Shown here: positions 1 to 38,886 of the stretch, one piece after another
Layout: each line of letters begins with the position of its first letter
Numbering within the stretch: position 1 is the stretch's first letter
Virus record (IMG/VR): IMGVR_UViG_3300037279_000097
Location: 1-38,886 of that record
Reading direction: 5' to 3' (one strand)
Length of the DNA: 38,886 nt
Source of the DNA: a virus
Position numbers and translations under genes: made by a program
Notes under the pieces: model-generated
Databases searched by the model: none
Told to the model about the DNA's origin: nothing
Seen by the model: the letters and a program-made list of their open reading frames with translations, nothing else

Positions 1-21
1 AGGGCCTAAAACTAGACGCTC

Positions 22-789
22 TTATAGTAATTTCAGCATGCCAAAACACACCGTGCCCTTGGTCAATTTAGCACACTCGACAACCTGCTCTTCGGGTTCC
101 GGTAGCCGCCAGGCGCAGAGGCCAGCAAAAATGCGGAGCTTCACGGTGAGATCCTCCTTGCAGCGGATGGACCACCCGGCCTTGATGGACTCCCCGGCCT
201 TGATGGACCGCCCGGCCTTGATAGACGACCCGGCCTCGATGGACAGCCCGGCCTTGATGGACTCCCCGGCCTTGATGGACCGCCCGGCCTTGATAGACGA
301 CCCGGCCTCGATGGACAGCCCGGCCTTGATGGACTCCCCGGCCTTGATGGACCGCCCGGCCTCGATGGACCACCCGGCCTCGATGGACAGCCCGGCCTCG
401 ATGGACTCCCCGGCCTTGATAGACGACCCGGCCTCGATGGACAGCCCGGCCTTGATGGACTCCCCGGCCTCGATGGACCGCCCGGCCTTGATGGACAGCC
501 CGGCCTCGATGGACTCCCCGACCTCGATGGACTCCCCGGCCTTGATGGACCGCCCGGCCTCGATGGACCACCCGGCCTCGATGGACAGCCCGGCCTCGAT
601 GGACTCCCCGGCCTTGATAGACGACCCGGCCTCGATGGACAGCCCACCAGCGGCGCGGACAAACCCAAGGATTTTTACCCATCCGAGTGATGCTTTGACT
701 TCGATGTGACCTTCAAACTCAAGGTCGCGTGAGCGAATATATTCGTTCCGCTCGTTTAGATCGGCTTTTGTGATCTTAAGAATCTCCAT
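22..789 (-). CDS. hexapeptide-repeat (beta-helix-like) protein
   Basis: Protein of 255 residues. Residues 51-206 are 26 tandem six-residue units of the form S-I-(E/K)-A-G-x, with only one deviation (SIEVGE). Such I-x-A-G hexads usually build a left-handed or bactofilin-like beta-helix, so the middle is probably a stiff rod. The N-terminal 50 residues and the C-terminal 49 residues are not repetitive. The ATG at 789 has AAAGGAG upstream and a TATAAT box at 821-826. An in-frame upstream start at 849 has no ribosome site. The 18-base DNA repeat keeps several other frames open, which are shadows. Function unknown; a structural or surface role is inference. Confidence 0.75.
   Translation of the reverse strand: MEILKITKADLNERNEYIRSRDLEFEGHIEVKASLGWVKILGFVRAAGGLSIEAGSSIKAGESIEAGLSIEAGWSIEAGRSIKAGESIEVGESIEAGLSIKAGRSIEAGESIKAGLSIEAGSSIKAGESIEAGLSIEAGWSIEAGRSIKAGESIKAGLSIEAGSSIKAGRSIKAGESIKAGLSIEAGSSIKAGRSIKAGESIKAGWSIRCKEDLTVKLRIFAGLCAWRLPEPEEQVVECAKLTKGTVCFGMLKLL
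172..639. repeat. tandem 18-base repeat, 26 units
   Basis: Twenty-six in-frame 18-base units inside the hexapeptide gene. They differ mainly in the codon for the sixth residue (S, E, L, W or R) and in Glu versus Lys. Larger blocks of several units also recur, for example around 175-230 and 250-290, which suggests growth by unequal exchange. Confidence 0.95.
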
Positions 790-794
790 TTTGA

Positions 795-830
795 AGTGCT
801 CCTTTCTAAGCACTGAAATCATTATAAACC
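795..830 (-). promoter_or_regulatory. promoter with hairpin leader, ribosome site in loop
   Basis: TATAAT on the minus strand at 826-821, followed by ATTTCAG. The leader forms a 5 bp stem (AGTGC, 814-810, with GCACT, 799-795). Its 10-base loop carries AGAAAGGA, the ribosome site for the ATG at 789. No clear -35 box is visible. The layout matches the leader before the gene starting at 3010, with different stem bases. Confidence 0.6.
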
Positions 831-868
831 TGTTTTCTGCTCCCAGCAAAACTATTTTGAAATTATTT

Positions 869-899
869 TAGGCCCCTGAGCTTTGTGCTCAGGGGCCTA
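869..899. terminator. 13 bp perfect hairpin, terminator-like
   Basis: TAGGCCCCTGAGC (869-881) and its perfect complement (887-899) enclose a 5-base loop. It lies just past the stop of the early operon's last gene (912) and before the promoter of the repeat gene. On the minus strand an A-rich stretch follows rather than a T run. On the plus strand GTTTTG follows. Termination is therefore likely but not textbook. Confidence 0.55.
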
Positions 900-911
900 G
901 TTTTGTGTCGG

Positions 912-1214
912 TTAAACCTCCGGAACTGCCGAAGCAGCGTCATATTCCGCGATGGCCGCTTCTACGATGCCGCTCAGCTTCTCCATCGTTTTTGTCTGCT
1001 CGGGCACGGTGGCTAGGGCCTTGGCCAGTGCCGCTGCCTTGCTGGCCGGGAACGCAAGGACGACCTTCTTAGCCTCGACCTGACCATCTATGGTGGCTTC
1101 CACAATTTCAATCAACGCCGCGATCGTGTTGGTTTGCTTAGCAATAGACTGCAGGGCCGCAACGGTAGCGACGGCCTGCCCGTGGGTGAGCGTGATTTCA
1201 ACTTTCTTAGCCAT
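912..1214 (-). CDS. small Ala-rich helical protein
   Basis: Hypothetical protein of 100 residues beginning MAKKVEITLTHGQ. It has two similar halves: each has an alanine-rich helix followed by a K-T-(N/K)-T turn and an I-V-E-A helix (near residues 27-41 and 74-88), suggesting an internal duplication. There is no Cys, signal peptide or membrane segment. AAGGAG sits just upstream of the ATG, and the start overlaps the previous gene's stop. It is the last gene of the early operon, directly before a strong hairpin. Function not recognised. Confidence 0.75.
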   Translation of the reverse strand: MAKKVEITLTHGQAVATVAALQSIAKQTNTIAALIEIVEATIDGQVEAKKVVLAFPASKAAALAKALATVPEQTKTMEKLSGIVEAAIAEYDAASAVPEV

Positions 1215-1425
1215 GTTTCTCCTTGGTGTTTAATTCTGCCAGGGCCTGAGTGCGCCGCAGCTCGAATATCAAATTTTCCAGCATCGTGATCCTGCTCCTA
1301 CGCAGTTTCCCAATGACGCTCTCAGCATCCATCTTATCAAGCCCGGCGCGCAGCGTCGCGGCGCGCGTACAGAGAGCTCCCTCCACCGTGGACACCAGGT
1401 CTGCCTCAATCTCAAGCCTAATCAA
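1207..1425 (-). CDS. small hypothetical protein, TTG start
   Basis: About 72 residues, helical, with an ELRRTQALAEL heptad-like end. The reading frame is open further upstream, but AAGGAG seven bases before a TTG at 1425 makes that the likely start, overlapping the pyrimidine-dimer glycosylase gene by 8 bases. It overlaps the next gene's ATG at 1214. No family recognised. The exact start is uncertain. Confidence 0.6.
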   Translation of the reverse strand: MIRLEIEADLVSTVEGALCTRAATLRAGLDKMDAESVIGKLRRSRITMLENLIFELRRTQALAELNTKEKHG

Positions 1426-1762
1426 ACCGAAGCTCCTTAGAAGCGCCCCGGCTGGCACACGCAGGGCACCGCGCCGCCAACTCCCTGGTAGACTCGGCGC
1501 GGTCTACCCTGAACTGCACAAACCTCTCCAAGTTTCCGACGGACCTCAATGGCGAACTATGAGCGTAGCCGCGATGCTCCATCTCTGCGGCCAAAGCCTC
1601 GTGACGCTGTACCATGGAAGACGGCTCCAGTAGATGCTTGGCGAGAAACCCTTCAATGCTACGGCTGCGCGCCAATGAACCGCTGAGCATGTGAATTTCA
1701 ACGTGCTCTCCCAGCAGATGCTTTCTACACATAGTGTCAGGATCTACCATCCACATTCTCAT
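1418..1762 (-). CDS. probable pyrimidine-dimer DNA glycosylase (endonuclease V family)
   Basis: Protein of 114 residues. The N-terminal half (MRMWMVDPDTMCRKHLLGEH followed by VEIHML, then a QRHEALAAEMEHRGY stretch and H-x-S-P-L) resembles the Pyr_excise family, which includes T4 DenV. In DenV a conserved HLxxEYRE segment and a KRQxxLxxECxxRGF segment occupy the same positions. These enzymes cut the glycosyl bond at UV-induced pyrimidine dimers and nick the strand. The C-terminal third, with CPAC, is not part of that similarity. ATGA overlap with the upstream gene. Assignment is from motif memory only. Confidence 0.55.
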   Translation of the reverse strand: MRMWMVDPDTMCRKHLLGEHVEIHMLSGSLARSRSIEGFLAKHLLEPSSMVQRHEALAAEMEHRGYAHSSPLRSVGNLERFVQFRVDRAESTRELAARCPACASRGASKELRFD

Positions 1763-2319
1763 TGCCTACTCCTCCTGCACTCCGGGCCTATACCGCACTC
1801 CACCGACTCTGGCACCGTCAGCAGCCGACCACAATGGCCACATCTCCCCGCGTGCCAAAACTCCAGGGGGTGCCCGCCCAGCACGGCGCGGCCGCTCTTC
1901 ATCTCGTCCAGGAACCAGACCAGGGCCTTCCACGCCGTAGCGTGCCGACCCACTTGGCTTTTAGCAGTAGTAAAGAACCGGCCCGGCTCACGCAGTACGC
2001 CCAAGTAGGCAAAGTCTGTCGTATTATCTGGGCCGCGCAGGAGGTTCACGAAGTATGTTACGAATCCCTCCTCGACAGGTTCACCTACTGCCTCGCGCCG
2101 TGCCTTCTCTTTGATGTCCGCCTTCTTAGCCCTGACCTTATACGTCATTCTGACGCCGGTCTTGGCGCTACGCAAGGTAAACACGGCCTGCCCGGCGAAG
2201 ACGAATGCCCGCACAGCGGCCCAATCCGTCAGCTGCCCGCGCTTCAGCTTGTGGTCTACGGGCCGCTCGGCTACCTGGGGGCCAGGCGACGTAGTCGGAA
2301 TTACAGCGGCGGCGCTCAT
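1759..2319 (-). CDS. DUF6011-like zinc-motif protein
   Basis: Protein of about 186 residues. The C-terminus (CGHCGRLLTVPESVECGIGP, then E-C-R) matches the DUF6011 pattern: a C-x-x-C-G-R-x-L pair, an E-S-x-x-x-G-I-G-P turn and a final Cys, presumably holding one zinc ion. The middle (about 30-150) is a globular region with F-T-L-R-S-A-K-T-G and an F-x-Y-L-G-x-L motif and has no assigned function. I chose the ATG at 2319, which overlaps the previous stop as ATGA and has GGAG nearby. An in-frame GTG at 2361 is an alternative. Found in phages and mobile DNA; role unknown. Confidence 0.7.
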   Translation of the reverse strand: MSAAAVIPTTSPGPQVAERPVDHKLKRGQLTDWAAVRAFVFAGQAVFTLRSAKTGVRMTYKVRAKKADIKEKARREAVGEPVEEGFVTYFVNLLRGPDNTTDFAYLGVLREPGRFFTTAKSQVGRHATAWKALVWFLDEMKSGRAVLGGHPLEFWHAGRCGHCGRLLTVPESVECGIGPECRRSRQ

Positions 2320-2624
2320 ACGCTCCACCTGCCTTCGACGTGCCTCTTCTTCTGCCAGCACCGTGCGGCCGATAGATCAAACCAGTCTTCCCAAGCGTGC
2401 GTCTCTGGTAGCGCAGGAACCCAAATGGCACCCTGCGTCGCCTTCAACCGCCGCGCCTGAGCCAAATCCTTAGACCGCTGACGGCGCGACTGCTGGCGCT
2501 TCATGTCTACGTGACGGCAAGCTCGCTCGAAGAAAATAGGGTTCAGAAGCTGGCGGACGTTGAGATTGTGCGAGAAAGGATTCAGGCAGGACTTCTTGTC
2601 GTAGACCTTAATGACCGTCGCCAT
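2316..2624 (-). CDS. hypothetical protein, basic
   Basis: Protein of 102 residues beginning MATVIKVYDKK, started from an ATG preceded by GGAGGG. Residues 40-60 are strongly basic (KRQQSRRQRSKDLAQARR), followed by a Trp-containing stretch. The basic helix could bind nucleic acid, which is inference. It overlaps both neighbours. No family recognised. Confidence 0.6.
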   Translation of the reverse strand: MATVIKVYDKKSCLNPFSHNLNVRQLLNPIFFERACRHVDMKRQQSRRQRSKDLAQARRLKATQGAIWVPALPETHAWEDWFDLSAARCWQKKRHVEGRWSV

Positions 2625-2793
2625 TGGGCCCTCCGTCGTTAAAGAAGCCAAGAGCGTCGTTTAGGCGCTCAACTTCTTCCTTCTCCAAGAGCAGTCTACT
2701 AATGCCCTGCGGAATAAAAACGACGCCGCCGGACACCAAGCCTTCTTCAACGTCGTCTCGTGATAAGATGATGCAGCCGTCTTTAATTCTCAT
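2608..2793 (-). CDS. small hypothetical protein
   Basis: Protein of 61 residues starting MRIKDGCIILSRDD. GGAGG lies six bases ahead of the ATG, and ATGA overlaps the stop of the upstream gene. Acidic helix near residues 37-52 (LLLEKEEVERLNDAL). No Cys pair, no membrane segment, no family recognised. Confidence 0.65.
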   Translation of the reverse strand: MRIKDGCIILSRDDVEEGLVSGGVVFIPQGISRLLLEKEEVERLNDALGFFNDGGPNGDGH

Positions 2794-3010
2794 GCCGCGC
2801 CTCCAACTTCTTAGGAGGCTCCACCACATGAACCAATTCCCATGGCTGCTGCCATGACACGTATGTCGCCCACTTCACACCCACGCTTCCTCCGTAAGCG
2901 TAAGCAGGTAAAGTCACCGTCCCTATGATTCCCCGTGGAGCTTCCCGCGCGCCGCTGTTCACCAGGGCTGGGTCGATCTGGACTTTGTCGCCAATCTTGA
3001 AATCTGTCAT
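2783..3010 (-). CDS. small SH3/KOW-like protein
   Basis: Protein of 75 residues. M-T-D-F-K-I-G-D-K-V-Q-I-D, then R-G-I-I-G-T-V and V-G-V-K-W, reads like a small beta-barrel of KOW or SH3 type as seen in many phage proteins of unknown role. It has its own promoter (TATAAT at 3048-3043) and a hairpin leader that places the ribosome site in a loop. Fold assignment is inference from the strand and glycine pattern. Confidence 0.7.
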   Translation of the reverse strand: MTDFKIGDKVQIDPALVNSGAREAPRGIIGTVTLPAYAYGGSVGVKWATYVSWQQPWELVHVVEPPKKLEARHEN

Positions 3011-3015
3011 TTCTA

Positions 3016-3052
3016 GCGGTCCTTTCTGATCCGCTGAAATTATTATAACCTA
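3016..3052 (-). promoter_or_regulatory. promoter with hairpin leader, ribosome site in loop
   Basis: TATAATAATTTCAG on the minus strand, with TATAAT at 3048-3043. The leader stem is AGCGG (3036-3032) with CCGCT (3020-3016). The loop carries AGAAAGGA before the ATG at 3010. Compared with the leader at 795-830, two stem positions change on both sides so that pairing is kept. Confidence 0.6.
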
Positions 3053-3289
3053 CTCTTCCACCGGCAGGCACCAAACTTTCAATAAATCTTCCGGCACGTA
3101 CTTCGTTCGGTACCAGCGAGTGGCCCAATGGCGCAGTTCTTGGCTCCCAGAGCGCTCTTCTGGAGACAGCCCTAGCCGTTTAGCCTCTGATTCAAACTCC
3201 GTCGGCTCTTGCGGCCCGCGCATGGGGGAGTACGCCAAGTACAGCCCATCGCATCGCTGAGAGTGTATGACCTTCGTAGTTCGCTTCAT
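3050..3289 (-). CDS. small hypothetical protein
   Basis: Protein of 79 residues, basic and Trp-rich towards the end (HWATRWYRTKYVPEDLLKVW). ATGA overlap with the SNF2-like helicase gene, so it is probably translated with it. No recognised motif. Its stop lies close to the promoter of the next gene. Confidence 0.7.
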   Translation of the reverse strand: MKRTTKVIHSQRCDGLYLAYSPMRGPQEPTEFESEAKRLGLSPEERSGSQELRHWATRWYRTKYVPEDLLKVWCLPVEE

Positions 3290-4782
3290 TTAGTCGGCAC
3301 CTTGTAACCACGTTCAGCAGCGTACGCGCGCATGGCGTCCAAGAAAGACTGCTGCCCAGCTCCTTTCTTCCTGAGATTGCGCACCTTGGCTACGTCCACC
3401 GTGTTCTCCGTTACAAACAGATGACGCATCACGAAATCGGCCTTGTTGCCCTGCCGCCACACCCGGCGGAAGCACTGGTCGAAATGGTCGTAGTCGTCAG
3501 GTATATAGAAAAACGCCACGTGGCGCGCGTTAAACTTCTGCAAGTTAAGAGCGTGCCCGGCGCTAGCCGGGTGCACCATCAGCACAGGCAGTAGTCCCTT
3601 GTTCCACCTATCAATATAATCACTGGCCTGGCTCCTCGTGGTCTCCCCATTGATGCATGGAATATCCTTGCCCAGGGCATTACGAATAGCTTCAACGTCG
3701 TGGTGGAACCCGATGCTAACCAGCACGGGCTCGCCTTGTAATTCATTATACAGGTCTACAAGTGCCTCTACCTTAGCCGTGTGCAGAAATTTCACCGGGC
3801 GCTGTTTGGAGGGCCAGCGTTCATCTTGCGGTCCAGCGTCCATATACAAACCGCCATTGGCTATCTGAGCACACTTACTACGCGCGCTGGCGCTATTCGT
3901 CAAAGGCGCGGTGAACAGTGTACTCATCAGGCTAGATTCAATAGAGTCGTACTCCTCGCGCACTTTGGAAGGTAGCACTACGCGGTGCTCGCGTTCTAGA
4001 ACCTTGGGCAATTTGAGGTAGTCCTTAGCATCTAAGCGCAGTACCATAGGCGCTACTAGGGCGTTAATCTTTTCTGCCGCGCCGGGCAGTATCTGCCAAT
4101 CGTACCCTTTGTACCCTGTCGGAAAGAAGAACTGATTGCGATAGTGAGAAATGTAAGTACCCAGGGCCGCACCACGATCTAGAACGAAAATTTGACCGAA
4201 AAGATCAAGGTAATTACGTGGGCGCGGACTGCCAGTCAAGATGTACCGACGCTTAAATTCGCCCAAGTGCGGCTGCAACGCGCGGAATCTGACAGTCGTT
4301 CCATCCCTCCAGCGGCTCGACTCATCAATTACCAGAGTATCAGCGGCCAGGGCTTTCAAATTGGTTTTCTTAGCCGCTAGCCAAGGAAACCCTTCTGGGT
4401 TAATTAGCACTATCTGGTGGTCAGGGTGTAGACTACGCAGCACCTTGTCCTTAACCGCGTCGTGCAGGATAGCCACCCCGAAGTTATTGAAGTCCTTCCA
4501 ATCACTGATCTCCATAGGCCAGACGTCGTAGATGGCCCGTAGGGGTGCTATCACCAAGGCGCGCCGTATTAACTTACGCTTTAGCAGGATCTTGAGCGCC
4601 GCCAACGACACGCTTGTCTTCCCCAGTCCCGGATCAAGAAATAGGCCGCTCTGTGCGTTCTCTAACATGAACTTTAGCGCGCGCTCTTGGTAAGGGTGCG
4701 GCGTCCAGGACTTAGCCTCGCGCTTGTGGGCCTCCATAGCAACAGCCACCGGCATCGGAACCAGGTCAGCGATTTTTGGCAT
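3286..4782 (-). CDS. SNF2/SF2-type DNA helicase-like ATPase
   Basis: Protein of 498 residues with superfamily 2 motifs in order: a Q-motif-like P-H-P-Y-Q (about 28-31), Walker A DPGLGKT (50-56), A-P-L-R-A motif Ia (79-83), VIDESS as the Walker B (151-156), LTGSP motif III, and C-terminal HPASAGHALNLQ and FRRVWRQGNK as motifs V and VI. DES in place of DEAH/DEAD is common in phage SNF2-like enzymes. Enzymes of this type remodel or translocate on DNA during phage replication. The VRR-NUC gene two genes upstream is a known companion in phage replication cassettes. Starts one base after the upstream stop. Confidence 0.92.
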   Translation of the reverse strand: MPKIADLVPMPVAVAMEAHKREAKSWTPHPYQERALKFMLENAQSGLFLDPGLGKTSVSLAALKILLKRKLIRRALVIAPLRAIYDVWPMEISDWKDFNNFGVAILHDAVKDKVLRSLHPDHQIVLINPEGFPWLAAKKTNLKALAADTLVIDESSRWRDGTTVRFRALQPHLGEFKRRYILTGSPRPRNYLDLFGQIFVLDRGAALGTYISHYRNQFFFPTGYKGYDWQILPGAAEKINALVAPMVLRLDAKDYLKLPKVLEREHRVVLPSKVREEYDSIESSLMSTLFTAPLTNSASARSKCAQIANGGLYMDAGPQDERWPSKQRPVKFLHTAKVEALVDLYNELQGEPVLVSIGFHHDVEAIRNALGKDIPCINGETTRSQASDYIDRWNKGLLPVLMVHPASAGHALNLQKFNARHVAFFYIPDDYDHFDQCFRRVWRQGNKADFVMRHLFVTENTVDVAKVRNLRKKGAGQQSFLDAMRAYAAERGYKVPTK

Positions 4783-5049
4783 TCAGACCTCTGAAAGTCC
4801 TTCATCAAATAAATCCGTGATGTATTTCTTTAGCTGAAGATCTTCAATGCGATCATCAGGCATCCTTCTTACGCAAGTAAGACCAGTTTGCAACCAATTA
4901 AGATCTTTCGTTGAAGAGTGATCTTCTGAATACTTACTTACTAAAGCAAGAACATCTAGCTTTGCCTGCATCAAAATAAAGCGCAGCCCTATGAATTTAC
5001 GAAGTTTCCGCATGTTCTCCTCAATCTTGTCCTGCTCACTTAGTGTCAT
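4783..5049 (-). CDS. small hypothetical helical protein
   Basis: Protein of 88 residues, mostly helical, beginning MTLSEQDKIEENMRKLRKF. It lies between the VRR-NUC and helicase genes, overlapping the former by 14 bases and abutting the latter. Position suggests a replication accessory role, but no family is recognised. Confidence 0.7.
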   Translation of the reverse strand: MTLSEQDKIEENMRKLRKFIGLRFILMQAKLDVLALVSKYSEDHSSTKDLNWLQTGLTCVRRMPDDRIEDLQLKKYITDLFDEGLSEV

Positions 5050-5344
5050 TCATCAACCTCAAAAATCCTTCTTTGGTAGTGACTACGGCAGTACGGTAGC
5101 CGTCTGCTCGCAGCACGATCAAGTAGTACCACTGAAGCAGGTGAATACCCTCCTGCGGGTTAGTCAAGTCTACCTCGGCATCCTTGAACTCGATCAGCCA
5201 CGGCGCGCCTCCAGGTGACCAGAAACAATGATCCATAATTCCAGTGGGGTCTGTTTGCTTGGAGACTACGACACCGCGTGACCGCGCCAAACTTACGGCC
5301 CAGCGCTCCAGGGAGGACTCACGACGACCGCTATAGCGCCCCAT
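5036..5344 (-). CDS. VRR-NUC domain nuclease
   Basis: Protein of 102 residues, the length of a stand-alone VRR-NUC domain. Visible are an early Glu (E13 in RESSLERW), D38 in GIMDH, then E52-F-K54 in WLIEFKDAE, and Q64. This is the E...D-x13-E-x-K order of the PD-(D/E)XK fold of this family. VRR-NUC enzymes cut branched or junction DNA. It forms a replication-repair group with the SNF2-like helicase downstream, a pairing common in siphophages. Confidence 0.88.
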   Translation of the reverse strand: MGRYSGRRESSLERWAVSLARSRGVVVSKQTDPTGIMDHCFWSPGGAPWLIEFKDAEVDLTNPQEGIHLLQWYYLIVLRADGYRTAVVTTKEGFLRLMNDTK

Positions 5345-5807
5345 CTAGCCACTCTTCCTGTTCTTCAAGAGTGTACTGAATTTCTCCTACTCTCAACACT
5401 ACACACAAAACTCCCACAGGTTTTTCCCACCACAAGGCACGCCGTACCTTGGGCAGTAAATCATTGGCAGTCAACTGAACAAATACTACGAAGGGAAATC
5501 TTTTAGACTCCTCCATTAGTATAGCGCCAGGGTCTTCCTTGATAACTCGCGCAGCCACCCTAGTTAGAGTTCCCCACGGTGGTACTAAGTCCCTAGGAAT
5601 ATCAAACGGTCCTACTTTCATGCTAGGGTGAAGATGCTCAGGAGCATCGTCTAGCTTTCCGCAGTATACGCACCGTAAGTCTCCGTCTATGCCTGAAAAG
5701 GATGGAAGATGAACGAGGCTTAAATCAATGATCTCAGGCGCTGATGCATTCTTACGTTTTGAGAAACGCGGCCTTAAACCAAGAGTCAGTTTTGTCAGCC
5801 AACTCAT
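5331..5807 (-). CDS. hypothetical protein with one Cys pair
   Basis: Protein of 158 residues from an ATG with GGAGG four bases upstream and an ATGA overlap. A C-V-Y-C-G-K zinc-knuckle half sits near residue 47. There is a basic N-terminus and a strand-rich C-terminal half (FPFVVFVQL, VGVLCVVLRVGEIQY). Overlaps the VRR-NUC start by 14 bases. No family recognised. Confidence 0.65.
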   Translation of the reverse strand: MSWLTKLTLGLRPRFSKRKNASAPEIIDLSLVHLPSFSGIDGDLRCVYCGKLDDAPEHLHPSMKVGPFDIPRDLVPPWGTLTRVAARVIKEDPGAILMEESKRFPFVVFVQLTANDLLPKVRRALWWEKPVGVLCVVLRVGEIQYTLEEQEEWLDGAL

Positions 5808-6112
5808 GCGCCCTCCTTTCCGCAGCACGGAGCGTGCATTAAGTCTTCAATGCAGGCACCAAATAAAACGCGCTTACACTCTGCGCAGCGCCAACCCACC
5901 ACCATAGTCCGTTGCTCGAACTTACGCTTGGTCTCAGATAAAACAGGAACCACGATACTTACGCGCGATGATTCCTTGCCGGGAGGGTTTAACCAAAAGC
6001 ACCTTAGCAGCACTAATTTTCTCAGAGCATACTTAGCAGTCATTATTGGCACGCAATGGGCCTCACAGCTTATGAAACGCTCGTCTGCTTTCCAATTTTC
6101 AAACTCAGTCAT
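5804..6112 (-). CDS. small zinc-motif protein
   Basis: Protein of 102 residues with a C-A-E-C-K-R-V-L-F pair and a later A-P-C-C-G-K-E-G, which together could hold one zinc ion. N-terminal part acidic (MTEFENWKADERF) with H and C residues near 16-20. ATGA overlaps on both sides. Function unknown. Confidence 0.65.
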   Translation of the reverse strand: MTEFENWKADERFISCEAHCVPIMTAKYALRKLVLLRCFWLNPPGKESSRVSIVVPVLSETKRKFEQRTMVVGWRCAECKRVLFGACIEDLMHAPCCGKEGA

Positions 6113-6285
6113 TTCAAAGGCTCCAAGTTAGCGGGCCGCACCCAAGCCACGACATCATCACTCAGCCGCTTCACGCGCAGCATGCCATCGGCGTCAAGGC
6201 TAGTTTCCATCACCTTAACTCTGAACGGAAACGGCACGCCGATGTAAAGCATCGTCTGTCCCTTACGCAGTTCACTTTGCAGCAT
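6109..6285 (-). CDS. small SH3-like protein
   Basis: Protein of 58 residues starting MLQSELRKGQTM, chosen because GAGAGG lies seven bases ahead. Strand-rich (MLYIGVPFPFRVKVMET, then VAWVRPANLEPL), which fits a small beta-barrel. Overlaps the previous gene by 14 bases and the next as ATGA. Confidence 0.6.
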   Translation of the reverse strand: MLQSELRKGQTMLYIGVPFPFRVKVMETSLDADGMLRVKRLSDDVVAWVRPANLEPLK

Positions 6286-6433
6286 CTTTCTTCCTCTCAC
6301 TGAATACTTTCATATCCTCCGCTGTTAGTTTCAAATCATGACAAATTGCGGCTGCTACAGTAGCTGTAACCCCGGCTTCATACAAAGCCTCCATTATACC
6401 AAGAACGTAAAACTTACGCTGATCTGAGGTCAT
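6272..6433 (-). CDS. small helical protein
   Basis: Protein of 53 residues beginning MTSDQRKFYVLGIMEALYEAG. GAGGAGG lies upstream of the ATG, which overlaps the stop of the preceding gene as TGATG. The pattern (two helices around an A-G-V-T-A-T-V-A-A-A turn) resembles a small helix-turn-helix-like bundle, but similarity to a known repressor cannot be claimed. Confidence 0.6.
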   Translation of the reverse strand: MTSDQRKFYVLGIMEALYEAGVTATVAAAICHDLKLTAEDMKVFSERKKDAAK

Positions 6434-6726
6434 CACGCCTCCTCACTATGACACATGTCCCACTTACAAATTTCTACTCCTGTTAATTGCCGAAACAAAT
6501 TTCTGACGATAGCATTTGAAACTCTGTCATGCTCATCTCGTCTAGAAATTTTGAAATATGGCGCGGGGTTACGCTGATCGGCCCAGCGCGCCCACATCCA
6601 AGTCTTTTCTTCGGGATTTGCCACTGTCGGCGTAGGAAGCTCGGCCCATTCCTGCACGTACCAGCCCCCATAATAACCTACGCTGAACTTACCTGAAGAA
6701 ATAAATTCAGAGCGCCCAGGGGTCAT
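6433..6726 (-). CDS. hypothetical protein
   Basis: Protein of 97 residues with a Tyr/Trp-rich first half (VGYYGGWYVQEWAELPTP) and a second half with charged helices. ATGA overlap upstream and TGATG downstream. No motif recognised. Confidence 0.65.
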   Translation of the reverse strand: MTPGRSEFISSGKFSVGYYGGWYVQEWAELPTPTVANPEEKTWMWARWADQRNPAPYFKISRRDEHDRVSNAIVRNLFRQLTGVEICKWDMCHSEEA

Positions 6727-6920
6727 AACTCTGCGCCTTTCTTGATATACGCAATGGCTAAGGCGCGCGCATCTTCATAAATCTTGGCTTCTGCTGGCGA
6801 AGCGTCGGTGGCGTTCACGCCGTAAAGATCGATGATATTGAGTAGTTCTAACTGCTGGGCAGCACACCGTAAAGTGCTATGAATGCACGCCTTCAAATCA
6901 GGCTTAGTGCGTTTCTTCAC
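6723..6920 (-). CDS. small helical protein, GTG start
   Basis: About 65 residues. AAGGAGG stands four bases before a GTG at 6920, which overlaps the nuclease stop as GTGA, so this is preferred over an ATG at 6935. Helical with two Cys (ACIHSTLRCAAQQ). No family recognised. Confidence 0.6.
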   Translation of the reverse strand: MKKRTKPDLKACIHSTLRCAAQQLELLNIIDLYGVNATDASPAEAKIYEDARALAIAYIKKGAEL

Positions 6921-7705
6921 TTTCCCTCCTTGCACGGCCCACCGCGTTTCGAGCTAAATTTACAGAACCTGCAATTCATTGAGGAAGGCTTAGCCGGGTA
7001 CTGAGTGTCTTTCATCATGTACTCGATACGGGCGAGCCAACCCCGGCGCAGCGGCTCTAGGTCTTTCATGGTAAACACCTCCGTGGCCGTAGCTCCACCA
7101 TCAATGTAGACATGCTTGGCCGTCAGCTTGACGTCCTTACTACCTCCCGCCAGAACGCCTAACTTCACTAACAGCAAACCTCCCAGGCCATAAAGGCTGC
7201 GTTGTAACTGATGATCTTCGACGTGTATTTTCCCCGTCTTCCAGTCGATGATGTCCACCGTGGGAGGCACCAGGGTGTGCCCGCAGACGTCAGTCTTCAT
7301 GCGCAGCCAGGCGTCCTTGTCAAACCACCCGGTAGGCTTCCACTCCCTTGTGAAGGCCCACTCTTGCTCCGTTACAACGTCTTTGCGCTTGCGCAGCTGG
7401 ACCAGCAGGGGCTTCACTGAGGTCAAGTCCACCTTAATCTCCTGGCCACCCGGCTCGACAGGCGGGAGCGTAATCTTGAGAGCGGGGGCGCGGCCCGTGC
7501 CGGTAACGTACTGCTCTGCCGTAGCGTGGGCGCAGTCGCCCTTGGCAAAGAACGGGTTCGGTGGTTCCGTGATCCGTATCTTCTGAATCTTTTCAAAGCA
7601 CACGGAAAGTGGGCACTTCAAATACTGTGTGTATACAGAAAAACTCCAGGACGTGAGGGCGGTGTACGTAGCTTTTGTTGGCAATGATAGACTCTTTCTT
7701 GACAT
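6917..7705 (-). CDS. RecB/Cas4-like PD-(D/E)XK nuclease
   Basis: Protein of 262 residues. The core shows D140, then D154-W-K156-T-G-K and a Q-x-Q-R-S-L-Y helix (165-172), the D...DxK...Q order of RecB-family nucleases. Cys31 near the N-terminus and Cys245, Cys248, Cys258 near the C-terminus match the four-Cys iron-sulfur layout of Cas4/AddB relatives; a cluster is inferred. Phage homologues lie beside DNA polymerase and probably process DNA ends in recombination. No ribosome site is visible before the ATG. The homing endonuclease gene ends 14 bases upstream, which may have separated this gene from its original leader. Confidence 0.82.
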   Translation of the reverse strand: MSRKSLSLPTKATYTALTSWSFSVYTQYLKCPLSVCFEKIQKIRITEPPNPFFAKGDCAHATAEQYVTGTGRAPALKITLPPVEPGGQEIKVDLTSVKPLLVQLRKRKDVVTEQEWAFTREWKPTGWFDKDAWLRMKTDVCGHTLVPPTVDIIDWKTGKIHVEDHQLQRSLYGLGGLLLVKLGVLAGGSKDVKLTAKHVYIDGGATATEVFTMKDLEPLRRGWLARIEYMMKDTQYPAKPSSMNCRFCKFSSKRGGPCKEGK

Positions 7706-7718
7706 CTGGTTATACTAC

Positions 7719-8537
7719 TTATTCTACTAACAAATGCGTTTGCGCATCCAAAGAAGCTAAACGCCATGGGTGTCCCCATCCAGAGCTTAGCAATTCTTTC
7801 TCTTCACGCTCTTTAGCAAACCTCAATTTCTGCGCCGCGCTCATCTTAGAGCATTGCTGCGCAGTTCTTTTCTTTCCAGTATTAGCTGCTGCTATCTTAG
7901 CAGTAACTTCTGGAGCAGTTTTCATGCCTTTATGCGAGGCGCTCATTTTAGCTCGCACTTCCGGGCTTTTCAGAGCTTTTCTAATACCGGCTAAGTTCTT
8001 AGGACTAAGCGGCACGCCTTTCTTTTGCGCACTAAGTTTTAATCTGCGCTCTTCGCTCCTATTTGCACGAGCCAAGTTTTTCAGATGTTCAGGGGTAAAT
8101 GGAACGCCCTTACGCGCTATGCTCATAGCTTCTCGGGCAGCCTTAGTATGCCGGCGGCCATACATTCCATTATTTGCTCCGCTTAAATGCTCTGAGTGCT
8201 CTGCTGTAAATGGAACTCCTTTGAGTTTCTTACTTACAGCCTCTCGTGCGCTTTCGCTGCGCTTTTTACCAAAAGTTCCTTTAGCAGACATCGCTATACG
8301 ACTAAGACGCGGCCTGTACTTTCTCAATTCACTGCGTTCTTTATTACATGCGTCTTCTATAGCATCTATCGGCTTAGAAACCTTCATTGTAAAGGATTCT
8401 CCCCACATTTTCTCTTTCGCGCGCTTTCTACCCTGCGGATTTACGCTGCGCCCGATGTCTGCAAGAAGACCTTCAGCATCATATAAGTAATAAACGTAAT
8501 GCGGGCCTTCTCCACAAAGTCGCCTTTTGGTCGTCAT
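7719..8537 (-). CDS. GIY-YIG homing endonuclease with NUMOD3-like repeats
   Basis: Protein of 272 residues. The N-terminal nuclease domain shows Y-V-Y-Y-L-Y-D (GIY position) and A-D-I-G-R-S (YIG position), a following Arg, and E-D-A-C-N-K-E-R as the likely catalytic Glu helix. Residues 90-250 hold at least five NUMOD3-type DNA-binding units (AREAVSKKLKGVPFT, AREAMSIARKGVPFT, and others). Starts as ATGA on the stop of DNA polymerase. Such free-standing genes copy themselves into empty alleles by cutting DNA near their own site. Insertion between polymerase and nuclease genes is a typical location. Confidence 0.88.
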   Translation of the reverse strand: MTTKRRLCGEGPHYVYYLYDAEGLLADIGRSVNPQGRKRAKEKMWGESFTMKVSKPIDAIEDACNKERSELRKYRPRLSRIAMSAKGTFGKKRSESAREAVSKKLKGVPFTAEHSEHLSGANNGMYGRRHTKAAREAMSIARKGVPFTPEHLKNLARANRSEERRLKLSAQKKGVPLSPKNLAGIRKALKSPEVRAKMSASHKGMKTAPEVTAKIAAANTGKKRTAQQCSKMSAAQKLRFAKEREEKELLSSGWGHPWRLASLDAQTHLLVE

Positions 8538-10447
8538 TCTTTCCACGCTTTCAGCGTTCCCCAATTCGGCCCTGTTTCTCCATCTGACAATAAAGGCACA
8601 TCGCATGGCAAACTCGTCAGCATACATTCTCGTAGAATTTTCATTTCACCGCGCATATTGCTTTTAGCGCACGAAAAATCTACTTCGTCGTATACACTAA
8701 CCGTCATCCTCCCCTGGCGCTTCGGGTGTTCATCATACAAAATTAAAGTCTGCTTTGTTACATCAGCCCCCCCTCCTTGCGCGTAGTAATTCAGGGCCTT
8801 ATAAGAATAATCCAAATCTCTTCCGTATTTCTCAGAGTACGTAGAAGGCTCACAGTAATATAAACGCCCCCCAATAGTTCGTATCGGTTCCCCGCGCTTA
8901 AAAAGAGCTTTCATAGCATCGTCTAGCTCCTTCAAAGTCGGCAGCGCCGTATTTATAGCGTTCTGAATAACTTTTGCGACGGAGCGTTCACTCTCCCCTA
9001 ACTTCAAAGACTGCATGAGGCCGGAAAGACCCTGGCCATAAATTCTTCCGAAAACTACTGTCTTGGCTGTGTCCCTGTCAAAACTACCTCGTAAACCCGC
9101 CGCCTGCAGTGCCTTTTCCGTCTCAGCACGAACTAACTCATGTATATCATAGTTTGGATCGTTCAAAAATCCTTGCATCATAGGACCGTCTTCTGCATTA
9201 GCCACTAACCTAACTTCCTGCTGTGAAAAATCCCGTCTCCCCCATGCCTTCCCTTTATCTGGGAGGCAGTAGGTCCGTATGTAAGGCAGCTCGATTGTTC
9301 TCAAAAACGCAGGGTGCTTGTATCCGGCAGAAATATCTTTTTTGAATCGTTTGGGGATATTGAGAAAATTCGGCCGCGTGCATATAATACGCCCCGATCG
9401 TGCCCCGTTAGTATCATTTCCGCCTCCCTTTGGACTGCGAACCTGGCTCCAGTTAGGGTGAATAACACCATCGGACTTTGAAAGATCCAACCAAGGCTCC
9501 ACAAACATATTTATGCACGTACTCATTTTACTACGATATGATAATGCCTGAAACACTCTTTCATCCCTAAACTTATCAATCGTCAGGGACTTCTTACTGA
9601 CCGACAACTGCCCCTTGGGAGTACGTTCCAAATCCGTAACTGAGCCGGTAGATAGTAAGGATTCTGCTAACTGCTTATCACTATCTAAGTTAATGTCTCC
9701 TAGCCTACGCCTCAGCCACACATCAGCCTTCTCTACTCCCTGCTTCATCAACGGCAAATCACGCTCTAGCCCGGCTACATCCACGCGCATACCCTCGCGG
9801 GCGTTACGCAGCAAGATCGGCATGAGCTTTCTTTCTCGGTCATACGCCTCCCCCATTCCGGCGTCAATGACTTGCGGATAAAGATAATTGAACAGGCCCA
9901 GCGTTCGTGTTAAGTCACCTTTGTGGTAAGGTTTGACAACCTGATAAGGGCACCGCCAGATATAAGCGCCTGCCGTACTAGGCTTCCTAGCAGCTTCCGG
10001 TACGCTGGCAATAATCCACTCGTACATGCGGTCTTGCTCTTCAGGAGGAATACTCAATAGTAGCTCTGCCAGTGGCTTCAAAGCCAAAGTAGGAGAATGT
10101 GGGTTATTCAAAAACGCTAAGAACAACGTATCGTCATAGCGCTCCCACGGCAACAGCGGAATATCCCAATGAACTTCGGCCACGTCTTGATCAAACGCCC
10201 CGTTTTGGAAAAGCACTCGGTAGCGACTATCATGAGCTTTCTTATACTCTGCGCGCGCTTCTTTCTCTGCGCAGTTATTACCCGCAGCCTTGCTACCGTC
10301 ACCGTGGCCCCACGCCATCAACTTATACTCGCGCTGGTCAGGCCACTTAATAGCTAACGATACCGGCTTAGGCGGGTAGTTCGGACGCGGCTCAATAGCA
10401 TGAGTTTCAAAGTCTACCGTGATAACTTGGGGCGCTTTAGTGGGCAT
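8534..10447 (-). CDS. family A DNA polymerase with 3'-5' exonuclease
   Basis: Protein of 637 residues. Exonuclease motifs: D12-x-E14, N82-x3-D86 and Y174-x3-D178, so proofreading looks intact. Polymerase motif A is R-D406-F-S-Q-Q-E-V-R. Motif B is R458-x3-K462-x3-F466-G-x2-Y470-G, with Phe at the position that disfavours dideoxy substrates. Motif C is V-Y586-D587-E588, where most relatives have H-D-E. No intein or 5' nuclease domain. It is the replicative polymerase of the phage, following a 48-residue zinc protein and followed by the homing endonuclease. Confidence 0.95.
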   Translation of the reverse strand: MPTKAPQVITVDFETHAIEPRPNYPPKPVSLAIKWPDQREYKLMAWGHGDGSKAAGNNCAEKEARAEYKKAHDSRYRVLFQNGAFDQDVAEVHWDIPLLPWERYDDTLFLAFLNNPHSPTLALKPLAELLLSIPPEEQDRMYEWIIASVPEAARKPSTAGAYIWRCPYQVVKPYHKGDLTRTLGLFNYLYPQVIDAGMGEAYDRERKLMPILLRNAREGMRVDVAGLERDLPLMKQGVEKADVWLRRRLGDINLDSDKQLAESLLSTGSVTDLERTPKGQLSVSKKSLTIDKFRDERVFQALSYRSKMSTCINMFVEPWLDLSKSDGVIHPNWSQVRSPKGGGNDTNGARSGRIICTRPNFLNIPKRFKKDISAGYKHPAFLRTIELPYIRTYCLPDKGKAWGRRDFSQQEVRLVANAEDGPMMQGFLNDPNYDIHELVRAETEKALQAAGLRGSFDRDTAKTVVFGRIYGQGLSGLMQSLKLGESERSVAKVIQNAINTALPTLKELDDAMKALFKRGEPIRTIGGRLYYCEPSTYSEKYGRDLDYSYKALNYYAQGGGADVTKQTLILYDEHPKRQGRMTVSVYDEVDFSCAKSNMRGEMKILRECMLTSLPCDVPLLSDGETGPNWGTLKAWKE

Positions 10448-10583
10448 TCACATTCTCCGGTAAATAAACTCTTCCGCAATCATCGCATGACCACAGGCCA
10501 GTTACTTCGTCCTTTGTAATTGAACCACCGCAGTCACAAGGAAAACTTTCTTCTTCATCTTCAGGAATGTCATCAAAACTCAC
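10437..10583 (-). CDS. 48-residue zinc-ribbon protein, GTG start
   Basis: Begins VSFDDIPEDEEESFPCDCGG and contains C-D-C-G-G and C-D-D-C-G-R-V-Y, a classic small zinc ribbon with an acidic N-terminus. The GTG at 10583 overlaps the stop of the membrane-protein gene as GTGA, and the 3' end overlaps the polymerase start by 11 bases. May feed translation into the polymerase gene. Confidence 0.65.
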   Translation of the reverse strand: MSFDDIPEDEEESFPCDCGGSITKDEVTGLWSCDDCGRVYLPENVNAH

Positions 10584-10753
10584 TTAAAGAATCCTCCCCA
10601 AATAAGCAGCCCATAAGTGATCAGCAAACCAACTAAAGACGTCCAAGCGTTTTCATTTGAGCGAGGTTTATCATGGTTTCTAATAGTGAGTACCATACCA
10701 AATGCACTAAGCCCAACAAGAATCGCCTGCGGCCAATGAATAGCTACAATCAT
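10580..10753 (-). CDS. small two-span membrane protein
   Basis: Protein of 57 residues with two hydrophobic segments (about 7-22 and 40-54) separated by a charged loop (RNHDKPRSNENAW). GGAGGG stands five bases before the ATG at 10753. Size and topology would fit a holin-like or inner-membrane peptide, but its place inside the replication cassette argues against calling it a holin. Confidence 0.65.
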   Translation of the reverse strand: MIVAIHWPQAILVGLSAFGMVLTIRNHDKPRSNENAWTSLVGLLITYGLLIWGGFFK

Positions 10754-10849
10754 AAAACCCTCCAAAGTACTACGGCGTACACTCCGCACTCGGTACGCCA
10801 GCGAGTTAGACCGCCCACCTAGAACGATCTTATGGACTACTGCAGAAAA
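10754..10849. other. 96-base intergenic gap with hairpin
   Basis: No gene. GGCGTAC and GTACGCC form a 7 bp stem with a 12-base loop, and AAAGTAGT near the upstream side can pair with AGTACTTT beside the ribosome site with one mismatch. May be a small folded leader; weak evidence. Confidence 0.35.
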
Positions 10850-11635
10850 CTACTTTCTCCCTCTAGCCGCGAACTTCTGAGGCTTGTCCGCGCGCGCCGG
10901 TTTAGCCGCGCGCTCAATGGGCGGCCCATAAGGCTGTTGCAAAAACTCCTCCGCCTTGGGCACCCGTGAGTATAGCGCGTCCAGTACCTTAGGATCGCCG
11001 ATGGTTTCTACCGTCTTGAACTCCAAGCGGTACTGCGTCTTACTATCCGGCAAACTTGAAATCTCCGTAACCACCGCCCAGGGTGGACGCTCAGACTCGT
11101 CAGCCAAGGATCGCACGTACCCAGCCCATGCCTTGAGCTGCGTAGGACTGACGCGCGCCGTAGCCAGTTCCGCACTAGCCACGTCCTCTGCACTTTTAAC
11201 GTCATTAGCAAGGACAATGGCAAGGCGTTTCTTATTGCCGCACTCCTTGCCGCGACCCACAGCGGCCGATCCCCACTCATTCTTCTCACACTCAGCACAG
11301 GTAGTCTTGCTCTGTGGGTTCTGGCACTCTTCGTGCGGAGCCAGGTCAGCCATCAGCACGTTAAGCGCGTAGCACTCCGGCGGTTGCGGGTCATCAGGAT
11401 CGTAGGCATTGCCGCCATACCACGCGTTCTCGAAGCAGGACGCCAGGACAATGACCTCCACCTTGTTACCCGGCACTATGCCGCCCGCCACGGTGATGGT
11501 GCCGCCCGCGCCGAACTTCACGCTCTGCCCACCGCCGCCAATGCCCTTCTCCTGCTCTACGGCCTCTTTAGCGAGACCGGCGAATTTCTTTTCCCAAGGC
11601 ACGATTGCCGTGGGCTTTACCGCTTGCTTTGCCAT
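10850..11635 (-). CDS. Cys-rich replication-cassette protein, possible ssDNA-binding role
   Basis: Protein of 261 residues with a glycine-rich segment near 32-50, then a Cys-rich centre: C-F-E-N-A-W-Y-G-G, C-Y-A-L, C-Q-N-P, C-A-E-C-E-K-N-E-W-G-S and G-K-E-C-G-N, probably a zinc site. The C-terminal tail is basic and low-complexity. It sits where many siphophages encode a single-stranded DNA-binding protein next to DNA polymerase, so such a role is plausible but is inferred from position. GGAG before the ATG. Confidence 0.6.
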   Translation of the reverse strand: MAKQAVKPTAIVPWEKKFAGLAKEAVEQEKGIGGGGQSVKFGAGGTITVAGGIVPGNKVEVIVLASCFENAWYGGNAYDPDDPQPPECYALNVLMADLAPHEECQNPQSKTTCAECEKNEWGSAAVGRGKECGNKKRLAIVLANDVKSAEDVASAELATARVSPTQLKAWAGYVRSLADESERPPWAVVTEISSLPDSKTQYRLEFKTVETIGDPKVLDALYSRVPKAEEFLQQPYGPPIERAAKPARADKPQKFAARGRK

Positions 11636-11665
11636 ACTGAGTTTCTCCTTACTTTCTTTGGTTAG

Positions 11666-12202
11666 CTATTCGTGAACTGCGTATTCCCCTTCAGACCGCA
11701 ACTTAAACGGGCTGACAATTACGCGAGGCTCAACATACACAGGAGAAACATCTCCAGAGCCATTAGGATTCGCGCACACTACCCACGTTCCCTCCGCAGA
11801 AGGAGGCATATATAGACCGTTCGGTTCTGCCTGTGGAAGCGTTCCATACGCATTCTGGCTGTCCTTTGTAACCTTCTCTGGATTGCTAAACTGAACTCCA
11901 TAAGGAAGGCCGTAGCCAACTGAGTTACACAGATGCCAAAGTTTTCCATTCATGTCTGGAACATATGTGTACGTGACAATTTTTTGATCGCGCAACTCAT
12001 ACAAATGCTTAACCAGTTTTGCCTCCGTATAGTTTGTGATTCCCGGCTGTCCAGTCTGGGCCACCTGCTGACGTTGCGATGTTTCCTGCTGGCGAGCAAC
12101 CTGTTCATCCGCAGTTCCCGAAGATCCTGCGCATCCTTGATTATCAAATGCACAGCACGACATTACAACTATTGCGAGAATCGGAAAGATCAGTTTTTTC
12201 AA
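11666..12202 (-). CDS. phage lipoprotein, TTG start
   Basis: About 179 residues. AAGGAG stands seven bases before a TTG at 12202, giving (M)KKLIFPILAIVVMSC, a lipoprotein signal with lipobox V-M-S-C and Cys near position 15. The mature part has a Q-rich linker and then a compact domain with several Trp and Cys. Probably anchored in the cell envelope. Phage lipoproteins of this kind are sometimes involved in blocking superinfection, but no specific family is recognised. The upstream gene encodes a membrane protein and ends one base earlier. Confidence 0.7.
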   Translation of the reverse strand: MKKLIFPILAIVVMSCCAFDNQGCAGSSGTADEQVARQQETSQRQQVAQTGQPGITNYTEAKLVKHLYELRDQKIVTYTYVPDMNGKLWHLCNSVGYGLPYGVQFSNPEKVTKDSQNAYGTLPQAEPNGLYMPPSAEGTWVVCANPNGSGDVSPVYVEPRVIVSPFKLRSEGEYAVHE

Positions 12203-12203
12203 G

Positions 12204-12581
12204 TTAATTCTCCTTGAGATTCGCAATGAATCCCTGTAGATTGGCCGGGAGTTTTGAATTGTCCACGTTCGACGCTTCGGTAATAATCAGAGTGCGCAAT
12301 GCTGCTTTCTGATCGGCATCTTTGCTGGTCTGATATTCCAACCGAAGCCGACTCAGGTAATCCGTTTTTCCTTGGATATAGCTGTTGGTGTTAACAAAAA
12401 CTTCGCGCTCCGCATTGGCACGCTTCGGTGCCCAAAACTTGTAGATCGCCAAGTCTCCACCCGTGGCTAAAAATCCGATTCCGTACGAAGCCACGAGAAT
12501 CGCGAAAATGGCTACAACTACGCGCGGCAAAGTCCACCATCCTTTGCTGGCTGCCTCGCGAAAATCATCTCTATACGTCAT
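12204..12581 (-). CDS. single-span membrane protein
   Basis: Protein of 125 residues with a short cytoplasmic-like N-terminus, one membrane helix (about 18-40) and a helical C-terminal domain (45-125). AAGGAG precedes the ATG. Directly upstream of the lipoprotein gene, which suggests the two act together at the envelope. Family not recognised. Confidence 0.7.
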   Translation of the reverse strand: MTYRDDFREAASKGWWTLPRVVVAIFAILVASYGIGFLATGGDLAIYKFWAPKRANAEREVFVNTNSYIQGKTDYLSRLRLEYQTSKDADQKAALRTLIITEASNVDNSKLPANLQGFIANLKEN

Positions 12582-12591
12582 TTATCGCTCC

Positions 12592-13188
12592 TTAGTAAAT
12601 CGACGGTAAAATTTCTTCTGGGTCTTGCAGAGTGCCTACGTACTTCTCAGCCTCTGCCGTACAAATGCTCACGTAGACACACAGGATTTTATGGGCATCG
12701 CGTAAACTAACGCCCGCCTCCTCCGCTACCTGCTGAACATAATCCTCCCATTTCCGATTGGCCAGAACTACCACGGCGGCTTCCAGGTCGGCCACGCGGG
12801 ACTCCCGCTCAGCGTCCAACCACTGCGCCTCAAAACGCGTACCGGCTAACTTGTCTGTGGCCCTGTTATACTCTATGGCTGCGCCCAGCATATAACCTGG
12901 CACCTGCATTAACGAGATAGCCTGAGCCAAGTAGGGCTTAGGCATAGCTCCTAACACGGGCGCTAGATCCTTGCGCAGGTCTAGCAGGGTCACACCGTAC
13001 CTGTGATAAATCACATCGCGGTAGGCGGCAAGCTCTACATAGTTTCTGTTAGCTAGCCACCGCGCCGCCGCGTGGCATAGTTTCTCATTGTGAAGAGCGC
13101 GCTCAGAAGATAGCAAAAACAAAGACAACGCCGCAGCCACAAATCCTAGAAGTAACAGCAGGAACTTGTAGGCTAGAAGTTCTGTCAT
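12592..13188 (-). CDS. membrane-anchored helical protein
   Basis: Protein of 198 residues. One hydrophobic helix at about 7-27 (KFLLLLLGFVAAALSLFLL), followed by an all-helical region. TGATG overlap with the previous gene. Likely an inner-membrane protein with a soluble domain; no family recognised. Confidence 0.7.
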   Translation of the reverse strand: MTELLAYKFLLLLLGFVAAALSLFLLSSERALHNEKLCHAAARWLANRNYVELAAYRDVIYHRYGVTLLDLRKDLAPVLGAMPKPYLAQAISLMQVPGYMLGAAIEYNRATDKLAGTRFEAQWLDAERESRVADLEAAVVVLANRKWEDYVQQVAEEAGVSLRDAHKILCVYVSICTAEAEKYVGTLQDPEEILPSIY

Positions 13189-13700
13189 CACTTCCCTCCC
13201 AACTTCGTGCATGACACCCGTTTGGCATGGAACACTGAGACGAACTTCACTTGCTTTTTAGCGTCCCACCTTTCACGCACGGCGGCGGCATTCACTGAGT
13301 GCTGAAGCAATTCAAATTGGCGCGTCTTAACCGCGTAGGCATAAAATTTAGGCCAATCTTCGGGCTTGATAACCGGCACGGGCGTGTCCGTTATCTGCGT
13401 ACGACTATGGGAGCCTTGCAGGCCGCTGGCTTCGTCAGCGGCCAGGGTTTGAATGAAATGCTCTTCCACAGCCTTGACGGCTGGCTTGAGGGCATCGTCC
13501 AAGCCGCTAGCCAGGCCAGCTACCTGCTTAGTAGTCTGCCGCAGGTCATAGAGCAGGTCCGACACCGCGCCAGAAGGCAGCGCGGTAGGGTCTAGCGCGG
13601 CCAGGGCCTTAGTAAGTCGCCGCGCAGCTGGAGCCAGGGCCTTGGCGGCAGCCTTCAATTCTTTCGAGATGTCGACGTTGGGAACTTTTTTAGTGGGCAT
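13188..13700 (-). CDS. conserved-looking hypothetical phage protein
   Basis: Protein of 170 residues starting MPTKKVPNVDISKE (GAGG six bases ahead). An Ala-rich helical N-terminal half is followed by a C-terminal segment with Y-A-Y-A-V-K-T-x-x-F-E-L-L-Q, N-A-A-A-V-x-x-R-W and V-S-C-T-K-L at the end. That C-terminal pattern recurs in phage proteins of unknown function as I remember them. No enzymatic motif seen. Confidence 0.65.
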   Translation of the reverse strand: MPTKKVPNVDISKELKAAAKALAPAARRLTKALAALDPTALPSGAVSDLLYDLRQTTKQVAGLASGLDDALKPAVKAVEEHFIQTLAADEASGLQGSHSRTQITDTPVPVIKPEDWPKFYAYAVKTRQFELLQHSVNAAAVRERWDAKKQVKFVSVFHAKRVSCTKLGGK

Positions 13701-14049
13701 GACCGGCCTCATCGTGAGGCCTAATATAAGCGCCGCCACTCCTTACCACAGGATTACGAGACCGATTCACAGTGCTTGGTGCGAAGTCATAAGGAATCTG
13801 TATTCCACGCTGATGTGCCTGGACGTGCCCCTCGCGCCTCGCCACAATGTGCTCTACGGTAATCTCAGCCATATGCTGCGCCAGGGCCTTGGTAGACCAT
13901 GCGCCCCGTACCACGCTGCCGTCCGGCACTAGGGCCGCGTTAGTCAGGGCGATGCGCCATGCATGGTCCCTGAATTCTGCCGACAGGGTAATGCCCTGCC
14001 ACTGAGCCGTGCTGCAAAGCGGGCTCACCGATTTCCAAAGTAGAATCAT
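13690..14049 (-). CDS. hypothetical protein
   Basis: Protein of 119 residues from an ATG with AAGGAG upstream. It is the first gene after the tRNA-Leu and hairpin-element cluster and may be on the same transcript. No motif recognised; basic and His-rich C-terminus. Confidence 0.6.
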   Translation of the reverse strand: MILLWKSVSPLCSTAQWQGITLSAEFRDHAWRIALTNAALVPDGSVVRGAWSTKALAQHMAEITVEHIVARREGHVQAHQRGIQIPYDFAPSTVNRSRNPVVRSGGAYIRPHDEAGHAH

Positions 14050-14062
14050 TGTTACTCCTTAC

Positions 14063-14219
14063 GGTACTTCCATCACGGCTTCTTAGACAAAGGGCCGACT
14101 TGTATGGTTCTCTCACATTAAGGAGTCCAACAGCTCGGTCTTGACGCCCTTCTATAATGCCGCAAGTCGGATGGACGTCTAGCGTATCGCGCTTGCAGCG
14201 AAGCCGTGATGGAAATACC
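14063..14219 (-). ncRNA. long-stem element A, putative structured RNA
   Basis: Arms 14063-14082 and 14200-14219 pair over 20 positions, one of them a U-G wobble if transcribed on the minus strand. Inside, TAGAC pairs with GTCTA, and CCGACTTG (14094-14101) pairs with CAAGTCGG (14163-14170), so the interior is itself nested. No open reading frame fills it. Strand is inferred from the neighbouring tRNA and promoter; there is no direct evidence of expression. Confidence 0.5.
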
Positions 14220-14222
14220 GGG

Positions 14223-14330
14223 CGGTTATTTCGCAGTTACTGCAAATTAGTTTGTCGCTTACTACCCGTCTTAGACTAACCGGGTCCGTTTTCTAGACGC
14301 TCTCAACTTGCAGTAACTGTGAAATAACCG
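14223..14330 (-). ncRNA. long-stem element B, putative structured RNA
   Basis: Arms 14223-14245 and 14308-14330 pair over 23 positions with one exception, which is a G-U wobble on the plus strand and A-C on the minus. The 62-base interior contains ACCCG with CGGGT as an inner stem. Lies three bases from element A and eight bases from tRNA-Leu. Arm sequence is unrelated to those of elements A, C and D. Confidence 0.5.
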
Positions 14331-14338
14331 TCACAATT

Positions 14339-14425
14339 TGGTGCCCAGAGGGAGGCTCGAACTCCCACGACCCGTAAGTCGGCGGGTCTTAAATCCGCTG
14401 TGTCTACCAATTCCACCACCTGGGC
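14339..14425 (-). tRNA. tRNA-Leu, anticodon UAA
   Basis: Begins GCCCAGG and ends with an encoded CCA. The acceptor stem pairs, with one G-U. The D arm carries TTGGTAGAC. The anticodon loop TTTAAGA gives UAA. A long variable arm is present, and the T loop is GTTCGAGCC, as expected for a class II tRNA. The last pair of the anticodon stem is A-C. Reads UUA and UUG codons. It sits between elements B and C. Confidence 0.92.
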
Positions 14426-14435
14426 GTGTTTCTTA

Positions 14436-14581
14436 AGTGGTGCTTACGTAGGTGCTTCAGGTATCAGACTCGATTACGTTCCGCTTGAGAACTCAGACCC
14501 TCGAATCGACTCCCTGCGCTAGAAAGCAAGCTCCTTCTAACTCGGAGTCTTTCCCATTGAAGCACCTACGTAAGCACCGCT
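14436..14581 (-). ncRNA. long-stem element C, putative structured RNA
   Basis: A perfect 21 bp stem (14439-14459 with 14558-14578) extends to 24 positions with one wobble. Inside are two further stems, TCGATT with AATCGA and GACTCC with GGAGTC, giving a multi-branched fold. The minus-strand TATAAT box at 14593-14588 would start RNA within a base or two of the outer arm, so C is probably the 5' end of a C, tRNA-Leu, B, A transcript. Confidence 0.55.
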
Positions 14582-14585
14582 ACGT

Positions 14586-14597
14586 TTATTATAAACC
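14586..14597 (-). promoter_or_regulatory. TATAAT promoter box for the tRNA cluster
   Basis: GGTTTATAATAAACG on the minus strand, with TATAAT at 14593-14588, overlapping the stop codon of the upstream Cys-rich gene. Same extended form as the other early promoters. Predicted start falls at the base of element C. Confidence 0.6.
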
Positions 14598-14747
14598 CCG
14601 CCGCCGCGCCTTGGGTTTACTTTTCTCACACCCCGGCGTACAAACGGAGCAAACACAAACGGCATGCCCACAGTTAAGGCAGACTGCCTTGCTAGTAAGC
14701 ACCTTGCGGCACTTACACCACTTCTTCTCAGTTACTTTGGCGGCCAT
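14589..14747 (-). CDS. 52-residue Cys-rich zinc protein
   Basis: Begins MAAKVTEKKWCKCRK and contains eight Cys, in C-x-C, C-x-x-C-G-H and C-V-C-S-V-C groups, followed by a basic tail (KSKPKARRR). It could bind two zinc ions and nucleic acid. Overlaps the previous gene by 16 bases. Its TAATAA stop is part of the promoter box for the tRNA cluster. Confidence 0.65.
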   Translation of the reverse strand: MAAKVTEKKWCKCRKVLTSKAVCLNCGHAVCVCSVCTPGCEKSKPKARRRGL

Positions 14748-14950
14748 TGTTTCACACTTCCAATCTGCGTGTTAGGGCTAATAACGTCACTTAGTATCTG
14801 AACTTGACATGGAAATTTATACTCCACCTCGCTATGTGAGGCGTAAGGCCAATTTTCCACGAAAACCCTCAAGCGTTTAACTAAGTCTGCAGATTTAATT
14901 CCGGCACGAGCCGGAATCTCTATTTCCAGAGTGACACGTTTGACTTTCAC
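14732..14950 (-). CDS. small hypothetical protein
   Basis: Protein of 72 residues with an alternating-strand start (MKVKRVTLEIEIPARAG), then a helix and another strand. Basic. ATGA overlap with the upstream gene. Family not recognised. Confidence 0.7.
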   Translation of the reverse strand: MKVKRVTLEIEIPARAGIKSADLVKRLRVFVENWPYASHSEVEYKFPCQVQILSDVISPNTQIGSVKQWPPK

Positions 14951-15204
14951 TTAGGATCATCCTCCAGCGGTCGCCAATAAGTCACCTCTTGGCCGAACGC
15001 ATTTCCGCTGTTCTCACACTTCCAAGCGTAAGGAACCAAGTTATTATCCTGCGCCGGGCGTCTGTAGCGCTCCATCATAAACTGGCATACCGGAACCTCG
15101 GGCCTCCCCATGAATAAGTTAGTATCTGGAATATACACGACAACGCGCCGATCCAAAGGCGGGAGTGTCTTTTCATCGACAGAGCAAATCTTAGTCCACT
15201 TCAT
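14947..15204 (-). CDS. DUF551-like protein
   Basis: Protein of 85 residues starting MKWTKICSVDEKTLPPLDR. The plan W-x...L-P-P-x...V-V-V-Y, later W-K-C, and the end V-T-Y-W-R-P-L resembles DUF551, a small family of phage proteins of unknown function whose C-terminus reads V-T-H-W-M-P-L-P. The start at 15204 overlaps the previous stop as ATGA, which is better supported than an in-frame ATG at 15216. Confidence 0.7.
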   Translation of the reverse strand: MKWTKICSVDEKTLPPLDRRVVVYIPDTNLFMGRPEVPVCQFMMERYRRPAQDNNLVPYAWKCENSGNAFGQEVTYWRPLEDDPK

Positions 15205-15362
15205 TTTAGTTTGCACCTCACAATGGCCGTTCCCTGCGTGCCGCTGAGTTTAGCGCAGACGATCAAAGTTACCTCGTTCTTAGCCTTGTCAATCTGCAGC
15301 CGAAGGTAAGATTCAGGCTTGAAACCTTCTAGGCACTTACTAAGGTCTTTGACTTGGATCAC
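15201..15362 (-). CDS. 53-residue hypothetical protein, GTG start
   Basis: AAGGAG lies four bases before a GTG at 15362. Product begins VIQVKDLSKCLEGFKPESYL and continues through a strand (NEVTLIVCAKL). ATGA overlap with the next gene and a short gap to the previous stop. No family recognised. Confidence 0.6.
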   Translation of the reverse strand: MIQVKDLSKCLEGFKPESYLRLQIDKAKNEVTLIVCAKLSGTQGTAIVRCKLK

Positions 15363-15370
15363 TGGTCTCC

Positions 15371-15604
15371 TTAAAGAAAATCCTTGGCGCGATATTGTTT
15401 CGCTGTTTCCCGCATTCGTTTACAGGCGACACAGTTTATCGAAATTCCATCTGACACAGGCACAACACCAAGATGCCCAATCGCAGGATCATTGGCGTCT
15501 ATTCCGCACAAAGTGTCGTAATCACCAAACCCACAGACAGCGTGGACAATCACATAAGAACCTTTACCACTATCATCTGCGTACCTTACACCTACTTTGG
15601 TCAT
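15371..15604 (-). CDS. small zinc-motif protein
   Basis: Protein of 77 residues with V-H-A-V-C-G, D-T-L-C-G-I-D and N-C-V-A-C-K-R-M, a His/Cys set typical of small phage zinc-binding proteins. Starts as ATGA on the previous stop. Function unknown. Confidence 0.7.
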   Translation of the reverse strand: MTKVGVRYADDSGKGSYVIVHAVCGFGDYDTLCGIDANDPAIGHLGVVPVSDGISINCVACKRMRETAKQYRAKDFL

Positions 15605-15945
15605 GGCAGCAAACCTTCCAGTATTCTTTGGATCTCATCAGCATGCTCACCAGCACTTCGTAACAACGCAGCTTCCAGTTCAGGTATCTTACTAACGGCC
15701 AACATACGCACTATTCTAGAAGTACTGCACAAAGGTTCTTGAAATGATTTGCCTCGACGCAGGCTTAGCTGCCACTTTCCTGCGCACTTCGCGTAACCTA
15801 TCTCCAGACCGGGCCCAAGGTCTACCCAAGCCTCTAAGCCTATTGCCGCAGTCTTTAGTTTGGCCTCCACAAGTTCGTAATACCGCGCTAAATGATTAGA
15901 CTCTGCCTTCAGCCTATCGCTTACTTCCGAAAAATCTATGCTCAT
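15601..15945 (-). CDS. hypothetical protein
   Basis: Protein of 114 residues. Helical ends enclose a strand-rich centre (AWVDLGPGLEIGYAK, KWQLSLRR). Directly follows the DNA ligase gene with ATGA overlap. No family recognised. Confidence 0.7.
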   Translation of the reverse strand: MSIDFSEVSDRLKAESNHLARYYELVEAKLKTAAIGLEAWVDLGPGLEIGYAKCAGKWQLSLRRGKSFQEPLCSTSRIVRMLAVSKIPELEAALLRSAGEHADEIQRILEGLLP

Positions 15946-16865
15946 GGCAACACCTCACTGAATTTGCAGGTATTGATACGTGGCTTGTCCACCGTACCTA
16001 CTAGCTGGTATTTATAGCGCACTTTCTTCCCCTTCCACAGCCGCTCGTCCTGCCAACCCTCCCACCTCCGTAGGGCCTCACGCGCCACGCTAGTGCTAAA
16101 CTCCTTGCCTGTCACGCAGTCTCGCAGGAGAGCGCCGCCGATCTGAGTCTCGTCCACCTCCACGTTGGCCTTCTTACTACTACGGCGACCCGTGCCCGTA
16201 CGATCCTCATTCAGGTTGTGCTCCAGATAACTAATACTAACAATAGTCGCCTCGGCCTGCTCAAAGCGCTTCACGCGGCACAGGTAGAACTCCCGCAGGG
16301 TGGAGCGGTTCTCCTTGCCAGGCTTCTGGGGGTACGCGCCCTGATCAGCGCGACGCAGCATCACTCCCTCGAATCCCTGCGCCAAACATTTAGCCTCGAA
16401 CTTTTTCAAGGACAAAATACCTTCGATAGGAACTTGTCGAATTGTTACTAAGCCATCTTCCACTTTTGTGTGACAGCTTAATTCTTCGACGCGCGTTCGT
16501 AAATCGTAGATGGGTTTTGTAGTCACGCGGTCAATTACATTGAACGTAGTTTGTGAAGCATCAGCCGTGGCCTTCTTCACTACACTACTAGTACGATGAA
16601 AAACGTCGTCGCCATTAGCAGGGCCGTCAGTAAGTTCTCCGTCCAAGCCCTCGTACTGCTTCCTACCATAACGTGCTTGTAATTCACGATTCTTGACCGG
16701 CAAGCCGTTACGACTTACCAACACGCCGCACTGCACCATGGAGCGAAACCCATCGATCTTGGTAGAAGCATAGACCGGGAAAGGAATCAGGCCCCACTTG
16801 AAATCATTAGTTTCAGGATCAAGCGGTAAAGTTGCAGACAGCAAAGGTTTCCATAGAAGTGTCAC
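15942..16865 (-). CDS. ATP-dependent DNA ligase
   Basis: Protein of 307 residues, GTG start overlapping the previous stop as GTGA. Motif I is T-K36-I-D-G-F-R with the AMP-accepting lysine. Motif III is L-D-G-E77-L. Motif IV is F-E-G-V-M-L-R, and motif V is C-R-V-K-R-F. The C-terminal part fits an OB fold, so this is a compact phage-type ligase that seals nicks in replication and repair. It lies apart from the polymerase cassette. Confidence 0.9.
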   Translation of the reverse strand: MTLLWKPLLSATLPLDPETNDFKWGLIPFPVYASTKIDGFRSMVQCGVLVSRNGLPVKNRELQARYGRKQYEGLDGELTDGPANGDDVFHRTSSVVKKATADASQTTFNVIDRVTTKPIYDLRTRVEELSCHTKVEDGLVTIRQVPIEGILSLKKFEAKCLAQGFEGVMLRRADQGAYPQKPGKENRSTLREFYLCRVKRFEQAEATIVSISYLEHNLNEDRTGTGRRSSKKANVEVDETQIGGALLRDCVTGKEFSTSVAREALRRWEGWQDERLWKGKKVRYKYQLVGTVDKPRINTCKFSEVLP

Positions 16866-17020
16866 GACAGTATCTCAACTTCCCGGTAAACTTCGAAGGG
16901 CCAATCGGCCCGCGCACGTTTTACGTCAGTGTAAGACGTATCTACCCAAATTTTAGGCGGATCTTCGACGTCGGTTAACACCACAATGTTAGTACGAACT
17001 AGAAGCTGAATAATTTTCAT
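16862..17020 (-). CDS. 52-residue hypothetical protein
   Basis: Begins MKIIQLLVRTNIVVLTDVED, strand-rich, with GAGGAGG and GGGAG before the ATG. Ends on the DNA ligase start (GTGA). Family not recognised. Confidence 0.6.
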   Translation of the reverse strand: MKIIQLLVRTNIVVLTDVEDPPKIWVDTSYTDVKRARADWPFEVYREVEILS

Positions 17021-17079
17021 CTCCCTGCCCTCCTCAGAGCAAACACCAGGTAAACTGCCAATAATCCCAGGTCAAACAT
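17017..17079 (-). CDS. 20-residue hydrophobic peptide
   Basis: MFDLGLLAVYLVFALRRAGR: one short membrane-type helix with a basic end. GGGAG stands five bases before the ATG. It overlaps both neighbours and so fills the only gap between them. Could be a real micro-protein or a coupling leader. Confidence 0.4.
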   Translation of the reverse strand: MFDLGLLAVYLVFALRRAGR

Positions 17080-17350
17080 TTGCGCTCCCATCGGCGTTCA
17101 ACGGCGGGTGCAGCTTAGGGGATTCAGCCGCGTGAGCACCACCCGGCACCAGCCGCTCTGTGATATAGCTGGCAGCATGGGCCCAGCCGCAAAAGTGCTT
17201 ACCAGTCTTCAGATCCTTAGCCGAACACTGGTCCCAGTGCAGTATGCGTAGCCCGTGATTGTCTTCTACTACCACAAACCAATTGTTAACTTCGCGCCGC
17301 TCTGCCGTGCACCCTACACGGTCACACCCGTACCTAACAAATATCATCAA
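17072..17350 (-). CDS. Cys-containing hypothetical protein
   Basis: Protein of 92 residues with C-D-R-V-G-C, W-D-Q-C-S-A and H-F-C-G-W-A-H, arranged like a small treble-clef or zinc-binding domain often seen in phage proteins that describe a CxxC...D-x-C...FCxxxH pattern. Overlaps both neighbours. Role unknown. Confidence 0.7.
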   Translation of the reverse strand: MMIFVRYGCDRVGCTAERREVNNWFVVVEDNHGLRILHWDQCSAKDLKTGKHFCGWAHAASYITERLVPGGAHAAESPKLHPPLNADGSANV

Positions 17351-17541
17351 TGCTCCTTGGGATAAGGCGTAGGGCTGGGTGCGTAGCTAGACCGCCCAAA
17401 TAGGGCGTAGAACTCTGCCTCTGTGATATTCACGCCCACACCGCAAACCGAGCACCACTTACCCGGCGCATGGTTGTAGATAGCCGGCCGCCAGACGTGC
17501 TCGTGGGTAGGCCGCTTCTTGAACCAGAAAGGCATCTTCAT
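17347..17541 (-). CDS. small zinc-knuckle protein
   Basis: Protein of 64 residues with H-E-H-V-W and W-C-S-V-C-G-V, together a possible zinc site, and a Pro-rich tail. Four-base overlap with the next gene. Function unknown. Confidence 0.65.
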   Translation of the reverse strand: MKMPFWFKKRPTHEHVWRPAIYNHAPGKWCSVCGVGVNITEAEFYALFGRSSYAPSPTPYPKEH

Positions 17542-17729
17542 ACCTTCTCCTTTGCCGTTCGCGGGTGGTACTTCCTAGGCGTTTCACCAGAGGTCCACTT
17601 AAACCGAGTACCTGCCGGATTCCGCCGTTTATATCCCCGCAGTACCGCCCGCTGCATCTCAGGGGCGCTCTCCGTTACGAACGCCCACTCATCATGCCGA
17701 GGAAGCCATTGCCAAAGAGTCTTGGTCAC
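17538..17729 (-). CDS. small basic hypothetical protein
   Basis: Protein of 63 residues with M-Q-R-A-V-L-R-G-Y and a basic end. The Q-R-A-V-L-x-G phrase also occurs in the gene just upstream (17726-17995), hinting at a shared ancestor. ATGA overlap on both sides. Confidence 0.65.
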   Translation of the reverse strand: MTKTLWQWLPRHDEWAFVTESAPEMQRAVLRGYKRRNPAGTRFKWTSGETPRKYHPRTAKEKV

Positions 17730-17995
17730 CGTACCGCCACCACCCTCATATCTTGTACCGTGGCCTCAGCGTGCCAGCTTACCAGTCTCTCGCGAGGTTT
17801 AGTAACGCGGTGCCCGCCTCGGTACGCCTGCACGTCATCTACGGGGGCCTTAGTGCCAGCCCAAGGCCCTTCTACCCGCACTCGTCCCGTTATAGCCGGC
17901 CTAGCCTGGACGGGCGAGTACAGCACGATAGGAGCGCCCTGGAGCACGGCCCGCTGAAATTCTTTCTTGCTTAGGAAATTAACTGAAGAAAACAT
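17726..17995 (-). CDS. small hypothetical protein
   Basis: Protein of 89 residues starting MFSSVNFLSKKEFQRAV, chosen because GGAGG stands eight bases before this ATG. The L-S-K-K-E-F-Q-R-A-V-L-Q-G start and P-I-V-L-Y-S-P strand suggest a small mixed fold. First gene after element D. Confidence 0.65.
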   Translation of the reverse strand: MFSSVNFLSKKEFQRAVLQGAPIVLYSPVQARPAITGRVRVEGPWAGTKAPVDDVQAYRGGHRVTKPRERLVSWHAEATVQDMRVVAVR

Positions 17996-18017
17996 TCTTA
18001 CTTCCTCCATGAAATGG

Positions 18018-18135
18018 TGTAGAGCAGGCGGCGCGTGAAAGGCCGCTGAGTCATCGGAGCGACTGACCAGCTAGCAGAAAGAGCCGCTTTAGTCCGATCG
18101 TAATACCTCCAAGCGGACGCGCCGCCTGCTCTACA
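18018..18135 (-). ncRNA. long-stem element D, putative structured RNA
   Basis: A perfect 19 bp stem (18018-18036 with 18117-18135) encloses 80 bases. ATCGG with CCGAT and CCGCT with AGCGG form inner stems. The element fills the whole gap between two genes: one outer arm contains the stop codon of the upstream gene, and the other ends nine bases before the ribosome site of the next. Same design as A-C, 3.4 kb away, with unrelated arm sequence. Confidence 0.5.
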
Positions 18136-18463
18136 TCTCCCTATAATTAGGACACCCAATAACTGAGCACTTAGGATCATCACAGCCATCGGCGATGTGA
18201 GCAGATAATTCTGACTCCTGTGAGCGCCGTTCTAGCTCCCACCTCAAGGCGTCATACTGAGGAGCTATCATTCTACGCAATTCACTCTCAGAAGGAAGTC
18301 GAGATACTAAGTCTACATGAATGACTCTTGACAGAATAGTTATCTGACTAATAACATACCTAGCCTTGTTTTCTACGTAGTGAATGGCTGCGCCCAGATG
18401 TCTTAGCTGCATATCCTTAATCAAGATAGGGCCTCTACTAGAAATCCAAATGTCATCAAGCAT
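18131..18463 (-). CDS. hypothetical protein with C-terminal Cys pair
   Basis: Protein of 110 residues, helical, ending C-D-D-P-K-C-S-V-I-G-C-P-N-Y, a possible zinc knuckle. ATG overlaps the metallopeptidase-like gene by 8 bases. Its stop codon is inside the outer stem of element D. Confidence 0.65.
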   Translation of the reverse strand: MLDDIWISSRGPILIKDMQLRHLGAAIHYVENKARYVISQITILSRVIHVDLVSRLPSESELRRMIAPQYDALRWELERRSQESELSAHIADGCDDPKCSVIGCPNYREM

Positions 18464-19103
18464 TTCTAACTCCGATCCACCGTTCCGCCGGGGGCCAGTA
18501 TGCCGGGTTTCTCAAAACACCCTTCCAGCCAAGCCGCAATCTTTTCTTTACTGGCGCTAGACAAACTACGTCGGTAAGATAATTATAACGCCACGGCACG
18601 GCCTTCTTGAGCAAATCCGGGTTTGTGATAAATAATCTTACCGTTTCGGCGAACTGCTCCTCTGCCGTGGGTGCGTAACCACTGATAGGTTTCTTAGCAT
18701 GCTGTGCTAAGCACAATCGCCATGCCGGCATGCTGATGGCATAAGCATGTGCCACAAAGTGCCCTAGTTCGTGCGCCACTACGCCCACAGCCGTGCGGTC
18801 CGTCTTCCATCCTGGGTAGCTCCACCTTTGAAAACCGGGGCGCTCTACGGGTAGGGCCGTCACGGGTAAATTTACGAAGATGTGACTCATGTAATACAGA
18901 CCCGTGTAGCGCCTACGCGCTGCGCCTTTCATGTCAGGCCCGACAGCGCGACGGAAAAAAGTCTCAATGCGCTTATTGCGACACAGGCCCGACAAGGCTT
19001 CCTCGTAAGTCAGAATTTTCGGTATAGGCAGGTTGTCGTTGGCCTCTAGAAACTCCAAAGACAAAGCTGTGGCCGCACTGTAAAGAGCCTCACGAGTGAT
19101 CAT
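18456..19103 (-). CDS. zincin-like metallopeptidase
   Basis: Protein of 215 residues. H111-E-L-G-H115 in V-V-A-H-E-L-G-H-F-V-A-H is the zinc-binding HExxH of zincins, and the following A-E-E-Q-F-A-E-T (147-154) offers the third ligand Glu. No signal peptide, so it should act inside the cell. Target unknown; phage-encoded proteases of this type may act on host proteins, which is inference. ATGA overlap upstream. Confidence 0.75.
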   Translation of the reverse strand: MITREALYSAATALSLEFLEANDNLPIPKILTYEEALSGLCRNKRIETFFRRAVGPDMKGAARRRYTGLYYMSHIFVNLPVTALPVERPGFQRWSYPGWKTDRTAVGVVAHELGHFVAHAYAISMPAWRLCLAQHAKKPISGYAPTAEEQFAETVRLFITNPDLLKKAVPWRYNYLTDVVCLAPVKKRLRLGWKGVLRNPAYWPPAERWIGVRNA

Positions 19104-19336
19104 TTTGATTCCTGTGTAGCGTTTAGGAATCTGCTCAGTTGTTCTTGTTGGAGTGATGTTAAGAACGTCTTTCCGTCTCTCTCGCAGTCATCTAGCACCC
19201 ATACGGTAACTAAATACCGAAGATGCCGCACACTATCAGCTTTCTCAAAGAATGGGAAGAGAAACGACGGAGCAATTTTCTTAGCTTGAGCGAACGTCAT
19301 AGACGGCTTGCTGGCAATCACGATGCGACGTTTCAT
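19100..19336 (-). CDS. small hypothetical protein
   Basis: Protein of 78 residues: basic start (MKRRIVIASKPSMTF), a helix with hydrophobic face, and a Q-rich end. ATGA overlaps on both sides. Family not recognised. Confidence 0.65.
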   Translation of the reverse strand: MKRRIVIASKPSMTFAQAKKIAPSFLFPFFEKADSVRHLRYLVTVWVLDDCERDGKTFLTSLQQEQLSRFLNATQESK

Positions 19337-19962
19337 TTCTTAGCCTTCTTTCTCGCGGCGCTCAATTTCTTTGTCGATATTCCACTTAATTTCAGAGTAT
19401 GCGCAGCCTTTACCTTTACTGAACGCCCGCTGCTCCCACTCCGCGTACGCCCACCGCTCATATGAGAGTTCAGCTCTTTCATCTTGCATACTACAACCTC
19501 CTCAATCTCCCGACTGAAATACTCCGGCAAGTCGTGATCCAGATACCACTGTGCCATATCTGGAATATACTGCTCTTCCGCGCACGTGAAATTACTAACC
19601 TGGCCGTGCACAATGTTGTTGGCTGCCGAAGTATGAATGCTGTCAAATATCCGGCAGGTCCAGTCCGGGCGCTCCCACTCTTCCTCCGTGCGGCGTAGCA
19701 GTTCTGCCCAATTATCCACAATCTCAGAATCACAATAGACCCGCGCGGCGAACGCTAGCAGCACTACGTCTAGGAGCATCTGTTGCGGAAGCCGCTCAAC
19801 TACTATCTGCGTTCCACTGAGCAACGCGGCTAGTAGTTGACTTCTCAGCGCAGGACTGCGCTGACACTGGAAGAATGTCTCCCAGCACAGAGGTTTATCA
19901 GAGCTCTCTTCTAAGAGTTTTGGTTCTTCAATAACTTGTACTACTGTCTTTTGGCGTTTCAT
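19333..19962 (-). CDS. hypothetical protein, basic low-complexity tail
   Basis: Protein of 209 residues from ATG 19962, one base after the previous stop. Helical and Trp/Cys-containing body. The C-terminal 45 residues are Ser, Gly and Lys-rich and end in KKLSAARKKAKK, which could bind nucleic acid. No family recognised. Confidence 0.65.
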   Translation of the reverse strand: MKRQKTVVQVIEEPKLLEESSDKPLCWETFFQCQRSPALRSQLLAALLSGTQIVVERLPQQMLLDVVLLAFAARVYCDSEIVDNWAELLRRTEEEWERPDWTCRIFDSIHTSAANNIVHGQVSNFTCAEEQYIPDMAQWYLDHDLPEYFSREIEEVVVCKMKELNSHMSGGRTRSGSSGRSVKVKAAHTLKLSGISTKKLSAARKKAKK

Positions 19963-19963
19963 C

Positions 19964-20395
19964 TCAGACCCGTCCCCTACGCGCGTGACCATCGCCAGAA
20001 CATTCTGGACAAGCTATTGTTCCCCCTAAAGGTCCACGTATATATCTTTTGCCTCGGCATCTAGAACACCGAGCATTAAGCGAAACCAATAAAGACTTCC
20101 ATCGTGTCCTGCTTAAAGAACACCACAAATCAGTCAGCCGAACGTGCTCAATAATTGACCATCCATTTTCGTCACTAACATCGCAAGTCGAAAACATCCA
20201 AATACAAAGCGTTGCAAAGCACCACCATCCTACTGCCATAAATATGTTAAACACAGCGTGTCCGTTAAGACGCATACTGTACGCTGCAAACACAAAGAAG
20301 CTCCCCGCGCATAAATCAATCAGACCCCATACTATACACCGTCTCTGAAAAACCGTACGAAGTTCATCAGCATCAAGTCTTGTAAACCCTCTCAT
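19964..20395 (-). CDS. membrane protein with DnaJ-type zinc hairpin
   Basis: Protein of 143 residues. Two hydrophobic segments (about 21-41 and 48-68), then a soluble tail carrying C110-x2-C113-x-G and C129-x2-C132-x-G-x-G, the repeat found in DnaJ zinc domains. Transcribed from its own TATAAT box at 20436-20431 with AGGAGG before the ATG. Directly downstream of the miniature J-domain gene, which carries the same type of zinc hairpin, so the two may work together at the membrane. Confidence 0.7.
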   Translation of the reverse strand: MRGFTRLDADELRTVFQRRCIVWGLIDLCAGSFFVFAAYSMRLNGHAVFNIFMAVGWWCFATLCIWMFSTCDVSDENGWSIIEHVRLTDLWCSLSRTRWKSLLVSLNARCSRCRGKRYIRGPLGGTIACPECSGDGHARRGRV

Positions 20396-20425
20396 AAATC
20401 CTCCTGGCGGTTCAGACCAACCTTG

Positions 20426-20441
20426 AGATTATTATATAACG
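20426..20441 (-). promoter_or_regulatory. TATAAT promoter box
   Basis: CGTTATATAATAATCTC on the minus strand, with TATAAT at 20436-20431. A GGTT/AACC hairpin lies between it and AGGAGG of the membrane-zinc gene. Partly overlaps the end of the J-domain gene. Confidence 0.55.
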
Positions 20442-20749
20442 CGGCGGCCCTCGCCGCAGCAAGCCGGGCAGATTTTTACCGGCTTGCCCAGGCGGCCGCC
20501 CGTCACCCCGGAACCCTGGCACTTAGCGCACCGACCGCTCAGCAGGGCCTGCCGGCGCGCCCAAGAGGCCCGTAGCGCCGCCGTCTTGACCAAGCCGTAG
20601 GCTTGGACCAGCACGCCCCAACGCGGCCCCTCCAGGCCCCCCGCGCCGGGGCGGTCGGGGTGCTGTGCACGGGCCAGGACGTGGAACCTAGCCCGCACCT
20701 CATCATCCGTCGCCGTGGGGCGCAGTAATAGCTCGGCCCAAGGCGTCAC
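20432..20749 (-). CDS. miniature J-domain protein with one zinc hairpin
   Basis: Protein of 105 residues. The first 45 residues read as a short J domain: W-A-E-L-L-L-R-P-T-A-T-D-D-E-V, then H30-P31-D32, the motif that stimulates Hsp70 ATPase. C74-x2-C77-x-G-x-G and C94-x2-C97 form half of a DnaJ-type zinc domain. There is no G/F region or substrate-binding domain, so it might redirect host DnaK rather than fold clients itself. GC-richer than its neighbours. ATGA overlap upstream. Confidence 0.8.
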   Translation of the reverse strand: MTPWAELLLRPTATDDEVRARFHVLARAQHPDRPGAGGLEGPRWGVLVQAYGLVKTAALRASWARRQALLSGRCAKCQGSGVTGGRLGKPVKICPACCGEGRRVI

Positions 20750-21594
20750 TCTGGCACCTCGGTGATAGTGACGTGAAACTTCTTTCCAAGATCAGCCCAA
20801 GCTCCAGCGCTGCACAAAGCATTTCCACTAATGCAAAGCTCATGGCCAACTGAATTCTTCACGCGCACAGCAGTCGAGCCAACGCTAGTGCTACTACGGC
20901 CTATTATTCTAAAATCGGAGTCTACCCGCAGAGCGTTGACTCCACTGCCTACGCAGTACGCGGAATTAAATGCGGCAGCACTCCATGCTCCTCGCTCAGA
21001 TAGTCCACTACCAAGTTCCTGCCCGCATATACTACAACGTACTGTCCACGTGGGCAGCCCGTCCCGCTCGCGCAAATTAGAAAATACTTCTGCGCCTGGG
21101 TGCTTAGTTCTGACGTCGCACTCGGCCGAAGAATTGCATGAGTGAGGCTTTACGACTACGCATGGTAAATTGCCCCCCACTTGGGAAGCCGCTTCCCAAG
21201 CCTTCAATAACGTACTGCCAAACCCAAGCATCCTGCCGCAGTTATGACACCAAACCTCGCACCGCCCGAAATCCACGCCCGCAAGTATGACGTACGCTCC
21301 AGCGTGAATCAATAATGTTTCTGCCATAAAATCATACTTGCAAGGTCCACAGTCTGCGTGCGTCACATTGGCCCTCAAGCCCTCAACTTCAAGTTTAAGA
21401 GCGCGCATTCTGCTGGCCATTGATCCAATCTCATTCCACAAATCCACAGAATCTAATGCGTGGTCTTTGCTCGCTTCAATGTTTTCCAAAGCTATCACAC
21501 GTTTCAGAAGTGCGCTACTCCGCCGCGTACTTTCCGAAATCGCGACCCAAATATGTTTTACCGCAGCTTCTAAGTTCTCTGCTTTTCCTGTCAT
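20746..21594 (-). CDS. large Cys-rich hypothetical protein
   Basis: Protein of 282 residues. Helical N-terminus (1-75), then two similar Cys modules: C-G-P-C-K...C-H-N-C-G-R-M-L-G-F-G-S and C-x...C-S-I-C-G-Q-E-L-G-S-G, each followed by a helix with A-W-x-A-A. The duplicated C-x-x-C-G-x-x-L-G-x-G unit suggests tandem zinc ribbons. C-terminal part strand-rich. No family recognised. Confidence 0.65.
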   Translation of the reverse strand: MTGKAENLEAAVKHIWVAISESTRRSSALLKRVIALENIEASKDHALDSVDLWNEIGSMASRMRALKLEVEGLRANVTHADCGPCKYDFMAETLLIHAGAYVILAGVDFGRCEVWCHNCGRMLGFGSTLLKAWEAASQVGGNLPCVVVKPHSCNSSAECDVRTKHPGAEVFSNLRERDGLPTWTVRCSICGQELGSGLSERGAWSAAAFNSAYCVGSGVNALRVDSDFRIIGRSSTSVGSTAVRVKNSVGHELCISGNALCSAGAWADLGKKFHVTITEVPE

Positions 21595-21786
21595 TTAGTA
21601 CCTCCATCCTTTCGGAACTTTAACTGGTGCGGGCATGGCGGGCAATTGGTACCGCGCTCCGCACTTAGAGCACACACGCGTAGTTTTACTGTTCCACCTT
21701 GGGAGCAGCGCGCGGCACCGTGCTCTCCATAGAAAACCAAATAGGCGAACTCGATTCTTACAAAATTCAGAATCAGGTAGCGTCAA
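21595..21786 (-). CDS. small basic protein with zinc-knuckle half
   Basis: Protein of 63 residues, basic, with R-V-C-S-K-C-G-A-R-Y as a likely zinc-knuckle half; two other Cys lie at the N-terminal side. Overlaps the gene before and abuts the gene after. Family not recognised. Confidence 0.6.
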   Translation of the reverse strand: MTLPDSEFCKNRVRLFGFLWRARCRALLPRWNSKTTRVCSKCGARYQLPAMPAPVKVPKGWRY

Positions 21787-21974
21787 GATTCCTCAATTCT
21801 AAAAACCGCTCTGCTTCTTGGCGGAGCTACATAAGCACAGTGAGACAGCGCGGCCTCTATAGCTTCCAATGCGCACCGATTGAGAACAATCGCTACGGGC
21901 TGATTATCAAGCAGCATCGTCCACCTGTCTTCCTTACGCCCGCGAAGTGGCGGCTCAAACGTGATTCGCTTCAT
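21783..21974 (-). CDS. small hypothetical protein
   Basis: Protein of 63 residues starting MKRITFEPPLRGRKEDRW, from ATG 21974, which overlaps the previous stop as ATGA with GGAGG eight bases upstream. A strand-turn-strand start is followed by an Ala-rich helix. No family recognised. Confidence 0.65.
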   Translation of the reverse strand: MKRITFEPPLRGRKEDRWTMLLDNQPVAIVLNRCALEAIEAALSHCAYVAPPRSRAVFRIEES

Positions 21975-22174
21975 ACTGCGCACCTCCGCATCTTAGCTAG
22001 CACCCTTGTCAGGTCCATCGAAGCGCGACGCAAAGCTCCCGACTCCTTCACGCCGTAGTCAAAGCAGGTATGCCCAGAAATCTCATAAGAAAAGCGAGAT
22101 TTTTCGTACTCTGCAACCCGCTGTAAAAATCGCAGCGCTTCACTCTTTGCTTCTGCAATCAGCGTAAGTTTCAT
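21971..22174 (-). CDS. small helical protein
   Basis: Protein of 67 residues, amphipathic helices with basic residues (MKLTLIAEAKSEALRFLQRV; DLTRVLAKMRRC). Four-base overlaps with both neighbours. Function unknown. Confidence 0.65.
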   Translation of the reverse strand: MKLTLIAEAKSEALRFLQRVAEYEKSRFSYEISGHTCFDYGVKESGALRRASMDLTRVLAKMRRCAV

Positions 22175-22407
22175 TTGCCACCTCTACCGGCAACGTCATT
22201 ACAAAGTATTGTCACTACCGGGCTCCACTTATTATTGAGTTCACCACAAAATGAAACCTCAAATAAGCCATCGCTTGCAGTCTCCTTTGTAACTACGCCG
22301 GCGTCTCCGACCACCAATCGACGACTGTGACTAGGCCACCCATACCTACTAAGGCATGCCTCAATTTCCGTGGTAGAAATGAGTTTCACTTTCTGGCCGA
22401 CGTTCAC
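22171..22407 (-). CDS. small SH3/KOW-like protein
   Basis: Protein of 78 residues with V-G-Q-K-V-K-L-I-S, V-V-G-D-A-G-V-V-T and L-F-E-V-S-F, the strand and glycine pattern of a small barrel similar to the protein at 2783-3010. ATGA overlap with the DUF2130 gene. Role unknown. Confidence 0.65.
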   Translation of the reverse strand: MNVGQKVKLISTTEIEACLSRYGWPSHSRRLVVGDAGVVTKETASDGLFEVSFCGELNNKWSPVVTILCNDVAGRGGK

Positions 22408-23600
22408 TCTTCGCCTCCCGGCAGCGCCAGCCCACTAGGCACTGACAAGGCCGCGCCCGCGATGCCCTGCAAGTCACCGAATAGACCGCCCGTAGTAGCC
22501 GCCATACGGTCAAGCTGAGCGGCCCGCGCTGCCCACAGCCGTTGCACAGCCCGTTGCTCCTTAGACAGGTCATCTTGCATCGTAGTGAACACCTCAACTA
22601 GTGCCTCGACACGACGGCGGAACTGCGAACCAGTAACGTAGGCATAAACTTCCTCGCTCCTAGTCCTCATACCGTCCTGCGCCTGTTTGGTAGCATGGAC
22701 GGCCAACAAGGTAGCCCGCAGCGCTGAGGCCAGCGGCAAGGCAACTGAGGACGAGCACACCCAGACGTTGTCGATTTGGTTGAAGGTCTCGACCTCCTCA
22801 GGCAGAGCTTGCGTAACGAGCACCAGCACGTCGGCCTGGGCCTTGCGCCCATCTTCTCGTAGCTTAGGCAGCCAACCGGCAGAAAACGTCTTAGTGCGCT
22901 TAGACTCATAGAGGATAAGCCCGCAGTCAGCTCCGGAGGGGGCTACTACGCGCTGCGTTACGTCGGCTCCTCTAACTCCTTTAGCAACGTCTCCAACCTG
23001 GTCAAACGGAAAGGCCGTCGCGAGTTTAGCTTGAAGGTCTAGCTCCTGAACCTCACCTTGCATCTGCTGACTACCCTGCTCCGCCTTCTGCTTCAATTCT
23101 TCGATCTTCTTAGTCATGCTCTCAAGCAGAGTGTCTTTCTCAAGCAGCTTCAGTTTGTAACGGTCGTCCACAATTAGCTCGGCCTTAGCCGCAGCCCGGT
23201 TTACCTCCGCCGCCACCCGCGTCTCAATAGTGAGATCAAGCTCGCGCTCCTTGTCCTCTAACTCGCGACCCTTGCGCAACGCATCAGCCTGCGCTTGCTG
23301 CGCCGCCGCCAGCTTAGTACGCAAGTCACCAACCTGCTTAGCTGACGCATTAGCTGCCTCCACCACAGCAACAGCACGTACACGCTCAGTCTCTTCAGCT
23401 ACCCTGAATTCAATGTCGCGCTCAATGTCCGCCTTCGCTATGTCAGCGTCCAGCTTAGCCGCGCGCGCTATGTTCTCCGCAGCATCTATCTGGGCCTGCA
23501 TCTGCTTCTTCGTAGCTGCCAGTAACGGACCGGCCAGCGCATCCGTCAGTTGAAACTCCTGCCCACAAGAAGGGCACTTCACCGTTGCTTCATTGTTCAT
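22404..23600 (-). CDS. DUF2130 protein, possible PD-(D/E)XK-like nuclease
   Basis: Protein of 398 residues. N-terminal zinc knuckle C-P-S-C-G-Q-E-F, a long coiled coil (about 25-185), then the DUF2130 core with Q-G-E-V-Q-E-L-D, a conserved G-A-D-V-T-Q-R-V-V, L-Y-E-S-K-R-T-K and W-L-P-K-L-R-E-D-G. The E-x-K inside that core resembles a nuclease active site, but cutting activity is not established for this family to my knowledge. GAGG precedes the ATG. Found widely in bacteria; presence in a phage early operon suggests a role in DNA handling or host interaction. Confidence 0.8.
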   Translation of the reverse strand: MNNEATVKCPSCGQEFQLTDALAGPLLAATKKQMQAQIDAAENIARAAKLDADIAKADIERDIEFRVAEETERVRAVAVVEAANASAKQVGDLRTKLAAAQQAQADALRKGRELEDKERELDLTIETRVAAEVNRAAAKAELIVDDRYKLKLLEKDTLLESMTKKIEELKQKAEQGSQQMQGEVQELDLQAKLATAFPFDQVGDVAKGVRGADVTQRVVAPSGADCGLILYESKRTKTFSAGWLPKLREDGRKAQADVLVLVTQALPEEVETFNQIDNVWVCSSSVALPLASALRATLLAVHATKQAQDGMRTRSEEVYAYVTGSQFRRRVEALVEVFTTMQDDLSKEQRAVQRLWAARAAQLDRMAATTGGLFGDLQGIAGAALSVPSGLALPGGEE

Positions 23601-23685
23601 TTGTTTCCTCTAAAGGATTTACGCCGCGTAGAAAACATTCATCCATGGGATAACCGGCGTCTACATCATCTTCGTAGGCCGCCAC
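23590..23685 (-). CDS. possible 31-residue acidic peptide, GTG start
   Basis: V-A-A-Y-E-D-D-V-D-A-G-Y and onward to a stop 11 bases inside the DUF2130 gene. The acidic composition looks protein-like, unlike the overlapping tail of the repeat gene. AGGCAG lies upstream of the GTG. It may instead be the original C-terminus of the repeat gene after a frameshift. Confidence 0.35.
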   Translation of the reverse strand: MAAYEDDVDAGYPMDECFLRGVNPLEETNEQ

Positions 23686-24158
23686 GATAAACTGCCTGCC
23701 AAGTTCTGTAGCCGGTACCTGCTGCCCAGGTTAAGCCGAGTGACGCCTTGCGGGATGACGAGGCCCTCGGCGCTGGTCAAGCTTCTCAGGTCGAGCGTGG
23801 TGACGCCTTGCGGGATGACGAGGCCTTCGGCGCTGGTCAAGCTGCCCAGGTTAAGCCAAGTGACGCCTTGCGGGATGACGAGGCCTTCGGCGCTGGTCAA
23901 GCTGCTCAGGTAGAGCGTGGTGACGCCTTGCGGGATGACGAGGCCTTCGGCGCTGGTCAAGCTTCTCAGGTCGAGCGTGGTGACGCCTTGCGGGATGACG
24001 AGGCCTTCGGCGCTGGTCAAGTTGCTCAGGTAGAGCGTGGTGACGCCTTGCGGGATGACGAGGCCTTCGGCGCTGGTCAAGCTGCTCAGGTAGAGCCAGG
24101 TGACGCCTTGCGGGATGACGAGGCCTTCGGCGGATTTTACGTGGCTGGTAAAAGTCAT
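23661..24158 (-). CDS. leucine-rich-repeat-like protein, seven 20-residue units
   Basis: Protein of 165 residues. Residues 9-148 are seven near-identical units of S-A-E-G-L-V-I-P-Q-G-V-T-x-L-x-L-x-S-L-T. The L-x-L pattern and 20-residue period recall bacterial leucine-rich repeats, so a curved solenoid is likely. Only two or three positions per unit vary (W/T, Y/D/N, S/R/G), which could be a variable surface. The final 17 residues (RLQNLAGSLSWRPTKMM) look out of frame. AAAGG stands five bases before the ATG. Function unknown. Confidence 0.7.
   Translation of the reverse strand: MTFTSHVKSAEGLVIPQGVTWLYLSSLTSAEGLVIPQGVTTLYLSNLTSAEGLVIPQGVTTLDLRSLTSAEGLVIPQGVTTLYLSSLTSAEGLVIPQGVTWLNLGSLTSAEGLVIPQGVTTLDLRSLTSAEGLVIPQGVTRLNLGSRYRLQNLAGSLSWRPTKMM
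23715..24134. repeat. tandem 60-base repeat, seven units
   Basis: Seven 60-base units, nearly identical at the DNA level, even at third codon positions. This points to recent amplification or gene conversion. Two further units lie at about 24265-24380. Confidence 0.95.
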
Positions 24159-24223
24159 TTTCACCTTTCTAAAATCGTTTGGTTACTCCGGCTCACCCAC
24201 GGGAACGCGCCGGAAGGTGGTTA

Positions 24224-24382
24224 CTATCTCGCGGCCATCATTGCTTTGATTTTTGATGGCAGGTAGAGCCAGGTGACGCCTTGCGGGATGACGAGGCCTT
24301 CAGCGCCGGTCAAGCTGCTCAAGTCGAGCGTGGTGACGCCTTGCGGGATGACGAGGCCTTCGGCGCTGGTCAAGCTGCCCAT
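24224..24382 (-). pseudogene. two-unit fragment of the leucine-rich-repeat-like gene
   Basis: Open frame of 52 residues holding two units of the same 20-residue repeat, then a different tail (KIKAMMAAR). No ribosome site precedes the ATG at 24382. A different frame upstream (MPRRRVSISDDYYWLVDG) looks more protein-like and runs into the repeat out of frame. This looks like a copy broken by recombination; expression is uncertain. Confidence 0.5.
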
Positions 24383-24474
24383 CTACTAACCAATAATAAT
24401 CGTCGCTAATACTCACACGACGACGCGGCATTGGAACCCTGCACACAAGTTACTTTGGCGCTTAGCGGAATCAT

Positions 24475-24603
24475 TTACAACTCCTTAATTGCTTTCCGCA
24501 CAGAAATAATTCCCCATAGTCCAAGAATTGCAAGCAGCGCCCCTAGAATCAGTAGTAGAATCATTACCACAACGCCGCCCAGGAACAAGAACAAATCCAT
24601 CAT
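24475..24603 (-). CDS. 42-residue single-span membrane protein
   Basis: MMDLFLFLGGVVVMILLL then a continuous hydrophobic stretch to about residue 32 and a basic tail (RKAIKEL). GGAGG stands seven bases before the ATG. Could be a phage membrane micro-protein; no specific function visible. Confidence 0.65.
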   Translation of the reverse strand: MMDLFLFLGGVVVMILLLILGALLAILGLWGIISVRKAIKEL

Positions 24604-24606
24604 CCT

Positions 24607-24672
24607 TCAACCTCCCCAAGTTCGTGCACCCAGCGCCACTGACGATGTGCATAACAACCCATGCTCTTTCAT
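24607..24672 (-). CDS. 21-residue peptide, possible leader
   Basis: MKEHGLLCTSSVALGARTWGG, with AAGGAG five bases upstream and an ATGA overlap with the previous gene. Ends three bases before the membrane micro-protein start, so it may only carry ribosomes across the gap. Confidence 0.35.
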   Translation of the reverse strand: MKEHGLLCTSSVALGARTWGG

Positions 24673-24944
24673 CCCTGCTCCTTCCATCCGCGCCGCAGCT
24701 CCGCAAGGACTGCTTGCTCGCGGGCTAGAATGCGCTCTACAGATGGGCATTCTAGACAATAAGGCCCTCCAAGAAAACCGATCTCCTCTTCCACGTCAGC
24801 AATCTCCGCTTCCCGCTGCTTCGTGAATAGGAATGCTGAGTGCCTGCTATAGATAAGTCTGTCGATTACGATCTCTCCACTCGACAATACCTCAGCATCT
24901 ACCCAGCTCGACCGCACATGGGCTTCTTCCTCTGCTGGTGTCAT
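24669..24944 (-). CDS. hypothetical protein
   Basis: Protein of 91 residues. It begins MTPAEEEAHVRSSW, very like the start of the gene just upstream (MTPAEETEIVRA), suggesting local duplication. Contains C-L-E-C and helical C-terminal half with many Glu and Arg. ATGA overlap on both sides. Confidence 0.65.
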   Translation of the reverse strand: MTPAEEEAHVRSSWVDAEVLSSGEIVIDRLIYSRHSAFLFTKQREAEIADVEEEIGFLGGPYCLECPSVERILAREQAVLAELRRGWKEQG

Positions 24945-25099
24945 CGGTCCCCCTTCATGTATTGCATCGTTCGCTTGGCTACTTCCTGAGCTAGAGCGTG
25001 TGGCTGATTTTTTATCTGCCGCTCACCCCAGAAATATATTTCGCTTACTACTGCCTCTTCGATTGCGCGAACAATCTCTGTCTCCTCCGCAGGCGTCAT
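24941..25099 (-). CDS. 52-residue hypothetical protein
   Basis: Begins MTPAEETEIVRAIEEAVVSE. Helical throughout. Starts as ATGA on the exported-protein gene and ends as ATGA on the next gene, whose N-terminus it resembles. Family not recognised. Confidence 0.65.
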   Translation of the reverse strand: MTPAEETEIVRAIEEAVVSEIYFWGERQIKNQPHALAQEVAKRTMQYMKGDR

Positions 25100-25548
25100 T
25101 TATCACCGTCCTTAGTCGGCTTCCATGTGCAGGTAACGCCGAGCGTCTTGCCGTCTGCACTAGATACAAACCGGCAATCGGCATCGTCGGGGCCAGCGTG
25201 GAAACTGTACGACATTTTGCACACCCCGTCCTTGTCTGGCTGTAGAAGATGATCCTCACCGGGAGACTGATACCAGCCGCAGGGACCTGGGCCGAAGCTG
25301 CTTACTGGTGCGTCGACATACATTCCGCCTATAGGCGGGGTAGTAATGACCTGCTGGGATAGCACCGGTTTTACAGAAACAATGCTGGCACTCTTTGGCT
25401 GGCACACACAGCGCCCAAGTTCAATTCCTGTTTTGCATTTCGTGCCATCAGAGCATACAAGAGGCAAAGCAGGCTTCACCGTTTTCTGCTGCGCCCCGCA
25501 CACGCTGGCAACCACGGTCAGCACAATAACTGCTAGAAACTGTTTCAT
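25096..25548 (-). CDS. exported Cys-rich protein
   Basis: Protein of 150 residues. A clear signal peptide (MKQFLAVIVLTVVASVCGA) probably cut after Ala19. The Cys in V-A-S-V-C does not fit a lipobox well. The mature part has nine Cys, mostly in the first 40 and last 50 residues, consistent with disulfides in the periplasm or outside. Early expression of an exported protein suggests change of the host envelope, which is inference. Confidence 0.7.
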   Translation of the reverse strand: MKQFLAVIVLTVVASVCGAQQKTVKPALPLVCSDGTKCKTGIELGRCVCQPKSASIVSVKPVLSQQVITTPPIGGMYVDAPVSSFGPGPCGWYQSPGEDHLLQPDKDGVCKMSYSFHAGPDDADCRFVSSADGKTLGVTCTWKPTKDGDK

Positions 25549-25805
25549 TGGTGCTCCTCCGCGTCAAGCTGCGCCACCAAGTCATGCGCATACTGCCAGT
25601 CGTTGTGAGCGTCTACCCACAAAGACCGCAGCGCATCCACCAGAAGATTCTCACGACCAGACATGGTTTCAAGATCATCAAGCATGTCTAAAGCGTCTTG
25701 TGTCTGACCACAAACACCCTCGTCAATTTCGATGATTTGGTGAATTCCCCTTAGAATTGCCGCTCTCTTCTTGGGGTTAGTCTTCAATAGTTTCAACTCA
25801 GGCAT
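25545..25805 (-). CDS. small helical protein
   Basis: About 86 residues starting MPELKLLKTNPKKR. An in-frame ATG at 25814 is equally possible, since GGGGA lies three bases before it and twelve before 25805. Acidic helical body (ALDMLDDLETMSG; DALRSLWVDAHNDW). ATGA overlap with the exported-protein gene. Confidence 0.6.
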   Translation of the reverse strand: MPELKLLKTNPKKRAAILRGIHQIIEIDEGVCGQTQDALDMLDDLETMSGRENLLVDALRSLWVDAHNDWQYAHDLVAQLDAEEHQ

Positions 25806-27075
25806 GGTTACCATCTTTCCCCGCGAGACGGGCAGCGATACATTTACTGGAATGTTCATATCCGATAAGATCTCCGTCACAGTCTGGGTATCCGATGCAT
25901 GGCGGGGCATAGTGCCCCTTTAACTGTTCTGCTAACTGTGTCTTCAGCGTGGCGTTCTCAACTGACTGCTGGTAAATAGTTTCAGTGAAGCTCGTATTTT
26001 CTGCCACAAGATTCCTGATGAAATCTTCGGGGGTATCGAACGGTTCGTTAGGCATACAATCTATTCTAGCCTTCAACTTGGCGTTCTCCTGCTCCAACTC
26101 ACACGTCAGGCAGTAGCACGTGCCCTCGTCGCTAGTAAAGGCCGTGTGCCCCGGCTTGCCGCATCCGCCGCGAGTAATTTGATACACTTGTTCTTTCAGA
26201 GAAGCATTCTCCTTCACAAGTTCGGAATTCTCTGTCGCCAATCGTAACGCCGGACTTTTAGCACATGTCGCCATATGCTCCGCTACCTTGGGAGTCCACT
26301 CCGATTCTTTGCAGATTGAATCTCCACAGTATGAACAACACACAATAAGGTTCTCTGGTTTCTTCTGCTCTTTCAGTGCGGCATTCTCCTGCACAAGAGC
26401 GGTGTTGTCGGCATCGTACTTGTCAAGCAACTCCCGCTGGCTTGCGACCGTCTCCTTGTCCTTAATAGTATTTGCGCGTAAAAGGTTGTAGTGCTCGATT
26501 AGATCGAATGTATCATTGTCCATCAACCTCACCGCCCTTCCATGCCACGCTGTATGTTTGGCTTGATCAGAAACGTAAACACCACACAAATTACACACGT
26601 CCTTATTAGCCCACGGGTCATGAGTGTACGTGACATCCTCCGGGTACTCCATCTTATGCACCGCGCGGGCCGGTACTTCGAGCGTGCGCCCCTCTGCCGC
26701 GTCCACTAGCGGTACGGTTGGCTCTGGCTTTGTGAGACGAGAAAGCCTATCGGAAAGAATTTCGCTTATCTCTGCCGCCGAAGCCACGCACATACCACAT
26801 CCGTCATAGGGAACATGTTTTTTCCACTCAGTGCTACCAGCATGGACAGGATCGAAGGCTTTCCGCACGTCCTCCAGCGATACCATGCCGTCTGCTGGCT
26901 TGGCCGCAACCACCGGACCCTGCTTGGTGAGACAGGCGCGAACATATTGTCTAATGCCGCCGAATTCCCCGCCGTCTTCAGCTCCAGGAACAGACCCATG
27001 CCAATAATAAGCACGCATGGCGGACCGAATCGCATCATCTACATTCTCCAGCGACACCATCCTCTTCTGAGTCAC
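25798..27075 (-). CDS. coiled-coil protein with several zinc motifs
   Basis: About 425 residues. GGAGG six bases before a GTG at 27075, which overlaps the HD gene's stop as GTGA, decides the start. Zinc-type motifs: C-N-L-C...H-x4-H, C-C-S-Y-C-G...H-x3-C, C-Y-C-L-T-C and C-I-G-Y-P-D-C. Between them are coiled-coil stretches such as N-T-A-L-V-Q-E-N-A-A-L-K-E-Q, repeated four times as the E-N-A-x-L-K phrase. May act as a scaffold; no family recognised. Confidence 0.65.
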   Translation of the reverse strand: MTQKRMVSLENVDDAIRSAMRAYYWHGSVPGAEDGGEFGGIRQYVRACLTKQGPVVAAKPADGMVSLEDVRKAFDPVHAGSTEWKKHVPYDGCGMCVASAAEISEILSDRLSRLTKPEPTVPLVDAAEGRTLEVPARAVHKMEYPEDVTYTHDPWANKDVCNLCGVYVSDQAKHTAWHGRAVRLMDNDTFDLIEHYNLLRANTIKDKETVASQRELLDKYDADNTALVQENAALKEQKKPENLIVCCSYCGDSICKESEWTPKVAEHMATCAKSPALRLATENSELVKENASLKEQVYQITRGGCGKPGHTAFTSDEGTCYCLTCELEQENAKLKARIDCMPNEPFDTPEDFIRNLVAENTSFTETIYQQSVENATLKTQLAEQLKGHYAPPCIGYPDCDGDLIGYEHSSKCIAARLAGKDGNHA

Positions 27076-27656
27076 AATGTGCCTCCGCGACTGGAAAGCA
27101 TATCCGCCGCATGAAGTAGCCACGCCTCACGAGTAGCAGGTTCTACCGGGCCGCCCCACTCTTTGCGGCCGTGGTGGGAAAGCATGCAGTGCACTACTGC
27201 AGAAGTAAACCACGCAGGAAGTCCTTTTGCGCTACCTTCAAGAAAGTAATACGTAGAACCAACTACGTGACCAATTGTTTTGCAGTACTCAGTTACCTCT
27301 ATCTTTCCACTGACGATGTCAAATTGGTATTCATTCAGTTTGGCATAGTCATGCCAGTAAGCCGCCGTCAGCAGTATAGCCTTATCCACGCCTGGGCCAG
27401 CCATCTCCAGGCAGTACCTAACTACTTCCGCCGTGTGGACTGCCAACCCACCCTTATAAGCGTGGTGATGTTTAGCTCCACCGTAGCCTTCGCCGTACTT
27501 CGCGATAGCGGACAGGCACAAAGCCTTGTAAGGTTCCTGCAAGTGAATTATTGCTGTATTATGCAGATACTCCATCGCTTCAGTGGGATTCATTACTGTT
27601 GACAATTCAAACTTCACTTCTGGAACACAAGCACAAATTTTGCTAAGATCAATCAT
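27072..27656 (-). CDS. HD-domain phosphohydrolase
   Basis: Protein of 194 residues. H-H-H-A-Y-K-G-G-L-A-V-H-T (63-75), W-H-D-Y-A-K (103-108), then S-H-H-G-R-K-E-W-G-G-P and L-L-H-A-A-D are the metal ligands of an HD hydrolase. The H-A-Y-x-G-G-L...H-T and H-H-G...A-D order is that of YhaM-type 3'-5' exoribonucleases, here without an OB domain. RNA trimming would fit an operon that also holds RtcB, but the substrate is not shown. Confidence 0.82.
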   Translation of the reverse strand: MIDLSKICACVPEVKFELSTVMNPTEAMEYLHNTAIIHLQEPYKALCLSAIAKYGEGYGGAKHHHAYKGGLAVHTAEVVRYCLEMAGPGVDKAILLTAAYWHDYAKLNEYQFDIVSGKIEVTEYCKTIGHVVGSTYYFLEGSAKGLPAWFTSAVVHCMLSHHGRKEWGGPVEPATREAWLLHAADMLSSRGGTL

Positions 27657-27859
27657 AATTTCCCTTCCCTAGCGTGGCACTCACACACGCAGTCTTTCTT
27701 GAAACACTTGTAATGCTTGCCCCTTAAACACGGCACGGATACTGTGAGCGGTTTAGGCTTGCCCGCGCGGCGGCGGCGTACCGAGAGATCACCTAGTGAC
27801 TGCGCGCGGAAACTGCCGAGATGAGCTATCGTAGCACACAATGTCTGCCTGCGGATCAT
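27653..27859 (-). CDS. small basic Cys/His-rich protein
   Basis: Protein of 68 residues with a basic N-terminal half (RRRRAGKPKP) and C-L-R-G-K-H-Y-K-C-F-K-K-D-C-V-C-E-C-H at the end, likely a zinc knuckle. ATGA overlap with both neighbours. Nucleic-acid binding is plausible inference. Confidence 0.65.
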   Translation of the reverse strand: MIRRQTLCATIAHLGSFRAQSLGDLSVRRRRAGKPKPLTVSVPCLRGKHYKCFKKDCVCECHAREGKL

Positions 27860-28029
27860 GACGCAGGCTCCACAGACCAGCCTATTATATTCTTTGCTAC
27901 GTAAGAATACTCAGCCCCACTGCCGAGTTTGAACACAATCACTCCGAAAGGCTCTCTCACGTAACAATCTTTCACGCGCTGCAAAACTTGTGATGTACTA
28001 GAATTGATAAACACTATCACCTTAAACAT
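27856..28029 (-). CDS. small hypothetical protein
   Basis: Protein of 57 residues starting MFKVIVFINSSTSQV, with GAGGAG four bases before the ATG at 28029. Alternating strands and one helix. Family not recognised. Confidence 0.65.
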   Translation of the reverse strand: MFKVIVFINSSTSQVLQRVKDCYVREPFGVIVFKLGSGAEYSYVAKNIIGWSVEPAS

Positions 28030-28083
28030 CGTACTCCTCCTCTGGTTCAGGGCCAAATGTCCATCTCACCACAACCAACTATC

Positions 28084-28236
28084 TTACCAAAACGCCCACC
28101 CAATAAGTACCACCTCTACTAAAGCTGCCAGCAAGATAATAGCGTCCTGCGCCGGAGTAGAATACTGTGCTGTGCCATTACGTAAACTTTCCAAGTCTTC
28201 TTCCACTTCGCGCTTAATCTGCAAATCAGACTTCAT
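28084..28236 (-). CDS. 50-residue membrane micro-protein
   Basis: Begins MKSDLQIKREVEEDLESL, with a charged N-terminal half and a C-terminal hydrophobic helix (about 30-50, IILLAALVEVVLIGWAFW), like a tail-anchored protein. AGGAGG lies before the ATG and a TATAAT box at 28262-28257 lies upstream. Function unknown. Confidence 0.65.
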   Translation of the reverse strand: MKSDLQIKREVEEDLESLRNGTAQYSTPAQDAIILLAALVEVVLIGWAFW

Positions 28237-28630
28237 AAAACTGTCCTCCTGAGATTATTATAAACTCAATCCTTGCCGGCCACTTCACATCTACGTTGAT
28301 GTACGTACTCGGAGCAACAAGCGGCGCACCGCTAGCGGCGATAAGCCGCGCCATTACCTCTGGCGGGCCGACTACCGTGACGAGCACCTTGCCCGGCTCG
28401 CCTTCGTAGGTAAAGGTTAGCCGTTTCAGATCTTCCCCGCCGACGTATGCAGCGCATGCCCGTTCAACCGCGTCCTTCAATGACCGGTTAACTCGCGGAA
28501 ACAGCACGTAGTCAGACATTGTGGGCGCAGTCTTCAACAACTCTAGCATCGCCAGCTGCAGATCGCCTTCAAACTTAGTCATCTCTGGAGAAGGCTGAAA
28601 GTCATTTGAGTCTAATGTTTTGGTCTCCAT
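28226..28630 (-). CDS. hypothetical protein
   Basis: Protein of 134 residues. Acidic N-terminus (METKTLDSNDFQPSPEM), mixed helices and strands afterwards, two Cys not paired. Follows RtcB by a four-base gap, so probably on its transcript. The next gene's promoter lies within its 3' end. Family not recognised. Confidence 0.7.
   Translation of the reverse strand: METKTLDSNDFQPSPEMTKFEGDLQLAMLELLKTAPTMSDYVLFPRVNRSLKDAVERACAAYVGGEDLKRLTFTYEGEPGKVLVTVVGPPEVMARLIAASGAPLVAPSTYINVDVKWPARIEFIIISGGQFYEV
28250..28266 (-). promoter_or_regulatory. TATAAT promoter box
   Basis: GTTTATAATAATCTCAGGAGG on the minus strand, with TATAAT at 28262-28257. Only about 20 bases separate it from the ATG at 28236, so the leader is very short. 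Confidence 0.55.
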
Positions 28631-28634
28631 GTAA

Positions 28635-29807
28635 TCAATCCTTAAACGGGTCGTGCGTCTGACCGCCGGCCATAGCTACGCCGACCGGCGTCAGGTTGTG
28701 GACGATCTTCACCGCGCCGCCCATAGCCGCAAGAACCTCCGGCAGGCGCTTGTAGCAGTCCGGCGACTCATCAGTAGCGCCACCGCGCAGCTCAATCCCG
28801 GAGCGTTCTACCCAGCCTCGCATCATGTCGCTAGTAACACGCCCAGCACGCTTGACCTCTCCGGTCTTGCGGTCAACTTTGCCCTTGGCCTCCATACGGC
28901 CCATCACGCGGCCCGCGCCGTGGACGGTTGAGTAAAGGGAGTAAGCTCCAAGAGGCGACTCGATGCCCTCAAGAATCACCGCGCCCTCGGCCATGGTTCC
29001 GCCCACGAAGCCGCGTTGTCCGGGCCAGGCCGGGGTAGACCCCTTACGCACTACGATAAGGCTCTCACCCCCATGGATTTCAGCCCATGCAAAGTTGTGG
29101 TGATTGTGAACTGACTCCACAATGGGAGCACCAAGAATCCTCGCCACACGATCACACACCCAATCACGACCAGCATAGGCGTACTCGCCACAAAAATTCA
29201 TAGCTCCTATGTAGTCTTGCCCGATCTGGTCGCCCAAGGACAGTACGCACGGCTCTACGTCCATGCCGTCCTTAGCCCCGGCTTTCTCCAGAAAATACTT
29301 TGCCGTCTTATGCCCAAATCCTCGAGAGCCAAAGTGAATCCCGATCCACACGCGGTCCTGCTCATCCGCAAACAAATCGACGTAATGATTCCCCGCGCCA
29401 ACGGTGCCCAACTGATTACGCGCTAAGTCCTTCAGCGGTGAGAACCACGGCTCAGTCCATGCAGAAGACTCAAAGCCATCCCACTCCGCGCGCTCATTAT
29501 TCTTTTGCCCGATGCCGAAGCTGATCGTGTGCCAAACGTCGTCCATAATGGTTTTGATGTTAGCGCGAAGTTCAGCGCCGGTTATATCGACGCGCACGGC
29601 CTTGTTGCCGCAGGCGATGTCGAATCCTACGCCGGTAGGGCTAACAGCATTCCGGTAAGCGACAACGCCGCCGATGGGCACGCCGTAGCCCTTATGATTG
29701 TCGGGCATGAGTGCCGTTTTATATGCCGTCTTCGCACAGGTTTTAATTTGAGCCAAAGCGCCGGGATCGGCCGTTCCGAACACCGGAATTCCGTCAATGA
29801 TTTCCAT
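28635..29807 (-). CDS. rtcB: RtcB-type RNA ligase
   Basis: Protein of 390 residues, near the usual length. L-M-P-D-N-H-K-G-Y-G-V-P-I-G-G (33-47), G-F-D63-I-A-C67-G, G-A-G-N-H141-Y, I-H158-F-G-S-R-G, H-N-H-H-N-F, R-K-G-S-T-P-A and H296-G-A-G-R-x-M are the metal-binding and GMP-accepting residues, all present. RtcB joins RNA 3'-phosphate (or cyclic phosphate) ends to 5'-OH ends, as produced by anticodon nucleases and small ribozymes. Own promoter (TATAAT at 29838-29833). In phage it probably repairs cleaved tRNA; other substrates are possible. Confidence 0.95.
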   Translation of the reverse strand: MEIIDGIPVFGTADPGALAQIKTCAKTAYKTALMPDNHKGYGVPIGGVVAYRNAVSPTGVGFDIACGNKAVRVDITGAELRANIKTIMDDVWHTISFGIGQKNNERAEWDGFESSAWTEPWFSPLKDLARNQLGTVGAGNHYVDLFADEQDRVWIGIHFGSRGFGHKTAKYFLEKAGAKDGMDVEPCVLSLGDQIGQDYIGAMNFCGEYAYAGRDWVCDRVARILGAPIVESVHNHHNFAWAEIHGGESLIVVRKGSTPAWPGQRGFVGGTMAEGAVILEGIESPLGAYSLYSTVHGAGRVMGRMEAKGKVDRKTGEVKRAGRVTSDMMRGWVERSGIELRGGATDESPDCYKRLPEVLAAMGGAVKIVHNLTPVGVAMAGGQTHDPFKD

Positions 29808-29825
29808 ATCTTAAATCTCCTCACC

Positions 29826-29843
29826 TGAATTCATTATAAACTC
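29826..29843 (-). promoter_or_regulatory. TATAAT promoter box for rtcB
   Basis: GTTTATAATGAATTCAG on the minus strand, with TATAAT at 29838-29833, followed by GAGGAG and the rtcB ATG at 29807. The TTCAG after the box is shared with other early promoters. Confidence 0.6.
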
Positions 29844-30130
29844 CGAACCCGGCGTACTCTACTTAAAACCGTCTCTCGCCACTCAAAGGGCAATTCGCCT
29901 TCATAATCGGTGTAAATTTGCCCGCATAGAAATTGCGCGTTTTCCGGAGAGTCAGTGCTCACAAAATGCCATCGCTCACCCGTGTCAATATCCTCCGTAA
30001 CGTGAGAGCTTGAAAGATACCTTGCTCTGTGAGAACTGACTCCTGACTTTGAAGGAAACGCCAGCTCGTGGGCCTTATCATGCGCGGCTTCTAGCAACGC
30101 TTTAGGACTAGCACAAAGCACTAGGATCAT
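29834..30130 (-). CDS. hypothetical protein
   Basis: Protein of 98 residues. Strand-helix start (MILVLCASPKALLEAAHDKA), later Trp-Arg-containing strands and a basic C-terminus. Own promoter with a leader like those at 795 and 3016. Family not recognised. Confidence 0.7.
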   Translation of the reverse strand: MILVLCASPKALLEAAHDKAHELAFPSKSGVSSHRARYLSSSHVTEDIDTGERWHFVSTDSPENAQFLCGQIYTDYEGELPFEWRETVLSRVRRVRSL

Positions 30131-30134
30131 TTGA

Positions 30135-30170
30135 AGTGCCCCTTTCTGAACGCTGAAATTATTATATAAC
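30135..30170 (-). promoter_or_regulatory. promoter with conserved leader
   Basis: TATAATAATTTCAGCG on the minus strand, with TATAAT at 30166-30161, then AGAAAGGGG and CACTTCAAATG. The hairpin around the ribosome site is imperfect here (four of five positions pair). Shares more leader bases with the hexapeptide-gene promoter than with others. Confidence 0.55.
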
Positions 30171-30172
30171 GA

Positions 30173-30331
30173 TCAGGGCGCGATGCCCATGTTGTAGGGC
30201 GTCTCATCACCAGAATTCATCACGCGGACCCAAGCCTCGTAAGCCGCGCTGGGTGTGCCGGTCCAGTACCGCAGCTCCGACTGGCCGTTGTCCCACCGAG
30301 CCAGCTTCACCGTCACGGGCGTGCCTAGCAT
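30173..30331 (-). CDS. 52-residue hypothetical protein
   Basis: Begins MLGTPVTVKLARWDNGQSEL, strand-rich with W-V-R-V-M and a Y-N-M-G end. GGAG stands four bases before the ATG at 30331. It overlaps the gene at 30207-30479 in another frame over about 125 bases. Composition favours this frame for the overlap. Confidence 0.5.
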   Translation of the reverse strand: MLGTPVTVKLARWDNGQSELRYWTGTPSAAYEAWVRVMNSGDETPYNMGIAP

Positions 30332-30479
30332 GGTTCTCCGCGCGATCTAGTAAGTGCTTAATAACTCGCCAAGCGGCCGACGGATTACCACAGCCACACA
30401 AATCCAACTTGCTTACTAAATCTCTAACACGAGCGGCGCGCTCTCTAGGCCACCGCTGCACAAGTTCTTCATGAGTCAT
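30207..30479 (-). CDS. small hypothetical protein with questionable C-terminus
   Basis: Protein of 90 residues. The first 50 (MTHEELVQRWPRERAARV; D-L-C-G-C-G-N-P) look like a real helical domain. The last 40 residues are Arg/Gly/His-rich, as expected of an out-of-frame reading of the next gene. Either a real long overlap or a frameshift near 30335. Confidence 0.5.
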   Translation of the reverse strand: MTHEELVQRWPRERAARVRDLVSKLDLCGCGNPSAAWRVIKHLLDRAENHARHARDGEAGSVGQRPVGAAVLDRHTQRGLRGLGPRDEFW

Positions 30480-30675
30480 TTCGAACCTCCATAGTTACCT
30501 CACAAGCACCATCTTGCTTAGCAGATGGACCGAGATACCCCGCACAGTCGCACCATCCGTTAGCGTCTATCACCAGGCAATTCTGGCCTTCAGTACCCTG
30601 CTCGCCTTTAACACGCGCAACGTGCGTATAATGTGAGTGGCCACACCGAACACACTTTGTATAATCCTTACACAT
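30469..30675 (-). CDS. small zinc-motif protein
   Basis: Protein of 68 residues with C-K-D-Y-T-K-C-V-R-C-G-H-S-H and C-D-C-A-G-Y, a plausible one- or two-zinc protein. The ribosome site AAAGGA lies in the loop of a 5 bp hairpin. Eight-base overlap with the upstream gene. Function unknown. Confidence 0.65.
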   Translation of the reverse strand: MCKDYTKCVRCGHSHYTHVARVKGEQGTEGQNCLVIDANGWCDCAGYLGPSAKQDGACEVTMEVRNDS

Positions 30676-30820
30676 GACTAGTTCCTTTCTTTGGTACTAG
30701 AACTAATTCCCAAGCCACGCGGCACCGTGGGCACTTGGGAGGATAGAAATCCCATGGCCCTTCGGTCTTCATCTTGACGGGTACACCGCCGCACTTAGGG
30801 CATTGCTGAACGTATTTCAT
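30668..30820 (-). CDS. 50-residue zinc-ribbon protein
   Basis: MKYVQQCPKCGGVPVKM and later K-C-P-R-C-R-V-A-W: two C-x-x-C pairs about 20 residues apart, a textbook zinc ribbon. ATGA overlap with the upstream gene. Too short for most gene finders. Role unknown. Confidence 0.7.
   Translation of the reverse strand: MKYVQQCPKCGGVPVKMKTEGPWDFYPPKCPRCRVAWELVLVPKKGTSHV
30678..30700 (-). promoter_or_regulatory. ribosome site in a hairpin loop
   Basis: CTAGT (30700-30696) pairs with ACTAG (30682-30678). The 13-base loop contains AAAGAAAGGA, and the ATG at 30675 follows two bases later. Same design as the leaders at 795 and 3016 but inside the upstream coding sequence. Confidence 0.5.
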
Positions 30821-31002
30821 TTTAGCGGCACCACTATGTTGTCTTTCAGTGACTCTTCAGATAAGCCACGAACAATCAAATATGCGTCTGCCCACTCGAA
30901 GGCCGCTATCACGATGTCAGTCTTGTTCTTACCAGATTGTAAGGCTGGTACCTGAGTAAGCATGGAGGTCAAGAACTTCAAAGCAATTTCATTGCGAGTC
31001 AT
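30817..31002 (-). CDS. small hypothetical protein
   Basis: Protein of 61 residues, two helices (MTRNEIALKFLTSMLTQV; TDIVIAAFEWADAYLIV). ATGA overlap with primase-helicase, so translated with it. Family not recognised. Confidence 0.7.
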   Translation of the reverse strand: MTRNEIALKFLTSMLTQVPALQSGKNKTDIVIAAFEWADAYLIVRGLSEESLKDNIVVPLK

Positions 31003-33104
31003 TGCACTCTCCTCCCAAGGCTCTTAGATTTACTGCGCCCCGCTACCTCGTTAGGCAGTCCACGCTCCTGCCGGTACAGTCGAGCCGCGTCACCGCTAGT
31101 CATCTCCTTAGTTATCCGCGTTAGCCACCACGTAGCGCGAAGGTTATTCAGTCGGCTGTTGTTGCCGCGCGCCTTCTTAAAACCCGCCCTATCTAAGGCA
31201 ATACCCAGGGCACGCAAGCTCACACGATGATTTCCGCTATTATCCTCCGAGCCGTTCGCCGCCGTATACATATTCAGTAGCTCCACGGGCGTGTACACCT
31301 CGTAAGCGTGCTCCGGCTGAGACCCGCCATAATTGGCGTTGAACTTACCCGCGCGAGACAAGAAATATTGGTCCGGATCGGCGCGTGCTGCTACGGCCCA
31401 AGTATCTACGTCACTACGGCTGTAGGCTACGGCGTCGATAAAGCTCTCCGTGTCGGGCGGAGCCTCCTTGGACGAGAAGTCTCCCATGTCCAGCTCATTC
31501 TCAAGATAATAGCGCACGTGGCCTGCGCCGCCCGCCGCTGCCCAGGCCTTTATCTCCTCTCCGCGTTTGCCCCCAATCGCTTCCTCCGTAGCGTGGTGAA
31601 TGAAAGTTCTCCGAGCGCCTTGCTCTTGCGTGATAGCCAGCAGTTCCTGGCTAGTGATATAGTAGTTAGCATAGTCCTCAACAACGTAGCTATCGATGCC
31701 TTTCCTCTCAATGGTACGCCCATGATGGGTGATAAGATTCTTCATTAAGTTACTGGCCTGCCGCTTGTCCTCCAGCTTAATCTCGTCGCCTACCACAAAC
31801 TGCCTACCCTCAGCCCAGTGGTTGAAACGGCCAACTAGCTCATCGCTTGTAGCCTCGTACGTGTTACTAGGACCGTACATCAGGGCAATAATCTCTCCCA
31901 GCAAGTTCTTTCCCGTGCCGCCCAAGTCGCTCCAGATCATCACGCAACTGTGCATCTTAGTACCGGGATGTATCAAAGGGTAGGCAACCCAACGCTTAAA
32001 CCATAGTACGTCACTGGCCGGGGCGTTCTTAAACATGTGGGCAATAAGTTCGTCCCACGGGCCTGTGTTGCCTTTAACGGGCGGCTGGCCCGTATCTCGC
32101 CAAATGTTATAGGCTCCTCCGTCAGTCAACTGAGGCTGGCCCGGCAGGTATATCCTTCCATGCACCGTGAACCGAGTTTTGGAAGCCAGCCAACGGGGAG
32201 CGTCAGCGACTATGAATGGAGCGCCTTTTTCTCCCTTGGCATTTATATGATAGTCGGCATGAGTCCAGTCGGCATAGTATGCGCCTGTGAAATCCTTCGG
32301 CTTAATAAGCTCGCCGTCCGCCAAGCGCACCACATTTCCCTTACCCGGCCCGTCCCAGACAAAAGCCACCTCCTCATTTAACTGGTAGAGATTAAGGCTG
32401 CCCTCCTCAGGCACGGCCCGCATTACTAGGGTCTCAAAAGCGGCTGGTCCGTGGGCCAGAATAAAGTCATCGATACCCTGCTTACTACCGTCTACGGCGG
32501 CGGGCAAGGCGACGTCGCGCACCAGGGCACCGCGCGCCGTTAGAGCGACGGCCAGGCGACTGGCCGCTAACTGCACCAATGGCTTTTGGGCTCGGTCGCT
32601 ATCGAAGCAGATATAAACGTCGCGGCCCTTCCAAACAAACTCTTCCAAAATTGGCAGCAAAGGCTGCGCGTGCTTTTTGCTAGACCAACTAAATACGCCG
32701 CCTAGTCCTAAGGTAGTCATGCCGTTAGCACATGCGCACGCAGCCTTGAGTTCGCCCTCAGTTATGATAAGCGGCTGCACCGGGTCAGCCATTAAGTCCT
32801 TCCAAGGGGAGGACGTAAGCGGAGGCATGTAGACGTGCAACTCACTACCAGCTGCCTGTACATACCGCAGCGGTTTAGCGGGAGTAGCTATGGAGGCGAA
32901 ACCCTTGCTGGGTCGGCTCTCCGGCCAGAATCTGTACCGCCAGAACTTACCTGGTTTCCCAGTGGGAGTGAAATAGGGAATCTGAAACCCGGCCCAGGCG
33001 GGACTGACACCAGCTTTAATGGCGGCGGTTTCAGTCATTGGTTGCAAAAGTAAAAGTTTAGCGTGCCGCTCAGTTAGACAGCTAGAGCGCAGCTTCTCCA
33101 GCAT
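30999..33104 (-). CDS. primase-helicase (DUF3854/TOPRIM plus SF3-type helicase)
   Basis: About 701 residues. An N-terminal L-T-E-R-H-A-K-L-L-L-L-Q-P and I-P-Y-F segment as in DUF3854; then a TOPRIM domain with I-T-E-G-E (114-118), F-D-S-D (167-170) and G-I-D-D-F; then a D5/SF3-like helicase with G-G-T-G-K-N (395-400), V-V-G-D-E (437-441) and a following sensor region. Such proteins make primers and unwind DNA at the origin. The start is taken at MLEKLRSSC with AGGAAG upstream; ATG 33134 is possible. First large gene next to the AT-rich control region. Confidence 0.88.
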   Translation of the reverse strand: MLEKLRSSCLTERHAKLLLLQPMTETAAIKAGVSPAWAGFQIPYFTPTGKPGKFWRYRFWPESRPSKGFASIATPAKPLRYVQAAGSELHVYMPPLTSSPWKDLMADPVQPLIITEGELKAACACANGMTTLGLGGVFSWSSKKHAQPLLPILEEFVWKGRDVYICFDSDRAQKPLVQLAASRLAVALTARGALVRDVALPAAVDGSKQGIDDFILAHGPAAFETLVMRAVPEEGSLNLYQLNEEVAFVWDGPGKGNVVRLADGELIKPKDFTGAYYADWTHADYHINAKGEKGAPFIVADAPRWLASKTRFTVHGRIYLPGQPQLTDGGAYNIWRDTGQPPVKGNTGPWDELIAHMFKNAPASDVLWFKRWVAYPLIHPGTKMHSCVMIWSDLGGTGKNLLGEIIALMYGPSNTYEATSDELVGRFNHWAEGRQFVVGDEIKLEDKRQASNLMKNLITHHGRTIERKGIDSYVVEDYANYYITSQELLAITQEQGARRTFIHHATEEAIGGKRGEEIKAWAAAGGAGHVRYYLENELDMGDFSSKEAPPDTESFIDAVAYSRSDVDTWAVAARADPDQYFLSRAGKFNANYGGSQPEHAYEVYTPVELLNMYTAANGSEDNSGNHRVSLRALGIALDRAGFKKARGNNSRLNNLRATWWLTRITKEMTSGDAARLYRQERGLPNEVAGRSKSKSLGRRVQ

Positions 33105-33588
33105 GGACAGGCGTACTTCCTGCAGTGATAGCATTACTCTCCAGATGTGACTCAAAATTATCCATGCCCATAATCAATAAAGTTTCCACGGCGCGACTGA
33201 AATTTAGCGGTTTAGAAGGGGTAAATTTGCGAGACCGCAAGGCCGCTTTGTTCGCTTTTTTGATACTTCGCACGGTTTCCTTATTCTTAGCTTTCAGAGC
33301 TAGCTGCGCTGCGTAGTACGCTTCTGCGCAGGTATTTCCTACATGCCTGATGGCTCTTTGCAAACCCTCTGGGGCGTAGATTCCCACAGGTTGACGGAGC
33401 GCAGCATATAAGGGTGGGTAATCTTGTGGCAAAAGATTGAACGCATCCAGCACCGGGACGTCTTGTAATTGTGGCGGTCTCGCCCCCTGTGCGGCGTCCG
33501 ACTGGTGCTTGCAAAGTTTCTGTACCACGCCGTCTAAGCGCACTTGCGTCTCCATGCTCAGAGTGAACGCCCTTATAGATCGACTCAT
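33082..33588 (-). CDS. hypothetical early protein
   Basis: Protein of 168 residues starting MSRSIRAFTLSMETQ, from an ATG with GGAGG before it. Helical, with a basic segment (KKANKAALRSRKFTPSK) near 120. First gene of the early operon, served by a TATAAT box at 33640-33635 and a GC hairpin just before its ribosome site. Overlaps the primase-helicase gene. Family not recognised. Confidence 0.7.
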   Translation of the reverse strand: MSRSIRAFTLSMETQVRLDGVVQKLCKHQSDAAQGARPPQLQDVPVLDAFNLLPQDYPPLYAALRQPVGIYAPEGLQRAIRHVGNTCAEAYYAAQLALKAKNKETVRSIKKANKAALRSRKFTPSKPLNFSRAVETLLIMGMDNFESHLESNAITAGSTPVHAGEAAL

Positions 33589-33627
33589 CAAACCTCCAGC
33601 GGCGGTCCGCTGCGAAAATATAAAGTG

Positions 33628-33645
33628 TACGTTTATTATAACCCC
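33628..33645 (-). promoter_or_regulatory. TATAAT promoter box of the early operon
   Basis: GGGGTTATAATAAACG on the minus strand, with TATAAT at 33640-33635, about 45 bases ahead of the first early gene. A CAGCGG/CCGCTG hairpin (near 33599-33612) stands between it and GGAGG. Confidence 0.6.
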
Positions 33646-33714
33646 ATGGGCGGTTACCGCGCTTCTCCGGGCGTGCGGTGGCAAATAACTTCTAAGTGGT
33701 GCGCGGCTCAAAAC

Positions 33715-34010
33715 TGATCTAAGAATAAATATATCAACGACTTGCGACGTATTTTTGAATAACTTTTAACTTTTCCAAGTTGGCGATAAAATTGCGCCTA
33801 GAGGCGACGATAAAGTTAAATTCATTATTATTTATAATACGTTTTTATTTTATTGCCTCATAAGGCATTATTTATATAGTAGTTCAATAGTTAATAGTTA
33901 TTAAAAGACTTATATATATAAAAATAAAGGACTTAAATACAACTGGGATTGAACTACTATATGTATAAAGACAACTTACAACCTAAAGAATGAGGAACTT
34001 AGGGCCGTTT
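33715..34010. other. AT-rich intergenic control region, candidate origin
   Basis: No gene. Far more AT-rich than the rest of the window. Holds TTGGCGATAAAATT and GAGGCGACGATAAAGTT as imperfect direct repeats, small hairpins (CGCC/GGCG; TGCCT/AGGCA), long A/T runs and a 15 bp inverted repeat. It lies between divergent early and late genes, next to the primase-helicase end of the early operon, where many phages have their origin. Confidence 0.55.
33874..33962. repeat. 15 bp perfect inverted repeat
   Basis: ATATAGTAGTTCAAT (33874-33888) and its complement (33948-33962) flank 59 bases of almost pure A/T. Could form a cruciform or bind a replication or regulatory protein on each arm. Confidence 0.7.
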
Positions 34011-34051
34011 ACGCCGCCGACGCCAATTATCTTCCCCGTAGGCCGGTTCGG

Positions 34052-34217
34052 CGGGTTATAATAAAACCTGCGGTGGTGGTTCTGAGCAATTGCAAGAAAG
34101 CGGCGCTGGGTTGGGAAGACAAGTGCTGCGGAAGGTCCCAGAGAGCAACCTGGGCGTTCACCTCGGAACGAGATCTCGGGGGCGCTTCCCGGACACGTAG
34201 GGCGGAGCCGTTGCCGA
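34052..34217 (+). promoter_or_regulatory. late-side promoter and folded leader
   Basis: GGGTTATAATAAAAC with TATAAT at 34057-34062 is the plus-strand counterpart of the early promoters. About 150 bases of GC-rich leader follow before the gene at 34218, with CCCAG/CTGGG and CGAGATCTCG as local folds. No open frame was recognised in it. Confidence 0.5.
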
Positions 34218-34508
34218 ATGTCCGTTGATGTCTGTCTGCTTTCCACTGAGGAAGCATCTCGATTTGAGAATTGGGGTATCTGGCCCGAATGTAAAATGCA
34301 TCATCATGCAAAACTACGTGAAGCAAAACAAGGAATTGCTGAAGATGCTTTTCGCTGGGTTGGTGGGGCCGATACAAAAGTGCCTGGGTTCGTCACGATG
34401 ATTACTCCAGTAAGTGAGACGAATGGTTGGGTGCCAGTTCCTTGTCATCGTGAAGATGGAGTTTTACTTGTGGGAATGAGAACGTGGGGCAACGTAAAAA
34501 GAAGTTGA
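34218..34508 (+). CDS. hypothetical protein
   Basis: Protein of 96 residues with a W-G-I-W-P-E-C-K-M-H-H-H start region and W-V-P-V-P-C-H near 72; the Cys/His set might bind metal. GGCGGAG lies upstream of the ATG. It ends eight bases before tRNA-Pro. Family not recognised. Confidence 0.6.
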   Translation: MSVDVCLLSTEEASRFENWGIWPECKMHHHAKLREAKQGIAEDAFRWVGGADTKVPGFVTMITPVSETNGWVPVPCHREDGVLLVGMRTWGNVKRS

Positions 34509-34516
34509 TGATTTGT

Positions 34517-34593
34517 CGGGGTATAGCGCAGTCTGGTAGCGCATTCGGCCTGGGACCGAAGGGTCGGTGGTTCAAATCCATCTGCCCCGACCA
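34517..34593 (+). tRNA. tRNA-Pro, anticodon UGG, with C33
   Basis: CGGGGTA acceptor with TGCCCCG and encoded CCA; D arm GCGC...GCGC; anticodon stem TTCGG/CCGAA; T arm GGTTCAAATCC. The loop reads CCTGGGA, so with normal spacing position 33 is C instead of the nearly universal U and the anticodon is UGG. Confidence 0.92.
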
Positions 34594-34950
34594 AAGTTTG
34601 AGCGTGGCTGGTGCTGCAGAATTATTGCAGCTATGCCCGACCCGCAAGACGCTTTATGTATAGAGTCTCCGATAAAGCGTCTTGCGATAAGTTTGCGTAG
34701 TATAGTGCGCAGCATTTGGAAGGGCGCTAGGTAGACATGGGGTTTGGACTAGAATGCTACTTCTAATAGTTCAATCCTTGCAGGTTCAAATCCTGTTGGG
34801 CTATGCAATGTAGTTTGTGAGCTTCGCAGTGAACAGCGAGGCGCGGCAGGACCACCAACCTTCCTGCGGAGCGCGCTAAATGTTCACGTCCGGCTTGATG
34901 AGTTACGCGGTGCCCTTTCCCACTGCGTAGCTCTCGCTGGAAAGTACTGA
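34594..34950 (+). other. non-coding region with folds downstream of tRNA-Pro
   Basis: No gene recognised. Holds the 15 bp hairpin at 34643-34686, a tRNA-like T-arm minihelix at 34767-34803 (TTCAAAT loop on a GCAGG/CCTGT stem), a GC-rich fold near 34838-34878 (GCAGGA/TTCCTGC) and a 9 bp stem TACGCGGTG/CACTGCGTA near 34903-34928. The terminator-like hairpin at 34951 would end a transcript covering it. Confidence 0.5.
34643..34686 (+). other. 15 bp perfect hairpin after tRNA-Pro
   Basis: CGCAAGACGCTTTAT (34643-34657) and its complement (34672-34686) with a 14-base loop. No T run follows, so it is more likely a processing or stability structure than a terminator. Confidence 0.6.
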
Positions 34951-34983
34951 TGCCGTTCGCCAACCAGCGGGCGGCATTTTTAT
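34951..34983 (+). terminator. probable intrinsic terminator
   Basis: GCCGTTCGC and GCGGGCGGC form a mostly paired GC-rich stem around CAACCA, directly followed by ATTTTTATT. It would end transcripts from tRNA-Pro and the non-coding region before the terminase genes. Confidence 0.65.
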
Positions 34984-35108
34984 TGCGTTCAGGGAGCGGA
35001 AACTGAGTACGCAGTACGGTCTTTACAGACCGGCTGGGGAAATCCCTTCTGCGAGGTCCGTCACGGTGCGACGCGGCAAGCGCGTCATTTATTGTTAGGA
35101 GAACTATA
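34984..35108 (+). promoter_or_regulatory. leader of the small terminase gene
   Basis: CGGTCT/AGACCG forms a hairpin with a four-base loop. GACGCG/CGCGTC (35070-35086) is followed by ATTTATT and may attenuate. Then TTATTGTT (35089-35096) pairs at seven of eight positions with AACTATAA (35102-35109), leaving exactly AGGAG, the ribosome site, in the loop and the A of the ATG in the stem. Confidence 0.5.
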
Positions 35109-35834
35109 ATGGCAACCGCTAAGAAGCAGACTAAGGGTGCCCAGCCCTCTGCTGCGGTGCCGGTTAAGAAACTAACTCGTAAAGAGAAGCACGTCATTAA
35201 CTCAGCTAGGGCCAAGAAAATACAGCACGAGGCGCACGAAGAAGTTAAGGCCATGATTGCTGAGCGAGTGAGTGGGTATGAGCTAAAACCCATGGAACTG
35301 CGGGGAAAAGACGACCCAAGTCTGCCTACTGATAAAGGCACTAAGATAGGTCGCCCCAGTGTTTTGTATACTAAGGCTCTGGATGAACGACTCTTTGAAT
35401 TACTATGCGTTGGTACGTCGTTGGATAACATTAGCAACATAAAAGGAACGCCGGGATTAGGCACAATGATTAGGTGGCTCTCCGACGACACGCACAAGTT
35501 CTCTAAGACCTATACGCGTGCGCGTGCTCTAGTTATACCCCTTTATGAAGATCGTGCATTAGCTGCCGCGTTGACGCCCGTTAAGGCTACGGTAACTATG
35601 CACGGCCAAAGGGTTTTGCCAGACGGCACTGTAAAGGACATTGTTGAGACCCGTGAGTCTGACAACGTAGAACGCGCCAAGTTGATGCTCACTGGCTATC
35701 AGTGGGCGCTTGGTTGGATGGTTCCTAAGAAGCATGGTCGTCAGGCCGATGTAACTAGTGGGCAACCTAACGAGCAGCTTACTGCGTTGTTCAATTCGTT
35801 GAAGTCTGGCCCGGCAGAGCCACAAGATGACTAA
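35109..35834 (+). CDS. terS: terminase small subunit (Sf6-like)
   Basis: Protein of 241 residues. G-R-P-S-V-L-Y-T, then L-C-V-G-T-S-L-D-N-I, G-T-P-G-L-G-T-M-I-R-W-L and Y-T-R-A-R-A follow the helix-turn-helix core of Sf6-like small terminases, which recognise the packaging site and form a ring that feeds DNA to the large subunit. The first 70 residues are basic and probably extended; the C-terminal part should bind the large subunit. A remnant endonuclease separates it from terL. Confidence 0.82.
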   Translation: MATAKKQTKGAQPSAAVPVKKLTRKEKHVINSARAKKIQHEAHEEVKAMIAERVSGYELKPMELRGKDDPSLPTDKGTKIGRPSVLYTKALDERLFELLCVGTSLDNISNIKGTPGLGTMIRWLSDDTHKFSKTYTRARALVIPLYEDRALAAALTPVKATVTMHGQRVLPDGTVKDIVETRESDNVERAKLMLTGYQWALGWMVPKKHGRQADVTSGQPNEQLTALFNSLKSGPAEPQDD

Positions 35835-35837
35835 GAT

Positions 35838-35923
35838 TTCAGGGATAGGGATTGCAACCCGACAAGCGTAGCATCACTCACTACGTTTCCCTGAAGTAAT
35901 TTGAGTGTGTAAGGAGTGATGCT
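35838..35923 (+). promoter_or_regulatory. folded RNA element able to pair with the next ribosome site
   Basis: TTCAGGGA (35838-35845) pairs with TCCCTGAA (35888-35895), enclosing two hairpins: GGG/CCC and CGTAG (35867-35871)/CTACG (35881-35885). AGCATCACTC (35870-35879), in and beside the second loop, is fully complementary to GAGTGATGCT (35914-35923), which covers part of AAGGAG. The two pairings partly compete, so the ribosome site could be open or closed. Computed by eye. Confidence 0.55.
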
Positions 35924-35924
35924 A

Positions 35925-36232
35925 GTGGAAAAGTTTCGTGTCGGTTTGATTTACAAAGTTACAAACAAATTGAGCAAGAAAGCCTACGTTGGCAAGACCG
36001 TTAAAACTAAGGTTCAAAGATGGGCCGAGCACGTTTATGCAGCTATGCATGGAATTCTAAGTCTAACGCAGAGAAAGAAAAGATAGCACGTAAGCGTTCG
36101 GTGAGCCTAGTTAAATATTTTGATAGTGTGGGGCGTAAACCTGCGCCTGTGTATAAGAGGTCGGCGGAAGTACGTGCTAGAATGGGCGCGGCGAGAAAGC
36201 GCGCCTGGGCCCGAGAAAAGAGCACGGCATGA
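35925..36232 (+). pseudogene. frameshifted GIY-YIG homing endonuclease remnant
   Basis: AAGGAG stands eight bases before a GTG at 35925. The first frame gives G-L-I-Y-K-V-T-N and A-Y-V-G-K-T, the GIY and YIG strands, then R-W-A-E-H, and stops at 36086. The matching C-terminal part continues in another frame (36020-36232) with a basic stretch (KIARKRSVSLVKYF; RARMGAARKRAW) as in NUMOD3-type units. The central part of the nuclease domain is missing. The second frame ends as ATGA on terL, so the remnant may still couple translation into terL. Insertion between terminase genes is a known homing site. Confidence 0.7.
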
Positions 36233-37485
36233 CTGAAATTATAGTAAAGCCTTTCGGTAAAAAAGCGCACGACTTCATTATGCGGAGGCCTCAGGACGAT
36301 AAGCGTTATACGGTGCTGGAAGGGTCTGTAAGATCGTCCAAGACGATGGCAACGGTAGTTAAAACTATTGTGCAATACAGTAACTGGGACGTGCCGGGTA
36401 AGCGTTTTATTGGCGGGGTTAGTAAGGACTCTGTCATGCGTAACATGTTACTTGATTTGTTCTCTATTGCCGGGCGCGATGCTTATTCTTACAACTTAGC
36501 CACAGGAGAACTTTTTTTATTTGGTAGACAGTATTTCGTAGTTGGAGGGCGGGATGAGGCCGCATACAAGAAAATTCTTGGCGCTACCATTGGGTTGTTC
36601 ATCGGCGATGAGATTGTAGAGTTCCCTAAATCGTTCCTATCGCAGGTATGGCTGCGTATGTCTCCTGATCAGGCACGCTTCGTGGGAACTACGAACCCTG
36701 GAAATCCTTACTGCTACTTAAAGTCAGAGGTTTTGGACAATCCAGCGTTTAAGCCTGACCTTGAAGATATTCACTTTGAGCTTAGTGATAATCCTAATAT
36801 AAGCAAGCGCGCTAAGGACGCTATTATTGCTAGCCAAGTAGGTGTATATGCGCTTCGTTACGTGAAAGGCTTATGGGTTTGTGCTGAAGGATCTATCTAC
36901 AAAGACTCTTGGGACGACAAGCTGAACACTTGCACAAACAAGACCGAGCCCATTGCACTGAAAAATGCAGGCGGTTACGTCGAGCATTGGTATGCGATCG
37001 ATCCTGGAGTAGACCACCCGCAAGCGACATATGAATTCTATGATGACGGTACTACCATCTTCATAACTGACGAGGATGTGTGGGATTCTAAAAAGCGGCA
37101 GCATCAGCGCACGGACGCGGAATATGGAACGGCGCTTGAAACCTTCATGGGCAAGGCTAATTTAGGCTGCCAGGTTATCCTGCCGCCCGAAGCCGCCAGC
37201 TATCGAGCTGAGCTAACATCGCGGGGCTTGTGGGTTACGGACGCTGATAACTCTGTAAAAGAGGGCATTCACACAATATCAAGTTTGATGAGTCGACGGA
37301 ACTTGGTAGTGAACAAAGATAAGTGCCTAAGGCTTTACAAGTCTATACCTAATTACGTCTGGGACGAGAAGGCTGCGCGGCGCGGTGAGGAAGAGCCCTT
37401 GAAATTGAATGACGACGAGGTTGACGCTATGCGCTACGGCATTCACGGTCACTTGCCGGCCTGGCGCGCCCAGGGAGGCGCTTAG
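36229..37485 (+). CDS. terL: terminase large subunit (PBSX/Terminase_3 type)
   Basis: Protein of 418 residues. ATPase: E31-G-S-V-R-S-S-K-T39 as Walker A, I-G-L-F-I-G-D127-E128 as Walker B, G-T-T-N-P-G-N-P as the coupling motif. Nuclease: A-I-D-P-G-V-D-H (about 256) and D-D-E-V-D-A near the C-terminus supply the acidic residues. It cuts and pumps DNA into the empty head. ATGA overlap with the endonuclease remnant. Confidence 0.95.
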   Translation: MTEIIVKPFGKKAHDFIMRRPQDDKRYTVLEGSVRSSKTMATVVKTIVQYSNWDVPGKRFIGGVSKDSVMRNMLLDLFSIAGRDAYSYNLATGELFLFGRQYFVVGGRDEAAYKKILGATIGLFIGDEIVEFPKSFLSQVWLRMSPDQARFVGTTNPGNPYCYLKSEVLDNPAFKPDLEDIHFELSDNPNISKRAKDAIIASQVGVYALRYVKGLWVCAEGSIYKDSWDDKLNTCTNKTEPIALKNAGGYVEHWYAIDPGVDHPQATYEFYDDGTTIFITDEDVWDSKKRQHQRTDAEYGTALETFMGKANLGCQVILPPEAASYRAELTSRGLWVTDADNSVKEGIHTISSLMSRRNLVVNKDKCLRLYKSIPNYVWDEKAARRGEEEPLKLNDDEVDAMRYGIHGHLPAWRAQGGA

Positions 37486-37635
37486 ATGACTAAGGCAAAG
37501 GACGCGCTTCCCTTCAAAACTCTCTTCTGGCTTGCTGCAATCTACGCCGTCCTTAAGAAGGCCCTCCCCCAAGAGACGGTTTCGCCCTCTGATTATGATT
37601 TGAGGCATTATTCGCCGAAGAAACGGAATTGGTAA
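37486..37635 (+). CDS. 49-residue protein, hydrophobic N-terminal helix
   Basis: Begins MTKAKDALPFKTLFWLAAIY and ends in a basic stretch (HYSPKKRNW). GGAGG stands seven bases before the ATG, and terL ends at the base before it. Could be a small membrane-linked or head-associated protein; not recognised. Confidence 0.65.
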   Translation: MTKAKDALPFKTLFWLAAIYAVLKKALPQETVSPSDYDLRHYSPKKRNW

Positions 37636-37650
37636 GCATAAGTTTCCTCC

Positions 37651-37698
37651 ACGCGCCAGGGTTTGAATGGAAAACGGGGCCTTGGCGCGTCTTTTTAT
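37651..37698 (+). terminator. terminator-like hairpin inside the late operon
   Basis: ACGCGCCA (37651-37658) pairs with TGGCGCGT (37683-37690); an inner GTTT/AAAC stem lies in the loop, and CTTTTTAT follows. This looks like an intrinsic terminator between packaging and head genes, so read-through or a promoter after it would be needed. Confidence 0.6.
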
Positions 37699-37720
37699 CT
37701 GCAGCAAGGAGTTATGCGCT

Positions 37721-38068
37721 ATGCCTGGATTACTTGATGTAGAGTCCGAAGAGAAGCCGATTGTCTTTGTAGTAACTGGAGATGAGATTCAGCAGTTGGA
37801 TGCTGAGCACGCGGGGCCTACGCGGTTTAATCAATTCCTGCTGGAGAAGCTGAAGTTCTCCGGTGGTCCGGTATCGGGTTGCATTAACTTCAAACTGGAC
37901 CGGGGTGCCCTGGCGCGTGCCAAGCCAAATCTTGAGGATGCGCGGTTCAAGCGGTTCCGCTACATCTGGCTCCCCAAAGAACATGCTGAGTATATTGCTA
38001 AGACCACGATGAACGACATTGAGTTCGCTAAGTGGAATGAACGCCACGAGGTGGGGACGATCCAATGA
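37721..38068 (+). CDS. hypothetical late protein
   Basis: Protein of 115 residues starting MPGLLDVESEEKP, with AAGGAG upstream. Strand-rich first part (IVFVVTGDEIQQLD) and a basic second part with F-R-Y-I-W-L-P. ATGA overlap with the cupin gene. No family recognised. Position suggests a head or packaging accessory. Confidence 0.7.
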   Translation: MPGLLDVESEEKPIVFVVTGDEIQQLDAEHAGPTRFNQFLLEKLKFSGGPVSGCINFKLDRGALARAKPNLEDARFKRFRYIWLPKEHAEYIAKTTMNDIEFAKWNERHEVGTIQ

Positions 38069-38499
38069 GTATGCGGCGCGAGAGGCTTCATGCGGCCCTG
38101 GACCGTGCCCTAGACGCGGCTGAGATAAAGCCTTTCCACGGCAATATTGAGAAACTGACGTCGGCCAATAATGATTTTCGCCGCGTTATTTTCACGGGTA
38201 AGCGTGAGCAGCTTGTGCTGATGTCGTTGAAACCCGGTGAGAACATTGGTAACGAGGTTCACCCTGACACGGATCAGTTCTTCCGCATTGAGCAGGGCAC
38301 AGCGGAGTTCACGCTGGGCAACGGTAGCGAGGTATTCTCGGTAAGTGACGGTGGTGGAGTCGTAGTCCCGGCCGGTACGCGGCATGATGTGCGGGCTGGT
38401 AAAGACGGCGTGAAACTTTATACCATCTACGCTCCGCCCAATCATCCGGCTGGGACCGTGGAGCAGACTAAGGCTGAGGCCGAGAAGAAAGAGGGCTAG
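38065..38499 (+). CDS. cupin-domain protein
   Basis: Protein of 144 residues. The region about 32-130 has L-M-S-L-K-P-G-E-N-I-G, H-P-D-T-D-Q-F-F-R-I-E-Q-G and V-P-A-G-T-R-H, the metal-binding order of the conserved beta-barrel, and Y-T-I-Y-A-P-P-x-H-P-x-G-T, typical of bacterial mannose-6-phosphate-isomerase-like cupins. The Lys/Glu tail is extra. An enzyme-like fold in a phage late operon is unusual; the substrate cannot be read from the sequence. Confidence 0.8.
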   Translation: MSMRRERLHAALDRALDAAEIKPFHGNIEKLTSANNDFRRVIFTGKREQLVLMSLKPGENIGNEVHPDTDQFFRIEQGTAEFTLGNGSEVFSVSDGGGVVVPAGTRHDVRAGKDGVKLYTIYAPPNHPAGTVEQTKAEAEKKEG

Positions 38500-38502
38500 T
38501 GC

Positions 38503-38886
38503 GTGCCTCCCAAGAAACCCGTAGACTTCTCCCTTCCCCGTAGAATCCAGCGCGGCTATGAACAAGGTATACGTCAAATTATTGGCCGCGTCCTTACTCC
38601 CAAGATGCCTGAACAATCACCAGAGGAATGGCTCGCGGTCCTAGCTGAAAAGTCGAAGGCCAAGGACATCCAAGATGCTAGTGAATTGCTCGCTTCACGC
38701 ATGGCGCAATGGTGCAACGTCTCCAACGCCAAGACCTGGCGCGAGGCCGCCGCACGTTCTACCCAACCGCGTAAGCTCTATAAACTGCTCCAGCAAGAAT
38801 TGCAAGGCACCGCCACGGGCGCGCGGGTCAGTGAGATAATTCGTACCAATGCGAATTACATCAGCAGTCTAGCCCTGGAGCAAGCT
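38503..38886 (+). CDS. possible Mu F-like head protein, 5' part only
   Basis: Open for 128 codons from a GTG at 38503 to the window edge. Product begins VPPKKPVDFSLPRRIQRGY. Helical; the end (I-I-R-T-N-A-N-Y-I-S-S-L-A-L-E-Q) resembles the N-V-x-L-I-K-S-I-P segment of SPP1 gp7/Mu F-like minor head proteins. AAAGAGGG lies upstream, and the cupin stop is three bases earlier. Incomplete, so the call is tentative. Confidence 0.5.
   Translation, partial: MPPKKPVDFSLPRRIQRGYEQGIRQIIGRVLTPKMPEQSPEEWLAVLAEKSKAKDIQDASELLASRMAQWCNVSNAKTWREAAARSTQPRKLYKLLQQELQGTATGARVSEIIRTNANYISSLALEQA

What the first reader, a model, noticed from the sequence alone, without database searches (positions are those of the whole stretch)
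14063..14581. Cluster of long-stem RNA-like elements around a phage tRNA-Leu
Elements C, B and A around tRNA-Leu each consist of a 20 to 23 bp near-perfect inverted repeat enclosing 62 to 117 bases that contain further nested stems. Arm sequences differ from element to element, so this is not one transposon's terminal repeat. A TATAAT box places the probable transcript start at the outer base of element C. The layout suggests three folded RNAs on one transcript with a tRNA, with closing stems that RNase III-type enzymes could process. I do not recognise the elements as a described RNA family. The imperfect outer pairs are wobbles on the minus strand for A but on the plus strand for B and C, so the transcribed strand is not settled.
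Basis: partly seen in the sequence, partly recalled or inferred. Interest (0 to 1): 0.85.

Follow-up and report, generated by a model that had tools for sequence, protein, structure and literature searches.

The report
Phage small RNAs flanking a tRNA
An uncultivated phage makes, together with one tRNA, three small folded RNAs each zipped shut by a helix of about 21 base pairs; two of them recur with compensating base changes in related phages, so they are real, previously undescribed RNA families whose function is unknown.

Summary
Elements at 14062-14220 (A), 14223-14330 (B) and 14436-14581 (C) have closing stems of 20-23 bp around 117, 62 and 98 nt; 20 shuffles of the window gave no comparable stem. 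They are packed promoter-C-tRNA-Leu(UAA)-B-A-ribosome site-ORF on the minus strand. Neither A, B nor C matches Rfam, even at E 5. Relatives found through the DNA polymerase settle two open points. Family A recurs in three other phages, always directly upstream of the same gene, with compensatory changes in 11 of 23 tested pairs. Family C recurs in two others with a conserved three-way junction (AUGGGAA...UGAUACC) and 9 of 30 pairs compensated. G-U pairs fix the transcribed strand as minus. One relative (G009) repeats the C-tRNA-A order; another (G001) has the flanking genes with no cassette. B has no relative. A fourth stem, D (18018-18135), belongs to a group of six that all carry CCUUUC. Best reading: small structured RNAs cut from a tRNA transcript (RNase P, probably RNase III), acting in trans; processing and function are inferred. 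The nearest known kinds are T4 rnaC/rnaD and GOLLD/ROOL; none matches in sequence or structure.

The parts
14588..14593 (-). TATAAT -10-like box of the cassette; predicted +1 about 14581
   Evidence: GTTTATAATRA motif; a TATAAT box also precedes the C element of the relative L088
14436..14581 (-). Element C: 21-24 bp closing stem, three-way junction (AU bulge, GG/CC, GAAA..UGAUA); family C
   Evidence: relatives G009 11346-11539 and L088 6480-6624
14339..14425 (-). tRNA-Leu (UAA) with encoded CCA
   Evidence: ARAGORN and Rfam RF00005; sequence
14223..14330 (-). Element B: 23-bp closing stem (22 paired), 62-nt core; orphan
   Evidence: no relative found among the phages examined
14062..14220 (-). 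Element A: 21-bp closing stem (20 Watson-Crick pairs plus one G-U on the minus strand), hairpin P2 with motif GCGCGAU..UCCGAC, branched arm P3; family A
   Evidence: three relatives, by covariance model, covariation
14055..14061 (-). Ribosome-binding site TAAGGAG abutting the end of A
   Evidence: sequence
13690..14049 (-). Gene gA (119 aa, MILLWKSV...), immediately downstream of every family-A RNA found
   Evidence: no Pfam, PHROG or PADLOC match; predicted beta-sheet plus helix
18018..18135 (-). Element D: perfect 19-bp closing stem, 80-nt core with unpaired CCUUUC; between ORFs 18463-18131 and 18010-17726
   Evidence: relative L088 2513-2629
33868..33968 (.). Element E: AT-rich 15-21 bp inverted repeat in the divergent promoter region; strand and role open, may not belong to the class

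Best explanation
The cassette is a phage stable-RNA operon. Shown: a minus-strand promoter-like box is followed within 540 nt by C, tRNA-Leu, B and A, separated by only 10, 8 and 2 nt, and then the ribosome site of gene gA; A and C are conserved RNA families whose helices are kept by compensatory changes while the sequence drifts. Inferred: the transcript starts at the base of C. RNase P and the tRNA 3'-end enzymes release the tRNA. The 20-23 bp closing stems, two helical turns long, are kept in length but not in outer sequence; they hold each core shut and are cut by a dsRNA enzyme such as RNase III, releasing three small RNAs of about 100-160 nt and leaving gA as a separate mRNA. The cores, with invariant junction and loop nucleotides, then act in trans on a host or phage partner.
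For: Stems and folds beyond chance. The full transcript folds as separate modules with the tRNA intact. Family A: the model built from window + L088 finds G009 e2 (58.1 bits, E 3.5e-13) and L087 (39.9 bits, E 4.8e-8) in 1.77 Mb; in the four-member alignment 94.4% of cells pair, 11 of 23 pairs have two-sided changes, 0 of 500 shuffles reach either value, and slid versions pair 28-46%. Family C: 96.7% paired, 9 of 30 pairs two-sided, slid versions 33-43%; CAATGGGAAA...CTGATACCTG is shared with G009 e1 at the same structural positions. The A closing stem is paired at 18-20 of 20 positions in all four members, with 8 positions changed on both sides. The order C - tRNA - A upstream of gA recurs in G009 with a different tRNA (Met). 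L088 has promoter - C - A - gA without a tRNA, and G001 has the two flanking genes with no cassette, so the RNAs are a separable module and not part of a gene.
Against: No transcription or processing data. B has no relative. Family A always sits directly before gA (4 of 4), which a cis-acting leader would also give. The RtcB ligase gene of the window is not found in G005, G006, G009 and G010, so ligation or circularisation is not a shared step. Families C and A rest on 3 and 4 sequences; the model alignment of A leans towards its own structure.
Confidence: 0.5

Rival explanations
1. Cis-acting leader: A (and D) are 5'-UTR structures controlling the gene directly downstream, either by sensing a ligand or because the gA protein binds A (autoregulation); C and the tRNA are merely carried on the same transcript.
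For: All four A elements lie directly upstream of gA with its ribosome site following. D is likewise followed by a ribosome site and a gene whose homologue follows the L088 copy.
Against: gA occurs without a recognised A in four other lineages (G001, L089/L090, L044, L013). The A stem does not overlap the ribosome site and the predicted fold keeps A as a closed module. C is separated from gA by a tRNA in two phages. The predicted gA fold gives no RNA-binding match, though the fold search was weak.
Confidence: 0.25
2. Processive antitermination RNA: C (and D), starting at +1, act on the transcribing polymerase, in the manner of HK022 put or EAR RNA, so that the long untranslated tRNA operon is not cut short by Rho.
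For: C starts at the predicted +1 in the window and within a few nucleotides of it in L088; D follows an A+T-rich promoter-like stretch.
Against: G009 e1 has no recognisable promoter box directly before it. A and B are not at a transcript start. No Rfam match, including EAR, at E 5.
Confidence: 0.12
3. RNA decoys: the stems or cores titrate a host RNA-targeting defence or a host RNA-binding protein during infection.
For: Several unrelated cores share a rigid two-turn closing helix, and copies vary from phage to phage as expected of counter-defence genes.
Against: No direct evidence; the neighbouring proteins tested show no convincing defence-family match.
Confidence: 0.08
4. Ends of mobile elements or terminators without an RNA function.
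For: Long inverted repeats in intergenic DNA, and a relative without the cassette (G001).
Against: Arms differ between elements; internal helices and junction letters are conserved with compensation; no transposase recognised among the window ORFs scanned; no T run follows the stems.
Confidence: 0.03

Closest known systems
T4 rnaC and rnaD (species 1 and 2 RNA)
   Same: Two small stable phage RNAs (139 and 119 nt) directly downstream of a tRNA on the same strand; roles unknown (PMC3014915; seen as late RNAs in PMC9697503). Same size and layout as B and A.
   Different: No long closing stem; rnaC carries a tRNA-like T arm; models R1 and R2 do not match the T4 region.
GOLLD and ROOL RNAs
   Same: Structured phage RNAs of unknown function often encoded near tRNA islands (PMC12286853).
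   Different: Far larger and with their own Rfam models, which do not match here.
Permuted (two-piece) tmRNA, RF04321
   Same: Two relatives of this phage encode one; in G005 its intervening segment is also closed by an 18-of-19 bp stem around 116 nt.
   Different: A, B and C have no tRNA-like or tag-coding part recognised and do not match the model.
RNase III processing stalks of rRNA precursors and T7 early mRNA (own knowledge)
   Same: Closing helices of about two turns around or between RNA units on one transcript.
   Different: No cleavage shown; the cores are new RNAs, not rRNA or mRNA.
HK022 put / EAR antitermination RNAs (own knowledge)
   Same: Structured RNA at the very start of a transcript (C, perhaps D).
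   Different: No Rfam match to EAR; A and B are not at a transcript start.

Membership tests
GOLLD / ROOL | Match to the family's covariance model | tested here: not met
   Only tRNA matches in the window and at E up to 5 in 14030-14610
GOLLD / ROOL | Encoded by a phage next to tRNA genes | tested here: met
   tRNA-Leu between C and B; location described in PMC12286853
T4 rnaC / rnaD | Small RNA genes immediately next to a phage tRNA, same strand | tested here: met
T4 rnaC / rnaD | Shared sequence and structure | tested here: not met
   R1 and R2 give no match in the T4 region; T4 RNAs lack long closing stems
T4 rnaC / rnaD | Stable RNA seen in infected cells | not testable with these tools
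   No RNA data; uncultivated phage
tmRNA (standard or permuted) | tRNA-like domain and Rfam match | tested here: not met
RNase III-processed transcript | Double-stranded stem of about 20 bp or more around the unit | tested here: met
   C 21-24, B 22 of 23, A 20 of 21 plus a G-U on the minus strand
RNase III-processed transcript | Cleavage within the stem | not testable with these tools
   Needs expression with and without rnc
Transposon or MITE ends | Same terminal repeat in several copies | tested here: not met
   Arms of A, B, C and D unrelated; covariation inside the elements
EAR / put antitermination RNA | Match to a known model | tested here: not met
   No Rfam match at E up to 5; put itself not tested
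Retron msr-msd RNA | Linked reverse transcriptase gene | tested here: inconclusive
   None among the larger window ORFs scanned; small ORFs were not all scanned

The most novel reading that the evidence does not exclude
This phage clade carries an interchangeable set of small RNAs built on one plan: a two-turn closing helix around family-specific cores (A, B, C, D and others), moved in and out of fixed intergenic slots. The D group exposes CCUUUC, complementary to GAAAGG Shine-Dalgarno sequences that sit in hairpin loops behind several of the phage's own promoters, and acts in trans on phage translation by loop pairing, while A and C act on other targets.
Probability: 0.2. Interest if true: 0.8.

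Novelty: new variant of a known kind. Interest (0 to 1): 0.62.

Why it matters
T4 rnaC and rnaD still have no known role, and GOLLD and ROOL remain unexplained. Here are new phage RNA families at the same kind of place, small enough to probe by mutation, with covarying helices, invariant junction letters, natural relatives with and without the cassette and with and without the tRNA, and a linked gene. That makes the question of what the extra RNAs in phage tRNA operons do testable on 100-160 nt molecules.

Tried and rejected
Rfam at gathering level and at E 5: only the tRNAs. BLASTN of the region against 50,697 phage records: only matches at the tRNA-Leu. Pattern scans of IMG/VR for the A hairpin and for the C junction (15 hits, none with a closing stem), and for the inner A stem in IMG/VR and 84,980 genomes: only the known members score with model R2, apart from one bacterial stretch at E 0.09 judged chance. 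R1 does not find G009 e1: its inserts are longer, so e1 is assigned to family C by junction letters and position. Models R1 and R2 over 42 whole contigs of relatives found nothing new. RtcB-dependent circularisation: RtcB is not found in most relatives tested. gA structure: mean pLDDT 68.7, no convincing fold match. D acting on Shine-Dalgarno loops: leader hairpins with GAAAGG exist in several phages but are few, are also present in one without a D element, and GAAAGG is just one of several common SD forms; kept as an idea only. Three cultured phages with 38-40% identical polymerase have no stems of this strength. The rate in the bacterial loci is no fair control, because these were fetched with a palindromic pattern.

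Full report
What is there. The window is a 38,886-base linear IMG/VR record of a tailed phage: helicase, exonuclease, DNA polymerase I, DNA ligase, primase, terminase and an RtcB-type ligase were recognised. Most genes of the left part run on the minus strand. Between a 52-aa cysteine-rich ORF (14747-14589) and the 119-aa ORF gA (14049-13690), 540 bases hold three strong inverted repeats and a tRNA-Leu(UAA). Read on the minus strand the order is TATAAT box (14593-14588), C (14581-14436), 10 nt, tRNA (14425-14339), 8 nt, B (14330-14223), 2 nt, A (14220-14062), TAAGGAG, ATG of gA.

Beyond chance. These are the three strongest inverted repeats of the window. Twenty dinucleotide shuffles of the whole window gave no stem of score 14 or more; the window has five. 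Each element folds far better than its own shuffles. In the whole transcript all three closing stems and the tRNA acceptor form together.

Relatives. DNA-polymerase searches of IMG/VR gave 6, then 16, then 80 related loci. A scan of these for long stems found 28 against 2 in shuffles. In relative G009 (IMGVR_UViG_3300028666_000026, polymerase 64% identical) the same slot upstream of gA holds a long-stem element (e1), a tRNA-Met, a small ORF and a second long-stem element (e2). Element e2 is homologous to A. L088 (IMGVR_UViG_3300037166_000041) has a TATAAT box, a C element and an A element in direct succession before gA, with no tRNA. A covariance model of A built from the window and L088 finds e2 (E 3.5e-13) and a fourth member in L087 (E 4.8e-8), again directly before gA. 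G001 has the cysteine-rich ORF and gA nearly touching, without any cassette.

Structure and covariation. Family A: P1 of about 21 bp whose inner ten pairs are almost invariant and whose outer pairs change on both sides (18-20 of 20 paired in all four); hairpin P2, written GCUGCAAG/CUUGCGGC, GUUGUCGG/CCGACGAC, GCUCC/GGAGC and GCGACCAG/CUGGUCGC in the four phages; and a branched arm P3 (shorter in L087). Over P1 and P2, 94.4% of cells pair and 11 of 23 pairs are compensated; no shuffle of 500 reaches this and slid controls pair at 28-46%. Family C: P1, a bulged AU, two invariant G-C pairs, then GAA(A/G), two hairpins P2 and P3, and (C)UGAUA. Window and L088 pair at 96.7%, with 9 two-sided changes in 30 pairs. 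G009 e1 keeps CAATGGGAAA and CTGATACCTG at the same places with longer hairpins. B has no relative and rests on its own fold.

A fourth stem. D (18018-18135) has a perfect 19-bp closing stem. It resembles L088 2513-2629, and shares with it and with elements in G005, L104, L089 and G010 one hexamer, CCUUUC, which is unpaired with high probability in five of the six and mostly unpaired in L104; no shuffle of 300 gave a hexamer common to all six. Its complement GAAAGG is a Shine-Dalgarno form found in hairpin loops behind several TATAAT boxes of these phages. This suggests pairing in trans, but GAAAGG is only one of several common SD forms and a phage without a D element also has such a leader.

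How it probably works. Shown: conserved structure, strand, order and linkage. Inferred: transcription from the TATAAT box, release of the tRNA by RNase P, cutting of the two-turn closing stems by an RNase III-type enzyme, and action of the released RNAs in trans. The strongest rival is a cis role of A on gA, since all four A elements abut gA; against it, gA exists without a recognised A in four other lineages. Antitermination by C is a further rival. RtcB-dependent circularisation is unlikely, as RtcB is not found in most relatives tested. In G009 the outer 3' arm of e1 includes the 5' acceptor strand of tRNA-Met, so the full stem and the tRNA cannot both form there, and the predicted fold of the pair favours the stem; tRNA processing there may compete with stem formation.

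What is known. T4 rnaC and rnaD are the nearest in size and place, GOLLD and ROOL the nearest as structured phage RNAs near tRNAs. The T4 RNAs have no long closing stem and are not matched by R1 or R2; GOLLD and ROOL models do not match the window. Two relatives carry permuted tmRNA (RF04321). I therefore file the elements as new RNA families at a known kind of place, with an unusual shared plan, and not as members of any described family.

Limits. Membership is small (A 4, C 3), all from uncultivated phages; the metagenome collection could not be scanned; the A alignment was fitted to its model. In one search the long stems (score 15 or more) occur at 3.0 per 100 kb in the clade, 0.8 in distant relatives, and 0 in 311 kb of cultured relatives and unrelated viral contigs; the bacterial loci of that call are not a fair control.

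Noticed in passing
G005 (L024) 12925-13425 minus; G009 (L051) 234-676 plus: Two relatives of the window phage encode permuted tmRNA (Rfam RF04321); in G005 the intervening segment is closed by an 18-of-19 bp stem around 116 nt.
   Followed up: partly
L149 618-730: A stem of 21 bp or more closes a core with a tRNA-like T arm (GCCGGGTTCGACTCCCGG) that ARAGORN does not call: a tRNA-like RNA with a very long acceptor stem.
   Followed up: no
window 826(-), 3047(-), 30166(-); G005 62012(+); G009 101974(-); L088 17210(+), 20725(+): Recurrent leader: TATAAT box, then a short hairpin with (A)GAAAGG in its loop, then ATG; the Shine-Dalgarno sequence is presented in the loop.
   Followed up: partly
L043 6538-6557 (G009 11346-11365): The 3' arm of element e1 contains the 5' acceptor strand of tRNA-Met, so e1 stem and tRNA acceptor exclude each other.
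   Followed up: partly
window 33600-34070: Divergent promoter region between the primase-side and terminase-side genes with an AT-rich inverted repeat (element E); cultured relatives PW916 and AXL3 have a 13-bp GC-rich stem at the matching place.
   Followed up: no
window 58-741: At least 26 tandem copies of an 18-base unit inside an open reading frame at the window's left end.
   Followed up: no
window 23661-24433: 60-base direct repeats, about nine copies, overlapping ORF 24164-23661.
   Followed up: no
window 28635-29807: RtcB-type RNA ligase gene, 60% identical in G001, not found in the other relatives tested.
   Followed up: partly
window 7719-8627: Homing-endonuclease-like ORF between the exonuclease and DNA polymerase genes.
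   Followed up: no
L139 7486-7685 and 6588-6709; L145 1815-1930; L103 16390-16491: More distant relatives (DNA polymerase roughly 36-42% identical) also carry intergenic long-stem elements of unrelated sequence.
   Followed up: no
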